Shown in pieces: positions 1-64,000 of a stretch of 64,000 nucleotides of DNA. A model generated the notes under the pieces. The model was not told the DNA's origin. It ran no database searches and saw only the letters and a program-made list of their open reading frames with translations. A program made the position numbers and the translations under genes. The stretch lies in NCBI RefSeq assembly GCF_007997135.1, contig NZ_VORU01000002.1, positions 124,001 to 188,000 on the forward strand. Reading direction: 5' to 3'. The stretch is from Aequorivita lipolytica. GTDB taxonomy: Bacteria; Bacteroidota; Bacteroidia; Flavobacteriales; Flavobacteriaceae. Positions within the stretch are counted from its first letter, which is position 1; the number at the start of each line of letters is the position of its first letter.

Positions 1-839
1 CCAACATTTTTTTGGACTTCTACGAATCGAAATTGCTTGGGTCCTTCAAAATTACGGGCAATGAACTTTGGAGTTTCATCTTGAAAATACTTCCATTCTT
101 TTATATACTTTCTTATGAAATAGGAAGCACTATGTTTTAAATCCTCATAAAAAAAGCGATCTGTATCCCAATAGATTTTTGAATTTTTTGTTTCAAGCAG
201 CTCTTGAATGATATTTTGCTCTGCAGCATTTAGTGCATTAAAGCCTATGAAAATGTGCTTTTTGTATTTGTTGTTGTTTATATAATGCCCGAGGTTTGAT
301 GCGGCCTCTCGATAAACCATTCCTTGATAACCTATGCCTTCGCGTAATAATTGATTTTGAATATTTTCATAAAACGAAGGCAGGCTTTCCCAAAACCGTA
401 AATAGTTCTCGATAAGCTGTGTTTTTTCATCATTCACACCCCATCTTTCCAAGGTCTTAATACTCGCCAAATAACTGAAAAACGGCGCAGGTTCAACTAA
501 ATACCTATCGATTTCATTAAAGTCATTCAATAATGTAATTGCCCAAGTGGAGTACGTTTCAAAATCTTCCTTTTCAGTACTACTATTTGTACTCAAATAG
601 GCCTCATAGCTCTTGAAGAGTAGTTCCGTATTATCGATAATTTTAAGATTAGAAAGATCTTCTATAAATTCCTCAATACTGCAAATTCGCGGAGCAAACT
701 GAGTGTTGTTAGTATTCTTTTTCAATTCATTCAAAAGAAAACCCCCAGCGCGTTTACTGGGTAGAACAAAAGTGATATCAGAAATATCTGGATTAGAATT
801 TTTAATATCAGCTAAAACTTCTTGAAGGAATGTTACCAT
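1..839 (-). CDS. AddB-like PD-(D/E)XK nuclease family protein, N-terminal part
   Basis: An uninterrupted reading frame starts at an ATG at 839 and runs off the left edge, giving about 279 residues. It begins MVTFLQEVLADIKNS and has the motif VLPSKRAGGFLLNELKK near residues 24-40, which resembles the inactivated helicase-like N-terminus of AddB-type proteins. In Bacteroidota such proteins carry a C-terminal RecB-family nuclease domain and work with an AddA-type helicase-nuclease in double-strand-break end resection. The AddA-like partner lies at 3651-6791 on the same strand, separated by ompA and kbl. The nuclease domain is outside the window, so the family call rests on the N-terminal pattern and context. 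Confidence 0.75.
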   Translation of the reverse strand, partial: MVTFLQEVLADIKNSNPDISDITFVLPSKRAGGFLLNELKKNTNNTQFAPRICSIEEFIEDLSNLKIIDNTELLFKSYEAYLSTNSSTEKEDFETYSTWAITLLNDFNEIDRYLVEPAPFFSYLASIKTLERWGVNDEKTQLIENYLRFWESLPSFYENIQNQLLREGIGYQGMVYREAASNLGHYINNNKYKKHIFIGFNALNAAEQNIIQELLETKNSKIYWDTDRFFYEDLKHSASYFIRKYIKEWKYFQDETPKFIARNFEGPKQFRFVEVQKNV

Positions 840-852
840 AGCCTAAAAATAA

Positions 853-879
853 GAAACGCCCCCAAATTGGAGGCGTTTC
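853..879 (-). terminator. Rho-independent terminator of ompA
   Basis: On the minus strand an 11-bp stem (GAAACGCCTCC paired with GGGGGCGTTTC, one wobble pair, loop AATTT) is followed by TTATTTTT. It sits 31 bases after the ompA stop and just before the AddB-like start codon. Confidence 0.8.
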
Positions 880-909
880 AAAATTATTTATTTTAAAATT
901 TAATTCAGA

Positions 910-2301
910 TTATTTCTGAAGTGAAATTTCAACACGACGGTTTTGTTGTCTTCCAGCTGCAGTATTGTTTGTTGCAATTGGTCTTTCTTCACCGTAACCT
1001 TCAGAGGTAAGTCTATCACCTTCCATTCCAATAGTAGTAAGGTAATCTCTTACAGAAGCAGCTCTTTCTTTAGAAAGCTTCATATTGTAAGAATCACTAC
1101 CACGACTATCTGTGTGGCCTCCAATGTGGAATATTGTGTTAGGATATTCTTTCATAATATCAGCGATGCTCTGAAGTGCAGAATAAGAGTCTTTTCTGAT
1201 AGTTGCTTTATCATAGTCAAACAAGATAGTTTTAGAATACTCGTTCAATTGCTTTATAATTTCTATAGAAACTTCTGGACAACCTTTGTTTGCTACAGTA
1301 CCAGCAACATCTGGACACTGATCATCTTTATCAAGGACACCATCACCATCTCTATCTTCGTAAGGGCAACCATTGTTAGATTTTGGACCAGCTTCATTTG
1401 GACAAGCATCATCTTTATCAGCGATACCGTCACCGTCAGCATCAGGACAACCGTTAAGTGCGGCTAGACCAGCAACAGTAGGACACTCATCTTGTGGATC
1501 AGCAATACCATCACCGTCAGTATCAGGACAACCGTTAAATTCAGCTAGACCAGGAGTATTAGGACAAGCATCATTTCTATCTTCGATGCCGTCACCGTCA
1601 GTATCAGGACAACCATTGAATTCAGCTAGACCTGGGGTCTCTGGACACTCATCATCTTTGTCGTAAATTCCGTCACCGTCAGTGTCTTTTCCGCCAAATT
1701 GAAATACAATACCAGCAGAATGTTGGAAGTGAGTGATTCCATAAGAATCCTCAAATGCATGCTTATAAGTAGATTGCAGATTAAGAGCAATGTTATCGTT
1801 AAACCAAAATTTAACGCCAGCAAGAGCATTAGCAGTACCAAACCCGATATCATCTACCCAAGTGTAACCACCACCAATACCAATAGAAGGATCGAACCAT
1901 CCACCAGGACCGTTCAATGCATTTCTAAAGCTATATTTAATTTCCCCATCTGCACTGTAATAGCTAAGATCGTCTACGGCAATATCACCTAATTTGTCAA
2001 TTCGGTTGATCGAACCTGCTCCAGTGAAAACAAAACCACTACCAATATATCTACTGATAGCTAATCTTGAAACTGAAGGAAGGATATTCCAGTGATCGTT
2101 TGCGTTAAAATACTCGTCAAAGATATCCCCTCTGGCAGCAGCTGGGATGCGTGCTTGGTCCTCGTTAAGTCCAGCTGGATAAACGTCAACAGCGTTTACA
2201 CCAACCTCAACAGCCCAAGGATTGTTTTCGTCTTGCGCGTTCGCCACCCCGATTCCCATAAAAAGGATAGCAGCAACTAATAATCTGTTAAGATGTTTCA
2301 T
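910..2301 (-). CDS. OmpA family protein with thrombospondin type-3 repeats
   Basis: 463 residues. A signal peptide occupies residues 1-22 (cleavage after VANA). A region typical of an eight-stranded outer-membrane barrel follows to about residue 200. Then come five calcium-binding TSP3 repeats of the form DxDGDGIxDxxDxCP, to about residue 340. The C-terminal OmpA domain (about 357-463) has the peptidoglycan-binding signature [19 protein letters not shown] and ends [10 protein letters not shown]. The protein links the outer membrane to peptidoglycan; the TSP3 linker is a Bacteroidota feature. The repeat DNA around 1380-1690 is internally similar, so open frames on the opposite strand there are shadows. 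It has its own strong promoter upstream and a terminator downstream, so it is probably monocistronic. Confidence 0.93.
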
Positions 2302-2336
2302 ATTCGATTGTTTAATTTTTAAGTGTTAATTATGAG

Positions 2337-2368
2337 CAAAAGTAAGTTGTTAAATATTATAAACAAAA
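2337..2368 (-). promoter_or_regulatory. Bacteroidota-type promoter of ompA
   Basis: On the minus strand a -33 element TTTTG (2364-2368) is followed after exactly 19 bases by the -7 box TACTTTTG (2337-2344), a full match to TAnnTTTG. It lies about 36 bases before the ompA ATG. Confidence 0.8.
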
Positions 2369-2423
2369 GCAAATCTAATAAAATTTTCCTAAAGTCATTG
2401 CTATTGATACGTAAATAAAGGAT

Positions 2424-3623
2424 TTACTTGTCAATAACCCCCAATTTTTTTCCAATCTTAATAAAGGCATTTATCGCTTTGTCCAATTGTTCCTTGTTAT
2501 GCGCTGCTGAAAGCTGCACACGAATTCTTGCCTTGTCTTTTGGCACGACAGGAAAAAAGAACCCTATTACATAAATTCCTTCCTCCAATAACATGTCAGC
2601 CATTTGTTGAGAAAGCTTAGCATCGTAAAGCATTACAGGTACTATGGCAGAATCTCCGTCTATAATATCAAAGCCAGCCCCTTTCATTCCCTTTTTAAAA
2701 TAGGCAGTATTTTTTGCAAGTCTGTCCCTTAATGAGGTATCTTCTGAGAGCATCTCAAATACCTTAATAGATGCACCTACAATTGCGGGTGCTAAAGAGT
2801 TTGAAAATAAGTACGGACGAGAGCGTTGACGAAGTATTTCAATAATTTCTTTTTTCCCCGTTGTATAACCGCCCATAGCGCCACCCATGGCTTTACCCAA
2901 TGTTCCAGTTATAATATCTATTCTACCCATTACGCCTTTTTCTTCCAAAGTGCCGCGTCCTGTTTCTCCAATGAAACCAGTAGCGTGACATTCGTCTATC
3001 ATTACCATTGCGTCATATTTATCAGCCAAATCACAGATTTTGTCAAGCGGGGCAACCAAACCATCCATAGAAAAGACACCGTCGGTAACTATTATTTTAA
3101 ATCTGGCACCCTTTTCGTTGGCAGTAATGAGTTGCTTTTCCAAGTCTTCCATATTGCTATTTGCATAGCGGTAGCGGGCTGCTTTACATAGGCGTACACC
3201 GTCAATAATTGAAGCATGGTTCAGCGAATCCGAAATTATTGCATCTTCTTCCCCCAAGAGAGGTTCAAAAACACCGCCATTGGCATCAAAAGCGGCTGCG
3301 TATAATATAGTGTCTTCAGTTTGATAGAAATCTGCGATTTTCTGTTCCAGTTCTTTATGAATATCCTGCGTTCCACAAATAAAGCGAACGGAAGACATTC
3401 CAAAACCGTGCGTATCCATAGCGTCTTTTGCAGCTTGGATCACTTCCTTATTAGAAGACAAACCCAAATAGTTATTAGAACAAAAATTTATCACCTTTTC
3501 GCCAGTAGAAATAGTAATTTCCGCATCTTGGGGAGATGTAATTATCCGCTCCTTTTTATAAAGACCGTTTTCCTTTATCTCTTCAATTTCTTTCTGTAAA
3601 TGTTCTTTTATTTTTCCGTACAT
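2424..3623 (-). CDS. kbl: Glycine C-acetyltransferase (2-amino-3-ketobutyrate CoA ligase)
   Basis: 399 residues, the usual length for this PLP enzyme of the alpha-oxoamine synthase family. It cleaves 2-amino-3-ketobutyrate with CoA to glycine and acetyl-CoA in threonine degradation. Visible landmarks are [10 protein letters not shown] (His136, over the PLP ring), IDECHATGF (Asp210 and His213) and the PLP-lysine motif [11 protein letters not shown] with Lys244. It starts 27 bases after the stop of the AddA-like gene on the same strand, so the two may be co-transcribed; no functional link is evident. No threonine dehydrogenase gene is in the window. Confidence 0.93.
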
Positions 3624-3650
3624 ATCAAGCTTTGTTTAAAGTTTCCAAAA

Positions 3651-6600
3651 TTAAACTTTATTTATTACTATTTCATCTTCGTTACTATAGATAAGCATTT
3701 TTTCTGAAACCAAAAAACCCATATCCTTTAAAGCATTTGAATAATCATTTAATTGGTCGTTGTGCCAAATCTTTGGGCTTCCAGTTTTATAATCTACTAA
3801 TATTGAAATGTTTTCTGAATTGATATTTATCCTATCTGGCCGTAAAACCAGACCATCTTTTGTGATTATGTCCCGCTCATTATAAACCATACCGCTTCCT
3901 TCAAATAAAGCTTTTAAATGCGGATGCTGGACAATTTGAAAAACCGTTTTCCTTAAAATCTTAAATTCATCATTCGGCACTATCGCACGTTGCTCCAATT
4001 CCATCAAAACTCTTTCAGCATCTGCAGCCGTATAGATTTGAGCCATGGTATCGTGGAGCAAGTTTCCTGCTGTAATGGCCGCCTCTGTTTCATCTTCAAA
4101 ATTTATTTCTTCCGAAAAAACTATTTTCAAACCATGATTATTTGGATTGCTGGAAAAATATTGCGGCTCCATTTGCGAAACGACCTCTTTTTTCTTTGAA
4201 ATCTTTTCTGAATTCTTTCCGAATTCATAAACCATTTGGTCCCCGTTCCACATACTTTTATTTTTCAAAAATTCCACAAAAAGATGGTTGTATGTTGAAG
4301 GGATTCCGCCTTTTGGTTCGCTGGGCATCTCAGAGAAAATAAAGAGCTTTTCAACAGCCCGCGTTAACGTTACGTACAGCAAATTAATATTGTCTAACTC
4401 CAACTGGCTTCTATGTTCATTGTGCATTTTTTCGCCAACCTCGCTGTAATTTGCAATTTCAGATTTGTAATTTATCTGCGCCTCTTTAAAGTTGAAATCT
4501 TCGTTTTCTAACGGATACCAAAGTTTATCGTACTTGCCATCATACAATTGAATATCTGCAAACGGAAAAATAACCACAGGAAACTCAAGTCCCTTTGCTT
4601 TGTGAATGGTCATTAATTGCACGGCGTTCGTGCCTTCGCTGGCTGGGATCGAGGCATTTTCCCTTTTTGTTTCCCAATAGTCCAAAAAAGATATTTTATC
4701 AGCTTGCGGCTGTTGCTCGAATTCATAAACCAAATCCATAAAACCGAAAAGATACGCATCTGCGGAAGCGGCAATTTTGAATTTCTCAATACAATACTCA
4801 AAAGCTTCGTACAGCGACGCGGAACGCATTTCGGCAAAGGCGAAATCAACACCGTATTCCATTAAATTTTCAGAGAATTTTACTTCTGAAATAGTTAGGA
4901 ATTTTGTAAAAAAAGTGTGCTTTTCTTCCGAAATTTTTAAATGGTCGTGCAACAAATCCAATATCTGTATTTTGGCCTCATCATTATTTGGATATAAACA
5001 AACCCGTAATGCAAAAACCAAAATCTGCACAAAAGCAGAAGACTGCAGCAGCAATGTTTCCGAAGAAATTACTGGCACGCCCTGCTCCATCAAAAAAGAA
5101 CCGAGCGCGATTCCATCGGCTTTCTTTCTGGTCAAAATACAAATATCGCTTTCAGAATAACCTTTGCTTTTTACATCGCAAATTGCTTCATAAACCAAAC
5201 TTGAATACGCTTCTTCCTTTTCAGCCTTATTTTGCTTTTCAATGAACTCAAACTTTATATAACCATCCTTTTTATCATTACATTCTTGCTTATTGCCGTC
5301 TTGATACAATTTTCTGTGACCTACATTGGCAAAATAGGAAGAAATGAATGTGAAAAAATCGTTATTAAAGTTCACGATTTCTGCGCAACTGCGATAGTTG
5401 GTTATTAATGGGAACACTTCTTTTTCACGCTGAAAGGGATTATCAATCCCGTACAAACCCATAAACTGTTCTGGCAAACCACCGCGCCAACGGTAAATTG
5501 ATTGCTTGGCATCGCCCACCAACAAAAGGCTGCCGGAGGTTGGCTCCAATTGTTGCGAAAGTGCGTTGTCAATAAGCGGAATTAAATTTTCCCACTGCAG
5601 TTTTGAAGTATCCTGAAATTCATCAATAAAAAAGTGGCGATATTTTTCACCCATACGTTCGTAAATAAAAGGCGCTGGCTGGTTTTTAATTTCTTTGTTT
5701 ATGAGGGAATTAAATTCTGAAATGGGCAGGATATTTTTTTCTCTCTTTATGGTTTCAATTTCTTGGTTTATCAAATTTATCACTGAGAGCGGAGTAGTAT
5801 TTTTCAGGATATTCTCAGTTAAAAGCAACCGGAAAACTAAATTTTTTGTTTGCTGAAAATTTGTAATAAAAGTGGGAGTCAGTTCGTCAATTATTCCTCC
5901 AATTGCTGCTGAGACCCTGCCGGGATATAATACCTTTTCGCCCATTGTATCTTGCCACTTTGCGCTAAAATTCAGATTATATCTGCCAATTGCAAGATTT
6001 TGAAAATGCTTCGGCAAATAACTGCCGCTAAAATCATCATGCTGCAAGCCACTTTCTTCAATAAGCTGAAGTGTCTGCGAAGCGATGGTTTCAATTGCTT
6101 CGGAAAGTGTTTTCCCTTTGAGTATTAACTGCTTTTTGAATTTGAGAAAATCTTCCAACGTTTTCTGCTTCAAAACCGAAACATTATCAGAATCGTTTTC
6201 GGCGTATAGCAATTTGGCGGCGTTGGCAATATCCCGTGAAATGTCCCACGATTTATCATCATCTGTTTTTTCCAACGCAAAATCCAGTAGCACTTTGGTA
6301 ATTTCTTTGTTTTCGCCCGCTTTGCTCAAAAGCAGATCCACAGCCTCTGCCAAGAGTTCATTTGTGTCTAGTGTAACTTCAAAATTTGTTGCCAGTTTTA
6401 AATCTCGCGCAAAAGTGCGGATGAGCCTATGGTTAAATCTGTCAATGGTTTCTACGCTGAAAGCCGCGTAGTTGTGTAGCAAATTTTTTAGAATTTTCTG
6501 GGAACGGCTTTTAATTTCTTCAAGTTTCATTCCTGTTTCTCCAGCAATATTAAGCATCATTGGGAGTGGTTCGGCTACACTTTTTTCTTCACTGAAACTC

Positions 6601-6791
6601 ACCAAGGTTCCCACAATGCGCTGTTTCATTTCAGCAACAGCTTTGTTGGTAAAGGTGATTGCCAAAAGATGTTTGTAATAGTCATCACTTTTTGCAGATA
6701 AAATCTGTCTTAAATATTCTTTTACAAGTGTAAAAGTTTTTCCGCTCCCTGCTGCGGCATCATAAATTGAAAAAGAGGATTTTATTTCCAA
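3651..6791 (-). CDS. UvrD/AddA-like helicase-nuclease
   Basis: 1046 residues. N-terminal Walker A AAAGSGKTF (residues 12-20), Walker B region FFIDEFQDTSKLQW, superfamily 1 motif QSIYRWRGG and late helicase motif TIHKAKGLEFPVV. The C-terminus carries a RecB-type PD-(D/E)XK nuclease: AGNLLHDTM, RPDRI and ILVDYKTGSP supply the histidine, aspartates and lysine. It should therefore be an active helicase-nuclease of double-strand-break repair, partner of the AddB-like protein at 1-839. The start used is a TTG at 6791, because no ATG lies before the Walker A motif. A promoter-like pair lies directly upstream. Confidence 0.88.
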   Translation of the reverse strand: MEIKSSFSIYDAAAGSGKTFTLVKEYLRQILSAKSDDYYKHLLAITFTNKAVAEMKQRIVGTLVSFSEEKSVAEPLPMMLNIAGETGMKLEEIKSRSQKILKNLLHNYAAFSVETIDRFNHRLIRTFARDLKLATNFEVTLDTNELLAEAVDLLLSKAGENKEITKVLLDFALEKTDDDKSWDISRDIANAAKLLYAENDSDNVSVLKQKTLEDFLKFKKQLILKGKTLSEAIETIASQTLQLIEESGLQHDDFSGSYLPKHFQNLAIGRYNLNFSAKWQDTMGEKVLYPGRVSAAIGGIIDELTPTFITNFQQTKNLVFRLLLTENILKNTTPLSVINLINQEIETIKREKNILPISEFNSLINKEIKNQPAPFIYERMGEKYRHFFIDEFQDTSKLQWENLIPLIDNALSQQLEPTSGSLLLVGDAKQSIYRWRGGLPEQFMGLYGIDNPFQREKEVFPLITNYRSCAEIVNFNNDFFTFISSYFANVGHRKLYQDGNKQECNDKKDGYIKFEFIEKQNKAEKEEAYSSLVYEAICDVKSKGYSESDICILTRKKADGIALGSFLMEQGVPVISSETLLLQSSAFVQILVFALRVCLYPNNDEAKIQILDLLHDHLKISEEKHTFFTKFLTISEVKFSENLMEYGVDFAFAEMRSASLYEAFEYCIEKFKIAASADAYLFGFMDLVYEFEQQPQADKISFLDYWETKRENASIPASEGTNAVQLMTIHKAKGLEFPVVIFPFADIQLYDGKYDKLWYPLENEDFNFKEAQINYKSEIANYSEVGEKMHNEHRSQLELDNINLLYVTLTRAVEKLFIFSEMPSEPKGGIPSTYNHLFVEFLKNKSMWNGDQMVYEFGKNSEKISKKKEVVSQMEPQYFSSNPNNHGLKIVFSEEINFEDETEAAITAGNLLHDTMAQIYTAADAERVLMELEQRAIVPNDEFKILRKTVFQIVQHPHLKALFEGSGMVYNERDIITKDGLVLRPDRININSENISILVDYKTGSPKIWHNDQLNDYSNALKDMGFLVSEKMLIYSNEDEIVINKV

Positions 6792-6808
6792 GGCTTTATC
6801 ATTTTGGA

Positions 6809-6840
6809 CTAAAATACTGTTTTATTGCTTCGGAATCAAA
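6809..6840 (-). promoter_or_regulatory. Candidate promoter of the AddA-like gene
   Basis: Minus strand: TTTG (6837-6840), a 20-base spacer, then TATTTTAG (6809-6816), one mismatch from TAnnTTTG. It is 18 bases before the TTG start at 6791. Confidence 0.5.
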
Positions 6841-6902
6841 TTAATCTATACCCACATAGAAATCTTATAAAATCTATAACACTTTAAAGAGCTGAGATTG
6901 TC

Positions 6903-6910
6903 TAAATTTG
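6903..6910 (+). promoter_or_regulatory. Candidate -7 box of the sodA promoter
   Basis: TAAATTTG matches TAnnTTTG exactly and lies 39 bases before the sodA ATG. The -33 region only offers a weak TTTA, so the call rests on the -7 box and position. Confidence 0.5.
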
Positions 6911-6949
6911 AGTGAATTTAGTAATAATCAATAAAAAAACTATATAATT

Positions 6950-7558
6950 ATGTCATTCGAATTACCAAAATTACCGTATGCATTTGATGCTTTAGAGCCT
7001 AACATAGATGCCAAAACAATGGAAATACACCACGACAAACACCACCAAGGTTACACTGATAAATTGAACGATGCTATTAAGGGCACCGATATGGAAGGAA
7101 AAACCATAGAAAATATTTTGACTAATCTTGATATGGAAAATAAAGCTGTACGTAATAACGGCGGCGGATTTTACAATCACAGCCTTTTTTGGAAAGTGAT
7201 GTCCCCCAAGGGTGGTGGAAAACCTTCGGGCGATTTGGCAAAAGCTATAGACAGCGCCTATGGGAGTTTTGAAGATTTTAAACAGAAATTTTCCGAAGCT
7301 GCCAAAACACAGTTCGGTTCAGGTTGGGCTTGGCTTTGCGTTCACAATGGCGGAAAAGTTGAAGTTTGTTCAACCCCAAACCAAGACAATCCATTGATGC
7401 CAAAAGTAGGTTGCGGCGGAACTCCAATTTTAGGATTGGACGTTTGGGAGCACGCCTATTATCTAAAATACCAAAACAAGCGTCCAGACTATGTCGGAGC
7501 GTTTTGGAATGTAATTAATTGGGAAGAAGTTACTGCTAATTACGCCAAGAATAAATAA
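6950..7558 (+). CDS. sodA: Superoxide dismutase, Mn-type signature
   Basis: 202 residues, full length for the Fe/Mn family. The enzyme dismutates superoxide to oxygen and hydrogen peroxide in the cytoplasm. Metal ligands are visible as His27 ([11 protein letters not shown]), His77 (NHSLFW), Asp164 and His168 ([12 protein letters not shown]). Two metal-type discriminators favour manganese: a glycine-rich [11 protein letters not shown] instead of the Fe-type glutamine segment, and Gln145 in NQDNPLM. Both Fe and cambialistic use remain possible. It is a single-gene unit with its own promoter and terminator. The purF side beyond the terminator is the gene-free repeat and sRNA region. Confidence 0.94.
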
Positions 7559-7580
7559 CAATTGATAATTGAATTTATAG

Positions 7581-7612
7581 ATCCGCAGCCTTTTTTAAGT
7601 TTGCGGATTTTT
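7581..7612 (+). terminator. Rho-independent terminator of sodA
   Basis: Stem ATCCGCA/TGCGGAT (7581-7587 and 7602-7608) followed by a T run to 7612, 23 bases after the sodA stop. Confidence 0.7.
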
Positions 7613-7837
7613 GATGTCATATTTGAAAAATCTAAATCATTTCAAATCAGCACGAAATATATCATGCTTGGAAATGAGTATTTTAAATTGTCTAAATACG
7701 AAAAAATAATTCCAGCGAAAAGTATTTTTGTTAAATAGAAAGCAAATTTATGCCCAAAAATAGAATCAAGCGGCTCGAAATTGAAGCTAATATTCAGATT
7801 AATTCTTTACGGTACTCAATATCCCAAAAATTTGGAG
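7613..7837. repeat. Gene-free segment ending in a degenerate copy of the 106-bp unit
   Basis: I see no gene or signal in 7613-7760. From about 7770 the bases CGGCTCG, GGTACTC and a final AT-rich stretch running into CATAAAAAAAGGC are spaced as in the 106-bp units that follow, but the rest has diverged. It looks like an older, decayed first copy of the array. Confidence 0.5.
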
Positions 7838-8155
7838 CATAAAAAAAGGCAAACAAGTGTCTGTGGGAAAAGAGAAACGGCTCGCAATAGTATTTTTATA
7901 AAGAAGGGTACTCCTTATTGCTCGCCACCCCGAAGATTTCGCGCATAAAAAAAGGCAAACAAGTGTCTGTGGGAAAAGAGAAACGGCTCGCAATAGTATT
8001 TTTATAAAGAAGGGTACTCCTTATTGCTCGCCACCCCGAAGATTTCGCGCATAAAAAAAGGCAAACAAGTGTCTGTGGGAAAAGAGAAACGGCTCGCAAT
8101 AGTATTTTTATAAAGAAGGGTACTCCTTATTGCTCGCCACCCCGAAGATTTCGCG
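7838..8155. repeat. Three exact tandem copies of a 106-bp hairpin unit
   Basis: Copies at 7838-7943, 7944-8049 and 8050-8155 read identically by eye and abut without spacers. Each begins CATAAAAAAAGGC and contains a long imperfect inverted repeat with arms GGCTCGCAATA and TATTGCTCGCC. Read on the minus strand, the arms are GGCGAGC and GCGAGCC, so the inner mismatches become tandem G-A pairs. The unit length is not a multiple of three, and the open frames across it change frame from copy to copy, so it is not coding. Perfect identity points to recent amplification. The array lies directly downstream, on the minus strand, of the sRNA terminator at 8159-8189. Confidence 0.9.
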
Positions 8156-8158
8156 CAT

Positions 8159-8189
8159 AAAAAAAGGCAAACGATGTTTGCCTTTTTTT
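8159..8189 (-). terminator. Terminator of small RNA 1 (symmetrical)
   Basis: GGCAAAC/GTTTGCC stem with a 3-base loop (8166-8182), flanked by A7 on one side and T7 on the other, so it could act in both directions. Confidence 0.75.
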
Positions 8190-8232
8190 GCCCCAAATCT
8201 ACCATGAACTTAACCTACTTATGCTAATGGTA
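8159..8232 (-). ncRNA. Candidate small RNA 1 (paralogue of the one at 8561-8636)
   Basis: Minus strand, about 75 nt. A perfect -7 box TATATTTG ends at 8237. Then come a hairpin closed by TACCAT/ATGGTA (8227-8232 with 8200-8205), an unpaired GATTTGGGGC, and a terminator hairpin GGCAAAC-ATC-GTTTGCC with seven T. The hairpin loop holds AAGTAGGTT. The second copy about 400 bp away keeps the box, the hairpin, the loop core, the unpaired segment and the terminator although other bases differ, which argues for a transcribed RNA. No coding frame fits. No known RNA family was recognised; flavobacterial Rfam motifs should be tested. Confidence 0.6.
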
Positions 8233-8236
8233 TGTT

Positions 8237-8244
8237 CAAATATA
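8237..8244 (-). promoter_or_regulatory. -7 box of small RNA 1
   Basis: TATATTTG on the minus strand, a full match to TAnnTTTG, 4 bases before the first hairpin base. The -33 region is not clear. Confidence 0.6.
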
Positions 8245-8249
8245 TGGCA

Positions 8250-8470
8250 ATAAAACATTCGAGATTATGCTTTTAGACGAATTGCTTGTTTTTTCGTTGA
8301 AAGACATATTTTATTTGTTTTCGGTCAAAAAACCATCTTTTAAATCGAAATTTTAACATTTCAGAAGTGACTTTCAAACGAATTTTAGTAGAAAAGAGTT
8401 TAGCAAGAACTTATTTTAGATTTATAAATCTTAGGAATACTTGAATTAGGAATTTGAAAACTTGACAAAA
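8250..8470. other. Gene-free spacer between the two sRNA loci
   Basis: AT-rich sequence in which I see no open frame of note, no hairpin and no promoter pair beyond those listed separately. Confidence 0.4.
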
Positions 8471-8485
8471 GCTTTAGTAAAAGAT

Positions 8486-8558
8486 GGGAAACGGCTCGCG
8501 AGAAAACGGAACGAACAATAGAGATTCCAAAGGCTCGCCACACCCCGCATTTGGTTCA
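8486..8558 (-). repeat. Diverged single copy of the G-A stem unit
   Basis: On the minus strand this follows the terminator of small RNA 2, just as the 106-bp array follows small RNA 1. It begins with an ATG, has GCGGGGTGTGGCGAGC, a different loop, and then GCGAGCCGTTTCCC. The pairing arms GGCGAGC and GCGAGCC are kept while the loop is unrelated to that of the 106-bp units, so the stem seems to be the conserved part. Confidence 0.6.
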
Positions 8559-8560
8559 TG

Positions 8561-8590
8561 AAAAAAGGCAGACCTAAGTCTACCTTTTTT
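8561..8590 (-). terminator. Terminator of small RNA 2
   Basis: Stem GGTAGAC/GTCTGCC with one mismatch (8567-8573 and 8578-8584), four-base loop, six A before and six T after; also usable for purF transcripts. Confidence 0.65.
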
Positions 8591-8636
8591 GCCCCAAATC
8601 TTACCATAGACCTAACCTACTTACGCCTTATGGTAA
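8561..8636 (-). ncRNA. Candidate small RNA 2 (paralogue of the one at 8159-8232)
   Basis: Minus strand, about 76 nt, beginning 110 bases after the purF stop. -7 box TATATTTG (8640-8647), hairpin with an 8-bp stem TTACCATA/TATGGTAA (8629-8636 with 8601-8608), loop containing GTAAGTAGGTTAGG, unpaired AGATTTGGGGC, then the terminator. The stem is two base pairs longer than in copy 1 with both sides changed together. Its perfect -7 box suggests independent transcription rather than a purF 3' tail, though processing from a purF readthrough transcript cannot be excluded. Confidence 0.6.
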
Positions 8637-8639
8637 GCG

Positions 8640-8647
8640 CAAATATA
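8640..8647 (-). promoter_or_regulatory. -7 box of small RNA 2
   Basis: TATATTTG on the minus strand; a TTTT about 17 bases upstream could serve as a weak -33 element. The same box precedes the paralogue. Confidence 0.6.
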
Positions 8648-8745
8648 ATTTAAGTTTAGGCACTAAAACAGTGTTAATCAACAATTTCGATTAAGTGGAT
8701 TGGGTTTCCGATAAACGGTAAAGGCTGTGTTAAAATTTAAAGAAT

Positions 8746-10644
8746 TTAATAAGCACGCTCTGGATTTCCTTCATAGAAGTTAATGTAGGCTCGATTAACC
8801 ACCCTATTGCCACCAGCGGTTGGATAGTTTCCTGTGAAGTACCAATCACCAAGGTTTTTTGGGCAAGCAATATGCAGATCGTCCACAGACTGAAATATAA
8901 GTTTCACTTTGGATGTAATGTCTTCATTACTTATTATTTCAGCTATTTTATCAGAGATTTCTTCATCTGTAAAAGGAGCGTATAACTTCTTCACATGGTT
9001 TATTACAGAAACATCTTCCATCGCAACTTGTTCTTTACATTTATGGTAGATTTCTTCAACAATTCCGTAGGTTCCGTCTTCTTTGTGAAGTTCCAAAGCA
9101 GCTTGAAATGCAACCAAATGTTCTAAGCGTGCCATATCTATACCGTAACAATCCGGGTAACGAATTTGCGGAGCGGAAGAAACCACAACAATCTGCTTCG
9201 GGTGAAGCCTATCAAGCATTTTCAAAATACTTTTCTTTAGAGTAGTTCCACGAACAATGCTATCGTCAATAATAACGAGATTATCATTCGGCTTCACAAC
9301 GCCGTATGTAACATCATAAACGTGGGCAACCAAATCATCGCGGCTACTATCATCCGTTATAAAGGTTCGAAGCTTTACATCTTTAATGGCTATTTTTTCT
9401 GTACGTATTTTATGAGCTTGGATTTGTTGAAGTCGCTCTGGTGTCAAATTTTCCTTCTCGTTCAGAATTGCCTCATTTTTCTGTTTGTTCAGTTCGTCCT
9501 GTGCAGCTTCCAACATTCCGTAAAAGGAAGTTTCGGCTGTATTCGGAATGAAAGAGAAGACTGAGTTTTCTGTATCAAAATCTATTGCTTCCAGAATTTT
9601 CGGCATTATAAGCCTACCGAGCATTTTTCGCTCTTGATAAATTTCGGCATCGCTTCCACGGGAAAAATAGATGCGCTCGAAAGAACAGGATCTTCGTTCC
9701 AAAGGTGGAAGTATTTCAGAAAGTTTCATGCTTCCGTCTTTCTCAATGATAATAGCGTGGCCTGGCTCTAACTCTTTAACTTCCTCAAATGGAACGTTAA
9801 AGACTGTTTGTATCGCAGGCCTTTCTGAAGCAACCACAATTACTTCATCATCTTGATAATAATATGCGGGTCGAATTCCGGCTGGATCACGAAGTACAAA
9901 GGAATCGCCGTGGCCCAACAGACCTGCCATTGCATAGCCACCGTCCCAGTCAGCGGCAGATTTGCGAAGAATTTTTGCAACATTTAAGTGTTCGGCTATG
10001 TAAGGCGATGCTTCTTGTTTATTCAGTCCTTTCGCCTTAGCTTTTTTATATAATTTTCGAACTGCGTCATCTAAAAAGTGGCCTATTTTCTCCATCACCG
10101 TAACAGTATCCGCCTTTTCTTTTGGGTGCATTCCAAGCTTTATAAGATTATCAAAAAGCTCGTTGGTATTGGTCATATTGAAATTTCCAGCGATTATCAG
10201 ATTTCGGTGCATCCAATTGTTTTGACGCAGGAAAGGATGAACATTTTCCACACTATTTATTCCGAAGGTACCGTAGCGAACGTGGCCAAGAAACAATTCA
10301 CCTATATATGGGATGTTCTTTTTTTGTGCAGCAACATCGTCTTTGTATTCTGGATGATTTGTAAATTCAAGATTTATGCGCTCGTTAATTTGTGCAAAAA
10401 TATCCTGAATGGGCTGTGCCGCGTTAGAGCGAACACGGCTAATGTAGCGCTCTCCTGGATTTACATCCAATTTAATGCTAGCGAAACCCGCACCGTCCTG
10501 CCCGCGGTTGTGCTGTTTTTCCATCATTAAATACATTTTATTTACGCCGTAAAAAGCTGTTCCATATTTTTCTTTGTAATATTCCAAAGGCTTCAACAGT
10601 CTTACCAGTGCAATTCCACATTCGTGTTTTAACGCGTCGCTCAT
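8746..10644 (-). CDS. purF: Amidophosphoribosyltransferase
   Basis: 632 residues; longer than the roughly 500 of E. coli PurF, with insertions in the middle. It catalyses the first committed step of purine synthesis, PRPP plus glutamine to phosphoribosylamine. The N-terminal glutaminase nucleophile is Cys9 in HECGIALV, after a short propeptide that would be removed. The PRPP loop is VIIDDSIVRGTT (residues 457-468). Further motifs are HNRGQDGAG (45-53) and LFLGHVRYGT. The gene stands alone between the PfkB gene terminator and the sRNA region; purN lies 2.4 kb upstream on the same strand but in another transcription unit. Confidence 0.93.
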   Translation of the reverse strand: MSDALKHECGIALVRLLKPLEYYKEKYGTAFYGVNKMYLMMEKQHNRGQDGAGFASIKLDVNPGERYISRVRSNAAQPIQDIFAQINERINLEFTNHPEYKDDVAAQKKNIPYIGELFLGHVRYGTFGINSVENVHPFLRQNNWMHRNLIIAGNFNMTNTNELFDNLIKLGMHPKEKADTVTVMEKIGHFLDDAVRKLYKKAKAKGLNKQEASPYIAEHLNVAKILRKSAADWDGGYAMAGLLGHGDSFVLRDPAGIRPAYYYQDDEVIVVASERPAIQTVFNVPFEEVKELEPGHAIIIEKDGSMKLSEILPPLERRSCSFERIYFSRGSDAEIYQERKMLGRLIMPKILEAIDFDTENSVFSFIPNTAETSFYGMLEAAQDELNKQKNEAILNEKENLTPERLQQIQAHKIRTEKIAIKDVKLRTFITDDSSRDDLVAHVYDVTYGVVKPNDNLVIIDDSIVRGTTLKKSILKMLDRLHPKQIVVVSSAPQIRYPDCYGIDMARLEHLVAFQAALELHKEDGTYGIVEEIYHKCKEQVAMEDVSVINHVKKLYAPFTDEEISDKIAEIISNEDITSKVKLIFQSVDDLHIACPKNLGDWYFTGNYPTAGGNRVVNRAYINFYEGNPERAY

Positions 10645-10669
10645 ATTTTTCTGAAACTATATAAATTAC

Positions 10670-10695
10670 AAAAAACGCCCTGAAATTTCAGGGCG
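10670..10695 (-). terminator. Rho-independent terminator of the PfkB-family gene
   Basis: Perfect 20-base palindrome CGCCCTGAAATTTCAGGGCG (10676-10695), followed on the minus strand by six T. It separates the kinase gene from purF. Confidence 0.8.
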
Positions 10696-10700
10696 CGTAT

Positions 10701-11624
10701 TTAGGTTAATTTGATATCAAATTGTGTCAAGCTTTTAAATTGCTGCAATCGTTGGTGTACTTCTTTGTTAGAAAGATTCAGTAATCTTTCTGGTCCGAAC
10801 ATTTCTACACAAAACGAAGCCAGTGCAGAACCGTTTATAATGGCATTCTTCATATTGTTAAAGCTATAATTCCCGGTTTTTGCCAAATAGCCCGTAAATC
10901 CTCCTGCAAAAGTGTCTCCAGCCCCAGTCGGGTCAAAAACTTCTTCCAGCGGAAGCGCGGGAGCAAAGAAAACGTCGTCATTACCAAAGAGCAATGCCCC
11001 GTGTTCGCCTTTCTTTATTACTACATACTTTGGGCCCATTTCCATTATTTTGGCCGCTGCTTTTACTAAGGAGTATTCTCCGGAAAGTTGTCTCGCTTCT
11101 TCGTCGTTTATAGTAATCACATCTACTTTAGCAATAACTTGCACCAATTCATTCAGGGCGCTGTCCATCCAGAAATTCATTGTGTCGAGAACAATCAATT
11201 TCGGCGAATCCATCTGTTCAATTACTTCTAACTGGACTAATGGATGCAAATTTCCTAACATAACCACTTCTGCGTCACGATAATCTTCGGGAACTTTTGG
11301 ATTGAAATCTGCAAGCACATTCAAATCAGTTATCAGCGTATCACGCGTATTCATATCATTATGATATTTTCCGCTCCAAAAGAAGGTTTTTCCATTTTCA
11401 ACAACTTCAAGCCCAGTAAGATCCATTCCTTTTGCTTCCAGCATTTTAAGATCATCCTTTGGAAAATCGCCTCCAACAATTGAAACTATTGCGCCATCTA
11501 CGTTAAATTGTGAAGCTGCCAAACCTATATAAGTAGCGGCTCCACCAAGAATTTTATCAGTTTTCCCGAAAGGGGTTTCAATAGCGTCAAAGGCAACGGT
11601 GCCAACGATAACGAGTTTGCTCAT
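10701..11624 (-). CDS. PfkB family sugar/nucleoside kinase
   Basis: 307 residues from the ATG at 11624 (MSKLVIVGTVAFDAIETPFG). A longer frame back to 11678 would overlap the promoter, so the inner ATG is chosen. The PfkB C-terminal signature DPTGAGDTFAGGFTGY holds the catalytic aspartate and anion hole; an N-terminal GGAATYIGLAAS motif fits the ribokinase fold. Substrate cannot be read from sequence; adenosine, ribose or fructose derivatives are possible. A clear promoter precedes it and a terminator follows. Confidence 0.85.
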   Translation of the reverse strand: MSKLVIVGTVAFDAIETPFGKTDKILGGAATYIGLAASQFNVDGAIVSIVGGDFPKDDLKMLEAKGMDLTGLEVVENGKTFFWSGKYHNDMNTRDTLITDLNVLADFNPKVPEDYRDAEVVMLGNLHPLVQLEVIEQMDSPKLIVLDTMNFWMDSALNELVQVIAKVDVITINDEEARQLSGEYSLVKAAAKIMEMGPKYVVIKKGEHGALLFGNDDVFFAPALPLEEVFDPTGAGDTFAGGFTGYLAKTGNYSFNNMKNAIINGSALASFCVEMFGPERLLNLSNKEVHQRLQQFKSLTQFDIKLT

Positions 11625-11646
11625 AAAGGGTTTTTGAAATGAGATG

Positions 11647-11680
11647 CAAAGATACTGTTTTGGGTTTGGATATGCCAAAA
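11647..11680 (-). promoter_or_regulatory. Promoter of the PfkB-family gene
   Basis: Minus strand: TTTTG (11676-11680), 21-base spacer, TATCTTTG (11647-11654). It places the transcript start near 11641 and so supports the start codon at 11624. Confidence 0.7.
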
Positions 11681-11716
11681 AATAAAACCTTTCAGTTTTT
11701 AAAGCTGAAAGGTTTT
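11677..11716 (-). terminator. Terminator of the 11749-12291 lipoprotein gene
   Basis: Stem AAAACCTTTCAG/CTGAAAGGTTTT (11684-11695 and 11705-11716) followed on the minus strand by ATTTTTT. It overlaps the -33 element of the next gene. Confidence 0.75.
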
Positions 11717-11748
11717 AGAATGATGGATATTAAAATTTTCCCTTCTCG

Positions 11749-12291
11749 CTACTTTTGAATTGTAATTGCATACTCCTGATATATAAAATTAGTAGCTTCA
11801 ACTTGTTGTTCATTAACATAAAAAGTGAAAGTTCTATTGTAAGGATTTATGGACTGCACATCATGGACACGCAGTGTATCTACATCTTCATTCGCATAGC
11901 GCAATAACCAATATTTGTCTTTTTCAAAAGGCACTGGGCCATTTACATCAACGCCCTCTGCGCCTGAAGCGAATGGAAGAGGTAAATAATCATTACAATT
12001 TTCACCACAAGAAATTCCAAAAAGAATAGAATCACCATTTTGAGATTGTATCGTAAGTTTGCCAAGATCAAACCAAAATAACTCCCCATTTCCAATAGGG
12101 TGTAATTGCCCATTGAAAAGCTCTTGCTCATTCGAAATTTTTAAATTATCATCTTCATATACCGTTCCATCGGAACGTAATAATTCAAAATTAAGATCGT
12201 ATATTTTTGGATCTCCTTCGGAAGATTTATTCTCTTTTTCACAACTTAAAAGTGAAAATCCCATTACTATAATTAAAAATATTGTTTTCAT
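11749..12291 (-). CDS. Hypothetical lipoprotein
   Basis: 180 residues. A type II signal peptide with lipobox LLSC (Cys17) followed by KENKSSEGD predicts a lipid-anchored envelope protein. The mature part has a beta-rich look with no family I recognise. It carries a C-x4-C pair (SCGENCNDY) near residue 95-100. It has its own terminator and no obvious operon partner: the upstream gene rnhA ends 78 bases away. Confidence 0.75.
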   Translation of the reverse strand: MKTIFLIIVMGFSLLSCEKENKSSEGDPKIYDLNFELLRSDGTVYEDDNLKISNEQELFNGQLHPIGNGELFWFDLGKLTIQSQNGDSILFGISCGENCNDYLPLPFASGAEGVDVNGPVPFEKDKYWLLRYANEDVDTLRVHDVQSINPYNRTFTFYVNEQQVEATNFIYQEYAITIQK

Positions 12292-12369
12292 AATATTCCC
12301 ATTTTATTATTAGACTTAAAAATAACATTTAAAGTTTAAAGTTTAATACAAAATGTTTTCATTTAATAA

Positions 12370-13002
12370 TTACTTCCGCCCAAAATCCGCAGGAATTTCT
12401 CCCCACGCTTTGGTTTCCCATTTTACGATTTTCGTTTCGTATTTATTTGTTTTGAGCCAGTTTTCGGCTCTTTCAACCAACTCAAAAACTGTTTTGTTTT
12501 TTGTAGATTGCTTCAGTTTCGTATTGCATTTTTTCTTTTTTAACCAACCCATCGCAATGCGTGAATCGGTGTAAATGATACGGTCGCTATCATTTTTTTT
12601 CAGGAATGCCAAGCCGTGCACAAGTGCTAAAAACTCTCCAATATTATTGGTTCCCTGCTGAAATGGCCCTTGATGAAAAAGTTGTTTGTGCGTTTGTGTA
12701 TCCACCCCGCGATATTCCATTTTTCCGGGGTTGCCACTGGAAGCAGCATCAACGGCAATTGAATAAAGATTTGGCTCCCCTATTTTTTGAAGCTGTTCTT
12801 TTGAAAGTGTATTCTTAATTGTCTTTCCTTTATAATCAGCATATTCTTTATTGTATGCTTTTTTAGCTTCGTCAAAAGTTTCGAAGCTTTTGTATTGTGC
12901 GCCTTTTACTCCTTGAATTGAACGCTTGCATTCTTCCCAACTGCCAAAGATTCCAGCGGGATTTCCGAACCAAACCACGTAAAATTTTTGCTTTTTAGCC
13001 AT
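12370..13002 (-). CDS. rnhA: Ribonuclease HI with N-terminal viroplasmin domain
   Basis: 210 residues. Residues 1-50 (FYVVWFGNPAGIFGSWEECK...) are a caulimovirus-viroplasmin-type RNA/DNA hybrid-binding domain. The RNase H domain follows from about residue 78. Its acidic residues are Asp85 (VDAASSGNPG), Glu123 (NIGEFLAL), Asp146 (YTDSRIA) and a C-terminal Asp206. The enzyme cuts RNA in RNA-DNA hybrids. This fusion is common in Bacteroidota. Upstream, 13025-13094 is a large inverted repeat shared with the end of purN. Confidence 0.93.
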   Translation of the reverse strand: MAKKQKFYVVWFGNPAGIFGSWEECKRSIQGVKGAQYKSFETFDEAKKAYNKEYADYKGKTIKNTLSKEQLQKIGEPNLYSIAVDAASSGNPGKMEYRGVDTQTHKQLFHQGPFQQGTNNIGEFLALVHGLAFLKKNDSDRIIYTDSRIAMGWLKKKKCNTKLKQSTKNKTVFELVERAENWLKTNKYETKIVKWETKAWGEIPADFGRK

Positions 13003-13024
13003 AGTCTATAGTGAAAAAGCATTG

Positions 13025-13094
13025 CCCCAACCCTAAAGGGTGCGCTTTTTCGAAATAAAAAATTTAGATAATTTTCCTCCCTTTAGGGTTGGGG
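13025..13094. repeat. REP-like inverted repeat between purN and rnhA
   Basis: CCCCAACCCTAAAGGG at 13025-13040 and its exact reverse complement at 13079-13094, 38 bases apart. The right arm contains the last codons and the TAA stop of purN. It belongs to a loose CCTCCCCAACCC...GGGTTGGGG family also seen near 22421, 35046, 38645 and 45008. Confidence 0.8.
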
Positions 13095-13676
13095 AAGAAA
13101 ATTGCCGGGATATTTTAAAACTTCTTCAATTATTTTTGGAAACCATTCGTATTCTAAAGTATGGATTTTTTCAGCGACAGTTTTAGGTGTTTCAGTTTTT
13201 GAAAGCTTCACTTTTTTCTGTGAAATAATCGCGCCTTCATCATAATTTTCATTCACGTAGTGAACGGTAATGCCAGTTTCAACTTCCTTATTTTTCACTA
13301 CCGCTTCGTGCACAAAATTGCCGTACATACCTTTTCCACCATATTTGGGAAGTAGTGCCGGGTGTATATTTATTACCTTTTTTGGAAATTCCTCCAGAAT
13401 GATTTCAGGAAACTTCAAAAGAAAACCTGCCAATATTATAAGATCTGGCTTACTTTCTTTTAAAATTTTCAAAACTCCATCTTTTGAAAATAATTCGTCT
13501 TTAGTAAAAGAAACCGAGCCTACATTATTGCTTTTTGCCCTTTCCAAAACTTTTGCATCTTTCTTATTTGAGAGCACAAGAACGACCTCAGCAAATTGGG
13601 TCCGTTGAAAATATTTAATAATGTTCTCGGTATTGGTACCGCTACCCGACGCAAAAATTACAATCCGCTTCTTCAT
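13083..13676 (-). CDS. purN: Phosphoribosylglycinamide formyltransferase
   Basis: 197 residues from the ATG at 13676 (MKKRIVIFASGSGTN); the longer frame would need a TTG. Formyl transfer from 10-formyl-THF to GAR in purine synthesis. The catalytic triad is Asn103, His105 (VINIHPALLP) and Asp146 (NYDEGAI). The phosphate-binding loop is SGSGTN at residues 10-15. The C-terminal FLPQP and the stop codon are encoded by an arm of a REP-like inverted repeat, so the native C-terminus may have been replaced. Confidence 0.92.
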   Translation of the reverse strand: MKKRIVIFASGSGTNTENIIKYFQRTQFAEVVLVLSNKKDAKVLERAKSNNVGSVSFTKDELFSKDGVLKILKESKPDLIILAGFLLKFPEIILEEFPKKVINIHPALLPKYGGKGMYGNFVHEAVVKNKEVETGITVHYVNENYDEGAIISQKKVKLSKTETPKTVAEKIHTLEYEWFPKIIEEVLKYPGNFLPQP

Positions 13677-13861
13677 TCCCGTTTCCAAAAGTTTTTCCCG
13701 AAGTAAATATTAATAAATAAAATAACAAAAGTAAGGCAATAGGGTTTTACTTCGCCCAAAATTGTTTAAATTGGTTTTGCCAATTTTGTATCACAGTAAA
13801 ATTTTGAAAATTATCAAAGGCACATTTTTAACATTAAATGGTGTTTTCAAATAAAATATTT

Positions 13862-13869
13862 TATTTTTG
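13862..13869 (+). promoter_or_regulatory. Candidate -7 box of the acpP-fabF-rnc operon
   Basis: TATTTTTG, full match to TAnnTTTG, 33 bases before acpP. A TTTT about 14 bases upstream is closer than usual for a -33 element. Confidence 0.55.
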
Positions 13870-13901
13870 CCACTTATAATTAAAATTTAAAATCAAGAAT
13901 T

Positions 13902-14135
13902 ATGTCAGACATTGCATCACGAGTAAAAGCGATTATCGTAGACAAATTAGGTGTAGACGAAAACGAAGTTGTAAACGAAGCAAGCTTCACCAACGACTTA
14001 GGAGCAGACTCCCTAGATACGGTAGAGCTTATCATGGAATTTGAAAAAGAATTTGATATCCAGATTCCGGACGACCAAGCTGAAAACATTGCCACGGTAG
14101 GTCAAGCAATTTCCTATATAGAAGCAGCAAAATAA
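13902..14135 (+). CDS. acpP: Acyl carrier protein
   Basis: 77 residues, acidic. The phosphopantetheine attachment serine is Ser37 in [18 protein letters not shown]. It carries growing acyl chains in type II fatty acid synthesis. It is the first gene of a tight unit: fabF begins 10 bases after its stop. Confidence 0.97.
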
Positions 14136-14145
14136 GAATTCTTCT

Positions 14146-15399
14146 ATGGAATTAAAGCGAGTTGTAGTTACAGGTCTTGGCGCCCTTACCCCTATTGGTA
14201 ACAATATTCAAGAATATTGGGATGCACTTATTAGTGGGAAAAGTGGCTGTGGACCCATAACCTATTTTGATACTGAAAAGTTCAAAACAAAATTCGCTTG
14301 CGAATTGAAGAATTTCAACGCAGAAGACCATTTTGATAGGAAAGAAGCCCGAAAACTGGACCGTTTTGCTCAATACGCCCTTGTATCTTCAGATGAAGCG
14401 ATACTGGACGCCGGAATAAACCTTAATGAGGTCGATAAATTTCGCGTTGGTGTAATTTGGGGAGCCGGAATAGGTGGGTTGGAAACTTTTCAAAATGAAG
14501 TAATAAACTTTGCAGAAGGGGATGGAACACCACGTTTCAACCCCTTCTTTATTCCAAAAATGATTGCGGACATTGCGCCCGGAAATATTTCTATAAAGCA
14601 TGGTTTTATGGGGCCAAACTATACAACAGTTTCGGCCTGTGCCTCAGCAGCCAATGCAATGATAGATGCACTCAACTACATTCGTTTGGGGCATTGTGAC
14701 GTTATTGTAACTGGTGGAAGCGAAGCTGCTGTAACCATGGCTGGAATGGGAGGTTTTAACGCTATGCACGCTTTATCAACTCGCAACGAAAGTCCTGAAA
14801 CGGCATCACGTCCTTTTGACGCGACCCGTGACGGTTTTGTTTTAGGCGAAGGAGCTGGAGCGTTGATCCTTGAGGAATACGAACACGCTAAAAAGCGTGG
14901 CGCAAAAATTTATGCCGAAGTAGTGGGCGGTGGTATGAGCAGCGATGCCTACCATATGACGGCCCCACACCCAGACGGTATTGGCGTGGAACGCGTTATG
15001 CTCAATACCCTGCGCGACGCTAATATGAGCCCAGACGAAGTGGATACTATAAACACCCACGGAACCTCAACTCCACTTGGCGATGTTGCTGAATTGAAAG
15101 CTATTGTGAAGGTTTTTGGCGAACACGCGAAAGATATCAACATCAATTCAACAAAATCTATGACGGGACACCTTTTAGGTGCTGCCGGTGCTATTGAAGC
15201 TATTGCCTCTATTTTGGCAATGAAATACGGGATTGTTCCACCTACCATTAACCATACTACGGTAGATGAAAACATAGATCCCTCCTTAAACCTAACCTTG
15301 AACAAAGCTCAGAAACGCGACATTAAAGTTGCCATGAGCAATACCTTCGGGTTTGGCGGGCACAATGCTTGTGTGCTCTTTAAAAAACTTGATGCCTAA
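14146..15399 (+). CDS. fabF: 3-oxoacyl-ACP synthase II
   Basis: 417 residues. Condenses malonyl-ACP with acyl-ACP in chain elongation. The Cys-His-His active site is Cys165 (TVSACASAANAM), His305 (NTHGTSTPLGD) and His342 (MTGHLLGAAGA). GFGGHN lies near the C-terminus. It sits between acpP and rnc, a common gene order in Bacteroidota. Confidence 0.96.
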   Translation: MELKRVVVTGLGALTPIGNNIQEYWDALISGKSGCGPITYFDTEKFKTKFACELKNFNAEDHFDRKEARKLDRFAQYALVSSDEAILDAGINLNEVDKFRVGVIWGAGIGGLETFQNEVINFAEGDGTPRFNPFFIPKMIADIAPGNISIKHGFMGPNYTTVSACASAANAMIDALNYIRLGHCDVIVTGGSEAAVTMAGMGGFNAMHALSTRNESPETASRPFDATRDGFVLGEGAGALILEEYEHAKKRGAKIYAEVVGGGMSSDAYHMTAPHPDGIGVERVMLNTLRDANMSPDEVDTINTHGTSTPLGDVAELKAIVKVFGEHAKDININSTKSMTGHLLGAAGAIEAIASILAMKYGIVPPTINHTTVDENIDPSLNLTLNKAQKRDIKVAMSNTFGFGGHNACVLFKKLDA

Positions 15400-15407
15400 A
15401 ATAATTA

Positions 15408-16151
15408 ATGGCTTCCATTAAAAACATATTTTCTTCCCGTTCAGACAAAAGCGGGGAATTTACCAATTCCCTAAAAAAAATATTGGGGTTCAAGCCCAAA
15501 GACCTTTCTATTTACGAAACCGCTTTCACACATCGTTCCACCAATGAAAAAAATATAAGCGGTCAACCACAAAACTATGAGCGGCTCGAGTTTTTAGGTG
15601 ATGCCATGCTCGGCGCCGTAATTGCAGCGCACTTGTTTAAAAAAGTACCTGGCGGCAACGAGGGTTATCTTACTAAAATGAGGAGTAAAGTGGTAAGTCG
15701 CGAGCATTTAAATGAACTTGGCCGTGACTTAAACCTCATTATATTTTTAAAAACTACCATCCCCACGCAACAATTTAGTGGAAATATTTACGGTAACGTT
15801 TTTGAAGCATTGGTTGGTGCCATTTATCTAGACCGCGGTTTTAAGTACTGTGAAAAATTTATTCAAAAAAGGGTTATTAAGCCCTATGTAGATATTAAAA
15901 AGCTGGAAGGAAAAGTAATCAGTTATAAAAGTCTTTTTATTGAATGGTGTCAAAAGAATAAGAAACAATTCAATTTTGAAATTTACGAAGACAACGGAAA
16001 AGATGAGCTGAAACATTTCGCCGTTCGCCTAAAACTTGGAGATGAAATTGTGGCAAAAGCTCGCGCTACTTCAAAAAAGAAAGCGGAAGAGAGAGCTGCA
16101 AAAAGAGCTTTCTACAAACTTAAGATAAAGGTTGATTCAGAAAAGCCTTAG
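15408..16151 (+). CDS. rnc: Ribonuclease III
   Basis: 247 residues, 8 bases after fabF. It processes double-stranded RNA such as rRNA precursors and sRNA-mRNA duplexes. The RNase III signature NYERLEFLGDAML gives Glu58, Glu61 and Asp65; Glu133 lies in VFEALVGAIYLD. By eye, Asn130 stands where E. coli has Asp114. I believe this is usual in Bacteroidota, and Glu133 (E. coli Glu117) is present, so activity is expected. The dsRNA-binding domain covers about 165-240. It is about 20 residues longer than the E. coli enzyme at the N-terminus. Confidence 0.94.
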   Translation: MASIKNIFSSRSDKSGEFTNSLKKILGFKPKDLSIYETAFTHRSTNEKNISGQPQNYERLEFLGDAMLGAVIAAHLFKKVPGGNEGYLTKMRSKVVSREHLNELGRDLNLIIFLKTTIPTQQFSGNIYGNVFEALVGAIYLDRGFKYCEKFIQKRVIKPYVDIKKLEGKVISYKSLFIEWCQKNKKQFNFEIYEDNGKDELKHFAVRLKLGDEIVAKARATSKKKAEERAAKRAFYKLKIKVDSEKP

Positions 16152-16223
16152 AGCCAAAAGTTATATTTCTATCAAATTTTCTATTCGTAACTAAGTTCTT
16201 TAGTTATTACCTTCAAAGTTGAC

Positions 16224-16231
16224 TATTTTTG
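16224..16231 (+). promoter_or_regulatory. Candidate -7 box upstream of the IPExxxVDY-pyk pair
   Basis: TATTTTTG, full match, 61 bases before the ATG. A short hairpin GGCAC/GTGCC (16235-16252) would lie at the 5' end of the leader. Confidence 0.55.
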
Positions 16232-16291
16232 TAAGGCACGTGACAGTAGTGCCAATTGTAACAATCAGGAACCACAGCATCTAAAATCTAT

Positions 16292-16783
16292 ATGGCAAAT
16301 CACAAATTAATTTTTGATGAAGATTTTGAAGAGCCTTACACGCTCATAGCCATCCATTGTAGTGAAGAAGCATATAAATTGGGATATTTGATTAATCAAC
16401 ATCTTAAACTAAAATTAAAAAGAAGCCACACCGATTTAGATTTTTCAACAGAAGGTTTGCTTATAACTTTTCCGTTGTATGATTTTGAGGATGTGTACAA
16501 ATACACGCACTTTTACCTAGTGGCAAATAAATGCAAGTCGGTTAATGCAGTATTGCAAAGCTCTGGCGGCTTATTTGCTGAAATGGTTTCAGAAAAAGCA
16601 ACGGTTCATTATCTGCTTCCCGAATTTAAAAAAGTAGATTATTTTCTGAAAATTTATTCAGATTTTGGAACAATTTCGCTGCGAAAAATTCTTTCAGAAA
16701 TAAACGAGATAAAACAAGTTATTTCTGCCTATAACGTAGAAATGGACAATATAAAATCAAAGAACAATTTAATTTTCGACTAA
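16292..16783 (+). CDS. IPExxxVDY family protein
   Basis: 163 residues. It carries the family motif as LLPEFKKVDYFLKIY (about residues 109-123). This is a small soluble Bacteroidota protein of unknown function habitually found upstream of pyruvate kinase. Here the pyk ATG follows its stop directly with no spacer, so translation is probably coupled and a role connected to pyk is a reasonable guess. No catalytic motif, signal peptide or membrane segment is seen. Confidence 0.85.
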   Translation: MANHKLIFDEDFEEPYTLIAIHCSEEAYKLGYLINQHLKLKLKRSHTDLDFSTEGLLITFPLYDFEDVYKYTHFYLVANKCKSVNAVLQSSGGLFAEMVSEKATVHYLLPEFKKVDYFLKIYSDFGTISLRKILSEINEIKQVISAYNVEMDNIKSKNNLIFD

Positions 16784-18214
16784 ATGTCAAATCAAAAAAG
16801 AACCAAAATAGTTGCCACGCTTGGCCCATCCACTTCTTCAAAAGAAATCTTGAGACATATGATTTTAGAAGGTGTAGATGTTTTTAGGGTAAATTTTTCG
16901 CACGCTGATTATGCAACTGTAAAAAAGACTATTAAAATTATCCGAAATCTTTCCGAAGAATTAGATATCCATGTAGCCATCCTTGGCGACCTTCAGGGAC
17001 CGAAACTTCGTGTTGGGATGATGAAGGAGGAAGTGGTTGTGCAGCCTGGCGATGAACTTTCCTTTTGCACAGGTGAAGAATTTGAAGGCACCAAAACACG
17101 AGTTTACATGAATTACGACAAATTTCCGCGGGATGTAAACCCTGGCGAACGTGTTCTTTTGGATGATGGTAAACTAATTTTTGAAGTACTTGAAACCAAT
17201 GGACGGGACGAAGTAAAAGTGATGGTAATACAAGGCGGGCCGTTGCGTTCCAAAAAAGGAGTAAACCTTCCAAATACCAATATTTCACTGCCCGCACTTA
17301 CGGCAAAAGACAAGGCAGATGCCATTTTCGCAATTGAACAAAAGGTAGATTGGATGGCACTTTCCTTTGTACGCCACGCAGAAGATTTAAAAGAATTACA
17401 GGCAATTATTGAAGCACATTCGGAATATAAAATTCCTATCATCGCCAAAATTGAAAAACCAGAAGCAGTTGAAAACATTGATAAAATAGTAGCTTATTGC
17501 GACGGTTTGATGGTAGCCCGTGGCGATTTAGGCGTAGAAGTTCCCGCTGAGGAAGTTCCATTAATTCAGAAGGAATTAGTGCTTACTGCAAAACGTGCGC
17601 GCATTCCAGTAATTATTGCAACACAAATGATGGAAACGATGATAACCTCGTTAACACCAACCCGTGCCGAAGTGAATGACGTAGCAAACTCCGTAATGGA
17701 TGGCGCCGATGCTGTAATGCTTTCTGGTGAAACTTCTGTTGGTAATTATCCCGTTGCGGTCATAAAAACAATGACCAAAATTCTAAAAAGTGTAGAAAAT
17801 TCTGAATTGATTCACGTACCTCACGAACCTCCGCAGATTAAAACGAATCGTTACGTTACAAAATCCATTTGTTATCACGCGGCGCAAATGGCCAATGAAA
17901 TTGAGGCACAAGCAATCTGTACGTTAACAAATAGTGGGTACACAGCCTTTCAAATTTCGGCTTGGCGGCCTTCTGCGTTTATCTTGGCGTTTACGAGTAA
18001 CAAACGAATTCTTGCACGTTTAAATCTGTTGTGGGGCGTAAAAGCATTTTATTACGATAAATATGTAAGTACAGATGAAACCGTGGATGATGTAAATAGA
18101 ATTGCTTTTGAAAAAGGCTACGTGCACAAAGGCGACTATTTAATCAATCTCGCGGCTATGCCTATTGTGGATAAGGGAATGGTAAATACGTTGCGGGTTT
18201 CGCAGGTGAAATGA
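16784..18214 (+). CDS. pyk: Pyruvate kinase
   Basis: 476 residues. It converts phosphoenolpyruvate and ADP to pyruvate and ATP. Visible are the N-terminal TKIVATLGPSTSS, the active-site segment IIAKIEKPEAV with its catalytic lysine, GLMVARGDLGVE (metal-binding acidic residues), ATQMMETM and MDGADAVMLSGETSVG. The C-terminal regulatory domain is complete and ends VDKGMVNTLRVSQVK. It directly abuts the IPExxxVDY gene. Confidence 0.96.
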   Translation: MSNQKRTKIVATLGPSTSSKEILRHMILEGVDVFRVNFSHADYATVKKTIKIIRNLSEELDIHVAILGDLQGPKLRVGMMKEEVVVQPGDELSFCTGEEFEGTKTRVYMNYDKFPRDVNPGERVLLDDGKLIFEVLETNGRDEVKVMVIQGGPLRSKKGVNLPNTNISLPALTAKDKADAIFAIEQKVDWMALSFVRHAEDLKELQAIIEAHSEYKIPIIAKIEKPEAVENIDKIVAYCDGLMVARGDLGVEVPAEEVPLIQKELVLTAKRARIPVIIATQMMETMITSLTPTRAEVNDVANSVMDGADAVMLSGETSVGNYPVAVIKTMTKILKSVENSELIHVPHEPPQIKTNRYVTKSICYHAAQMANEIEAQAICTLTNSGYTAFQISAWRPSAFILAFTSNKRILARLNLLWGVKAFYYDKYVSTDETVDDVNRIAFEKGYVHKGDYLINLAAMPIVDKGMVNTLRVSQVK

Positions 18215-18223
18215 ATTTTTAAC

Positions 18224-18250
18224 ATTGACAAAGTTTTAAAATTTGTCAAT
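18224..18250. repeat. REP-like palindrome after pyk
   Basis: ATTGACAAA and TTTGTCAAT, 9-bp arms around GTTTTAAAA. It resembles the CTTTGACAAAG palindromes around the RAYT gene at 23643-24275 and may double as a weak terminator for pyk and for the convergent secreted-protein gene. Confidence 0.6.
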
Positions 18251-18271
18251 ATTAATTTCAGAATAAGGATT

Positions 18272-19642
18272 TTATTCTTTTATAACTTTTTTTACGAGTT
18301 CTCCGCTATCGGTTGTTATTGTTAAAAAATAAATGCCGCTTTGAAGGTTTGTAATATCCACTTCCTGAATATTCCCGTTTTGTTGAAGAACCTTTTTACC
18401 CAAAATATCAAAAACGCTAGCACCTACAATGTTTTCAGTTTTTGAATCTATAAAGACCAAACCATTTGTAGGATTGGGGTAGATTTTTACAGTATCTAAT
18501 TGGTTCTCATCAATCCCAATAATTGTCATGTTTTCATACCAAGCTATTTTATCATCATTTTGGGATGCAGAAATTACGTCAATGTCACCATCGTTGTCAA
18601 TATCAGCAGCATACACATGGCGGGGAAATTGAACTTCTGTTGTTATTACGTTTTTCGTTCCATAAGTGCCTTGCCCGTCTAAATTTTCAAACCGTACCAC
18701 TTCTCCTCCAAAAGTTTCGGCAAGGGTAGATAAAACATCATTATCGCCATCATTGTCAAGATCTGCCACATAAACAGTCCAAGCACTGTCTAATGTATTT
18801 GTAATTACAATTTTTGGCCCGAAATTACCAAGCCCATCTATGTTTTCATACCAAGCCACTTCATTGTCTCCTGGAGATGCTGAAAAAACATCCATATCAT
18901 TATCTCCATCGGCATCAGCGACAAAGATTCCATTTGAATATGAGGCAAAATCGCGAATAACACGTCGCGAGCCAAAGTTGCCCAAACCATCTAAGTTTTC
19001 ATACCAGAATATTTTTGCAACATCTGGGGCATTCCCGTTGCCCACCACATCAAGATCTCCATCGCCGTCCATATCGGCAGCCACTACGGAGCGTGAATTG
19101 ACCAGGTTGTCATCTATAATTATTCTAAAGCTAAAATCTCCGCTGCCATCAAGGTTTTCGTGCCAAGCCAAGCCCGAACCATCAGATGCCGAAACAACAT
19201 CATTATCGCCATCACCATCCAAATCGATCGCTATGACCGAAAAACCGCCATCGGCATTTCCAGCGATTCCTATTTCTGGACCGAAATTCCCAAGACCATC
19301 TAAATTTTCGTACCATACCACGCGGTCTAAGGAAGAAGATACTCCCAATACGTCAATATCGCCATCATTATCCAGATCCGCCGCGTATATTGCTTTTGTT
19401 TCACTAAGAAGTCCTATTAGGTTCAAAGAGCTAAAAGTGCCATTACCGTCCATATTTCGATACCAAGCAATATTATTTTTAAATCTTGCGGCAGATAAAA
19501 TATCTAATTTTCCATCCCCGTCTATATCTGCCGTAAAAACTTGAACCGGAAGCTCTGCCTCTGTAGAAATTATTTGTTGCGGACCAAACTGTGAATATCC
19601 ATTAAAAAATAATAATGGTATAAAAATCAATATATATCTCAT
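18272..19642 (-). CDS. Secreted FG-GAP/VCBS repeat protein with T9SS sorting domain
   Basis: 456 residues. Signal peptide 1-18 (MRYILIFIPLLFFNGYSQ). The body is about seven repeats of roughly 50 residues, each with a calcium-binding AxDxDGDxDV core followed by WYENLDGxGNFG, the FG-GAP/VCBS beta-propeller pattern. The last 70 residues (KIYPNPTNGLVFIDS ... LQSGIYFLTITTDSGELVKKVIKE) are a type A T9SS sorting domain, so the protein is exported through the outer membrane. Function unknown; adhesion or ligand binding is typical. The metalloprotease gene upstream is also for an exported protein, but a terminator separates them. Confidence 0.9.
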   Translation of the reverse strand: MRYILIFIPLLFFNGYSQFGPQQIISTEAELPVQVFTADIDGDGKLDILSAARFKNNIAWYRNMDGNGTFSSLNLIGLLSETKAIYAADLDNDGDIDVLGVSSSLDRVVWYENLDGLGNFGPEIGIAGNADGGFSVIAIDLDGDGDNDVVSASDGSGLAWHENLDGSGDFSFRIIIDDNLVNSRSVVAADMDGDGDLDVVGNGNAPDVAKIFWYENLDGLGNFGSRRVIRDFASYSNGIFVADADGDNDMDVFSASPGDNEVAWYENIDGLGNFGPKIVITNTLDSAWTVYVADLDNDGDNDVLSTLAETFGGEVVRFENLDGQGTYGTKNVITTEVQFPRHVYAADIDNDGDIDVISASQNDDKIAWYENMTIIGIDENQLDTVKIYPNPTNGLVFIDSKTENIVGASVFDILGKKVLQQNGNIQEVDITNLQSGIYFLTITTDSGELVKKVIKE

Positions 19643-19654
19643 CTTTTAATAGAT

Positions 19655-19687
19655 AAAAAGAAAGGCTCTATTTTTTAGAGCCTTTCT
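19655..19687 (-). terminator. Terminator of the M43-like metalloprotease gene
   Basis: 12-bp stem AGAAAGGCTCTA/TAGAGCCTTTCT (19659-19687) followed on the minus strand by T5. Confidence 0.8.
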
Positions 19688-19698
19688 AAAATTAAACT

Positions 19699-21051
19699 TT
19701 AATTTTCCTTAAAAATAATATCCTGATCTGTAGCTCCGTCAAGATAATTCTTTTCTACTTTATAAAGACCGGGGTTTAACTCATTAATTAAAGTTGGGTG
19801 GTTTATGCCTAAGGAATCCTTTGGTGTAATGGTAATATTGGAATTTAAAACACCATCATTAAATCTAGTCACGCTTCCCCATGCTGGCTTGTTATTGTAG
19901 TTGTCATAACATCTTCGTGTTAATTGACCATTGGCAATACAGGGCGAGATCAAATCTATAAAGATGGCAGTATGGTTGGGGTGGGTTATGATACTGAAAT
20001 CTGTCTCATATTTGCTAATGGTTAAAACCGCATTGGTGTTATAATAAAAAGAGGTGTCGTTATAATCTGAAGGCAGGGGGCAATCGCAACTGCATTCCAC
20101 AAACTTATAGTCGAATCCCGGCTGGAACAAAGGTACATAATTGGCAGGGCTTCCCTGCGTACTGCTATAAAAATATTCGCCCGCATAAGGTTCGTACAAC
20201 GAGGCAACATCAGTCAAGGCAGCGTTATAATATCCTACATCAATTGCTTGCCGCATCCGTATTCCCTGTCCTGTTGAAAAATAGTGGTTCCCACCACAGG
20301 GAATATTCACCCTTTTGCCCATGGTATTTATTATATCTTCGTGGAGTATATTATATGGGGTATTGCAATTGTCTATTTCAGCACCCGAATATTCACAATT
20401 AGAATCAGTATTTGTAGGGTTAAAACCAATATTGGCAGCTGTATCTACCACTCTATCTCCAGCAGTGATTGCATTGAAACAAGTATTGTTCGGATCACGA
20501 GTCGCATTTTCGGCTGCTGAGTTGGTATGGATAAGGTCTAAATTGTGGCCAATCTCGTGTGTTAAAATTGGAGTTAACAAGCTCGCAGAACTAACACCGC
20601 AAATAAGCGATTTGTAACTCGCAATTCCTCCAAAACCGTTGGCCCAGCCAAAAGCATAAACATTAAAGGCATTTTCATCCTTATAACCATTGGCAGCGGC
20701 CCAATTGAGCATAGCGCCATATTGTCCTGCATTTTGAAGTACAAAATACCCATCGGGATCACCTGGCAATGCCGGGCTGTCAATTGCTTCATAGCCACGG
20801 TATTTAAAATATATACCAAACTTGTTATAGAGAATGTTCAAATTTGCCACTCCCTGCAAAACATCGTTCGCCCTATTGGGAAAATAATCAATACCATTAG
20901 GATGATTAATCCCCCAGAACTTAATATTAAATACTACAATTTCACAGTCATCAAAAAAATTTTCATCTGTGGAATAGCTATAAACCCCGGAAGGATCTGT
21001 GCTTGTTGGTTCGGGTGTTGCACACTCTGCATTATTCTGTTGTGCGTTCAT
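19699..21051 (-). CDS. Pappalysin-like (M43-type) zinc metalloprotease, start region frameshifted
   Basis: 450 residues from the ATG at 21051. The zinc site is HEIGHNLDLIH (third ligand in the extended HExxHxxxxxH pattern). A downstream NTMGK would be the Met-turn, and paired cysteines suggest an extracellular enzyme. From the 21051 start there is no signal peptide. An ATG at 21094 begins a signal-peptide-like MKNLLLF, but in another frame. Removing one base from A6 at 21073-21078 joins it to this frame, giving a leader ending NVLFMNA before QQNN. The gene is thus frameshifted at its start, phase-variable, or affected by a sequencing error. No T9SS domain is visible at the C-terminus. Confidence 0.8.
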   Translation of the reverse strand: MNAQQNNAECATPEPTSTDPSGVYSYSTDENFFDDCEIVVFNIKFWGINHPNGIDYFPNRANDVLQGVANLNILYNKFGIYFKYRGYEAIDSPALPGDPDGYFVLQNAGQYGAMLNWAAANGYKDENAFNVYAFGWANGFGGIASYKSLICGVSSASLLTPILTHEIGHNLDLIHTNSAAENATRDPNNTCFNAITAGDRVVDTAANIGFNPTNTDSNCEYSGAEIDNCNTPYNILHEDIINTMGKRVNIPCGGNHYFSTGQGIRMRQAIDVGYYNAALTDVASLYEPYAGEYFYSSTQGSPANYVPLFQPGFDYKFVECSCDCPLPSDYNDTSFYYNTNAVLTISKYETDFSIITHPNHTAIFIDLISPCIANGQLTRRCYDNYNNKPAWGSVTRFNDGVLNSNITITPKDSLGINHPTLINELNPGLYKVEKNYLDGATDQDIIFKEN

Positions 21052-21133
21052 GAAAAGTACATTTATATGTACAAAAAAGAAGTAGGTTTTTCATAATTAA
21101 AAAGATTTGGGTTAATAATATCTTAAATATATG

Positions 21134-21141
21134 CAAAAATA
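21134..21141 (-). promoter_or_regulatory. -7 box of the metalloprotease promoter
   Basis: TATTTTTG on the minus strand, full match to TAnnTTTG. It would start the transcript near 21128, giving a leader of about 35 bases before the ATG at 21094. It abuts the palindrome at 21141-21158. Confidence 0.6.
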
Positions 21142-21158
21142 ATTACCGAACGGTAATT
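21141..21158. promoter_or_regulatory. Palindromic operator between the XRE gene and the metalloprotease gene
   Basis: AATTACCG-AA-CGGTAATT, two perfect 8-base arms. It lies between the -33 and -7 positions of the metalloprotease promoter and 34 bases before the likely XRE start, the place where a divergently encoded XRE repressor would bind. Binding by the XRE protein is inference. Confidence 0.6.
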
Positions 21159-21192
21159 GTATGGATTTTTTCGACCACTGACCTTCGTGTCA

Positions 21193-21432
21193 TTGGATGC
21201 AAAAGAAAATAATACCGATTTATTACGCTGGCTTGCAGAAAGAACAAAGGAGCTTCGAGTACAAAAAGACTTGACCCAGCTCCAGTGTTTTCACGAGACT
21301 AATGTACATGTGGGGAGGATTGAGCAAGGCAAACGGGACATCTCTTTCACTACCTTGATAAAACTGTGCGATTACTTCAGTATTACCCCAGAAGAATTTT
21401 TTGAGGGTTTTAAATATCTTCCCAAAAAATAA
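21193..21432 (+). CDS. XRE-family helix-turn-helix regulator
   Basis: 79 residues from a TTG at 21193. The frame is open from a TTG at 21157, but that codon overlaps the operator palindrome, so the later start is preferred. The helix-turn-helix covers LRVQKDLTQLQCFHETNVHVGRIEQGKR, and DISFTTLIKLCDYFSITPEEFF completes the XRE fold; no other domain is present. It is likely to bind the palindrome just upstream and control both itself and the divergent metalloprotease. A fragment of a second XRE gene follows. Confidence 0.8.
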   Translation: MDAKENNTDLLRWLAERTKELRVQKDLTQLQCFHETNVHVGRIEQGKRDISFTTLIKLCDYFSITPEEFFEGFKYLPKK

Positions 21433-21434
21433 AA

Positions 21435-21563
21435 TTAACGCTCTCGCGGGAATTTATCAATAGAATTGAAAATGGAAAAGTAAATATCTCGCTAACGAAT
21501 GTAGTGGAAATTGCTAAATCCTTAGATATTACATCTAAGGATTTATTGGATTTTAATCTATAA
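21435..21563 (+). pseudogene. Remnant of a second XRE regulator (C-terminal half)
   Basis: An open frame without a usable start reads LTLSREFINRIENGKVNI and then SLTNVVEIAKSLDITSKDLLDF before a TAA at 21561. This is the second half of an XRE helix-turn-helix domain. The first half is missing, and the fragment begins right after the stop of the intact XRE gene, as if one copy had been cut by recombination with the other. Confidence 0.65.
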
Positions 21564-21595
21564 ACTAACTTATACTTGGCAAAATTTTATTCATT

Positions 21596-22357
21596 CTAAT
21601 CCGCCACCTCCACCTTCTCAAGCTTCATCCCATTCGCTTCTTTGGTAATAGTAACATTATAACCAAAACCGGTGGTCTTATAATTGTAAACTATTTTTTG
21701 AAGCTCATTTTCATTTCGTAAAATCTGTAACTCGCTTACAAGATCGGTTTTCTTTTTATTGCCGTTTTGCTGGGTTTCGCTATTGGAACCTTTCGGGTTT
21801 GGAAAAGCAAATTCCTTTGGAATATTGAAAAGTTGCTGCGCTGTAAAAAACGCTTCGTGCCATTTATCCGTTGGCAAAATCAAAGTTTCGGTTTTGGTGG
21901 GTTTACTTGCCGTGCCTCCGGTTGCTTCGGAATAATTCATCTTTGGGAAATCCTTTTTTAATTCCTCAGAATAGTTTTTTGCGGAAGCATCTTCCCCGGG
22001 AGGGGAAAATTTCGACATAAAACCATTAAATGCAAATCCCTTTTTATTGTTGTATTCAATCTCATCCATCGCGCCATCAATTCCGCCCACGTTCATCGTT
22101 GTTTTTCCTTCGGAATTCACAAGTTTTACTTTTGTTCCCAGTGGCATTACGGCCAACTTTGCACTTTGAAGATTTGGAAATTCGCGCAAGGTCAAACCAC
22201 TTACCGCGGTAACGTACATAGCATCGGGAGCGGTTTCTGTGGGAATGGAATCAGTCACAACTGTTTGATTTCCTTCGTTATTTTTGGCGTCGTTTTTACA
22301 GGAAAAAAGAAATGTAAAACCTACAAGGGTAAGGATAGAAAAAGCTACGGTCTTCAT
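21596..22357 (-). CDS. SH3-domain lipoprotein
   Basis: 253 residues. Type II signal peptide with lipobox LFSC (Cys20). A linker rich in N, T and D is followed by an SH3-like segment, MYVTAVSGLTLREFPNLQSAK, with LPLGTKV-type spacing, at about residues 47-115. The rest is uncharacterised and ends ITKEANGMKLEKVEVAD. SH3 domains in such lipoproteins usually bind peptidoglycan. A near-consensus box TATCTTTA lies about 25 bases upstream. Cellular role unknown. Confidence 0.75.
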   Translation of the reverse strand: MKTVAFSILTLVGFTFLFSCKNDAKNNEGNQTVVTDSIPTETAPDAMYVTAVSGLTLREFPNLQSAKLAVMPLGTKVKLVNSEGKTTMNVGGIDGAMDEIEYNNKKGFAFNGFMSKFSPPGEDASAKNYSEELKKDFPKMNYSEATGGTASKPTKTETLILPTDKWHEAFFTAQQLFNIPKEFAFPNPKGSNSETQQNGNKKKTDLVSELQILRNENELQKIVYNYKTTGFGYNVTITKEANGMKLEKVEVAD

Positions 22358-22420
22358 AATCTGGAGTTTTAAATTAGCTAAAGATAAGTAGCTTTTTTAC
22401 ATAATTAAAATTTATGATTC

Positions 22421-22489
22421 GGTGTCCTCCCCAACCCCTCCAAAGGAGGGGCTTTAAACTCCCTTCCCTTTGGGAAGGGCCGGGGATGG
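22421..22489. repeat. REP-like palindromic element downstream of dinB
   Basis: Two adjacent G/C-rich hairpins, CCCCTCCAAAGGAGGGG and CCCTTCCCTTTGGGAAGGG, sitting in AT-rich surroundings immediately after the dinB stop. Same loose family as 13025-13094. Confidence 0.7.
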
Positions 22490-22491
22490 GA

Positions 22492-23595
22492 CTAAAATTC
22501 AAATTTCAATTGTACGTCTATTGATTCTTTCGGAGCCTGCTTTTTCTTTGGAGTTTCGTTGTTTAGGTTTGAAATTGAAATTCCCAACAACCGTACCGAT
22601 TCCTTCATCTTTTCCTGAAATAACAATTCTTTAACCACATCCAAAATCAATTCTTTTGAAGCGATAAAAAGCGGAAGTGTTTTACTGCGGGTTTGCAGTG
22701 TGAAATCGCGGTATTTTATTTTCAAAGTAACAGTTTTTCCAGCTAGTTTACTCTTCTGCAAACGCTTTTCAACTTCAGCTGCAATTTCTTCGAGACGTTC
22801 CATCATAAAAATTTCAGAAGAAATATTTTCTGAAAACGTATGTTCCGCCGCCAATGATTTCTGTGTTCGCGAAGGTTTCACTTTGCTGTTGTGAATTCCG
22901 CGAACCACCTTGTAATAAAATCCACCACTCTTCCCGAAGTTTTCTTCTAAAAAGTCAAAGGTTTTTCCTTTTAAATCCTTTCCTGTAAAAATTCCCAAAC
23001 GGTACATTTTCTCCTTTGTGACTTTCCCAACGCCATAAAATTTCTTTACATCCAGCGTTTCCAAAAATGGGACTACTTCCTCCGGACCAATTGTTTTTTG
23101 TCCGTTGGGTTTGTTAATATCACTGGCAATTTTTGCAACAAATTTATTCATCGAAATTCCCGCGGAAGCATTCAAACCAGTCTTTTCCTTTATCTTTTTT
23201 CGAATTTCCGCAGCGATCATTGTTGCACTGGGATTGCCTTTTTTATTTTCGGTAACGTCCAGATAAGCTTCATCCAGCGAAAGCGGCTCAACCAAATCTG
23301 TATATTCAAAAAATATTTTCCGAATTTGTGTTGAAACTTCTTTATAACGGTCAAAATTAGTGCGCACAAAAATTAATTCGGGGCAAAGTTTTCTAGCCAT
23401 TGCACCGCTCATCGCGCTGCGAACCCCGAATTTTCTTGCCTCATAACTCGCTGCCGCAACTACCCCGCGCGCAGAACTTCCACCAACCGCCAAAGGTTTC
23501 CCGCGCAATTCGGGGTTGTCCAGCTGCTCCACGGACGCGTAAAAAGCGTCCATATCTACGTGGATTATTTTGCGGATTGGGAACGAGTCTTGCAT
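22492..23595 (-). CDS. dinB: DNA polymerase IV
   Basis: 367 residues. Y-family translesion polymerase. Catalytic acidic residues appear in IIHVDMDAFYASVEQ near the N-terminus and in PLSLDEAYLDVTEN. The helix-hairpin-helix region contains KFYGVGKVTKEKMYRLGI. There is no obvious C-terminal beta-clamp pentapeptide beyond SIDVQLKFEF, whose QLKF core could serve. Flanked by REP-like elements on both sides. Confidence 0.94.
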   Translation of the reverse strand: MQDSFPIRKIIHVDMDAFYASVEQLDNPELRGKPLAVGGSSARGVVAAASYEARKFGVRSAMSGAMARKLCPELIFVRTNFDRYKEVSTQIRKIFFEYTDLVEPLSLDEAYLDVTENKKGNPSATMIAAEIRKKIKEKTGLNASAGISMNKFVAKIASDINKPNGQKTIGPEEVVPFLETLDVKKFYGVGKVTKEKMYRLGIFTGKDLKGKTFDFLEENFGKSGGFYYKVVRGIHNSKVKPSRTQKSLAAEHTFSENISSEIFMMERLEEIAAEVEKRLQKSKLAGKTVTLKIKYRDFTLQTRSKTLPLFIASKELILDVVKELLFQEKMKESVRLLGISISNLNNETPKKKQAPKESIDVQLKFEF

Positions 23596-23606
23596 CTTGT
23601 CTCTGG

Positions 23607-23635
23607 CTTTGACAAAGTTTTAAACTTTGTCAAAG
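23607..23635. repeat. Head-to-head REP pair beside the RAYT gene
   Basis: CTTTGACAAAGTTT (23607-23620) and its exact reverse complement (23622-23635) around a single T, between dinB and the RAYT stop. Each half is itself a small palindrome, CTTTG-A-CAAAG. Confidence 0.8.
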
Positions 23636-23642
23636 TTAAGGT

Positions 23643-24275
23643 TTAGAATTCTTCTATACCTGATATTCTTGGTGTTTGAGAATGTACAAAAACGAAATTT
23701 TCAACACTATCAAAATAATTCAAAACCTCTTTCCTCATTAATAAAGTAGGCTTCTTTGAAATTAGGGAATTATATGATGAATGTTGCCATTGATTTGGAA
23801 AGTTACAAAGCCCAGCTTCTACAGGGTTTGTATGAATGTAATGCATTAATTTTCTAAAATAAATTTCATCCAAAACTTCTTTTCGTTTAAATGGTCTCAT
23901 AAAAAGATTTCCTTTTCTTGATTCCTGTTTATTAAAAGCTTGTGTATAAGAACTAAATAAATTTGAAAATTGCTTGCTTACATATAAATTTTGCTTTTTA
24001 GAATTTTTATAGTTTTCAATTTTCAAAAGTTCCTTGTGGGATTTTACTTTAACTAAAAAGTGGAAATGATTTGGCATTAAACAATAGCAAAAGGTTTCGA
24101 CAACTGGAAAAAGATATTTCTTATATTTTCGAAGAAAGAATTCATAATTTTCTGATGAAGTGAAAATATGTTCCTTTCCGTTGGCACGATTGTAAATATG
24201 AAAGTGTCTGTCCGTTTCCAAAATATTATTTTTTAGAACTATTAAGATAAATAATTGAACGCTTAACTTTGACAA
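23643..24275 (-). CDS. REP-associated tyrosine transposase (RAYT)
   Basis: Up to 210 residues. HUH motif His70-Phe-His72 in CLMPNHFHFLVKV and catalytic tyrosine Tyr110 in SSYTQAFNKQ mark a Y1 transposase of the RAYT group, single-copy relatives of IS200/IS605 enzymes that act on REP palindromes. The typical HIHTNPVEAGL-like segment reads MHYIHTNPVEAG. No ATG exists in the N-terminal part: the frame opens with a TTG at 24275 inside a REP element, and a TTG at 24221 (LETDRHFHIYNRANG) would be nearer the usual start. The domain is intact, so it may still be active. Flanking REP copies support the assignment. Confidence 0.88.
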   Translation of the reverse strand: MSKLSVQLFILIVLKNNILETDRHFHIYNRANGKEHIFTSSENYEFFLRKYKKYLFPVVETFCYCLMPNHFHFLVKVKSHKELLKIENYKNSKKQNLYVSKQFSNLFSSYTQAFNKQESRKGNLFMRPFKRKEVLDEIYFRKLMHYIHTNPVEAGLCNFPNQWQHSSYNSLISKKPTLLMRKEVLNYFDSVENFVFVHSQTPRISGIEEF

Positions 24276-24358
24276 AGTTTCTGTAATTTTAATTAATATC
24301 AGTTAACTTTAAAATCAATTCAGATTTTTTATTAACTATCTTAAACTTTGTCAAAGTT
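24265..24358. repeat. REPIN-like element between the RAYT and its divergent neighbour
   Basis: AACTTTGACAAAGTTT (24265-24280) and its exact reverse complement AAACTTTGTCAAAGTT (24343-24358), 62 bases apart. This is the two-inverted-REP arrangement mobilised by RAYT enzymes. Both flanking genes take their earliest possible TTG start from within an arm. Confidence 0.75.
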
Positions 24359-25019
24359 GAAAACAGCAATAATATTAGGCGCAACCGGATTAACAGGCCG
24401 TATTTTACTTCAAAAACTTATAGAGGATGCTTCTTTTGAAAAAATAAAATTCTTTTCCCGAAGTGCTACAGAGCAATATTCTTCTAAAATCGAAGAGCAT
24501 TTGATTGACATGTTTCAATTGGAAAAATATATAGAGGCGTTTACGGCCGATGTGGTTTTCTGCTGTATTGGCACCACAAAATCAAAAACCCCCGACAAAG
24601 AAACCTATAAAAAGATAGATTACGGTATTCCCGTTACCGCCGCAAAACTTGCGAAGCAGAACAATATTGAAAATTTTATAGTAATTTCAGCAATGGGCGC
24701 AGATGTAAACAGCAGCTTTTTTTACAACAAAACCAAAGGCGAAATGCAACGCGATGTTTTAGCGGAGAATATTGAAAACACTTATATTCTACAACCTTCG
24801 CTTATTGTAGGCGACCGTGATGAAAATCGTTTTGGCGAAAAAGTTGCGACCTTTTTTATGAAGACTTTCGGGTTTTTAATTCCTAAGAAATACAAAATGA
24901 TAAAGGCCGAAACTATAGCGGAAGCAATGTTAATTCTGGCGAAAGAAAGATTTTCAAAACATCAAATTACTTCTGAGGAAATTAAACAAATAGCACAAAA
25001 TGCAGGAAATAGAACGTAA
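24357..25019 (+). CDS. NAD(P)H-binding oxidoreductase-like protein
   Basis: 220 residues from the TTG at 24357 (MKTAIILGATGLTGRILL). A TTG at 24348 is also in frame, and both lie in or on the edge of a REP arm; no ATG is available. Rossmann motif GATGLTG at residues 8-14, then VVFCCIGTTKSK and a conserved FIVISAMGADVNSSFFYNK segment. This resembles the short NAD(P)-binding proteins of the HTATIP2/YwnB kind. The substrate is unknown. The last 20 bases overlap the CYTH gene. Confidence 0.78.
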   Translation: MKTAIILGATGLTGRILLQKLIEDASFEKIKFFSRSATEQYSSKIEEHLIDMFQLEKYIEAFTADVVFCCIGTTKSKTPDKETYKKIDYGIPVTAAKLAKQNNIENFIVISAMGADVNSSFFYNKTKGEMQRDVLAENIENTYILQPSLIVGDRDENRFGEKVATFFMKTFGFLIPKKYKMIKAETIAEAMLILAKERFSKHQITSEEIKQIAQNAGNRT

Positions 25020-25470
25020 ATTTTTGGTCACAAGTGAGGCGTTTAAAAATGAAGCCCACAAGCGCACACGTATTGTTCAAGGTTTTTTGAACACCCATCC
25101 CGAGCGAACCGTGCGCGTGCGTATTCAGGGAAATGATGGTTTTTTAACCATTAAAGGGAAATCCAACAAATCCGGTCTTTCGCGTTTTGAGTGGGAAAAA
25201 CAAATCTCCCAATTAGAAGCTGAGGAATTACTTCACCTTTGTGAACCTGGCATTATTGAAAAAACGCGTTATGAAATTTATATTGATAACCACACTTTTG
25301 AAGTTGATGATTTTATGGGTGAAAACGAAGGGTTAATTATAGCTGAAATAGAACTTAATTCAGAAACCGAACCCTTTTCAAAACCCGAATGGCTGGGAAA
25401 GGAAGTTACGGGAGACGTTAAATATTACAATTCAAATTTGAGTAAAAACCCTTTTAAAAACTGGAGTTGA
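25000..25470 (+). CDS. CYTH domain protein (triphosphate tunnel family)
   Basis: 156 residues. N-terminal ExExK-type motif in MQEIERKFLV, then RVRIQGNDGFLTIKGKS and a C-terminal EGLIIAEIELNSE with tunnel acidic residues. This family hydrolyses inorganic triphosphate or acts as class IV adenylate cyclase; the short length favours tripolyphosphatase. Its start overlaps the end of the upstream oxidoreductase gene by 20 bases, so they are co-translated. Confidence 0.88.
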   Translation: MQEIERKFLVTSEAFKNEAHKRTRIVQGFLNTHPERTVRVRIQGNDGFLTIKGKSNKSGLSRFEWEKQISQLEAEELLHLCEPGIIEKTRYEIYIDNHTFEVDDFMGENEGLIIAEIELNSETEPFSKPEWLGKEVTGDVKYYNSNLSKNPFKNWS

Positions 25471-25533
25471 AAAAAGTAGCAGTATGCAGTTGGCAGTGAT
25501 TGCGGTTTTTTAGGTGGCTTTTTTATTAACTTC

Positions 25534-25569
25534 AAAAAAAACTGCCCTAGCAATAAATACCGGGGCAGT
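25534..25569 (-). terminator. Terminator of the RND efflux operon
   Basis: On the minus strand ACTGCCC (complement of 25563-25569) and GGGCAGT form the stem of a hairpin that is followed by eight T. It lies 37 bases after the TolC-like stop. Confidence 0.75.
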
Positions 25570-25605
25570 CAACCAATCAACTAATTATCCAATAAAAAAA
25601 ATTTA

Positions 25606-27003
25606 TTATCTCCAACCGCCACCCAAAGCTTCATAAAGATCTACGATGGATTGAAGTTGGCTGTTCTTTGCATTTATAAGATTCAAACTAGAATTTAAGG
25701 CATTTTCCTGAGCATTTAGCACTTCAAGATAATTGGCTAGGCCATTATCCAAAAGCTGTTTAGAATAATCTGTTGCCAAACTATAGGCTTCGAATTCCTT
25801 TTGGCGCACCTCAATTTTTTCTGAAGCGGCTTCGTAACTGTAAAGTGCATCTGAAACTTCTTTGCTGGCATTTATTACGGCAAACCTAAAATCTAGATAA
25901 GCCTGTTCCTGTTGTGCTTGCGAAACTTCATATTGTGTTCTTATCTGCCTTTTATTGAAAATAGGCTGCGTTAAACCTCCAATTAATGTTGCAAAAAGGG
26001 AATTCGCATTAAAGAGCTTATCGATTTCGATATTCTGAAATCCACCTGTTGCCGAAAGTGTTAATGAAGGATAAAAGCTGGCGCGTGCCGCATTTGTAAG
26101 TTCGAAGGCGTTCATTAAGCTGTATTCAGCTGCCATTACGTCTGGACGGTTTCTAAGCAATTGAGCCGGAACGCCAGTGTTTAGTGGTGTCGTTATGTTT
26201 TGATTTTCCAAATTACCGCGAGTAATTGCCTGTGGTGCATTTCCCAATAAAATGGACAGCGTATTTTCCAGCAAATGGGCTTGGTTTTTTAAATCGATTA
26301 AAATTACTTGGGCTGTGTATAATTGTGCTTCGGTTTGTTTTACGCCAACTTCGGTAACGTTTCCTGCTTCTTTTAAAGCTTGGGTGGTTTCCAATCCTTT
26401 TGAACGTGTTTCGATGGTTTCTTCAGTAACACGAATCTGTTCATCCAAAGCAAGAAGTCGATAATAAGTAGAAGCAATATTAGCGATCAACCTACTTTTT
26501 ACAGCTTGATGGGCCGCCACACTTTGAAGATAGGAAGCTTGAAAAGCGCGTTCATTACTTCTTATTTTTCCCCAGATATCTGCTTCCCAAGAAAGTCCTG
26601 CGCTAAGTTCGTATTGTGTAAGTTGAGAAAATTGTGCCCCAAATTGACTACCCTGTGAAAATTCTTGATGGGTAACTTTTGCATTTCCATTTAGACTGGG
26701 AAGATAACCCGCCTTACCTTGTTTTACATAGGCTTCGGCAATCCTGATTTGCTGAATGGCCACACGGATATCTATATTGTTTTTCAATCCTTCTTCAATA
26801 TAACTTTGAAGCGCAGCATCTGTAAATAATTCTTTCCATGATACGGTTGCCATCGTCAATGTATCTTGGGGAAGATTATCGGTTCTGTAATTGGCTTCAT
26901 TTACTACTTCCGGCTGTTCGTAATTTTTAGCTGCAAAGCAGGAAACCAACAAAAACGGCAGACTTGCCAAAATCAATATTTTATATATACTATATTTTTT
27001 CAT
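25606..27003 (-). CDS. Outer membrane efflux lipoprotein, TolC/NodT family
   Basis: 465 residues from the ATG at 27003 (MKKYSIYKILIL); a longer frame exists but overlaps the transporter gene. Lipobox LLVSC predicts lipid anchoring. The mature protein has two TolC-like repeats with long coiled-coil segments, and LRNRPDVMAAEYSLMNAF is a family hallmark. It forms the outer-membrane channel of the RND pump encoded directly upstream. Last gene of the operon. Confidence 0.92.
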   Translation of the reverse strand: MKKYSIYKILILASLPFLLVSCFAAKNYEQPEVVNEANYRTDNLPQDTLTMATVSWKELFTDAALQSYIEEGLKNNIDIRVAIQQIRIAEAYVKQGKAGYLPSLNGNAKVTHQEFSQGSQFGAQFSQLTQYELSAGLSWEADIWGKIRSNERAFQASYLQSVAAHQAVKSRLIANIASTYYRLLALDEQIRVTEETIETRSKGLETTQALKEAGNVTEVGVKQTEAQLYTAQVILIDLKNQAHLLENTLSILLGNAPQAITRGNLENQNITTPLNTGVPAQLLRNRPDVMAAEYSLMNAFELTNAARASFYPSLTLSATGGFQNIEIDKLFNANSLFATLIGGLTQPIFNKRQIRTQYEVSQAQQEQAYLDFRFAVINASKEVSDALYSYEAASEKIEVRQKEFEAYSLATDYSKQLLDNGLANYLEVLNAQENALNSSLNLINAKNSQLQSIVDLYEALGGGWR

Positions 27004-27025
27004 CTGTTTAAAAAATTTGATTTTT

Positions 27026-30000
27026 TTAGTTGTTGGCTTTAGAATCCCCACTAATTGCATCATTTGAATTATTAGGAACGGCAACAGCTTGGTGCGCTGG
27101 TAATTCCTTTAAATCTTCTGTTTCATCATCAGTTGGTGGGCCTGTTATCTTTTCTTGCAGCCATTGGAAAAAGATGAACAAAATAGGAATCACGAAAACC
27201 CCGAAAATTGTACCAATCAGCAATCCGCCAACGGCTCCCGTACCTATGGAACGGTTACCTGCTGCCCCTACGCCACTGGAAAGCACTAAGGGCGTTAATC
27301 CTAAAATGAAGGCGAAAGAGGTCATCAAAATGGGTCGCAATCGGGCTTCTGCTCCATCAATAGCGGCATCCACAATAGATTCTCCGTGTTTTCTTCGCTG
27401 TACAGCAAATTCAACAATAAGAATTGCGTTTTTTGCGAGCAGACCTATAAGCATTATGAGCGCAATTTGAAAATAAATATTGTTTTGCAATCCTGTGAGC
27501 TGCGTTGTAATGTACGCTCCAAAAACCCCAACTGGCAATGATAATATTACCGATAAGGGCAGTAAATAACTTTCATATTGGGCGGCGAGTAGGAAATAAA
27601 CAAATACCAACGACAGAATAAAAATTGTCGTGGTTTGGTTTCCGGCATTTTTTTCTTCCAATGTTAAACCTGAATAGGCCACGTCAAAATTACTGGGCAG
27701 ACTTTGTTTTACTTCTTCCACGGCTGCAATTACATCTCCAGAACTATAGCCCGGAGCCGTTGCCGCGGTAAGTTTGGTTGAATTAAAAAGATTGAAACGC
27801 GTTACCGATTGCGGTCCGTAAACTCTTTTCAGCGTTACGAATTGCGTTATCGGCGTCATTTCTCCACTTTCGGTGCGCACGTAAATGCTGTTTAAATCGC
27901 TCTCGCTTGCCCTATCTTCTGGTAAGGCTTGGACGTAAACGCGGTATTGTTTTCCGAAACGGGAAAAATCTGCAGCGAAAATACTTCCTATATATCCCTG
28001 CAATGTGGTAAAGATAGTTTGTACTGAAACCCCAAATTCTTTTGCCAAAGGTACATTTAGCGTCATTTCATATTGTGGATAGCGCGTATTGAAGGACGAT
28101 TGCGCATATTGAATTTCGGGACGTTGACTAAGTTTTGCTATAAACTCTTGATTTACTTTATCCAAATCGGTAAAACTTCCGCCGGAACGATCCAACAAAT
28201 TCAACTCTGCTCCCGCCGAGTTTCCAAAACCTGGAATACTTGGTGGGGAAAAAAATATAATTTGAGCTTCGGGAATCTGTGCGGCGATTCCGAATAAACT
28301 TCCAGTAATCGATTCTACAGAAAGAGAATCGGCTTCTCTATCACCCCAATCATCAAGCCTTATAAATCCAAGACCGTAATTGCTTCCTGCGCCACTTATC
28401 AAACTTCGGCCATCAATTACCGATGCTCCTTGAACACCTGGTAAATCCTTGATTTTGGAATAAAGTAATTGGTTTACTTCGTGCGTTCTGTCTATGGAAG
28501 ATCCTGCGGGAAGTTCCATATTCATAAAAATAATTCCTCGGTCCTCATCCGGTACAAATCCTGTTTTGGTTACCGAAGAAGACCACATAATACCTGCAAC
28601 TGCCAAAAGCAAAATGGCAACCGTTATCCATTTGTGACGGTATAAATAATGAACGGACTTTCCGTATTTATTTATCGTAGCCTTAAAGCCACGGTTGAAA
28701 CCGTTAAAGAATTTCTGAATAAAACCTGGCTTTTTACTATTTTGTTTTTCGTCGTGTCCTTTAAGAAATAGTGCACATAAAGCCGGTGTTAGGGTCAAGG
28801 CGTTTACTGCCGAAATGATAATAGCAACAATAAGCGTGACCCCAAACTGTTCGTAAAAAACCCCGGTGGGACCTTCTATAAAAGTTACTGGAATAAACAC
28901 GGCAGCCATCACCAGCGTAATGGACACAATGGCTCCAGAGATTTCGTGCATGGCATTGACCGAGGCTTTCTTTGCGCTTTTTTCGCCCTCATCAATTTTT
29001 GAATGTACCGCCTCGACGACTACAATTGCATCATCCACAACAATACCGATAGCAAGTACCAATGCGAAAAGAGTCAATAAATTTATGGAGTATCCGAATA
29101 AATTCAGAAAGAAAAACGTTCCAATAATCGATACAGGAACCGCAATAGCAGGAATTAGTGTAGAACGGAAATCCTGCAAAAAGATGAACACTACCAAGAA
29201 TACCAAAAGGAATGCTTCAACTAAAGTGGTTATAACCTTTTCAATGGAAGCATTCAAAAAGTTATTCGTGTCATACGGAATGTAATAAGTAATTCCTTCT
29301 GGAAGATCAGCTTTAACTTTTTCCAATTTAACTTTTACCGCATCAATAATTTCCCGTGCGTTGGAACCTTTTGTTTGAAAAATTCCCATATTCACTGCGG
29401 GAAACCCATTGGTTACGGAGCCGCCAGCGTATGATTGTGCACCCAATTCAATTTTGGCAATATCGCTTAAACTTAAAAATTCACCATTACCCAATGCTTT
29501 TATTACGATATCACTATACTGTTGTTCGGTTTTGTAACGTCCTGCATATTTTATTGTGTATGAAAAAGCTTCTCCGTTATTCTCACCCAAAGCTCCAGCG
29601 GCAGCTTCTAAACTCTGTTCTTTTAAAGCGGCCACAACGTCTGAAGGCATCAAACTATATGCTGCAAGCTTTTGTGGGTCAAGCCAAATGCGCATGGAAT
29701 AATCCTTTCCTCCAAAAACAGTTACATCTCCAACACCATTTACCCTTTGCAGTTCGGGAATAACGTTTATTTTTAAATAATTCTGAAGATAAGTGTCGTC
29801 ATAATCCTTATTGGTACTATAAAATGAAAGAAACATCAACGCACTGGTTTGTTGTTTTGAAGTTGTAACCCCGGTTTGAATTACCGCCTGCGGCAATAGT
29901 GAATTTGCACGCGCAACACGATTTTGAACGTTTACCGCAGCAATATCAGGATCTACATCCTGATCAAAAAATACGCTTATAGAAGCCGTTCCGTTATTAG

Positions 30001-30247
30001 TAGCCGTAGAAGTTAAATAGGTCATTCCTTCCACTCCATTTATTTGCTCTTCCAATGGTATTATTACACTTTCAAGAATGGTTTCAGCATTTGCACCCGG
30101 ATAGGATGCACTTACTTGAATTGTGGGCGGTGCTATATCTGGATATTGCGTGATTGGGAGATTCGATAGTCCTAAAACCCCAAGTATTACTATAATAATC
30201 GAGATAACCGTAGAAAGTACGGGTCTGTCTATAAATGTTTTTAGCAT
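27026..30247 (-). CDS. RND multidrug efflux permease, AcrB/HAE1 family
   Basis: 1073 residues with twelve predicted membrane helices and two large periplasmic loops. The proton-relay residues are visible as the Asp pair in IGIVVDDAIVVVEAV (helix 4) and the Lys in LLAKNAILIVEFA (helix 10). It starts MLKTFIDRPVLSTVISIII. It exports hydrophobic compounds in exchange for protons together with the adaptor and the TolC-like protein. Spacings of 20 and 22 bases to its neighbours indicate one transcript. Drug specificity cannot be read. Confidence 0.95.
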   Translation of the reverse strand: MLKTFIDRPVLSTVISIIIVILGVLGLSNLPITQYPDIAPPTIQVSASYPGANAETILESVIIPLEEQINGVEGMTYLTSTATNNGTASISVFFDQDVDPDIAAVNVQNRVARANSLLPQAVIQTGVTTSKQQTSALMFLSFYSTNKDYDDTYLQNYLKINVIPELQRVNGVGDVTVFGGKDYSMRIWLDPQKLAAYSLMPSDVVAALKEQSLEAAAGALGENNGEAFSYTIKYAGRYKTEQQYSDIVIKALGNGEFLSLSDIAKIELGAQSYAGGSVTNGFPAVNMGIFQTKGSNAREIIDAVKVKLEKVKADLPEGITYYIPYDTNNFLNASIEKVITTLVEAFLLVFLVVFIFLQDFRSTLIPAIAVPVSIIGTFFFLNLFGYSINLLTLFALVLAIGIVVDDAIVVVEAVHSKIDEGEKSAKKASVNAMHEISGAIVSITLVMAAVFIPVTFIEGPTGVFYEQFGVTLIVAIIISAVNALTLTPALCALFLKGHDEKQNSKKPGFIQKFFNGFNRGFKATINKYGKSVHYLYRHKWITVAILLLAVAGIMWSSSVTKTGFVPDEDRGIIFMNMELPAGSSIDRTHEVNQLLYSKIKDLPGVQGASVIDGRSLISGAGSNYGLGFIRLDDWGDREADSLSVESITGSLFGIAAQIPEAQIIFFSPPSIPGFGNSAGAELNLLDRSGGSFTDLDKVNQEFIAKLSQRPEIQYAQSSFNTRYPQYEMTLNVPLAKEFGVSVQTIFTTLQGYIGSIFAADFSRFGKQYRVYVQALPEDRASESDLNSIYVRTESGEMTPITQFVTLKRVYGPQSVTRFNLFNSTKLTAATAPGYSSGDVIAAVEEVKQSLPSNFDVAYSGLTLEEKNAGNQTTTIFILSLVFVYFLLAAQYESYLLPLSVILSLPVGVFGAYITTQLTGLQNNIYFQIALIMLIGLLAKNAILIVEFAVQRRKHGESIVDAAIDGAEARLRPILMTSFAFILGLTPLVLSSGVGAAGNRSIGTGAVGGLLIGTIFGVFVIPILFIFFQWLQEKITGPPTDDETEDLKELPAHQAVAVPNNSNDAISGDSKANN

Positions 30248-30267
30248 GATTATATTTTCTTAAACGG

Positions 30268-31404
30268 TTATCTAAAGACTTTTTCGATAGGCTTGGCTAT
30301 GCTGTCAAAAGGCATTTCTTGCGGGTTTATCTTAGAGTTTCCCCGTAGCTTATTAGCGCCTTTAGCTACAATTCTATCGCCTTTTTGTAAACCGGATTCT
30401 ACCACGTATAAGTTATCTACTTCCACTGAAATTTCGATTTTTGTTGAGACTGCTGTGCTGTCTTGTTCAACTTTATAAACATAGATGCTTCCTTGTTGCT
30501 CATAACTAGCCTGCTGTGGAACGACCACGGCATCTGCATAAACTTTAGGGATTTGAATTTTACCGCTGTTCCCACTTGTCAACAATCGTGAGGAATTTTC
30601 AAAAATAGCGCGGAAGGAAATAGAACCCGTCTGCGCATTAACCTGTGAATTTATTGTTTCAATAGTTCCTTCTTCTTCATAAAGACTTCCGTTAACCAAA
30701 AGCAATCTTACTTTGGGAAGCTTTTCTATTTTTTCCTCAACATCTTTTCCTTCTGCATTCTGCATGAAATCGAGATATTCCTTCTCGTTCATAGAAAAAT
30801 AGGCATATACTTTACTGATGTCGACAACCGTAGTCATAGGAATTTGTGAGGTAGGACTCACTAATGCGCCTTTCCGAAGATTAATAGAACCCACGTAGCC
30901 ATCTACAGGGCTTTTAATATTTCCATAGTCAATATTTGCGGCAATACTATTGTAACCACTTTTGGCCTGCTGCAGTTTTGCCTTTGCCGTTTCAAGTTGC
31001 ACATTGCTGATGATATTTTTTTCTACCAAAGGTTTCAGTTTATCCACCTCAACTTGGGCAGCATTCACATTTGCACGTGCAGCGGCTGCGTCTTGATTTA
31101 AGGTTTGCGTTTCTAATCTAAATAGCGTTTGGCCTTTACTAACTTTTTGGCCTTCATCCACTAAAACGTCCGTAATATATCCTGAAATTTTTGCACGCAC
31201 TTCGCTATTGATGATACCCTCAATGCTGGCAGGATAGGTAGTATAAGCGGTTAAAGTTTTTGTGGGAATTGTAACCACCGGCAAAGTTTGTGCTTGCTGT
31301 GCGGCCTGAGCCTGCTGTGCACTTTTATCGTCGCCACAGGATGAAAAGAATAGAAGAATTCCTAAAGCTATGGGGAGAGAATGAATTAAATTTTTCTTTT
31401 TCAT
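30268..31404 (-). CDS. RND efflux periplasmic adaptor (membrane fusion protein)
   Basis: 378 residues. Lipobox FFSSC (Cys23), then a Q/A-rich linker. Lipoyl-type halves are visible as EVRAKISGYITDVLVDEGQKVSKGQTLF and IKSPVDGYVGSINLRKGALVSP, on either side of an alpha-hairpin (about residues 105-155); a beta-barrel and a membrane-proximal domain follow. It bridges the permease and the outer-membrane channel. Second gene of the operon, 11 bases after the regulator gene. Confidence 0.94.
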   Translation of the reverse strand: MKKKNLIHSLPIALGILLFFSSCGDDKSAQQAQAAQQAQTLPVVTIPTKTLTAYTTYPASIEGIINSEVRAKISGYITDVLVDEGQKVSKGQTLFRLETQTLNQDAAAARANVNAAQVEVDKLKPLVEKNIISNVQLETAKAKLQQAKSGYNSIAANIDYGNIKSPVDGYVGSINLRKGALVSPTSQIPMTTVVDISKVYAYFSMNEKEYLDFMQNAEGKDVEEKIEKLPKVRLLLVNGSLYEEEGTIETINSQVNAQTGSISFRAIFENSSRLLTSGNSGKIQIPKVYADAVVVPQQASYEQQGSIYVYKVEQDSTAVSTKIEISVEVDNLYVVESGLQKGDRIVAKGANKLRGNSKINPQEMPFDSIAKPIEKVFR

Positions 31405-31415
31405 TGTTGATTCAA

Positions 31416-31904
31416 TTAATCGTTTTTATGTTTTTCGGTAAGTTTCTTTTTAAGTTTCTCAATAGAGGCACTGGCTTGATCGAGAAATTGCAAATAATCT
31501 GTATGAAATTCCAAATCGAAAATTTCATCGGAATCATTTGGAAGGGTTTTATTTATATCTTGCTTGTATTCAATTATTTCAAAATGTAGATCCCGCTCAC
31601 ATTTCCAGTTTTTGAGCATTTCAGTCATTGATTGAATCATCACATCTGGAATTATGATGAAATATTTTTTCCGATCGCCAGATTTTGTATAATAAGTAAT
31701 TCTATTGGCGGCCTGTAAAGTAGTAAGGTGCGTAGAAATTGTACTTTTGCTCGCTGCCAGTTCACGGATCAAAGCGTCAAAAGTTATTCCTTGTTTTCCT
31801 GTTAATATTAAGGTTGCAAGAATTCGTGCTGCCAAAGGAGCAATCTGTTCTTTGCCCTCAATGTGTACACCCAGTTTCTCTATTAATTTTTTTCTTTTAA
31901 TCAA
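31416..31904 (-). CDS. GbsR/MarR family transcriptional regulator
   Basis: 162 residues from a TTG at 31904; no ATG is available and the promoter box lies 29 bases upstream. Winged helix: ARILATLILTGKQGITFDALIRELAASKSTISTHLTTLQAANRITYYTKSGDRKKYF. A C-terminal helical part probably mediates dimerisation. As first gene of the efflux operon it is the likely repressor of the pump, acting on the inverted repeat at 31947-31964. Confidence 0.88.
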   Translation of the reverse strand: MIKRKKLIEKLGVHIEGKEQIAPLAARILATLILTGKQGITFDALIRELAASKSTISTHLTTLQAANRITYYTKSGDRKKYFIIIPDVMIQSMTEMLKNWKCERDLHFEIIEYKQDINKTLPNDSDEIFDLEFHTDYLQFLDQASASIEKLKKKLTEKHKND

Positions 31905-31932
31905 AATATTTGCGGAATTAATTATCAGACCG

Positions 31933-31940
31933 CAAATGTA
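31933..31940 (-). promoter_or_regulatory. -7 box of the efflux operon
   Basis: TACATTTG on the minus strand, full match to TAnnTTTG. Confidence 0.65.
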
Positions 31941-31946
31941 CGTTTG

Positions 31947-31964
31947 GTTCGGAAAATACCGAAC
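31947..31964. promoter_or_regulatory. Candidate operator of the GbsR/MarR regulator
   Basis: GTTCGG-6-CCGAAC inverted repeat just upstream of the -7 box, overlapping the spacer and -33 region, so a bound dimer would block the promoter. Confidence 0.55.
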
Positions 31965-31996
31965 TAATGAGGTATTAAACTTTAGTTAAATAAATA

Positions 31997-34375
31997 TTAC
32001 GGATTTTCGGAAGTAGATTTAATCTCAATCGACTCCCTAAGTTCGTTACCGTTCTGATCCGTTGCAGTCAAAATATATTTCCCCGGTTTAGGCGAAACAG
32101 CCAACTCATGAAAGGTTTCCGTCTTTCCAATATATTCCGAATCCAAATACCAAAAAACTGTAGTTTCCGGTGAACGGTGCGCGAGTTTAAATATAACCTC
32201 GTTTACATTTTCATCAAAATTCTTTGGAAGCAGAACGGCCTCGTTTCTTTTCGGATAAATAAAAGCCATTAATTTTTCGCCTTCTTGTAAACAGTCTGGA
32301 GCAAAAGGGGGCAAAACTTGATATTCGGGATGAAGTGAAGCGTAATAATACTCCATCACCGGCGGCAGTGCGAACCAGTTTTTCTGTTTCATTTCCGAAA
32401 GCGGATAACACGAAGAATTAACGCGATAGTTTTCAGAAGCATTCAAAAATACAGTTTGGTGATATGGGCAAGCTTCGGTCCTTGTTCCATTTTTTGGGAT
32501 CCATTCTGTTTTTGTTTCGTCGCAAAAAAGTCCGGCGAGATGGCCGCTTTTGGTACAGATTTCAGCTTCCACCAACTCATCATAAGGAATTTTGAACCAC
32601 CTCCCGATAGCTATCGGGATTGGCAAAACATTTAAAACATCAAACAGGACCGGCGCCGCAGCCTGAATTCCTGTCAAGCCTGGGCGGCCTTCTCCATCGG
32701 CATTTCCAACCCAAATCCCGATTGCGTATTTAGGCGTTACACCCACCGCCCACGCATCTTTAAAGCCATAACTGGTTCCTGTTTTCCATGCCAGCGGTTG
32801 ACTGCTTGTGAAAAATTCCCAGTTTTCTTCCCCGCTCGGTCGGTTTACTTTTTCCATCGCTTCGAATGCCTCATAAATTGCACCTGCATTCCAAACGGAA
32901 GGTTTTTGCTGGGTTTTTCCGAAGGAAATTTCATCGTGATTTTTCATATAAACAGGTTCCACAAATTCATTCTTCCTGTATTCGCTGGAAGAATTGTTGA
33001 AGAAATTTAAGGTTGAAGCCATTCCGGCATACGCTTTCGTTATATCCCAAAGACTGCTTTCCGCACCGCCGAGAATCAAGGAAAGCCCATAATAATCTGC
33101 AGGTTTGTCAATTGCTTTTTGATTCGTTTTCTCCAAAATATTATAGAATCTTTGAAATCCAAAATCGCGTAACATCCGCACCGCAGGAATATTCAGCGAA
33201 CGTGAAAGGGCAACACTTGCCGGAACTGCACCGTTGAATTGTTTATCAAAATTTTCGGGAGTATAACCATTCACTGAAGTTGGAATATCGGCCACCAAAG
33301 TATTCGGAAGAATTTCACCAGCGTCCAGCATCGACGTAAAAAGAAAAGGTTTTAAAATACTGCCTGTGCTCCGTGGTTTTTCGATGACATCTACAAAATT
33401 ATTGTGTTCGCGTGTTGTGGGCGAATTGCCTACATAAGCCAAAACTTCACGCGTATTCACGTCCAAAATCAAAACGGCAAGATTGTGGATTTGGTTTTGT
33501 GCCAACTTATAATGTTGTTCTTTTACGATATTGTTTACCTTTTGCTGAATCGAAAAATCAATCGTGGTTTCAATCCGTTTTCCATGATGTTCCTTTCGAA
33601 TTTTTTCTGTCAAGTGAGGCGCAAATTCGGGTAACGGCAATGGTTTTCCGGGCAGAATTTCATCCAAAGCTAATTGATAGGTGGTTTCATCAATCACTTC
33701 ATTTTGAAAAAGTTTCAGCAGTAATGCATCTTTTTTTTGTTTCAGAATTGCTTCATTTTTTCCAGGAAAAATTAAAGAGGGAGCATTCGGAAGAACAGCC
33801 AACGCCGCCGATTGTCCCCAACTCAATTCACTTGCAGGAATTCCGAAATAACGCCACGAAGCAGTTTCCAGACCAACTACATTTCCACCAAAAGGTGCAT
33901 ACGAAGCGTATAAATTAAGAATCGATTTCTTTCTGAAACCCGCTTCCAATCTTGTAGCTTGAAAAATTTCAATCAGTTTTTCAAAATACGTACGACCTTT
34001 ATTTTGTCGGGAAAGGCGAATTACTTGTTGTGTGATCGTGCTTCCGCCGCGGCGGGAATTGGTGGTGATATTGTTCCAAAATGCTTTTGAAATGGAAACC
34101 GGATTAAAGCCCGGATGCCAATAAAAATACTCGTCTTCAAAATAAAGAATACATTTTTCAAACCGCGCTGGCACGGAATCCATTTGTGGAAATCGCCATT
34201 GGCCATCGTCCGCAATTCGTGCGCCGAGCATTTGACCGCTGTTGCTTTCGGCAACTGTCGCGGTTGGAACATTGAATAGTGGCGAGGGGAGGCAGAAGAG
34301 CCAAAACAAAAATAAAATCAGCAGGATGCTTAGTTTTATTTTGTTTTTTTTTAGGATAGGAACAATTTTATTCAT
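31997..34375 (-). CDS. pbpC: Penicillin-binding protein 1C
   Basis: 792 residues, bifunctional. One N-terminal membrane anchor (about 14-30). The glycosyltransferase domain has YFYWHPGFNP and RRGGSTITQQVIRLS. The transpeptidase has SxxK in STGSILKP, SxN in SRSLNIPAV and KTG in WKTGTSYGFKDAW. The C-terminal domain is the PBP1C type (YRVNSSCYPLSEMKQ). It makes and crosslinks peptidoglycan. PBP1C is usually encoded beside an alpha-2-macroglobulin; here the A2M gene (35111-40777) lies upstream with a toxin-antitoxin pair between. A perfect 16-base palindrome at 32603-32618 encodes IPIAIGR within the protein. Confidence 0.93.
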   Translation of the reverse strand: MNKIVPILKKNKIKLSILLILFLFWLFCLPSPLFNVPTATVAESNSGQMLGARIADDGQWRFPQMDSVPARFEKCILYFEDEYFYWHPGFNPVSISKAFWNNITTNSRRGGSTITQQVIRLSRQNKGRTYFEKLIEIFQATRLEAGFRKKSILNLYASYAPFGGNVVGLETASWRYFGIPASELSWGQSAALAVLPNAPSLIFPGKNEAILKQKKDALLLKLFQNEVIDETTYQLALDEILPGKPLPLPEFAPHLTEKIRKEHHGKRIETTIDFSIQQKVNNIVKEQHYKLAQNQIHNLAVLILDVNTREVLAYVGNSPTTREHNNFVDVIEKPRSTGSILKPFLFTSMLDAGEILPNTLVADIPTSVNGYTPENFDKQFNGAVPASVALSRSLNIPAVRMLRDFGFQRFYNILEKTNQKAIDKPADYYGLSLILGGAESSLWDITKAYAGMASTLNFFNNSSSEYRKNEFVEPVYMKNHDEISFGKTQQKPSVWNAGAIYEAFEAMEKVNRPSGEENWEFFTSSQPLAWKTGTSYGFKDAWAVGVTPKYAIGIWVGNADGEGRPGLTGIQAAAPVLFDVLNVLPIPIAIGRWFKIPYDELVEAEICTKSGHLAGLFCDETKTEWIPKNGTRTEACPYHQTVFLNASENYRVNSSCYPLSEMKQKNWFALPPVMEYYYASLHPEYQVLPPFAPDCLQEGEKLMAFIYPKRNEAVLLPKNFDENVNEVIFKLAHRSPETTVFWYLDSEYIGKTETFHELAVSPKPGKYILTATDQNGNELRESIEIKSTSENP
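32603..32618. repeat. 16-bp palindrome inside pbpC
   Basis: CCCGATAGCTATCGGG, perfectly self-complementary. It lies between the transpeptidase and C-terminal domains and is read in frame. From memory this sequence recurs as an intergenic palindrome in flavobacteria. Confidence 0.6.
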
Positions 34376-34400
34376 CTCGCCATTACCAAACCTGCAGGGA

Positions 34401-34700
34401 TTATTTTCTGAAATTTTCAGGATTTTTCTTTGTTGGATAAACGGCGGTAATCAAAATTATATCATAAATTATTTTATAAATTACACGAAATTTTCTTTTC
34501 ACGATTACTCTTCTGCAAGATGGGTCAAATTCGTCCACTTGCCATTGTTTGGTGAAAATAATTTCTTCGGTTTCAGAAATTAGACTTAATATATTTTTGA
34601 ATGCTTTGTCTGGGGAGTGTTCCAGATAGAAGTCGAAAATTTCATCTAAATCGCAATCAGCTTCTAAAGACCAATGAATGTTTTTTACCTTCTCATCCAT
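34401..34700 (-). CDS. RelE/ParE-family toxin
   Basis: 99 residues. The fold features are IHWSLEADCDLDEIFDFYLEHSPDKA at the N-terminus and VIVKRKFRVIYKIIYDIILITAVYPTKKNPE with the basic beta strands, as in type II toxins that cleave mRNA on the ribosome or poison gyrase. The antitoxin-like gene lies 10 bases upstream on the same strand. It sits 25 bases from pbpC. Confidence 0.85.
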   Translation of the reverse strand: MDEKVKNIHWSLEADCDLDEIFDFYLEHSPDKAFKNILSLISETEEIIFTKQWQVDEFDPSCRRVIVKRKFRVIYKIIYDIILITAVYPTKKNPENFRK

Positions 34701-34710
34701 CGCACTTTTT

Positions 34711-34965
34711 TTACTTAGATTTAAATTTCTCTTTTAATTGCTCAGAAGTTTTATATTTTCCTTCAGCATAACTAGCTTCGGCACGTTCATTTTTTTCACG
34801 ATACTCCTTAAGCGAAATCTCTCGTCCATTAATGCTATGCGTAACAACAGTTGAATCTTTCAAAGATTCATTTTCAAGCATTTCTTCAAAACGTGCAACG
34901 TTTTCATCGTTTACTAAATGAAGAATTTTTTCTACCAATTTTATTTTTCTCTCAGCTATGTTCAT
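34711..34965 (-). CDS. Antitoxin of the 34401-34700 toxin
   Basis: 84 residues, charged and helical, with no DNA-binding motif I can name. It starts MNIAERKIKLVEKILHLVNDE and ends with a toxin-wrapping type of tail (KNERAEASYAEGKYKTSEQLKEKFKSK). Order (antitoxin first) and 10-base spacing are those of a type II module. Many flavobacterial relatives of this kind are annotated only as hypothetical proteins. Confidence 0.75.
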   Translation of the reverse strand: MNIAERKIKLVEKILHLVNDENVARFEEMLENESLKDSTVVTHSINGREISLKEYREKNERAEASYAEGKYKTSEQLKEKFKSK

Positions 34966-35013
34966 TTCAAATCGATTTATTAAAGTAAATATAGGGATTT
35001 TACCCCTTCCGTC

Positions 35014-35044
35014 TTTCTAAAACTGCTTTTGGCTGTTTTAGAAA
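35014..35044. repeat. Hairpin after the A2M gene, next to the antitoxin
   Basis: TTTCTAAAAC (35014-35023) and GTTTTAGAAA (35035-35044), a perfect 10-bp stem, followed by a CCTCCCCT...AGGGAAG element (35046-35069). It lies between the A2M stop and the antitoxin start and could be a boundary of the inserted module or a terminator. Confidence 0.55.
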
Positions 35045-35110
35045 GCCACCTCCCCTGAAAAAAGGGAAGTAACTTAAATATTACAACAAGCATAACTCTG
35101 CACTCATAAC

Positions 35111-38100
35111 TTATAACTCCACAGTAACCCACATCCCTTTATTCCTCGCATAATATGAATTATCATACATCGCCTCAACCTGCGTTCCTGGCAAATAATA
35201 GGTTCCCAAATAGGAAGCATTCAATTTAACCGTAAACGTTTTGGTTTCATTTCTATTCAAATCGAAAAAGAAATTCACTCGATCGTCCCGAATATCAGTA
35301 TAACGCGCATTTCCATTTGCGCCGCCGCCTAATTCTGAGAAACTTGTGTTTACAATTTCCCAACCACTTGGGAAGATTTTCGCTAAAGCAACATTGTTTA
35401 TCCAATCGCCGGAAGTATTGGTAACGCTCACTTTCGTAATAATTTCGGTTCCTTGTCGCAATTTTGTGACATCAATTGCTTTTCCGGCTCCGTCTAAATA
35501 CTGCGACTTTATTGAAAGATTGCGCTGCTCCGCAAGTTCTTTCCCAAGTGGAAGTTTCCCCTGTTGCGAAAGCGTAACATAAACCACATTCCCTTTTTTG
35601 TTAGTTACCGAAACGGAATTGCTTCCCATAACAAACGAAAGATCTCGCTGTGCAATAGCACGGTCGGTTTTTAACTCAACCGATTTCCCGCCATTCGTAA
35701 ACGTAAGTTCCATCGCTTTTCCACCGTTTTTGGCAACCATTTTCGCCATCGCCATCAATGCATACGAAGTTTCCTGTGTGCTGTACCAATTCCTGGAAGA
35801 TAAATCTTTCGCTATGGAAATCGCCAAATCACGTTGTTTTGAATCTCCCAAAAGCACTAATGTTTCCAAAGCCATCGCTCTATTTCTGAACGGCGATCCA
35901 TAGGTATAATCGTCATATTTCTGTGGCACAAAATTAATATTCGCAGTTTGTGCAATTTGCTCTGCCACGTTTTTCTTTCCTGCCAAAGCATAAGCCGCAG
36001 CCAGTCGCCATTTTGCGTCGTTACTCAACTCTTTACTTTCGCGAAGTCTATTCATCGCTGCAAGTTCAGGTTTTCCGGCCAACGCCAAAGTATAAAGTCT
36101 GTAAGCCTGCGTCAAACTTGTATTGTAACTTTTATAACTGTTTCGCCATTGGCGCGCCGTGTTTTGTTGATACAGCAACCAATTGCTCATAAAACTAATT
36201 GGCAGTGCATAGCCTTTTTGTTTCGCTTCCAGCATAAAATGGCCGACATAATTGGTCGCCCATTCATCAGCTTCGCGCTCTCCGGGCCAATAGGAAAGTC
36301 CGCCATTGGAAAGTTGGAATCTTCCCAAACGTTCAATTGCGGCTTTTATATTTTTCTCAATTTTCTGTTTTTTATCAAAAGTGATATCGAAAACATCTGC
36401 CAAATAAAGTTGCGGAAACGCCGAAGAAGTAGTCTGCTCAATACATCCGTACGGATAATGGATCAAATATTCCATTCGTTTTCCGAAATCCATCGGTGGC
36501 AAAGTTGAAAATTCAAGCATCGCGGTATTGCTTCCAGGCACGCCGAAAGTCTCAAAATTGATGGTTTGTGTTCCGTTTTCAGCAATGGTATATTGTGTAG
36601 ATTTTTGCGAAATCGGATTCGGATTTTCTACGTCAATTTCTACTTTGTAACTCGCTTTTTCGCCGTTGCCGGAAGCGGTTACTTTAATGGTTTGAAATTG
36701 AGGCTTGCCCTGAGCGGAGTCGAAGGGCGTTGGCAAAACTTCAAATTCAAAATTCACAATCTGCTCGCCCGGTTCGCTGAAAGAGACAGTTTTTGAAGAA
36801 CCATTTTTCGGTTTCAGTGCATCTCCAGTTTTCACAGTAATTGTGGCGGTTTTCACTTTATTTTCCATCGCAAAAACGGTAACCGGAAGCGTAACAGTTT
36901 CACCCGGCGATAATTTCCGCGGAAGCGAAGCCAGCACCATCAAAGGTGTTCGAACGGGTGTGGTTTTATCGACACTGCCGTAAGCGCCGTTGGTTTTATC
37001 GCCCGCAATGACCATCGTTCGCACCGAACCTATGTAATTTGGCATCATAATATTATGAGTTGCAGTTTTTCCGGCGGCAAGTTCAAACGGACCTAAATAT
37101 TTCACAACTAGTTTAAATCTGTCCGCTTTTCTATTTTTTGCGCCCAAAGCTGCATCGCCACCGCCAATTGCATAAATATTATCGACACTGCCGGAATACG
37201 CACCAATAACGTAATCGAACATATCAAAAGTCTTTACGCCCAAAGCTTCGCGACTGTAAAAGGCTTCGTGGATATCTGGTGTTGCAAAGCGAGTTAAATC
37301 CAGTAAGCCTTCATCAACAACGGCCAAAGTATAGGTCATTGGTTTCCCTTTTTCTTCGGAAACTTTTACGGTGAATTTTTCTTCAGGTTTTAAAACATTC
37401 GGCATCGTGATTTTTGGGTGAAGCACCGTTGAAGGGTCTTCCACCGAAAGCGGAATAACGCCGTACAGCCGAATTGGTAAATCGTTTTTCGTTTGGCTGT
37501 GCGGTTGAAGCAGCGAAATATTCACATAAATATTTGGTGCCATTTCCTTTGTTATTTTTATCGCTGCTTTGGTTTCGCCTTTTCGGGTTTCAATCCAATG
37601 TGTTGCTAAAACTTCGGTTCCATTTTCAACGCTAATCAAGGCGTGGCCGTCACTTCCCGAAGGAAATGTTATAAAAGCTTCTTCGCCAACATTATATTTT
37701 TCTTTATCTGCTGAAAAAAACAACATTCGGGCACTTTCCGCATCGCCGTCGCTGGGTCGCTGCCACCAATTTCTGTAGAAATAAGTGATGCGTCCAGTTG
37801 CGTGGCCAGATTGTTTATCGATTACACGAATTAAATAGCGTCCACCTTCCTCTTCGGGAATATTTACGGTGAATTTTCCCTTTCCGCTACCATCGGTTTT
37901 TACCGTGAAATCTTTTACGGGACGATGCACTGTGGAATTTTCATAAGTTGAAAGATTATCCTCCCCGCGGTTCCACCACCAGCGCCATTCAATTTGGAAA
38001 ACTTTTACCTCCAGCTCGCGATTGGCGGCAGCTTTGCCTTGGGCATCAACAGAAACTACATCGAAAACCGTGTTTTCATCTGTAAAATAGGAGCCGTATC

Positions 38101-40777
38101 GACCTGCTTCGGGCGATTTCAAACCCACAAAATGTGAGAACGGCGCCAAATCTTTTGAAAAAATATCCATTGAAAAATCGCCGCCGCCTTCGTACACTTT
38201 AGTTAAAAAGGTAGCTTTCAACATTCCCGGCGCATTTTTTCCAACTTCCAGATTTTGGCTGAAAGCAGTGCTGCCTTCCGAAGAAAGTTGTGCATCCAAA
38301 ACAGGGATTTCCACTTCTGAAAAAGTTCGGATTGGGTCAATGAAATTGTACTTTGGAAATTTTGGAAAAGCAGAATTACTTGCGCGAAGCGTGGCCGTCA
38401 TATCAATTTTTAAACTTCTTGCAGGTGAACCGTGAAGCCACGTCGCGCTCGCTGTTCCTTTTACAGGTTTTGTTGCGTCGAGAATCTCATCTTCAAAATC
38501 GAGCTTGATTTTTAGACGATTTGGCTTAATGGTTGCCACTTTTAAAGTGTGGCTGAATTGTGCTCCACCGACGGTTATTGTGGCGTTCCAGTTTCCAGTG
38601 GGTGCCGAAGCATCGGTTGCAATTGGGAAATAATAGAAAGAACCCAGCCCCCTAACCCCCGAAACCCCTCCGCCTTCGGCATCTCCCCTTGAAAAAGGGG
38701 AGGAACCAGTTCCATTATTATTTAGGACGGTTCTTTGAACTAACTTTCCGCGAGCATCGGTCACTGAAAGTGTAACCGGATGGTTTTTCGGAAGTGGGTT
38801 TGCGTTGTCGTTCAGCACAAAAGTTAAATGAATGCTGTCGCCGGGGCGGTAAACGCCACGCTCGGTATATGTGTAACCTTTTAAACCTTTCTGAAGTTCT
38901 TTCCCCGAAATGTCGAAATTGCTCATTGAAAGGGCATTTCCGTCTTCCAATTTTACGTAGGCAAAATTATTTCCTTTTTGGGCAACTGCGAAAGCGGCAT
39001 TTTTGGTCCCATCATAAAGTGTCATCCCATCGCCTTCCGTGGTTACGGTTTCAATCAGCTGTTGTTGATAGTTGAAAAGTTTGACCTGTACCCCGCCTTC
39101 AGGTTTCGCTGAAATAAGATTTGTAGCAAAAAAATGATAGGAACGGTTGTTGCCTTTTTTTACAATCAAGCCCAAATCCGATCCCAAAATATTTGCTGTA
39201 ACTACGCGTTCTTCGTTGTAAAATGCGGGATGGCACGGATTATCCTGCTGCTCCCAATTGTAGGTGTAATTTCGCCAACGGTATATTTCGTTGTCCCAAT
39301 AACGCTCTTCACGGATTTCCTCATCTTCAGAGGAATCATTTGCGTAATAAGGGTCTTCTTCGTAATACTCATCTTCATATTCATCTTCGCTCCCATCTAT
39401 ATTTTTTTCTTCTGAAACAGATTCGGCACAATCATATGTGATGTAATCTTTTTTGAAGCTAAGTTCCAATTGATAAATGGCGCCGGGATCTGCCTTAAAA
39501 TATTCCGAAAGGTTGATTGCGTATGCTTTCCAGCTACCGTTGTTTCCCAAATCACCATTTTTGAGTTCTATTGTTTTTTTGGCTATTCTTCTTCCAACAC
39601 GTTTTATGTCATAGGTATTGTTATCGTTCAAATTATAACTTTGAAGAAACTGCAACACATTGTTTTCATAAATTTTAATGACGCGAACATCAACTTTTGA
39701 AAGGTTTACCGCTTCAAAATAAACTGGCGTGGAAGCGGAATTCGGAAGAATTACCCCTTTTGAAATCATCCGAACGGCTGGTTTTAATTGTTCAAAAGAA
39801 ACCAATTCTGAAAATTCTTTTTTCAACCCAAAACCTTCGGTGTTTTTGATTCCCGTGAAAACGGTGACTTTTACATCGCCCACAACACGGTTTGGCGGAT
39901 ATACATTTAGCACATTTCCATTTACTTCGTAGCGCAAATCTTGTGTGTTTTCAATTGTTACCAAACCAGCAAAGTCTTGGTTTTCCATTAAAGGATCGGA
40001 AAAATTGATGCTCAAAAGTGCGGCGGGCGCCAAAGTGCTGCTAATGTCAACTATTGTAAAATTATTTTGTCCCGGAATTGTGAAAGTGCTTTCACCTTTG
40101 TTTTCGGCGCCAATGGATTTTCCGTTCCATTTAATTAGAATTTCAGAATCGTCTATTTTACGGTTGATGCTGTCAATTTTGAAGTTAAAATAACGCGCAT
40201 CGGTTGCTTCCGAAGGCCATTTTAATTTTAGCTTTTTACCGTTCTGAGATGCTGATACCAGTTGCTTCACTTTTTCCAAAGAAATAACATCAGACGCCTC
40301 CACGGATGCTTCCACATATTGCCATTGCTTACTGTAACTTTGAAGTTTGCCAATATCTACTTTAAAATTTGGCGTAATAGTGTGAAAACTGAATGTGTAG
40401 GTTTTGAATTCCTTTGAAATGTCTTCATAAAATTTATCGAGTTTTACGGTAATGGTATATTCAGTATCCGGTTTTAAATTTTCCGAAGGTTGGAAGATTA
40501 AAGTTTTTCCGTTTTCAACAACCAGTTTTCCATCTGTTTTTGGAAAAATTTTTAAATACTCGTCTGCAGAAAGTTCCTGGGTCAGCTCAAACTGTTCCAA
40601 AGGTTTTGCAAGTTCAACGCGAATATCCGTCGTGATGGATTGGTTTCCGTAAGTGTTGTAAGAAATGTATTCCTTAAATTTAAAAAGATTATCGGTTTCG
40701 GAATGTTTGTCTTTGTCTTTGCAGGAAAATACGAAAAGGAGAATTAAAATGGGTAGAAACTTGAGGGCAGTTTTCAT
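35111..40777 (-). CDS. Alpha-2-macroglobulin family lipoprotein
   Basis: 1888 residues. Lipobox FSC (Cys19) after a hydrophobic leader. Several macroglobulin beta domains follow, including MG2-like YTERGVYRPGDSIHLTFVLND (about residue 640). The thioester motif CIEQ lies near residue 1443 in YPYGCIEQTTSS, followed by the helical thioester domain. Bacterial A2M traps proteases that attack the periplasm and works with PBP1C. An Asp/Glu-rich loop at about residues 460-490 is unusual. Two short segments look like inserted repeats: about residues 692-710 (element at 38645-38708) and about 1350-1358 (element at 36703-36728). The reading frame is intact throughout. Confidence 0.92.
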   Translation of the reverse strand: MKTALKFLPILILLFVFSCKDKDKHSETDNLFKFKEYISYNTYGNQSITTDIRVELAKPLEQFELTQELSADEYLKIFPKTDGKLVVENGKTLIFQPSENLKPDTEYTITVKLDKFYEDISKEFKTYTFSFHTITPNFKVDIGKLQSYSKQWQYVEASVEASDVISLEKVKQLVSASQNGKKLKLKWPSEATDARYFNFKIDSINRKIDDSEILIKWNGKSIGAENKGESTFTIPGQNNFTIVDISSTLAPAALLSINFSDPLMENQDFAGLVTIENTQDLRYEVNGNVLNVYPPNRVVGDVKVTVFTGIKNTEGFGLKKEFSELVSFEQLKPAVRMISKGVILPNSASTPVYFEAVNLSKVDVRVIKIYENNVLQFLQSYNLNDNNTYDIKRVGRRIAKKTIELKNGDLGNNGSWKAYAINLSEYFKADPGAIYQLELSFKKDYITYDCAESVSEEKNIDGSEDEYEDEYYEEDPYYANDSSEDEEIREERYWDNEIYRWRNYTYNWEQQDNPCHPAFYNEERVVTANILGSDLGLIVKKGNNRSYHFFATNLISAKPEGGVQVKLFNYQQQLIETVTTEGDGMTLYDGTKNAAFAVAQKGNNFAYVKLEDGNALSMSNFDISGKELQKGLKGYTYTERGVYRPGDSIHLTFVLNDNANPLPKNHPVTLSVTDARGKLVQRTVLNNNGTGSSPFSRGDAEGGGVSGVRGLGSFYYFPIATDASAPTGNWNATITVGGAQFSHTLKVATIKPNRLKIKLDFEDEILDATKPVKGTASATWLHGSPARSLKIDMTATLRASNSAFPKFPKYNFIDPIRTFSEVEIPVLDAQLSSEGSTAFSQNLEVGKNAPGMLKATFLTKVYEGGGDFSMDIFSKDLAPFSHFVGLKSPEAGRYGSYFTDENTVFDVVSVDAQGKAAANRELEVKVFQIEWRWWWNRGEDNLSTYENSTVHRPVKDFTVKTDGSGKGKFTVNIPEEEGGRYLIRVIDKQSGHATGRITYFYRNWWQRPSDGDAESARMLFFSADKEKYNVGEEAFITFPSGSDGHALISVENGTEVLATHWIETRKGETKAAIKITKEMAPNIYVNISLLQPHSQTKNDLPIRLYGVIPLSVEDPSTVLHPKITMPNVLKPEEKFTVKVSEEKGKPMTYTLAVVDEGLLDLTRFATPDIHEAFYSREALGVKTFDMFDYVIGAYSGSVDNIYAIGGGDAALGAKNRKADRFKLVVKYLGPFELAAGKTATHNIMMPNYIGSVRTMVIAGDKTNGAYGSVDKTTPVRTPLMVLASLPRKLSPGETVTLPVTVFAMENKVKTATITVKTGDALKPKNGSSKTVSFSEPGEQIVNFEFEVLPTPFDSAQGKPQFQTIKVTASGNGEKASYKVEIDVENPNPISQKSTQYTIAENGTQTINFETFGVPGSNTAMLEFSTLPPMDFGKRMEYLIHYPYGCIEQTTSSAFPQLYLADVFDITFDKKQKIEKNIKAAIERLGRFQLSNGGLSYWPGEREADEWATNYVGHFMLEAKQKGYALPISFMSNWLLYQQNTARQWRNSYKSYNTSLTQAYRLYTLALAGKPELAAMNRLRESKELSNDAKWRLAAAYALAGKKNVAEQIAQTANINFVPQKYDDYTYGSPFRNRAMALETLVLLGDSKQRDLAISIAKDLSSRNWYSTQETSYALMAMAKMVAKNGGKAMELTFTNGGKSVELKTDRAIAQRDLSFVMGSNSVSVTNKKGNVVYVTLSQQGKLPLGKELAEQRNLSIKSQYLDGAGKAIDVTKLRQGTEIITKVSVTNTSGDWINNVALAKIFPSGWEIVNTSFSELGGGANGNARYTDIRDDRVNFFFDLNRNETKTFTVKLNASYLGTYYLPGTQVEAMYDNSYYARNKGMWVTVEL
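36703..36728. repeat. In-frame repeat element within A2M (encodes PFDSAQGK)
   Basis: GCTTGCCCTGAGC and GAGTCGAAGGGCG form a short imperfect dyad, here at a loop between beta strands. I recognise it from experience as a common intergenic element of Bacteroidota. It is translated as PFDSAQGKP. Confidence 0.6.
38645..38708. repeat. In-frame REP-like element within A2M
   Basis: A G/C-rich stretch with a CTCCCCTTGAAAAAGGGGAG hairpin and a CCGCCTTCGGC hairpin, the layout of the intergenic CCTCCCC...GGGGAGG family. It encodes about 20 glycine- and serine-rich residues between NNNGTG and FYYFPIA, where a continuous macroglobulin domain would be expected. Confidence 0.7.
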
Positions 40778-40972
40778 AGGCGATGGTTAAAAAGTATTTA
40801 AAATTAAGGCAAAATGATTGGGCCACAAAGCAAAACCAATTCGTTTTGTTTGAAAAATCTACTTAAATACGTTTTAAGGCTGGGTGGGTTAATTTGGAAC
40901 GCAGAACCGTTTTAAAATCGTATTTTACAATTTAACATTTGGGACGGAATTAACAAAACCTGTATTCATTTC

Positions 40973-42040
40973 TTATTTCTCGCCTTCGTAAATTTTAATA
41001 ATTAATTCACCTTTTGAATTCATTGTGGCTCGATACATTCCGGAAGTGTTGAACTCCATCGCTACATTGCCATCTTTATCGATGGCAACAATGCCACCAT
41101 CGCCGCCCAATGCCGGTACTTTTTTCTGAATAACTTCTGAAGCGGCTTCCTGTAAAGTCATTCCTTTATATTCCATCAAAGCAGAAATATCATAAGCAAC
41201 CACGGCACGAATAAAATATTCTCCCCAACCGGTTGAAGAAACCGCACAAGTTGTGTTATTCGCATACGTTCCCGCTCCAATAATTGGCGCATCGCCAATG
41301 CGGTTCCAGCGTTTGTTGGTCATTCCCCCTGTTGAAGTACCAGCGGCGAGATTGCCATGTTTGTCCAATGCGGCACAACCAACAGTTCCGAATTTTGAAT
41401 TTTTGATGAATGGATCTTCAAAAGAAACTTTCTTTTCATTGCTAATTTTTTCTTTCTCCAAAACCTTTTGTAACGACTCATATTTGTTTTGGGTATAGAA
41501 ATAGGAAGTATCCATCATTTTATACCCCAATGTTTGGGCAAATTCTTCCGCGCCAGCGCCGTAAAGCATTACGTGTTCACTTTTCTGCATTACATCTTTG
41601 GCTAAGTCTATTGGGTTTTTGATGTGCTTTACTCCAGCAATGGCTCCAGCGTTCAATGTTTTTCCATCCATAATGGAGGCGTCAAGTTCGTTGGAACCTT
41701 CATGCGTAAATACTGCACCTTTTCCTGCATTGAACAGCGGAGAATCTTCCATAATATTTATAGTATGCGTAACAGCATCTAAAGAACTGCCGCCATTTTT
41801 CAAGATTTCATAGCCTGCGGAAATGGCTTCTTTCAATTTGGCTTTATATGCGGCTTCCAAGGAATCGCTCATATTTTCTTTTAAGATGGTTCCAGCGCCT
41901 CCATGAATAACAATTCCGAAGTTTTCTTCCTTTTCAATCGGATTTTCTGAAGTTTTTGTTGCTTCAGAAGTAGATTTTTCTTCGTTTTTACATCCGAAAA
42001 GCAGAAAAATCACTGTAAAATATGTTAAAATTTTAACCAT
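40973..42040 (-). CDS. Isoaspartyl peptidase/L-asparaginase, plant type
   Basis: 355 residues from the ATG at 42040; the longer frame overlaps the promoter. Lipobox LLFGC (Cys17) makes it an envelope lipoprotein. Ntn-hydrolase precursor that cleaves itself before Thr219 in KFGTVGCAALDKHG; the substrate loop GTSTGGMTNKRWNRIGDAPIIGAGTYA is intact. It removes isoaspartyl residues from peptides and hydrolyses asparagine. Monocistronic by position. Confidence 0.92.
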   Translation of the reverse strand: MVKILTYFTVIFLLFGCKNEEKSTSEATKTSENPIEKEENFGIVIHGGAGTILKENMSDSLEAAYKAKLKEAISAGYEILKNGGSSLDAVTHTINIMEDSPLFNAGKGAVFTHEGSNELDASIMDGKTLNAGAIAGVKHIKNPIDLAKDVMQKSEHVMLYGAGAEEFAQTLGYKMMDTSYFYTQNKYESLQKVLEKEKISNEKKVSFEDPFIKNSKFGTVGCAALDKHGNLAAGTSTGGMTNKRWNRIGDAPIIGAGTYANNTTCAVSSTGWGEYFIRAVVAYDISALMEYKGMTLQEAASEVIQKKVPALGGDGGIVAIDKDGNVAMEFNTSGMYRATMNSKGELIIKIYEGEK

Positions 42041-42073
42041 AATTGTTGGGTTTAATCTACCACCAATATACGC

Positions 42074-42081
42074 CAAAAATA
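42074..42081 (-). promoter_or_regulatory. -7 box of the isoaspartyl peptidase gene
   Basis: TATTTTTG on the minus strand, 33 bases before the ATG at 42040; the -33 region is unclear. Confidence 0.5.
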
Positions 42082-42199
42082 TAATGTTTACAGCGGCTAA
42101 GGTATTTTTGATTAACCAATAAATTTCAATTTTTTAACCCCATATCCGATTAAGTGCTATATTTTTTCGATTAAAAGCATTTTCGTTCAATAATTTTTA

Positions 42200-42207
42200 T
42201 ATATTTG
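42200..42207 (+). promoter_or_regulatory. -7 box of the CAP lipoprotein gene
   Basis: TATATTTG, identical to the boxes of the two small RNAs, 38 bases before the ATG. The leader starts near 42213. Confidence 0.6.
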
Positions 42208-42211
42208 GCTC

Positions 42212-42272
42212 AACATCATGCCCCAAATTTGATGTTACCCAAATTATGCACCTACTAAAAAGCAACCTACTT
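42212..42272 (+). promoter_or_regulatory. Leader and start region of the CAP gene with two sRNA-complementary segments
   Basis: AACATCA/TGATGTT (42212-42218 and 42229-42235) form a hairpin whose loop is TGCCCCAAAT (42219-42228), the exact complement of ATTTGGGGCA in both small RNAs. AACCTACTT at 42264-42272, codons 7-9, is the exact complement of the small RNA loop core AAGTAGGTT. The order is right for one antiparallel duplex with the start codon between. Confidence 0.5.
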
Positions 42273-42755
42273 GCAATGGCATTGCTATGCCTAGTCATCA
42301 CCTCTTGCTCGAAAGAGGATTCTGTTGAAGTTGAAGCCGCTAAATATGATATTGATTTGGCTTTAGCTCAAAAAAATGACAGCCAAATGTCTTCTGAAAT
42401 TTTAAGTTTGGTAAATGACCATCGCTTGTCATTAGGCCTTTCTGCCCTCATAATAGACAATCAGTATTCTTCTGCTTTTGCTGTAAAGCACACTGAATAT
42501 ATGATTAATAAAGAACAAGTAAATCACGATAATTTCGGGTATCGCTCTGAAGGCATTAAATATCACGATGACGCTGAAGTAGTTGGCGAAAACGTAGCTT
42601 ATGGCTATGAAACTGCCGAAGCTGTAGTAAGCGCATGGTTAAACAGCCCAGGGCACAAAGCAATTATTGAAGGCAATTACACCCACACGGGTTTTGGCGT
42701 TATGAAATGTGCCAAAGGCCGTTCCTATTTCACCCAACTCTTTTATAGAAAGTAA
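42246..42755 (+). CDS. CAP domain (SCP/PR-1) lipoprotein
   Basis: 169 residues. Lipobox VITSC (Cys21). The CAP domain runs from SSEILSLVNDHRLSLGLSAL (residue ~50) through VNHDNFGYRSEG, VVGENVAYGYETAEAVVSAWLNSPGHKAIIEGNYTHTGFG to FTQLFYRK. The two histidines and acidic residues of the CAP cavity (His in VNHDNF, Glu in VGENVAY, His in SPGHKAI) are present. Envelope-exposed; the molecular role of bacterial CAP proteins is poorly known. Its leader carries the small-RNA-complementary segments listed separately. Confidence 0.92.
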   Translation: MHLLKSNLLAMALLCLVITSCSKEDSVEVEAAKYDIDLALAQKNDSQMSSEILSLVNDHRLSLGLSALIIDNQYSSAFAVKHTEYMINKEQVNHDNFGYRSEGIKYHDDAEVVGENVAYGYETAEAVVSAWLNSPGHKAIIEGNYTHTGFGVMKCAKGRSYFTQLFYRK

Positions 42756-42783
42756 CCTCACATCCCTTTTCTATTAGACCATT

Positions 42784-42820
42784 TTGCCGTATTTTTACGT
42801 AACAGTAAAAAATACGGCAA
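42784..42820 (+). promoter_or_regulatory. Near-perfect hairpin ending on the start codon of the dioxygenase gene
   Basis: TTGCCGTATTTTTA (42784-42797) pairs with TAAAAAATACGGCAA (42806-42820), one unpaired base; loop CGTAACAG. Its last base is the A of the ATG. It is not followed by a T run, so a role in translation or as an operator is more likely than termination. Confidence 0.5.
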
Positions 42821-43356
42821 TGGCTATTAAAAAACCTTTCAACCTGAATAAGTGGATATTAGAAAACCGCGACCTGCTGAAACCACCGGTGGGCAATAAA
42901 AATTTATATGTTGAATCTGACGATTATATCGTTATGATTGTTGCTGGTCCGAACGCCCGAAAGGATTACCACTACAACGAAACCGAGGAACTTTTCTATC
43001 AACTTGAAGGGAACATTCAGATTGCTATTCAAGAAAATGGCGAAAAGAAAGTGATGGAACTCGGCCCTGGCGATATGTATCTACATCCCGGAAAAGTACC
43101 TCATTCCCCTGGAAGAAGTGCCGGTTCAATAGGTTTGGTTATTGAAAGAAAGCGCGTTGACATTGACGGAAAAGATGGCTTGCTTTGGTTTTGTGACAAT
43201 TGCAACAATAAATTGTATGAAGTTTACTTTCCTTTGAGCAATATTGAAACAGATTTTCTGAAACATTTTAAACATTTCTACGGAAGTAAAGAACTGCGCT
43301 CTTGTGATAAATGCGGAACCGTGATGGAAAGTGATCCGCGTTTCACACAAGATTAA
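42820..43356 (+). CDS. nbaC: 3-hydroxyanthranilate 3,4-dioxygenase
   Basis: 178 residues from the ATG at 42820. Cupin enzyme of the kynurenine pathway, opening 3-hydroxyanthranilate to the quinolinate precursor. Residues match the well-studied bacterial enzyme position for position: Arg47, His51, Glu57 and His95 at the catalytic iron. A C-terminal rubredoxin-like site uses FCDNC and SCDKC. No other kynurenine gene lies in the window. A hairpin covers the region up to the start codon. Confidence 0.93.
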   Translation: MAIKKPFNLNKWILENRDLLKPPVGNKNLYVESDDYIVMIVAGPNARKDYHYNETEELFYQLEGNIQIAIQENGEKKVMELGPGDMYLHPGKVPHSPGRSAGSIGLVIERKRVDIDGKDGLLWFCDNCNNKLYEVYFPLSNIETDFLKHFKHFYGSKELRSCDKCGTVMESDPRFTQD

Positions 43357-43410
43357 CACCATATTTTCCAAACAGATACCGTTTCATTTTACTTTCTACA
43401 GCGCATTGTG

Positions 43411-43418
43411 TACCTTTG
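43411..43418 (+). promoter_or_regulatory. Promoter -7 box of the aldehyde dehydrogenase gene
   Basis: TACCTTTG, full match; a TTTT 20 bases upstream (43387-43390) could be the -33 element. It supports the start at 43454. Confidence 0.6.
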
Positions 43419-43453
43419 CGCTTTATAAATTTTCGAATAAAAATCATAACTAT

Positions 43454-45007
43454 ATGCAAGTAACAACCACTAGCTTCGGGATTGAAGAAGCATTGGAACA
43501 ATTAGGAATTAAAGAAGTAAACAAAGGAACTTCCACTGGAAAAAACTGGTTTTCCGAAGGCGAAGAGTTCTCTTCGTATTCTCCCGTGGATGGACAAGTG
43601 ATTGCGAAAGTAACCACAACTTCAAAAGAAGATTACGAAAAAGTAATGGAAAGTGCCACTTCAGCATTTAAAGAATGGAGAATGAAACCTGCACCGCTAC
43701 GTGGCGAAATTGTACGTCAATTTGGTGATGAATTGCGTAGATTGAAAGAACCATTGGGAAAATTGGTTTCCTACGAAATGGGAAAAAGCTACCAAGAGGG
43801 TTTGGGAGAAGTTCAGGAAATGATTGATATCTGCGATTTTGCCGTCGGTCTTTCGCGCCAACTTCACGGCTTGACGATGCACAGTGAACGCCCCGGACAC
43901 AGAATGTATGAGCAATATCACCCGCTTGGTGTGGTTGGAATTATTTCAGCCTTTAACTTCCCAGTAGCCGTTTGGGCCTGGAACACAGCATTAGCTTGGA
44001 TTTGCGGTGATGTTTGCGTTTGGAAACCTTCAGAAAAAACACCTCTTTGCGGAATTGCTTGTCAAAAAATTGCTGCTAAAATTATGGCAGATAATAATTT
44101 GCCTGAAGGTATTTCTTGCCTAATCAACGGCGATTACAAAGTTGGTGAAATGATGACCAACGACAAGCGAGTTCCATTGATTTCAGCAACTGGCTCTATT
44201 AGAATGGGTAAAATTGTTGCCCAAGCTGTTGCAGGACGCTTAGGAAAATCATTACTTGAACTTGGCGGAAACAACGCAATCATTGTTACTCCAGACGCGG
44301 ATATTAAAATGACCGTTATAGGTGCTGTATTTGGCGCTGTGGGAACAGCCGGACAACGTTGCACCTCGACCCGAAGATTGATCATTCACGAAAGTATGTA
44401 TGATAAAGTAAAAGATGCTGTAGTTGATGCTTACAAGCAACTTCGAATTGGGAATCCTTTGGATGAAAATAATCACGTTGGACCTGTCATTGATAAAGAT
44501 GCAGTGAAAAACTACCAACACGCACTTAAAAAAGTAGTGGAAGAAGGTGGAAACATTATTGTGGAAGGCGGAGTACTTGAAGGCGAAGGCTTCGAAAGTG
44601 GCTGCTACGTAAAACCAGCAATCGCTGAAGCTAAAAACAGTTTTGAAATCGTACAGCACGAAACCTTTGCACCTGTATTATATATGATGAAATACAGCGG
44701 CGGTGTTGAAAACGCTCTCGAACTTCAAAATGGGGTTGTACAAGGACTTTCATCTGCAATTATGACAAATAATTTACGCGAGGCAGAACATTTCCTTTCC
44801 CAAGCAGGAAGCGATTGCGGAATTGCAAACGTAAACATAGGAACCAGCGGTGCCGAAATTGGCGGTGCTTTTGGTGGCGAAAAAGAAACTGGCGGCGGAC
44901 GCGAAAGTGGAAGTGACGCTTGGAAAATCTATATGCGCAGACAAACAAATACAATCAATTATACTACTGAATTGCCGCTTGCGCAGGGAATTAAGTTTGA
45001 TTTGTAG
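43454..45007 (+). CDS. Aldehyde dehydrogenase, ALDH7 (antiquitin/AmaB) type
   Basis: 517 residues from the ATG at 43454 (MQVTTTSFGIEEALEQLGIKE); a longer frame to 43331 overlaps the previous gene and its own promoter. Catalytic Cys303 in GTAGQRCTSTRR and Glu269 in LLELGGNNAI. The pattern ISAFNFPVAVWAWNTALAWICGD is typical of ALDH7, which oxidises alpha-aminoadipate semialdehyde in lysine breakdown. Given the dioxygenase gene upstream, a role with kynurenine-derived semialdehydes was considered, but ALDH7 similarity and the separate promoter argue against it. Confidence 0.9.
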   Translation: MQVTTTSFGIEEALEQLGIKEVNKGTSTGKNWFSEGEEFSSYSPVDGQVIAKVTTTSKEDYEKVMESATSAFKEWRMKPAPLRGEIVRQFGDELRRLKEPLGKLVSYEMGKSYQEGLGEVQEMIDICDFAVGLSRQLHGLTMHSERPGHRMYEQYHPLGVVGIISAFNFPVAVWAWNTALAWICGDVCVWKPSEKTPLCGIACQKIAAKIMADNNLPEGISCLINGDYKVGEMMTNDKRVPLISATGSIRMGKIVAQAVAGRLGKSLLELGGNNAIIVTPDADIKMTVIGAVFGAVGTAGQRCTSTRRLIIHESMYDKVKDAVVDAYKQLRIGNPLDENNHVGPVIDKDAVKNYQHALKKVVEEGGNIIVEGGVLEGEGFESGCYVKPAIAEAKNSFEIVQHETFAPVLYMMKYSGGVENALELQNGVVQGLSSAIMTNNLREAEHFLSQAGSDCGIANVNIGTSGAEIGGAFGGEKETGGGRESGSDAWKIYMRRQTNTINYTTELPLAQGIKFDL

Positions 45008-45036
45008 TCCCCTCCCGATCTCCCCAAAGGGGAGGA
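45008..45036. repeat. REP-like element after the aldehyde dehydrogenase
   Basis: CCCCTCC and GGGGAGG arms around GATCTCCCCAAA, immediately after the stop codon; same family as 22421-22489. Confidence 0.55.
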
Positions 45037-45047
45037 GACGGTAACGT

Positions 45048-45087
45048 AAAAAACCTCAAAGGTCTCTGAGACCTTTGAGGTTTTTTT
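45048..45087. terminator. Bidirectional terminator between convergent genes
   Basis: ACCTCAAAGGTCT/AGACCTTTGAGGT hairpin with A6 before and T7 after. It serves the dehydrogenase (+) and the desaturase (-). Confidence 0.85.
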
Positions 45088-45119
45088 AATAACAAGTAAT
45101 TTAGTAACCCATTAACTTT

Positions 45120-46109
45120 TTATACTATTCCATTCGGCTCAACCCATTTAAAGCGGTTAGCATCCTGTGGTATCTTTATCCTTTCCGCAATACGGAGCAT
45201 TCTTGAAGGCAGTTTTAGTAGATAATCACGTGCCTTTTCAGCTTCGTCTGTTAAGCCACTAATTTTTGAAATTTCCCAATGGGCATTTAATTTTTCTAAA
45301 ATATCAATATAATCATAAGTTGTGTAAACGCCCAAACGTTGAGCTGCGTTGCTGAAATCATCAAATGCAGAGGCCATTTTACCACCACTTTGGCGGAGGT
45401 TTTGCGCAGGCATAATAATTTTTTTCTGCATCATATCTGCAAAGGCAATCATCATTTCGCTAGCATCGTATTCAAAGATAGTTTTTACAAATTGACGGTA
45501 GGCCAAATGGTGGCGCATTTCATCACCTGCAATAATATTACACATTTTTGAAAGCATTTTATTGCCTTTCTGTTTCGCTATTTTTCCAACGCGATTGTGC
45601 GACACATTGGTTGCAAGTTCCTGAAAACTAGTGTAAATAAAGTTTCGGTACGGGTCGCGGCCGGTACCTACTTCAAAGCCGTCATTAATTAAATGCTGTG
45701 TCGTTTTTTCGACTTCTTTCATATTTACCCTTCCAGATAAATAGAGGTATTTATTGAGCGTATCGCCGTGTCGGTTTTCTTCTCCAGTCCAATGACGAAT
45801 CCATTTGCTCCATCCATTTCTGCCGTGCTGGTCCACACCTTCCATATCCATCAACCAACTCTCGTAGGTTGGTAATGCTTCTTCGGTAACCATATCGCCC
45901 ACTAAAACAATCCAAAAATCGTAACCTAATTCTTTTGACTCCTCACGAAGTTGATGAACCTGATCCATATAATTTTCCTTTTGAAAATCTGGTAAAAGAT
46001 CACTTGGTTGCCAAATTTCATCAACAGGAATCAGGTATTGATCGATATAACCGTCAATTTCTTTTTCAACAGTTTGCATTACTTCGAGACGAATATTTTT
46101 GAGTGCCAT
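45120..46109 (-). CDS. Acyl-ACP desaturase
   Basis: 329 residues. Soluble diiron desaturase that inserts a double bond into acyl-ACP. Iron-ligand motifs are EENRHG (WTGEENRHGDTLN) and DEMRHH (IAGDEMRHHLAYR), with the first-half Glu in TEEALPTYESW. Length is that of bacterial stearoyl-ACP desaturase relatives. Preceded by a clear -7 box. It modifies membrane fatty acids; the acpP-fabF genes lie elsewhere in the window. Confidence 0.92.
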   Translation of the reverse strand: MALKNIRLEVMQTVEKEIDGYIDQYLIPVDEIWQPSDLLPDFQKENYMDQVHQLREESKELGYDFWIVLVGDMVTEEALPTYESWLMDMEGVDQHGRNGWSKWIRHWTGEENRHGDTLNKYLYLSGRVNMKEVEKTTQHLINDGFEVGTGRDPYRNFIYTSFQELATNVSHNRVGKIAKQKGNKMLSKMCNIIAGDEMRHHLAYRQFVKTIFEYDASEMMIAFADMMQKKIIMPAQNLRQSGGKMASAFDDFSNAAQRLGVYTTYDYIDILEKLNAHWEISKISGLTDEAEKARDYLLKLPSRMLRIAERIKIPQDANRFKWVEPNGIV

Positions 46110-46131
46110 GATATTTTTTTAGAGGTGATTG

Positions 46132-46139
46132 CAAAGATA
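46132..46139 (-). promoter_or_regulatory. -7 box of the desaturase gene
   Basis: TATCTTTG on the minus strand, full match, 23 bases before the ATG; no clear -33 element. Confidence 0.55.
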
Positions 46140-46173
46140 GCAAGTGAAAAGTGGAATTTGTAATAAAGAAATA

Positions 46174-46899
46174 TTAATTCCTGCCTTTTTCATTTGGATA
46201 AAGCAAATGCACAGGTTCGCTTTGCCAAATTTCTTTAGAATCTACAGCAAGCATCGAGATTTTTCCTTTGAAAGCTGCTCCGGTATCTACATTCCAAACA
46301 TTGGCAAAATTTGCTGGTTTCTCAAATCCTACTCGCGTTACGGGCGTATGGCCAATATAGATTTCTTTGAACAGCTTCAGTCGCTTTGGGTATTTATCGT
46401 CCTCTTCAGAAATAGCTGCGTCCATTGCGCAAACCATTTCCCAAAGGGTTCGGTCCCAATAAACTAAATTTGGATAATACTCGTGTTGTGGACCGTGTTG
46501 ATTTGTAAAGCCCGCATGAAGAAAAAGGCGGTTTTCAGAATCTATGTAATAATTTTCAAGATTTTCGAAAAACTTAACGTTTTTTTCCTTTTCTGATTTG
46601 GAAAGCTTCGCATAACTTTTAATACTGCTTTTTCCGCCTTGGCTTAGCCACATTGGGTTGCTTTCACCAAACTTTAGATATTTATATAACAGTTCATCGT
46701 GATTTCCGCGAAGGAAAATACAATCATTAATTTCTGAAAAATCAATCAAATAGGAAACCACTTCAGCAGATTCGCTCCAACCATCCACGTAATCGCCTAC
46801 AAAAATATATTTTGTGTCTTTCGGAAGATTTGTAGTTTCAAGCAACTGCTTTAATGCTTTAAAACCTCCATGAATATCACCAACTACAACTGTTTTCAT
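46174..46899 (-). CDS. Metallophosphoesterase (PPP-type phosphatase)
   Basis: 241 residues. Metal-binding motifs in order: VVGDIHGG (residues 5-12), FVGDYVDGWSES and LRGNHDELL, then IGHTPVTRVGF. This is the bacterial serine/threonine phosphatase or ApaH-like group. The target is unknown. It starts 3 bases from the end of the Schlafen-type gene on the same strand and is probably co-transcribed with it. Confidence 0.88.
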   Translation of the reverse strand: MKTVVVGDIHGGFKALKQLLETTNLPKDTKYIFVGDYVDGWSESAEVVSYLIDFSEINDCIFLRGNHDELLYKYLKFGESNPMWLSQGGKSSIKSYAKLSKSEKEKNVKFFENLENYYIDSENRLFLHAGFTNQHGPQHEYYPNLVYWDRTLWEMVCAMDAAISEEDDKYPKRLKLFKEIYIGHTPVTRVGFEKPANFANVWNVDTGAAFKGKISMLAVDSKEIWQSEPVHLLYPNEKGRN

Positions 46900-46902
46900 G
46901 TT

Positions 46903-48039
46903 TTAATTATAACTAACTTTTCTTAAAATACGCAGTGATTCCTTTAAAAGTTGATAGGCTTCTGCATCATAATCCCTCAAAAATTCCTTGGCTTCCTGCA
47001 ATTTTTCCTTGGCTTCCTCAAAATCGTTCAAATAACAAATAAGATAGGTTGAAGGAAGATTGCGCAAATCTTTTTCTTCGGAAGCGTTCAGCGGAATGTT
47101 CTTTTTTAATTTTTCCAGCACGGCATTATTTGAGTTGTAAATATGAAAAAGTGTCTTTTTGTTGAACCGCGGCGGCTCAAAAATAAGTCTGGAGTCCATA
47201 TTGTAAGAACCGTTTTCTTTGAAGTGAATCGTCACTTCTTCCAATGGATAATACTTAAATTGCTCGTTCAATCCTAAATGTACATATTCCACGGTTTTGA
47301 AATAATCATTGGTAAACTCAATACTCACTTCATCTAAAGCCGAATAAAATAGACGAACCTGTTCGTTAATTAACTCAATATCCACGCGGGAATAATACGT
47401 GCTGTCCCTCAATTTTTTGGGGTTACCGGCCCAGCAAACCACGAATTGCTCTTTGAAAACTTTGTAGTGACTTTCCAAATCTTTGTGCCGGTTGCTGATA
47501 AAATCCATTACACCATCCAGCGTAAGTTCAATATTATTTTTGGCGGCGTTTTCAATAGATTTTACAATTTCAGAATTTACATCCTTTATTTCAATGTCGA
47601 AATCTTTTGGCATTGATATACTGCCGTCACGAAGAAAAATAGAGCCGCCCCAGTACTTCCAAATGTTTTTGCGCAAGGATGTAATCAAACCATTGGGACG
47701 AATGGTTACCAAACCCACCACTTTGTCCGATGGTAAATTTGGAAACGCCACATTTTCATAAATGATCAAAGGAGCATTGGTGAGGTAAGCATTTACCAAG
47801 TTTTGAATTTTACTATCATCAAAAAAATCTACACCATTTATTTCATTAGTTTCATCTTCAACACCTATAACAATGAAGGAATTGTTCGCAGGATTGCTAT
47901 TGCTGAGCGCGCAAATGTGTTTCAGAAATTTTGCCTTTCCTTCTTTGGTCCCCAAATCAATTTTTCGCTTTTTATCATAGAAACTGCTCTCGTCGTTATG
48001 GGCGAGTAGGTTTTTTATAAGAAGTCTTTTGTTAATCAT
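46903..48039 (-). CDS. Schlafen AlbA_2-type putative DNA/RNA-binding protein
   Basis: 378 residues from the ATG at 48039 (MINKRLLIKNLLAHNDESSF). A longer frame back to 48117 would translate a heptamer repeat as NLQPATCNLQP and is rejected as the normal start. The N-terminal half (about 10-140) has the AlbA_2 pattern: DESSFYDKKRKIDLGTKEGKAKFLKHICALSNS and FIVIGVEDETNEINGVDFFDD. The C-terminal half is uncharacterised. Such proteins are often regulatory or nucleic-acid-binding; no ATPase motif is seen. Followed 3 bases later by a phosphatase gene. Confidence 0.82.
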   Translation of the reverse strand: MINKRLLIKNLLAHNDESSFYDKKRKIDLGTKEGKAKFLKHICALSNSNPANNSFIVIGVEDETNEINGVDFFDDSKIQNLVNAYLTNAPLIIYENVAFPNLPSDKVVGLVTIRPNGLITSLRKNIWKYWGGSIFLRDGSISMPKDFDIEIKDVNSEIVKSIENAAKNNIELTLDGVMDFISNRHKDLESHYKVFKEQFVVCWAGNPKKLRDSTYYSRVDIELINEQVRLFYSALDEVSIEFTNDYFKTVEYVHLGLNEQFKYYPLEEVTIHFKENGSYNMDSRLIFEPPRFNKKTLFHIYNSNNAVLEKLKKNIPLNASEEKDLRNLPSTYLICYLNDFEEAKEKLQEAKEFLRDYDAEAYQLLKESLRILRKVSYN

Positions 48040-48046
48040 AGTTAAA

Positions 48047-48100
48047 GGTTGCAGGTTGCAGGTTGCAGGTTGCAGGTTGCAGGTTGCAGGTTGCAGGTTA
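48047..48100. repeat. Heptamer tandem repeat, seven copies of GGTTGCA
   Basis: Units at 48047-48095 with a partial eighth to 48100, immediately upstream of the Schlafen-type gene. A related degenerate copy (ACCTGCAACCTGTAAC) is near 48525-48540. Confidence 0.9.
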
Positions 48101-48113
48101 AATGTTATTTTTT

Positions 48114-48503
48114 TCAATCATATTTAGAGCCTTTTCGGTCTGAATTTTTTAGGTAAATCATAAATGATTTTATTTTTTTACTGTTTAAAATAGCTTTTTC
48201 AGAAATTCTTTTGAAGGTTTCTTCGTCAATATGATTTCTGTCAAAGCAACGATATAATTGAGAGCGCGTTTCGCCACAGGAAGCCTTGGCAATACTTAAA
48301 AAATTAATAAACTCTCGATTCCCATCTCTTTCAAAACCTTCAGCAATATTATCCATTATTGAACCAGATGCACCATTAATTTGTTCTCGAAGTTTATAAT
48401 CTTTTAGTAACGATGTGTTTTGAATTATAACTCAAACATCTTTACAAATTTCTCTAGCCAATTGCCAAATTTCTAAATCCTCAAACCTCTCAATTTTAGC
48501 CAT
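48114..48503 (-). pseudogene. Four-helix-bundle protein (S23/IVP family) with internal stop
   Basis: From an ATG at 48503 the frame reads MAKIERFEDLEIWQLAREIC and then KDV, meets TGA at 48434-48432 (codon 24), and continues in the same frame as [17 protein letters not shown] ... [20 protein letters not shown] to the stop at 48114. Together this is a complete 129-codon member of the 23S rRNA intervening-sequence/four-helix-bundle family, broken by one nonsense codon. The 80-residue frame from 48356 is only its distal part. The family's role is unknown. Confidence 0.8.
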
Positions 48504-48541
48504 AATATTGTCTTTAACGAAAAACCTGCAACCTGTAACTT

Positions 48542-49303
48542 TTAACTTGGAACTTTATTTACTATCGTACTACTAGCCTGATCCAAACACATAACCGTCA
48601 AATCTGCAATATTAACGTGCGGCGGACGGGTTACAGCAAACCAAATAATATCTGCAATATCTTCAGGCTTTAAGGGCGTAAAACCTTGATATACCTTTTC
48701 GGCTCTTTCAGAATCGCCTTTAAACCGCACTTCGCTGAATTCAGTTTCTACCATTCCCGGGTTTATTGCGCCCACTTTTATTCCCTTTCCGTTTAAATCC
48801 AGTCGCATTCCTTGGTTTATGGCATCGACGGCGTGTTTGCTGGCACAGTAAACGTTACCTTTTGGATAGACTTCCTTTCCGGCAGTGCTGCCAATGTTTA
48901 TAATATGGCCACTTTTTCGCGCTATCATTTTTGGAAGAATTGCCTTGCTCACATACAGCAAACCTTTCACATTAATGTCCAGCATTGCGTCCCAATCTTC
49001 TGTATTTCCCTCTTGAATTGTATCCATTCCGTGGGCGTTTCCTGCGTTGTTTATTAAAATGTCTATTTCAGAAAAGTTCTTTGGAAGTGATTTTACGGCA
49101 GAAAAAACTTCTTCTTTGTTGCGAATGTCAAAACCTAAAGTGTGAACTTGGGTGATGGATGAAAGCTCTTCCGAAATATTTTTTAATCGCTCTTCTCTTC
49201 TTCCGCAGAGAATTAATTTTATTCCATTTTTGGCGAAAAGCTTTGCAGTTGCCATACCAATTCCGGAGGTTGCTCCTGTTATAAATGCTGTTTTGTTTTT
49301 CAT
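48542..49303 (-). CDS. SDR family NAD(P)-dependent oxidoreductase
   Basis: 253 residues. Rossmann motif TGATSGIGMATA (residues 9-20), NNAGNAHG, and the catalytic Ser-Tyr-Lys triad in INIGSTAGKEVYPKGNVYCASKHA with the Tyr in the VYCASK motif. The overall pattern resembles YdfG-type 3-hydroxy acid/serine dehydrogenases. Ends with a short C-terminal tail after VARPPHVNIADLTVM-like sequence. Substrate not determinable. Confidence 0.92.
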   Translation of the reverse strand: MKNKTAFITGATSGIGMATAKLFAKNGIKLILCGRREERLKNISEELSSITQVHTLGFDIRNKEEVFSAVKSLPKNFSEIDILINNAGNAHGMDTIQEGNTEDWDAMLDINVKGLLYVSKAILPKMIARKSGHIINIGSTAGKEVYPKGNVYCASKHAVDAINQGMRLDLNGKGIKVGAINPGMVETEFSEVRFKGDSERAEKVYQGFTPLKPEDIADIIWFAVTRPPHVNIADLTVMCLDQASSTIVNKVPS

Positions 49304-49413
49304 ATTAAACTTTTCCTAAAAATACCATTTCTGAAGAATTTAAGAGGATTAAATTCACGTTAATTAAATAGTTAAGAAGTGTTAAAGAAAATTTCAGTCT
49401 CTGAATCAGAACT

Positions 49414-49421
49414 TACGTTTG
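49414..49421 (+). promoter_or_regulatory. -7 box of the DUF4382 lipoprotein gene
   Basis: TACGTTTG, full match, 20 bases before the ATG. Confidence 0.55.
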
Positions 49422-49440
49422 TGAAACTAATTCTAAAATT

Positions 49441-50226
49441 ATGAAAATGAAATCCCTATTTAAATTAAGTTTAATTGCATTGTTATTCATAGGATTTGTA
49501 TCCTGCAGTAGCAATGATGATTCCAATAAAAATGATGGCAAGGCAAAATTGTCACTACGTTTAACAGATGCTCCTGGAGATTATGACGCTGTTTTTATTG
49601 ATGTTGAAGAAGTTGTTATAAAATACAATGGAGGTCAGGATGATGTTACTCTGGGCATTAATGCTGGCATTTATGATCTTTTAGAACTAACCGCAGGGGT
49701 AAATGTGTTATTATTTAACGATGAGATCCCTGCCGGAAGCATTAGCCAAATTCGTTTAGTCTTGGGAGACGAAAATACAATAGTAGTTGATGGTCAGCAG
49801 TTGCCTTTAGCAACACCAAGCGCACAACAATCAGGTTTAAAAATTCAGGTAAATGAAACTCTTGAACCAGGGATTTTATATGAATTTATGCTCGATTTTG
49901 ATGTAGACAAATCCATTGTTGCACAAGGAAACGGAGGCTATAGCCTTAAACCAGTAATCAGGGCGACAACCGTGGCTGAAAGTGGTGCAATTTCAGGAAC
50001 TATTGTTCCTCCCGGAATTATAACAATGATAACAGCAGATAATGGAACTACACAAGTTTCAACATACGCAAATCCTTTAGGCGTATTTTTGTTAAGCGGT
50101 GTTCCGGATGGAACTTATACCATTACGGTTCAAGCTGATTTAAGTTTGGGAATTCCACCCGTGGTAATTGAAAATGTGATAGTTGTTCAAGGTGAAGTTA
50201 CAAGTATAGGAGAAATTAATTTGTAA
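49441..50226 (+). CDS. DUF4382 domain lipoprotein
   Basis: 261 residues. Lipobox GFVSC (Cys23) followed by an S/N/D-rich linker. DUF4382 spans about residues 35-180: KLSLRLTDAPGDYDAVFIDVEEVVI and ILYEFMLDFDVDKSIVAQGNGGYSLKPVIR. The last 75 residues (GAISGTIVPPG ... SGVPDGTYTITVQA) form a carboxypeptidase-regulatory-like beta domain. Surface or periplasmic; function unknown. Own promoter and terminator. Confidence 0.9.
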   Translation: MKMKSLFKLSLIALLFIGFVSCSSNDDSNKNDGKAKLSLRLTDAPGDYDAVFIDVEEVVIKYNGGQDDVTLGINAGIYDLLELTAGVNVLLFNDEIPAGSISQIRLVLGDENTIVVDGQQLPLATPSAQQSGLKIQVNETLEPGILYEFMLDFDVDKSIVAQGNGGYSLKPVIRATTVAESGAISGTIVPPGIITMITADNGTTQVSTYANPLGVFLLSGVPDGTYTITVQADLSLGIPPVVIENVIVVQGEVTSIGEINL

Positions 50227-50255
50227 ACTTAAAAGGACAAAACATGTATTTATAA

Positions 50256-50288
50256 AAGAGGAAAAGTTAAACTTTTCCTCTTTTTTTT
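50256..50288 (+). terminator. Terminator of the DUF4382 gene
   Basis: Perfect palindrome AGAGGAAAAGTT/AACTTTTCCTCT followed by eight T. Confidence 0.85.
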
Positions 50289-50376
50289 TAACCAATTGTT
50301 AACAGGCTTTTTAGCAATTATTGCACAATTTGCAGCCACTTTTTAAAAAGCATTCTACATTGAATCTAAATACAGT

Positions 50377-51381
50377 ATGGAAAATACAAATTCAACCTTT
50401 GACATTGGGGCATTAAATGAAAAAATTGAAAGGGAAAGTGCCTTTGTGGACATTCTTTCAATGGAAATGAACAAGGTAATCGTTGGCCAAAAACACATGG
50501 TGGAACGCCTTATGATCGGTCTTTTGGGCCAAGGACACATTCTTTTGGAGGGTGTTCCTGGTCTTGCAAAAACGCTTGCAATCAATACGCTTGCAAAAGC
50601 GGTTCACGGAACTTTTAGCCGAATACAGTTTACCCCAGACTTACTTCCCGCAGATGTTGTGGGAACGATGATTTATAATATGAAGGTGAACGATTTCAGC
50701 ATCAAAAAAGGTCCCATTTTCGCCAATTTTGTACTTGCGGATGAAATTAATCGTGCTCCCGCAAAAGTACAATCCGCACTTTTGGAAGCGATGCAGGAAA
50801 AGCAAGTAACCATTGGCGAAACCACTTTTAAACTGGACAAACCATTTTTGGTAATGGCAACACAAAACCCAATTGAGCAGGAAGGAACGTATCCGCTTCC
50901 CGAAGCGCAGGTTGACCGTTTTATGCTGAAAACCGTTATAAAATATCCACAGATTGCTGAGGAACAATTAATAATCCGCCAAAACTTAAAAGGCGATTAT
51001 GAACAAATTAATCCAGTAGCAACTGTTGAGCAAATCTTAAGAGCCCAAGCTGCTGTTCGCGAAGTTTATATGGATGAAAAGATTGAGAAATACATTCTCG
51101 ATATCATCTTCGCCACAAGAACGCCAGAAAATTATGGTCTTTCAGATTTAAAACCACTTATAAACTTTGGCGCTTCCCCGCGTGGAAGTATCAACCTTGC
51201 CATTGCTGCTAAATGTTATGCCTTTATACGTCGTCGTGGTTATGTGGTACCCGAAGATATTCGCGCCGTAGTGCACGATGTGCTTCGCCACAGAATTGGA
51301 ATTACTTACGAAGCAGAGGCAGAAAACATCACTTCCGAAGATATCATCAATAAGATTGTTAATGTAATTGAAGTCCCATAG
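50377..51381 (+). CDS. MoxR family AAA ATPase
   Basis: 334 residues. Walker A GVPGLAKT (residues 59-66), Walker B VLADEINRAP, sensor ATQNPIEQEGTYPLPEAQVDRF, all standard for MoxR chaperone-like ATPases. First gene of the Bat operon; it probably remodels a VWA-protein complex. Promoter not clear: TTTG and TACATTGA with a 23-base spacer are the best I find. Confidence 0.95.
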   Translation: MENTNSTFDIGALNEKIERESAFVDILSMEMNKVIVGQKHMVERLMIGLLGQGHILLEGVPGLAKTLAINTLAKAVHGTFSRIQFTPDLLPADVVGTMIYNMKVNDFSIKKGPIFANFVLADEINRAPAKVQSALLEAMQEKQVTIGETTFKLDKPFLVMATQNPIEQEGTYPLPEAQVDRFMLKTVIKYPQIAEEQLIIRQNLKGDYEQINPVATVEQILRAQAAVREVYMDEKIEKYILDIIFATRTPENYGLSDLKPLINFGASPRGSINLAIAAKCYAFIRRRGYVVPEDIRAVVHDVLRHRIGITYEAEAENITSEDIINKIVNVIEVP

Positions 51382-51385
51382 TATT

Positions 51386-51448
51386 TACGATTTTAGAATG
51401 CCGATTTACGATTCCATTTTGAGCATTAATCGTAAATCTAAAATCGTA
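51386..51448. repeat. Long hairpin between moxR and the DUF58 gene
   Basis: TACGATTTTAG pairs with CTAAAATCGTA, and inside that ATTTACGATT pairs with AATCGTAAAT, with a 7-base bulge on one side. It fills most of the 84-base gap within the operon. Confidence 0.7.
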
Positions 51449-51465
51449 TATCGTAAATAAAAAAT

Positions 51466-52329
51466 ATGGATACCAAAGAACTTCTTAAAAAAGTACGAAA
51501 AATCGAGATCAAAACGCGTCGGTTGAGCGATCACGTGTTTGGTGGCGAGTATCACAGTACTTTTAAAGGTCGTGGAATGACGTTCAGTGAAGTGCGTCAA
51601 TATCAGTTTGGCGATGATGTTCGGAATATTGATTGGAACGTTACCGCCCGCTACAACGAGCCATTTATAAAAGTTTTTGAGGAAGAACGCGAGCTTACTT
51701 TGATGTTGATGGTAGATATTAGCGGTTCAGAATATTTTGGAACGCAGGAGCAGTTCAAAAATGAAATAATTACTGAAATAGCTGCAACCCTTTCTTTTTC
51801 GGCTATGCAAAACAATGATAAAACGGGATTGATTCTTTTTTCAGATGAAATTGAATTATACATTCCACCGAAAAAAGGGAAATCGCACGTACTCCGTATA
51901 ATCCGTGAACTTATTGAATTCAAACCAAAAAGCAACAAGACTGACATTGCAAATGCGCTGAAATTTTTAAGCAGCGTTATGAAAAAGAAAGCCATCGTTT
52001 TTGTGCTTTCAGATTTTATTGCCGACAGTTACCGAGATACGTTGAAGATTGCAGCAAAAAAACACGATGTAACAGGAATTAGAATATATGATAAAGCCGA
52101 AGAAACTATTCCAAACCTCGGAATGGTTGAAATGCAAGATCAAGAAACTGGCGAACTGCTTTTAGTAAACACAGGCTCAAAAAGCGTTCGCAACCAATAT
52201 TACAGCTACCACCGCGAACGTGTGGATTATTTTACTGAATCATTCACAAAAAGTGGCGCAGGCGCATTGAGTTGTAGGGTAGATGAAAGTTATGTGAAAA
52301 AATTGTTAGGTTATTTTAAACGCAGGTAG
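51466..52329 (+). CDS. DUF58 domain protein of the Bat operon
   Basis: 287 residues. DUF58 core: FKGRGMTFSEVRQYQFGDDVRNIDWNVTARYNEPFIKVFEEERELT, followed by a VWA-like MVDISGSEYFG with a DxSxS-like metal site. No signal peptide. It is thought to act with MoxR. The stop codon TAG lies inside a REP-like palindrome (52326-52353). Confidence 0.93.
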   Translation: MDTKELLKKVRKIEIKTRRLSDHVFGGEYHSTFKGRGMTFSEVRQYQFGDDVRNIDWNVTARYNEPFIKVFEEERELTLMLMVDISGSEYFGTQEQFKNEIITEIAATLSFSAMQNNDKTGLILFSDEIELYIPPKKGKSHVLRIIRELIEFKPKSNKTDIANALKFLSSVMKKKAIVFVLSDFIADSYRDTLKIAAKKHDVTGIRIYDKAEETIPNLGMVEMQDQETGELLLVNTGSKSVRNQYYSYHRERVDYFTESFTKSGAGALSCRVDESYVKKLLGYFKRR

Positions 52330-52353
52330 GCGCGCGACTAATCGCGCGCCTAC
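52326..52353. repeat. G/C palindrome at the end of the DUF58 gene
   Basis: GTAGGCGCGCGA-CTAA-TCGCGCGCCTAC, perfect 12-bp arms; bases 52327-52329 are the stop codon of the DUF58 gene. Confidence 0.8.
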
Positions 52354-52394
52354 GGAATTTACTTATTTCTCGAAAACAAAATGAAAAATAGAAA

Positions 52395-54068
52395 TTGAAA
52401 AAAATTATAATCCATATCATAATATATAGAATTTTGAAACCTTTAGGTTTTCAACCGAATCTTTATTTTATTTTCTCTTTTCTCTTTCTTCTTTGCTCTT
52501 TTGTCTCTTTTTCACAAGTAACCTCCTCCATCGATTCCACAAAAATTAAAATTGGCGAGGAAATTCTTTACACTATAAACGTACAAGCAGACTCTACCGA
52601 TGTAGTGGTTTTTCCCGAAGAGCAAACTTTTGCGCCTTTGGAAATGATTGAATCTTACAAAACCGATACAACCTTTGAAGGTGACAAATATCGCCTCATC
52701 AAAAAATATGGGTTGACGCAGTTTGACAGCGGCAAATACACAATTCCGCCGCAGCGCATTTTTATAAACAACAAACCATTTTTAACAGATTCCATTAATG
52801 TTGAAGTAAAAGATGTTGTTGTTGATACTACCAAGCAAAAAATGTTCAATATAAAAGCTGCGGTGGAAGTGAAAGGTCCGCCGTTTGATTGGTTGTTGCT
52901 ATTGTATTGGCTCGTGCCCATTCTTCTAATTATTGGAATTGCCATTTATTTATTCCGAAGAAAAAAACGAAAAGACGCCGCTGCAAAACAATTGCCGCCC
53001 TACGAAGAAGCCATCTTTGCTTTGAAAAATTTGGACAACACCCAACTTTTAAAAGAAAATAAAAGCAAGGAATATTACAGCAGTTTAACTGAAATTGTAA
53101 AACGCTATCTGGACCGCGAAGTAGACGAAGCAGCTTTGGAAAGCACGAGCGATGAGCTTATCACGCGTTTAATGATGCACAAAGACGCAGGCAGTTTCGA
53201 TTTCGATTTGGAAACAATCCGCAAGCTGGATTCAATTTTTAAACGTGCAGATTTGGTGAAATTTGCAAAAATGAACCAAGAGTCCGGGCAAGCAGAGGTT
53301 GACCGAAAAACCATTGAGGAAATCATCAATGAAACCCACGAAGCCGTTCCCGAACCAACTGAGGAAGAGCTTTTGGAAAATCAGGAATACCTTGAAAAAC
53401 TAGCTAAAAGACGCAAACGCCGAAAATGGATTTTAGGAATTTCGGGTGTATTTGCGGCCATTGTTTTGGCCGGAGTTATCTTCGGAGCTGCAACAGGATT
53501 CGATAATTTAAAAGATAAAGTTTTAGGAAATGACCTTCGCGAACTCGCCGAAGGCCGTTGGATTAAGAGTGAATATGGAAATCCGGCAGTTATTTTAGAA
53601 ACGCCCGAAGTACTCATAAGAGCAGAAGCACCCGTTACAAACGCAGATAACAGTGCTGTAATAGGAAAAGACTTTTTTACCTATGGCGAAATGAATTCCC
53701 CGCTTTACATTATGGTTTCAACTATGCAGTTTAGCCAAAAACAAGATATTGCTTTAGATACTGCGCTGGATGCTGTTTTGGACGATTTAGAACAAAGTGG
53801 CGCCAAAAATATGATTGTAAAACGCGACGATTTTGAAACAGAAAAAGGCATAAAAGGTATAAAAGCTTACGGCGAATTTAACGTACAGGTTTCCGAAAAT
53901 AAAGTATTGAAGCAGAAAAGCACCTATGAACTTTTACTTTTTGCACAGCAAAATGGTTTGCAGGAAGTATTGATAGTTTATCAAAATGACGGTAAGTACG
54001 CCGAAGAAATATTAAAACGAATTGAAGCTTCCATAGAGCTTGAAATAGCAGAGAAAGATGGGCAGTAA
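52395..54068 (+). CDS. Bat operon membrane protein (BatD-like N-terminus, DUF4381-like middle)
   Basis: 557 residues from a TTG at 52395; no ATG precedes the signal peptide. Hydrophobic leader at about 23-41 ending FVSFSQ. A periplasmic BatD-like region runs to residue 160. A membrane helix (165-187) follows, then a cytoplasmic DUF4381-like part (LPPYEEAIFALKNL ... STSDELITRL), a second helix (345-368) and a C-terminal domain. The first 20 residues include ILKPLGFQ, encoded by the palindrome at 52434-52454, so the native start may have been displaced. It overlaps batA by 11 bases. Confidence 0.8.
   Translation: MKKIIIHIIIYRILKPLGFQPNLYFIFSFLFLLCSFVSFSQVTSSIDSTKIKIGEEILYTINVQADSTDVVVFPEEQTFAPLEMIESYKTDTTFEGDKYRLIKKYGLTQFDSGKYTIPPQRIFINNKPFLTDSINVEVKDVVVDTTKQKMFNIKAAVEVKGPPFDWLLLLYWLVPILLIIGIAIYLFRRKKRKDAAAKQLPPYEEAIFALKNLDNTQLLKENKSKEYYSSLTEIVKRYLDREVDEAALESTSDELITRLMMHKDAGSFDFDLETIRKLDSIFKRADLVKFAKMNQESGQAEVDRKTIEEIINETHEAVPEPTEEELLENQEYLEKLAKRRKRRKWILGISGVFAAIVLAGVIFGAATGFDNLKDKVLGNDLRELAEGRWIKSEYGNPAVILETPEVLIRAEAPVTNADNSAVIGKDFFTYGEMNSPLYIMVSTMQFSQKQDIALDTALDAVLDDLEQSGAKNMIVKRDDFETEKGIKGIKAYGEFNVQVSENKVLKQKSTYELLLFAQQNGLQEVLIVYQNDGKYAEEILKRIEASIELEIAEKDGQ
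52434..52454. repeat. Palindrome in the 5' end of the DUF4381-like gene
   Basis: TTGAAACCTTTAGGTTTTCAA, imperfect dyad (TTGAAA.CC...GG.TTTTCAA) of a type I associate with intergenic repeats in flavobacteria, here upstream of the signal peptide core. Confidence 0.45.
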
Positions 54069-55062
54069 TTTCGAATTTGTAAATCCGCAGATTTTCTGGT
54101 TGTTCCTTATACTTCCGGTGCTCGTGCTTTGGTATTTATGGAAGCGAAAAGAGCAAACGGCTTCCCTAAAAATTTCAAGTATCAGCGGTTTCAAATCTGG
54201 GAAAAACTGGTTGGCGCGGTTGAAACCATTACTTTTCGCACTTCGCCTTTTAGCACTTTCAGCAATAATAATTGCAATGGCACGCCCACGAACTGTCGAC
54301 GAAACTACAAAAACAAAAACCACCCGCGGAATTGATATTGTAATGGCAATAGACGTTTCGGCAAGTATGCTAGCGCGCGATTTAAAACCAAACCGTTTGG
54401 AAGCACTTAAAACAGTGGCTGCAAGATTCATCAACGGTCGCCCGAATGACAGAATTGGTCTCGTGGAATACGCCGGGGAAAGTTACACCCGCACGCCGTT
54501 AACGAGCGACAAAACCATTGTACTTTCTTCATTAAAAAATATAAGCTACAACACAACAATTGAAGGCGGAACTGCAATTGGTTCCGGACTGGCAACAGCC
54601 GTAAACCGTTTAAAGGACAGTCGCGCAAAGAGCAAAGTGATTATTTTGCTTACGGACGGGGTCAACAATACAGGTTTCATCGATCCAAAAATAGCCAGCG
54701 AGCTTGCAGTGGAATTTGGCATTAAGGTTTACACTATCGGTTTGGGAAGCAATGGAATGGCAATGTCGCCCATTGGTATTCGTCCCGACGGCGGTTTTCA
54801 ATATGGAAACGTGCAAGTTGAAATTGACGAAGCTTTGTTGAAAGAAATTGCGGTTAAAACTGGCGGACAATATTTCCGTGCGACGACAAATACAAAATTG
54901 GAAGAGATTTACGGAGAAATAAACAAGCTTGAAAAAACAGATATCGAAGAATTCAAATACACAAACTATAACGAAATGTTTCGCCCGTGGGCAATTTTCG
55001 CATTGGTATTAATTGCGTTTGAATTTTTGTTGCGAAATACAATATTTAAAGGATTTTTATAA
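54058..55062 (+). CDS. batA: BatA, VWA-domain membrane protein
   Basis: 334 residues. Membrane helices near the N-terminus (about 10-24 and 57-72) and at the C-terminus (AIFALVLIAFEFLL). The VWA domain has a complete MIDAS: DVSAS in IVMAIDVSASMLARDL, then the Thr and Asp sites in TPLTSDKT and LLTDGVNNTG. Part of the aerotolerance (Bat) operon of Bacteroidota. Its start overlaps the previous gene. Confidence 0.93.
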   Translation: MGSNFEFVNPQIFWLFLILPVLVLWYLWKRKEQTASLKISSISGFKSGKNWLARLKPLLFALRLLALSAIIIAMARPRTVDETTKTKTTRGIDIVMAIDVSASMLARDLKPNRLEALKTVAARFINGRPNDRIGLVEYAGESYTRTPLTSDKTIVLSSLKNISYNTTIEGGTAIGSGLATAVNRLKDSRAKSKVIILLTDGVNNTGFIDPKIASELAVEFGIKVYTIGLGSNGMAMSPIGIRPDGGFQYGNVQVEIDEALLKEIAVKTGGQYFRATTNTKLEEIYGEINKLEKTDIEEFKYTNYNEMFRPWAIFALVLIAFEFLLRNTIFKGFL

Positions 55063-55077
55063 ATAATATTTGAAATT

Positions 55078-55500
55078 TTGCAACAGGAAAAAGATTACAT
55101 AAAGCGCGAAATCCAAAAATTGACAATGGCTTTAATGAAATTGATTGACAAAACAGTTTCAGCAGATATCAATAATTTTGAATCAGTAGTTTTTGAAACG
55201 AATGAACAAATAAAAGAATATTTTGGTTTATCGCTAAATGAAATTGCTGCGGCCGATAATTCAAAATTGATGGATAGAGTGGAAAGTTTTCACGAAGTAC
55301 ATATTGAGAAATTAATTGAATTATTATTTCAGACAATTCAAAAATCAGAAGAATTAGAAGTTGAATTGAATTTTGAAATAGAAGAATTATCGAATAAACT
55401 TTTACTGATGATAGATTTTGCAAATGAAAAAAGTAAATCATTTTCTGTTGAAAGAATGAACATGAAAACCCATCTAATAAAAAATAGCAATAAAGAATAA
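55078..55500 (+). CDS. Small helical protein inserted between batA and batB (possible DUF6483)
   Basis: 140 residues from a TTG at 55078, 16 bases after batA and 2 bases before batB. It begins MQQEKDYIKREIQKLTMALMKLID, a pattern I associate with DUF6483. The rest is acidic and helical with no signal peptide or membrane segment. Its tight fit within the operon suggests a cytoplasmic accessory of the Bat proteins, but the usual batA-batB order has no such gene. Confidence 0.65.
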   Translation: MQQEKDYIKREIQKLTMALMKLIDKTVSADINNFESVVFETNEQIKEYFGLSLNEIAAADNSKLMDRVESFHEVHIEKLIELLFQTIQKSEELEVELNFEIEELSNKLLLMIDFANEKSKSFSVERMNMKTHLIKNSNKE

Positions 55501-55502
55501 AA

Positions 55503-56546
55503 ATGTACCAATTAGAACAGCCCACATACTTCTACATTCTCTTCGCCATTCCGGTGATAGTGGTGGTTTTTCTGTTGCTTTTAGTTTGGAAAAAAACAGT
55601 TCAAAAACGGTTTGTTGATAAAGAACTTTTAAAGAAATTGAGTCCAAACCGCTCACTTTTCAAATCTGTTTTAAAAGTTTTAGTGCTTTGTTTAGCCATT
55701 GCCTGTTTAAGTTTTGCATTGGTAAACCCAAAAATTGGAACAAAGCTTGAGACCGTAAAACGTGAGGGCGTTGATATTGTTTTCGCATTGGACGTTTCAA
55801 AAAGTATGTTGGCGGAAGACATAGCGCCAAACCGTTTGGAAAAATCAAAACAGCTCATCACCCAAATAATCAATGGTCTTGCAGGCGATAGAATTGGTAT
55901 AATTGGTTATGCCGGAAGCGCTTTTCCGCAGGTTCCAATTACTTCAGATTTTTCTTCTGCAAAGCTATTTTTAAGCGGAATGAACACAGGTATGGTTTCC
56001 TCACAAGGAACTGCCATTACCCAAGCAATTGAAATGGCGCAAACTTTTTATGACGATGAAGATCAAACCAATCGCGTTCTATTCTTAATAAGCGATGGTG
56101 AAGACCACGAAGGTAATATTTTGGAAATAGCCGAAGAAGCTGCGGAAAAAGGTATCCGTATTTTCACTATAGGTGTGGGAACTGTGGAAGGCGGCCCAAT
56201 TCCTATTAAAGAAAACGGAGTGCTACAATATTATAAACGCGATCAAAATAACGAGCAAGTTATCACAAGATTAGGTGAAGAAACTCTTAAAGAGATTGCG
56301 AAAACCGCTAATGGTGAGTATATTGACGGCTCTAATACCAAAGTGGTGGTTGACCGAGTAAAAACCATTCTGAATGGAATGGACAAAAAGGAATTTGAGG
56401 CCAAGCAATTCACAGATTTTAAAGATCAGTTCCAGTGGTTTTTGGCTGGGGCATTGTTTTTGCTTGTATTGGATGTGTTCTTCTTAGAACGAAAAACAGC
56501 CTGGTTGAAAAAATTGAATTTGTTTAATGAAAAGGAAAAGATTTAA
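55503..56546 (+). CDS. batB: BatB, VWA-domain membrane protein
   Basis: 347 residues, a paralogue of BatA. Helices near 10-28 and 58-75 and at the C-terminus (FLAGALFLLVLDVFFL). MIDAS motif DVSKS in VFALDVSKSMLAEDIAPNRLEKSK, and LISDGEDHEG. It overlaps batC by 20 bases. Confidence 0.93.
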   Translation: MYQLEQPTYFYILFAIPVIVVVFLLLLVWKKTVQKRFVDKELLKKLSPNRSLFKSVLKVLVLCLAIACLSFALVNPKIGTKLETVKREGVDIVFALDVSKSMLAEDIAPNRLEKSKQLITQIINGLAGDRIGIIGYAGSAFPQVPITSDFSSAKLFLSGMNTGMVSSQGTAITQAIEMAQTFYDDEDQTNRVLFLISDGEDHEGNILEIAEEAAEKGIRIFTIGVGTVEGGPIPIKENGVLQYYKRDQNNEQVITRLGEETLKEIAKTANGEYIDGSNTKVVVDRVKTILNGMDKKEFEAKQFTDFKDQFQWFLAGALFLLVLDVFFLERKTAWLKKLNLFNEKEKI

Positions 56547-57405
56547 AATGATTTTTGGAGCTAAAACATTCTTTCAGAAACGTGCGATATGGAACATTTC
56601 GTTGGTTCTTTGTATGCTTCTGTTTTCATTGAATTCATTTGCACAACCACAAACCAAAGAACAGAAAAAGGAACTTAAGGCTTCCCAGAATTTTTTGAGT
56701 GAAGCCCAACACTCTCTTCAGAAAGAAGAATTTGCTTCCGCGGAAGCTGATTACCGGCGAGCCATTTCATTAAATCCAAAAAGCGAAACCGCAAAATACA
56801 ATCTGGGAACCGCTTACTACGGAAAAGATAAAAATGCCGAGGCAATGCTTCGTTTTAAACAAGCTGCCCAAACTGCAACTAGCAAAGCCGAAAAACACAA
56901 AGCCTTTCATAATTTGGGCAATACTTTTATGAATGAAAAAAAGTATACCGAAGCCGTGGAATCTTATAAAAACGCACTTCGCAACAACCCGAATGACGAT
57001 GAAACACGTTATAATTTAGCTTTGGCTAAAGATATGTTGGATAAAAATCCGCCTCCGCCAGAAGACAAAGACGACAAAAACAAGGATCAGAACGAAGACA
57101 AAAAAGATCAAGAAAACAAAGACGATAAAAATAAAGAAGGCGACAAAGGCGACGAGAAAGAAGATAAAGATAAGGGCGACCAAAAAGAAGATAAAAAAGA
57201 AGGCGATAAAGATAAAGACCAAAGTAAACCAAAAGAAGAGGAAGGCGACAAGCCGCAACAGCAACAGCCCGTTCCTGGGCAGCTTTCACCCCAACAAGTA
57301 AAAAGCCTTTTGGAAGCGATGAACAACGAAGAGAAAAAGGTACAGGATAAAATAAATGCCGAAAAGCAAAAAGGTGCAAAAGTGAGATCTGATAAAGATT
57401 GGTAG
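56527..57405 (+). CDS. batC: BatC, TPR protein with charged low-complexity tail
   Basis: 292 residues. Signal peptide ending LNSFAQ (about residue 40; an ATG at residue 8 is a possible alternative start). Three TPR units at about 57-160 (AEADYRRAISLNPKSETAKYNLGTAYYGKDK and relatives). Then a K/D/E-rich low-complexity stretch (about 175-240) and a C-terminal helix (SPQQVKSLLEAMNNEEKKVQDK). Periplasmic scaffold in the Bat complex. The repetitive GAT/GAC/AAA DNA creates long shadow frames on the other strand. Confidence 0.9.
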   Translation: MKRKRFKMIFGAKTFFQKRAIWNISLVLCMLLFSLNSFAQPQTKEQKKELKASQNFLSEAQHSLQKEEFASAEADYRRAISLNPKSETAKYNLGTAYYGKDKNAEAMLRFKQAAQTATSKAEKHKAFHNLGNTFMNEKKYTEAVESYKNALRNNPNDDETRYNLALAKDMLDKNPPPPEDKDDKNKDQNEDKKDQENKDDKNKEGDKGDEKEDKDKGDQKEDKKEGDKDKDQSKPKEEEGDKPQQQQPVPGQLSPQQVKSLLEAMNNEEKKVQDKINAEKQKGAKVRSDKDW

Positions 57406-57408
57406 ATT

Positions 57409-59181
57409 ATGAAGACGAAGAATTTTTTATTCCTTTTAGGTTTTGTGTTGTGCAGCATTGTTGCAACGGCCCAGGTTCAGTTTGACGCAAAAGTGAGCAA
57501 GAAAAAGCTTGGAATAAACGAGCGTTTGCGAATAGATTTTGAAATGAACCAAGACGGCGACAATTTTAGACCGCCAAATTTTGATGGTTTCCGTGTTGTT
57601 GGCGGCCCAAATCAATCTATCAGTAATTCTTGGATAAATGGTAAAAGGAGCTTTTCAAAAACCTATTCTTACTTCTTATCTCCACAGACACGTGGAAAAG
57701 TTACCATTGCCCAAGCTACTATTGAAGTAGAAGGGGAAACCTATAAAACGCTTCCAGTTGAGGTAGAAATTACCGCCGCCGTAGAGGTTCCAAAAGATGG
57801 TAATAATGCAGAATATGTAGCAAGCGAAAACGTGCATTTGGTGGCAGAAATCTCAAATGCCAGTCCATTTCTTAACGAAGCGATTACCGTTACTTACAAA
57901 TTATATGTTTCGCACGATGTGAGTATTACCAGTCAATGGCGAGAAATTGACACTCCAAAATACGCCGACTTCTGGAGCCAAAATATTGACAATCAAAACA
58001 ATTTTAAAGTTTCCGAAGGAAAATACAATGGCGAAGATTATCGTTTCGTTGTTTTAAGAACTACCGTTCTCTATCCACAAAAAACTGGAGAATTGGAAAT
58101 AGAGCCGCTCACGCTAGATATTCCAATTGACGTTCAAGGAAACCGCCGCGATATTTTTGGGCGACGAGTGATGGAGCGTGTTAATAAAACCATTTCTGCT
58201 GGAAAGCGTGCAATTAATGTGAAACCTCTACCTTTGGAAGGAAGACCCGATGGCTTTAACGGCGCCGTTGGCGATTTTACCTTTGAAGTTTCTACAAATA
58301 AAACCGCCCTAAACGCGAACGAATCTTTGCAACTTGACGTAAAAGTTTCGGGAAAGGGAAATTTGAAATTATTCACCGCCCCAACTGTTAAACTTCCGAA
58401 CACCTTGGAAGTTTATGAGCCTGAACACAGCGAAAGTGTAAATACAACTATTGCCGGAATGCAAGGTTCCATAACCGATTCCTATACTATTGTGCCTCAA
58501 TTTAAAGGAACATATCCCGTAAATCCAATAACCTTTTCTTTCTTTGATCCGAAGACTGAAAAGTATAGAACAATTTCTTCAAAAGAATTCACTATTGAAG
58601 TTAAAAATGGGCCAATAAGTTCGGCAACCGAGAGTACCAATTCCAACGATTCGAAAAAGCAGGTTGTTCTTTCCAAAGATAATTTCAAATACATAAAACT
58701 GGATGCCAATTTGGAATCCATCTCACAGGAAGAATTTTTTAAATCTCCGTTATTTTGGTCGCTTTTGGGCGGGCCGTTTTTGTTGATTCCACTGTTTATT
58801 CTCGCAGGTAAAAAACGCAAAGCACGTTTAAATGACGTGGAAGGAAACAAACTACGCCGTGCAAACAAACTTGCCAAAAAATACCTTTCCGAAGCAAAGC
58901 GGAATACATCAAATCCAGTTACATTTTATGAATCTTTAGAGCGCGCGCTTCACAATTACTTAAAAGCGAAACTGAATATTGAAACTTCCGAAATGGAAAA
59001 AAGCCTCATTTCAAAAATGTTGTTGGAACGAAACGTGGAAAATCCAATGGTTGAAAATTTCATTGACTTGCTGAAAAGTTGCGAATTTGCACGCTATGCT
59101 TCCTCTTCCGAAGTATCTGTGCAACAAGATTACAACAAAGCGTTGGAAGTGATTTCAAACATAGATAAACAAATACAGTAA
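57409..59181 (+). CDS. batD: BatD, oxygen tolerance family protein
   Basis: 590 residues, 3 bases after batC. Signal peptide (MKTKNFLFLLGFVLCSIVATAQ). BatD beta domains to about residue 420 include LGINERLRIDFEMNQDGDNFRPPNF and FTFEVSTNKTALNANESLQL. One membrane helix follows (SLLGGPFLLIPLFILAG), then a cytoplasmic helical tail. It probably bridges BatA/BatB in the inner membrane. Confidence 0.93.
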   Translation: MKTKNFLFLLGFVLCSIVATAQVQFDAKVSKKKLGINERLRIDFEMNQDGDNFRPPNFDGFRVVGGPNQSISNSWINGKRSFSKTYSYFLSPQTRGKVTIAQATIEVEGETYKTLPVEVEITAAVEVPKDGNNAEYVASENVHLVAEISNASPFLNEAITVTYKLYVSHDVSITSQWREIDTPKYADFWSQNIDNQNNFKVSEGKYNGEDYRFVVLRTTVLYPQKTGELEIEPLTLDIPIDVQGNRRDIFGRRVMERVNKTISAGKRAINVKPLPLEGRPDGFNGAVGDFTFEVSTNKTALNANESLQLDVKVSGKGNLKLFTAPTVKLPNTLEVYEPEHSESVNTTIAGMQGSITDSYTIVPQFKGTYPVNPITFSFFDPKTEKYRTISSKEFTIEVKNGPISSATESTNSNDSKKQVVLSKDNFKYIKLDANLESISQEEFFKSPLFWSLLGGPFLLIPLFILAGKKRKARLNDVEGNKLRRANKLAKKYLSEAKRNTSNPVTFYESLERALHNYLKAKLNIETSEMEKSLISKMLLERNVENPMVENFIDLLKSCEFARYASSSEVSVQQDYNKALEVISNIDKQIQ

Positions 59182-59192
59182 AACTGAAGACG

Positions 59193-59942
59193 ATGAAAAA
59201 GCTGCTGTACTTATTTATTTTACTTATTTCCTTCACAAGTGTTGGTCAAAATGAAACACTTTTTAACCAAGGAAAAGAACTCTACAAAAACGGAAAATAC
59301 CAACAGGCCATCAATGCTTGGATGCAGATTTTGGACAAAGGCGAACATTCTGCAGAGCTGTATTTCAATTTAGGAAATGCGCAGTATAAACTGAACCACA
59401 TTGGCCCAAGCGTTTATTATTACGAAAAAGCGCTTCAGCTCGTCCCAAACGATGATGACATAAAAAACAACCTCTCCTTTGCCGAAAACGCACGTATTGA
59501 TTCTATTGAAACATTGCCGCAGACGGTTTTTTCAAAATGGTACAAAAATGTTGCCGGGTTATTTACCTTTAATGGCTGGGCCATTTTTTCAGTTGTGATT
59601 TCGTTTCTTTTTGTAGCACTTTTTCTTCTTTATTATTTTTCCTATTCCGAAAAAAGAAAACGATTATTGTTCGTCGGTTCTATGTTTGCAGGTTTGTTTA
59701 TGATCGCTTCGCTTACGATGGCTTTTTTTACCTACGGCGATTACACAAAAAACCAACCCGCCGTTATTTTTGCGAGTGAAATAGAAGTAAAAACCGAACC
59801 AACTATGGGAAGCAACGTAGCTTTTGTATTGCACGAAGGAACGAAAGTTCAGATTTTAGCGCAGGATGGAAACTGGTTTCGCATCACTTTAGCAGACGGA
59901 AAAGACGGTTGGATACCTGCTTCAGATTTAAAACAACTATAG
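59193..59942 (+). CDS. batE: BatE, TPR and SH3 protein
   Basis: 249 residues. Signal peptide; TPRs at about 20-95 (LFNQGKELYKNGKYQQAINAWMQIL); two membrane helices (about 130-155 and 165-185); a C-terminal bacterial SH3 domain (EVKTEPTMGSNVAFVLHEGTKVQILAQDGNWFRI). Last gene of the Bat operon, which ends about 45 bases before the next promoter box. Confidence 0.9.
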   Translation: MKKLLYLFILLISFTSVGQNETLFNQGKELYKNGKYQQAINAWMQILDKGEHSAELYFNLGNAQYKLNHIGPSVYYYEKALQLVPNDDDIKNNLSFAENARIDSIETLPQTVFSKWYKNVAGLFTFNGWAIFSVVISFLFVALFLLYYFSYSEKRKRLLFVGSMFAGLFMIASLTMAFFTYGDYTKNQPAVIFASEIEVKTEPTMGSNVAFVLHEGTKVQILAQDGNWFRITLADGKDGWIPASDLKQL

Positions 59943-59981
59943 TTTTAATATTTACTTAACAGGAATTTAAGTTCAATCTGC

Positions 59982-59989
59982 TAATTTTG
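59982..59989 (+). promoter_or_regulatory. -7 box before the small membrane protein gene
   Basis: TAATTTTG, full match. It overlaps the TTG at 59987 that would otherwise look like the start codon, so the start is placed downstream. Confidence 0.5.
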
Positions 59990-60010
59990 AATTTCTCCAA
60001 AAAAAATAAG

Positions 60011-60301
60011 TTGAGGATAACCAGTATTTTATTGTTGCTAGTATTTACAAGTTTTCTTATAACGCCTGCTATTATTAGTATTTCTGGTAATCAAGCTGAT
60101 GTTATTACTTTTTTTTCAATGAACGAGGAAGAGAATTCAAACAAAATGCCCAAGTCTTTTGTTTTCTTTATTGAAAAAACCCAATCCAATTATAAATTTC
60201 TGAAATTTCTGAAAAAACAAAAAAATAAAGATATTTTTCATATTGACGACTATTCCAAAGTCTTTATAGACGTGGTTTCGCCGCCGCCTCGAATCGCTTA
60301 A
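60011..60301 (+). CDS. Small membrane protein upstream of carbonic anhydrase
   Basis: 96 residues from a TTG at 60011 (MRITSILLLLVFTSFLITPAI). One N-terminal hydrophobic segment of about 20 residues (signal anchor or signal peptide), then a lysine-rich soluble part with an HIDD motif, ending VVSPPPRIA. I do not recognise a family. Its position before carbonic anhydrase and SulP genes suggests a link with inorganic carbon or anion transport, but 123 bases separate it from the next gene. Confidence 0.6.
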   Translation: MRITSILLLLVFTSFLITPAIISISGNQADVITFFSMNEEENSNKMPKSFVFFIEKTQSNYKFLKFLKKQKNKDIFHIDDYSKVFIDVVSPPPRIA

Positions 60302-60424
60302 TATTTCCCCAACATTCCTAATTATTTCTTCAAAAAATATTTCCGTTGCCTATTCAACTGGAAATATATGTCAATTCTATTGGCTTTGGAGACAATTCAC
60401 AATTAAACGCTAAAAGAAGCACCA

Positions 60425-61057
60425 ATGAAATTATACGATACGCTTATAGAAAACAACAAAAAGTGGGTAGAAGAAAAATTAGAACTTGACCCTAACTATT
60501 TTACAAATCTCGCAAAAGGCCAAAGCCCGCCAGTGCTTTGGATTGGCTGTGCTGACAGCCGCGTACCGGCGAACGAAATTATTGGCGCCCAACCGGGTGA
60601 GGTATTTGTACAGCGCAACATTGCTAATATGGTTGTGCATACAGATATGAATATGCTAAGTGTTCTGGATTATGCTGTTAACGCCCTAAAAGTGAAACAT
60701 GTAATTGTTTGTGGGCACTATGGCTGTGGAGGTGTAAAAGCCGCAATGCAGAATGAATCTATTGGATTGATCGACAATTGGCTAAGACACATTAAAGATG
60801 TTTACAGGCTCCATAAAGATGAACTTGATGGTGTGGCTGATGAAAAAGAAAGATTCAACCGTTTCGTGGAATTGAATGTGAAAGAACAGGTTTTTGATCT
60901 TGCCAAAACCTCTATTGTTCAAAACGCTTGGCACAATAAGCAAGAACTCTACCTGCACGGGTGGGTTTACGGTCTTGAATCGGGCTTGATTAAAGACCTT
61001 GATGTAAATGTGAGTAACGACTCCGAACTGGACAAAGTGTATCAACTCAATTTTTAA
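60425..61057 (+). CDS. can: Beta-carbonic anhydrase
   Basis: 210 residues. Zinc ligands Cys42, His98 and Cys101 and the catalytic Asp44-Arg46 pair: WIGCADSRVPAN and CGHYGCGGV. It interconverts CO2 and bicarbonate in the cytoplasm. The SulP transporter gene starts 54 bases downstream, a pairing that points to bicarbonate supply. Confidence 0.96.
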   Translation: MKLYDTLIENNKKWVEEKLELDPNYFTNLAKGQSPPVLWIGCADSRVPANEIIGAQPGEVFVQRNIANMVVHTDMNMLSVLDYAVNALKVKHVIVCGHYGCGGVKAAMQNESIGLIDNWLRHIKDVYRLHKDELDGVADEKERFNRFVELNVKEQVFDLAKTSIVQNAWHNKQELYLHGWVYGLESGLIKDLDVNVSNDSELDKVYQLNF

Positions 61058-61111
61058 GCCTAACTAAAATTTGGTTTTGAGCTCAATTACACTAATCTTA
61101 AATAAATACTT

Positions 61112-62962
61112 ATGACTAAAAATATATTTTCAAATTTTAGGGGTAACCTATTTGGTGGGATTACGGCAGGAATTGTTGCCCTACCATTGGCACTTGCATT
61201 TGGTGTTCAATCAGGTCTTGGGCCCGATGCGGGCTTATACGGCGCTATTTTCATAGGTTTTTTCGCATCACTTTTTGGGGGAACCAACACCCAAATTTCC
61301 GGGCCCACAGCTCCTATGACGGCGGTGTCTATGGTTCTGGTTGCCGGAATTATTGCGACAAACAATGGAGATCTAGAGAAAGCCCTTCCTTATATTTTAC
61401 TTGTCTTTCTAATGGCAGGCCTAATGCAGGTTCTATTGGGAATAACAGGCGTAGGAAAGTACATAAAGTATATTCCATATCCCGTGGTTTCTGGTTTTAT
61501 GACTGCAATTGGTGTTATCATTTTAATCACTCAGTTATTGCCCGTCTTGGGTTATTACACTGAAGAAGACACTGCTTATATTGAAACCTTCAATCCCCAG
61601 GCTGAAGAAGTAATTATGAACAAAATCCTCCAAGACGAAGCTGGAGAAGGCATCTTGGTTTTACAAGATTTTAAAGAAACCATAAGCAGATCTGAACAAA
61701 TTTCAGAAGAAGATATTCTTCAGGAATCCAAAACACTCGCAAAGGCTGAAAACTCTGGCGTAGCCGGGGCTATTATAGCGTTGCCCAGAGCAATTGCAAA
61801 TATTGATTGGTTGGAATTCATTCTTGCTTCGCTTACCATTTTTATTATTTACGGTTTCAAAAAAATTACAACAAAAGTGCCCAGTACATTGGTGGCACTG
61901 CTTGTGGTTTCCGTAGGTGCTTATTTTTTGAAACTAGATTACCAACCTATTGATCAAATTCCCGGTGGTTTCCCGATTCCGAACTTGGAGATGTTCAGTC
62001 AATTTCAATTTGGGCAAATTTCCCCTTATGTATTTACAGCGTTAACGCTTGCGTTTTTAGGAAGTATTGACTCATTGTTAACTTCTGTAGTTGCGGACAA
62101 TATGACGAAAACCAAACACAATCCAAACCAAGAACTGATGGGACAAGGAATAGGAAACAGTGTTGCGGCAATTTTTGGTGGAATCCCAGGAGCGGGCGCA
62201 ACTATCCGTACTGTCGTAAACATAAAATCTGGAGGAACAACCAAACTTTCTGGTATGATTGCCGCAGTTCTATTGTTAGTTATATTATTGGCATTGGGCC
62301 CAATAGCATCACAAATTCCAGCGGCTGTACTTGCAGGAATTTTGATAACTGTAGGTATTGGCGTTATGGATTATAAAGGTTTAAAAGCAATCCCTAAAAT
62401 GCAAAAGGCTGAGGTAACCATTATGATTGTGGTGTTATTGCTTTCCGTATTTTGGAACCTCGTTTATGCTGTGGGAATAGGACTTGTATTGGCTTCCATT
62501 ATTTTTATGAAGAAAATTGGAGATCTTACCGCCGACCAATCAAAAGTTGTTCCATTGAAAAATGCTGATGAACTTATGATGGCTTGGAGCGACGAGCTGA
62601 ATTTTCCTGAAAAACTGAAAGAAGAAGTCTTTATCAAACGTTTGGAAGGACCACTGTTTTTTGGTTACACATCAGATTTTCAACAACTGGCAAAGGAAAT
62701 TCCAGATACTGCAACCCACGTAATTATACGAATGGGGAAAACACCGTATATAGATCAATCCGGACTTTATGCTATGGAAGAAGTGTTGATGGAAATTTCA
62801 CAAAGAGGTATTAAGCCAATATTTGAAGGCCTTCAGGCACAACCACGTGTTATGATGGAAAAGATAGATATTATTCCAGATTTGGTTCCGAAAGAATTAA
62901 TTTTTACCGACTTTAAAGAAGCGGTTAAATATGCACGTGGTAACATAAAAAACGTGATATAA
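61112..62962 (+). CDS. SulP family inorganic anion transporter
   Basis: 616 residues. N-terminal Sulfate_transp domain with about 10-14 helices: GITAGIVALPLALAFGV and TAPMTAVSMVLVAG are family hallmarks, as is SIDSLLTSVVADNMTKTKHNPNQEL. An unusual hydrophilic loop (about residues 155-210, EEDTAYIETFNPQAEEV...) interrupts the membrane part. The C-terminal STAS domain (about 505-610) has MGKTPYIDQSGLYAMEEVL. With the adjacent carbonic anhydrase, bicarbonate is the likely substrate, though sulfate is possible. Confidence 0.93.
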   Translation: MTKNIFSNFRGNLFGGITAGIVALPLALAFGVQSGLGPDAGLYGAIFIGFFASLFGGTNTQISGPTAPMTAVSMVLVAGIIATNNGDLEKALPYILLVFLMAGLMQVLLGITGVGKYIKYIPYPVVSGFMTAIGVIILITQLLPVLGYYTEEDTAYIETFNPQAEEVIMNKILQDEAGEGILVLQDFKETISRSEQISEEDILQESKTLAKAENSGVAGAIIALPRAIANIDWLEFILASLTIFIIYGFKKITTKVPSTLVALLVVSVGAYFLKLDYQPIDQIPGGFPIPNLEMFSQFQFGQISPYVFTALTLAFLGSIDSLLTSVVADNMTKTKHNPNQELMGQGIGNSVAAIFGGIPGAGATIRTVVNIKSGGTTKLSGMIAAVLLLVILLALGPIASQIPAAVLAGILITVGIGVMDYKGLKAIPKMQKAEVTIMIVVLLLSVFWNLVYAVGIGLVLASIIFMKKIGDLTADQSKVVPLKNADELMMAWSDELNFPEKLKEEVFIKRLEGPLFFGYTSDFQQLAKEIPDTATHVIIRMGKTPYIDQSGLYAMEEVLMEISQRGIKPIFEGLQAQPRVMMEKIDIIPDLVPKELIFTDFKEAVKYARGNIKNVI

Positions 62963-62969
62963 ACTAATC

Positions 62970-63524
62970 TTACTCTATAGGAAGCTCCGTTTCGCCGGGG
63001 CTTTCTTCAGGAGTAATTTCAGAATCATTGATATTTAAATTATCAACTTCCTTCATTATTGTGGGCAACACTGCTGGCGCAATAGATGCTACTGGCCCAT
63101 AAAGTATGGATGAATCGCGTTTTTCTTCAGTAAGAATTCTATAGTCTTTTGAAGCGTTTACGAACATAAAAACCACACTTATTAAAAAGGCGAATTTCAG
63201 CACATTAAAAATTCCGCCGAAAAGCTTATTGAAAATACCCAGCATCGCAAAATCGGCAACTTTTGTTAAAAGCTTTCCCAAAATACTGAACAGAATCATT
63301 ATCAATAAAAAAGTTATAACGAACGCCATAATGGTGGTAATATCTGTGCTCCAATCAAACCAACGGATAAGATAATCGCCCACATAGCCCGAAAAAAACA
63401 TCGCGCAATAAACGCCAACCACAATCCCAATTAATGAAGCGAGTGATCGAAGCAAACCTTTGCTAAACCCCACAAAAAAAGCGATGATAAAAATGATGCC
63501 TATAACAATGTCGATAGTGTTCAT
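62970..63524 (-). CDS. CvpA family membrane protein
   Basis: 184 residues with four predicted membrane helices: IDIVIGIIFIIAFFVGFSKGLLRSLASLIGIVVGVYCAMFFSGYVG (two), ITTIMAFVITFLLIMILFSIL and a fourth near 100-120. CvpA was named for colicin V production; the family role in cells is unclear. It is convergent with the SulP gene, only 7 bases between stops. The C-terminal tail is acidic. Confidence 0.88.
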   Translation of the reverse strand: MNTIDIVIGIIFIIAFFVGFSKGLLRSLASLIGIVVGVYCAMFFSGYVGDYLIRWFDWSTDITTIMAFVITFLLIMILFSILGKLLTKVADFAMLGIFNKLFGGIFNVLKFAFLISVVFMFVNASKDYRILTEEKRDSSILYGPVASIAPAVLPTIMKEVDNLNINDSEITPEESPGETELPIE

Positions 63525-63560
63525 ATCCTGAAATTTTTCATAAATATACCATTTTCCAAA

Positions 63561-63588
63561 TTCTGAATTTTGAATTCACAATTCAGAA
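63561..63588. repeat. Small palindrome between cvpA and the last gene
   Basis: TTCTGAATT and AATTCAGAA arms around TTGAATTCAC, between two divergently transcribed genes; another intergenic dyad. Confidence 0.5.
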
Positions 63589-63598
63589 TTGTAAAATG

Positions 63599-63606
63599 TA
63601 TCTTTG
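63599..63606 (+). promoter_or_regulatory. -7 box before the last gene
   Basis: TATCTTTG, full match to TAnnTTTG, 22 bases before the ATG at 63629. Confidence 0.55.
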
Positions 63607-63628
63607 CAGCCTAATTTATATATGAAAA

Positions 63629-63985
63629 ATGGCACGCGACGAACAATTGAAGATGCAATGGGAAGCAGTAGTTAAACTACTAAGCAACCGCTTTGCCGAT
63701 GGCGAGATTTTAGATTTGGACGCAATTATCTATTTAATCGGTTTGCAGGAATTGGGTCAATTACATCGAAAATTTAAAAAAGACGAAAAACTCAACCTAA
63801 TGCACATTGCCATCTGCCGAGTTTTAGAACCTTATGGATATTACCAGTTTGATTACGTAGACGAAGAAGGCTGGCCGCATTATCACGTTTTAGAACAATT
63901 ACCGCCATTAAAAGCCGGTGAACAAAGTGTATTGATGAAGGAGGCTATTGTGCAGTATTTTGTGGAGAAGGAGGTGATTATTTAA
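63629..63985 (+). CDS. Conserved hypothetical protein
   Basis: 118 residues, complete within the window. It reads MARDEQLKMQWEAVVKLLSNRF and later HIAICRVLEPYGYYQFDYVDEEGWPHYHVLEQLP. Soluble, no signal peptide. I believe it is conserved in flavobacteria but know no function. The many aromatic and acidic residues near positions 70-95 could form a binding site; that is only an impression. Confidence 0.75.
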   Translation: MARDEQLKMQWEAVVKLLSNRFADGEILDLDAIIYLIGLQELGQLHRKFKKDEKLNLMHIAICRVLEPYGYYQFDYVDEEGWPHYHVLEQLPPLKAGEQSVLMKEAIVQYFVEKEVII

Positions 63986-64000
63986 TCGATTAATTAAAAA

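Follow-up and report, generated by a model that had tools for sequence, protein, structure and literature searches.

Two-part complementarity to a widespread Flavobacteriaceae small RNA at start codons of exported-protein genes: a probable site in a peptidase leader of Aequorivita lipolytica

Introduction

Small RNAs that act in trans by base pairing and block initiation of translation form a general class of regulators, and the RNAs considered here resemble it in being short, intergenic, supplied with a terminator of their own and imperfectly complementary to regions near start codons of several candidate targets. What sets them apart is that pairing is divided between two segments, one on either side of the start codon. 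To our knowledge, only few trans-acting small RNAs have been characterised in Bacteroidota. Bacteroidetes, to which the hosts studied here belong, are reported to be generally devoid of Shine-Dalgarno sequences (PMC3155529). A flavobacterial RNA, Rfp18 of Flavobacterium psychrophilum, is reported to be conserved beyond this species, with a homolog expressed in F. columnare; four metalloprotease mRNAs and an adhesin are its predicted targets, and its deletion lowered two protease mRNAs, that is, its effect was positive (PMC9723704). The family described below is also found in Flavobacterium, in at least two species among the matches listed (L254, L275). However, Rfp18 is reported to pair via its third stem-loop, whereas a single copy of the present RNA consists of a hairpin followed by a free tail and a terminator; a transcript reading through tandem copies may be built differently. 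Compared by description rather than by sequence, the two may be the same RNA.

The window analysed here is a 64,000-nt stretch of A. lipolytica DNA (genome G000), in which two short motifs complementary to a pair of small RNAs lie around an ATG upstream of a putative metalloprotease gene (Table 1).

Table 1. Coordinates of the RNA genes, candidate target sites and associated genes
Feature	Position	Strand	Remarks
sRNA copy A	8160-8235	-	Hairpin, single-stranded tail GATTTGGGGC, intrinsic terminator; sRNA 1 of the preliminary description
sRNA copy B	8561-8637	-	Same layout, tail AAGATTTGGGGC; sRNA 2 of the preliminary description
FG-GAP repeat protein	18272..19642	-	With Por_Secre_tail (secretion sorting domain); downstream of the peptidase
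Putative metalloprotease ORF	19699..21051	-	450 aa; HEIGHNLDLIH zinc motif; Pfam M43 sub-threshold
3' motif AACCTACTT, peptidase leader	21088-21080	-	Complementary to sRNA apical-loop segment AAGTAGGTT
ATG between both motifs	21094-21092	-	20 codons, then stop
5' motif CCCAAATCTT, peptidase leader	21111-21102	-	Complementary to sRNA tail AAGATTTGGG
CAP leader hairpin	42212..42236	+	AACATCA / TGATGTT, CCCCAAAT in loop
Two-part site at CAP gene	42222..42272	+	CCCAAAT ... ATG (42246) ... AACCTACTT (42264-42272)
CAP-domain lipoprotein-like gene	42246..42755	+	Best supported target in the window
Small ORF match in own genome (L173)	G000:C24:408782-408804	-	

Results

Each of the two RNAs is predicted to fold into a hairpin, the free tail GAUUUGGGGC and a terminator (z -4.6 and -6.8). 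At the gathering score Rfam 15 gave no matches within the window; three sub-threshold matches were registered at 8100-8700, the best of them (RmaA) lying on the opposite strand and scoring 29.8 of 57 bits. With nothing at threshold, a known Rfam family was rejected as the identity of these RNAs. A search of papers for the core letters gave two works on cotton and one on mouse, unrelated by title. Search at the DNA level showed that 27 of 59 relatives contain the core (28 were reported, but G051 matches in the terminator only), and a model built from 42 copies detected the RNA at E <= 1e-5 in 163 of 199 Flavobacteriaceae genomes, or 162 of 198 genera, where 16 unlisted genomes were taken as lacking a match because their handles are missing in the match list. 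Exact-core matches listed include Aquimarina, Maribacter, Zobellia, Winogradskyella, Flagellimonas and Flavobacterium. The whole structure scored above 500 of 500 shuffles, and among the 150 best of 195 matches (80 loci) both partners have changed at 10 of the 12 pairs of the terminator helix. Since the loci of the corresponding alignment (A3; 80 loci of at least 118 stretches) were fetched by exact core letters, invariance of the core in it is partly conditioned by this selection. Divergent variants were sought with the same model: at E <= 1 none was found in G002, G009 and G023, and only weak matches, 16 in all, in G001, G007 and G015; the six of these that were inspected look like terminators or chance matches and contain neither core word. 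Thus, as far as sequence can tell, the two RNAs are genes of a family widespread in Flavobacteriaceae and have the features of trans-acting sRNAs, in being conserved, structured RNA genes that stand by themselves between other genes and end in a terminator.

Copy number of these genes varies. Six tandem copies spaced by 200-248 nt are present in Zobellia uliginosa (L251, G028:C16:456806-458015), and other loci carry 2-5 copies. Beside the sRNA genes of the window, at 7823-8172, there are three overlapping 138-nt copies with 106-nt spacing, which repeat part of the sRNA terminator together with a GGGGTGGCGAGC / GCGAGCCGTTTC element.

The minus-strand letters of the peptidase leader (TTATTAACCCAAATCTTTTTAATTATGAAAAACCTACTTC) confirmed what the preliminary description had given for this site: the motif positions, the match of CCCAAATCTT to 10 nt of the tail of copy B and 9 nt of that of copy A, and the 13-nt gap between CCCAAATCTT and AACCTACTT around the ATG at 21094. 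In the window AAGATTTGGG occurs twice, in this leader and in copy B (expected 0.31; at least two occurrences in 4 of 100 shuffles), while AAGTAGGTT occurs six times, namely in both sRNAs, in the peptidase leader, in the CAP gene (42264) and at 7404 and 26489 (expected 0.36; six reached by none of 100 shuffles). Folding of the 126-nt leader itself is not unusual (z -0.9), and part of the 5' motif is predicted to be paired with upstream bases.

To compare start regions we used the sum of the energies of two helices (kcal/mol), which ignores the cost of hairpin opening. Among 48 window ORFs, picked from 78 by dropping overlapping ones, the CAP gene ranked first (-29.9), the peptidase second (-25.9) and the ORF at 46903-48117 third (-23.2); none of 400 dinucleotide shuffles reached the value of the CAP or peptidase start region. 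The protein encoded by the third-ranked ORF, on the minus strand, combines Schlafen AlbA_2 and DUF5929 domains.

Patterns for larger searches were defined after the window had been seen. The strict one, CCCAAAT followed after 5-35 nt by ACCTACTT (CCCAAATN{5,35}ACCTACTT), gave four matches in the 3.3-Mb own genome, with none for the control: the antisense of both sRNA genes, the CAP gene at 42246 and the peptidase leader. A looser pattern, CCCAAATCTN{0,30}ACCT, was less clear-cut, with eight matches vs four controls; these are the two sRNA genes, the peptidase leader, a small ORF, a remnant ORF and three places without a visible start. The remnant (L172, G000:C24:342140-342168, minus strand) is short and signal-peptide-like, with CCCAAATCTT...AACCTAC directly before its ATG. 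Across 28 genomes of the genus there were 81 matches, 44 of them in sRNA genes, against 10 controls in total. By reading of their contexts, 28 of the other 37 matches, in seven gene families, span a start codon and nine do not; it is thus at start codons that matches are in excess. The start-spanning matches comprise the CAP gene with 14 rows from 13 genomes, an MKFKSNLLAF protein of secreted appearance with a weak TPR match (nine genomes, one translated and the others judged by identical or near-identical letters) and five single cases: the window peptidase, G027:C5, a short ORF in G014:C68, G026:C21 and G025:C8. The first motif and the ATG overlap each other in the MKFKSNLLAF gene and in G025:C8.

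For the family of 199 genomes a pattern including the start codon (CCCAAATN{7,36}ATGN{0,30}AACCTACTT) gave 57 matches in 46 genomes vs 24 controls. Matches and controls numbered 56 vs 17 in the 163 sRNA-bearing genomes and 1 vs 7 in the 36 without the sRNA (Fisher p 6e-4, with orthologous matches treated as independent); counted by genomes, a match was present in 45 of 163 vs 1 of 36 (p 7e-4). When 29 of the 57 loci were inspected by reading, about seven had no plausible start (L139, L143, L145, L146, L148, L154, L156). It had been argued that such a pair of motifs is hard to explain by chance, and the strict counts in the own genome together with the 400 shuffles bear this out. The test proposed for chance, an equal frequency in shuffled or antisense start regions, is answered in part, in that the backward controls matched less often than the pattern did, whether in the own genome, across the genus or across the family.

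Orthologs of the CAP gene were found in 25 of 28 genus genomes. In those bearing both the sRNA and the gene, the leader contains CCCCAAAT in 21 of 21 cases and AACCTACTT in 20 of 21; only ACCTACT is present near the CAP start of G013, and G003 has the sRNA and no CAP match. The words are decayed or absent in all three near-complete genomes without a detected sRNA (G001, G015, G023). G007 (69% complete), where no sRNA was found either, keeps them; absence of its sRNA is possibly an assembly gap. Because G015 and G023 share one leader, the loss corresponds to at most two independent cases, and for the same reason, and because the sRNA-less genomes are also divergent, ancestry confounds this contrast. 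Yet G026, with a CAP identity of 69%, retains the site, and G001 (67%) does not. Conservation of complementary mRNA sites together with the sRNA was thus registered both in CAP leaders and in the family-wide contrast, uncorrected for ancestry.

The hairpin of the CAP leader was observed in 16 distinct versions, whose stems differ by some compensating changes (e.g. GACATCA/TGGTGTC) and by some mismatches, mostly in the outer two pairs; when a fixed slice was scanned at 53 loci, 39 hairpins were recovered, and that of L183, although visible in the leader comparison, was not among them. Such a hairpin with compensating changes might mean that the shared leader is bound by a protein or serves translation itself, its resemblance to the sRNA being secondary. 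We consider this very improbable, since the conserved loop is the very stretch that could pair with the sRNA tail, the same words appear at other candidate targets and their loss accompanies absence of the sRNA.

The putative metalloprotease scored 20.6 against the Pfam M43 cut-off of 23 bits and gave no match in an NCBIfam search; its zinc motif fits HExxHxxxxxH, which we take to be the Peptidase M43 motif. The ATG at 21094, flanked by the motifs according to the preliminary description, indeed sits between them but reads in a different frame from the 450-aa ORF, the first ATG of which is at 21051. In 13 homologues (L072, with another start, and the fragment L073 were dropped) the leader ATG runs into the protein in seven cases, though in L084 the frame closes after 95 codons, and does not in six, including the window copy and a paralog on contig 30. 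Intact copies of this peptidase family exist. The signal-peptide frame is broken in six of these 13 (window 21032-21094; L063-L084), and runs of five or six T are present in 12 of 13 leaders. Phase variation or gene decay are possible causes of the broken frame.

Leaders of the window type constitute six of 15 homologous peptidase leaders: G000, G006, two copies in G008, a fragment in G022, and G001. The motif pair is absent from the other nine, whose two-part energies range from -15.0 to -20.3 kcal/mol. In this comparison the own leader reaches -25.0, G006 -24.4, the copies of G008 -16.4 and -25.0, and G022 -26.1, so that pairing is strong (-24.4 to -26.1) in four of five window-type leaders from sRNA-bearing genomes, although the numbers are small. 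The weaker G008 copy has a degraded 5' motif although the sRNA is present. In G001, a genome without detected sRNA, both motifs are decayed and the energy is -14.7.

One can ask whether the CAP gene and the small ORF are real targets, while the peptidase match is an inherited coincidence of an A/T-rich leader with signal-peptide codons. Absence of the pair from nine of 15 homologous leaders would fit this, as would the Leu-rich signal-peptide start with its broken frame and the modest excess of the looser pattern over its controls. Nevertheless, such a coincidence appears rather unlikely in view of the zero strict control in the own genome, the shuffles, none of which attained the observed energy, and the decay of both motifs in G001. 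Nor is codon choice of much help to it: among the 48 window ORFs CTACTT encodes just 2 of 148 Leu-Leu pairs, which led us to reject chance codon usage as the only cause, and AACCTACTT serves one of eight Asn-Leu-Leu triplets, that one being by position the CAP gene. The caveat of common Asn-Leu-Leu codons, raised in the preliminary description, hence proved to be small. The two-part match at the peptidase is probably a real site and not chance.

Nine of the family matches carry the letters of one small ORF lying outside the window. It encodes 41-42 aa in seven inspected loci (alignment A2: L137, L149, L151, L155, L157, L130, L132; two of the seven cut to a later ATG), and its leader contains repeated words such as GCCCCAAATCTATCATGAATTTTTAACTTATGAA, to be compared with GCCCCAAATCTACCATGAACTTAACCTACTTATGC, the exact antisense of the sRNA core; about five repeat units were counted by eye in L137. 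A search with A2 at E <= 0.01 gave matches in nine of 59 relatives, several of them weak and some probably chance, and none in the own genome. Pattern search revealed there a shorter small ORF (29 aa by reading) with CCCAAATCTTACCAACTTAACCTCATATG directly at its start, and similar shorter ORFs are present in G021, G024 and G026. The gene upstream of the small ORF resembles by eye a CoA-transferase. As part of a shared pair of sRNA targets the small ORF is well supported, and it may be the chief target of the sRNA or its sponge.

Discussion

Taken together, the sRNA family and the CAP gene have a strong case and the peptidase a moderate one. The reading that we favour as reasonably likely is that the peptidase match represents a lineage-specific target site of a trans-acting Flavobacteriaceae sRNA family, which would repress initiation by a clamp formed by tail and loop. 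In this clamp CCCAAAUC of the leader would be bound by the sRNA tail (GAUUUGGGG) and codons 3-5 by the apical-loop segment (AAGUAGGUU); the start codon would then lie between the two paired stretches, the ribosome would be kept from entering and less of the exported protein would be synthesised. We infer pairing from complementarity and from co-occurrence of the sites with the sRNA, and repression from position only. The idea of a pair of targets sharing one sRNA thus stands well for the CAP gene, while the peptidase is a plausible and lineage-restricted member. An influence on the secreted proteome through the window copy of the peptidase, suggested earlier, is doubtful, and because the signal-peptide frame of this copy is disrupted, the effect of the sRNA on it may be vestigial.

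The chief rival concerns direction of the effect: the sRNA may activate or stabilise its targets. This differs from the favoured reading in direction only, and the probabilities of the two are not exclusive. The reported lowering of two metalloprotease mRNAs upon deletion of Rfp18 (PMC9723704) points this way, as does the presence of the family in the Flavobacterium species mentioned above. On the other hand, pairing on both sides of a start codon better fits a block of initiation, and Rfp18 is said to use a third stem-loop for pairing, whereas one copy of the present RNA is predicted to fold into two. Activation therefore seems improbable to us, and we retain repression by the clamp as the preferred reading. 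Only tentatively, and with more doubt than confidence, can this be extended to a scheme in which a core sRNA of Flavobacteriaceae clamps start codons of exported-protein mRNAs while a dedicated mRNA titrates the sRNA in turn, namely that of a small ORF of ~30-45 aa with a leader of up to ~5 tandem near-complete antisense copies of the sRNA core.

A family-wide sRNA that has no Rfam match, a near-invariant core and traceable targets offers a way to approach how RNA controls exported proteins within a major group of marine and freshwater bacteria, and makes start-codon pairing by two separate segments testable in laboratory strains.
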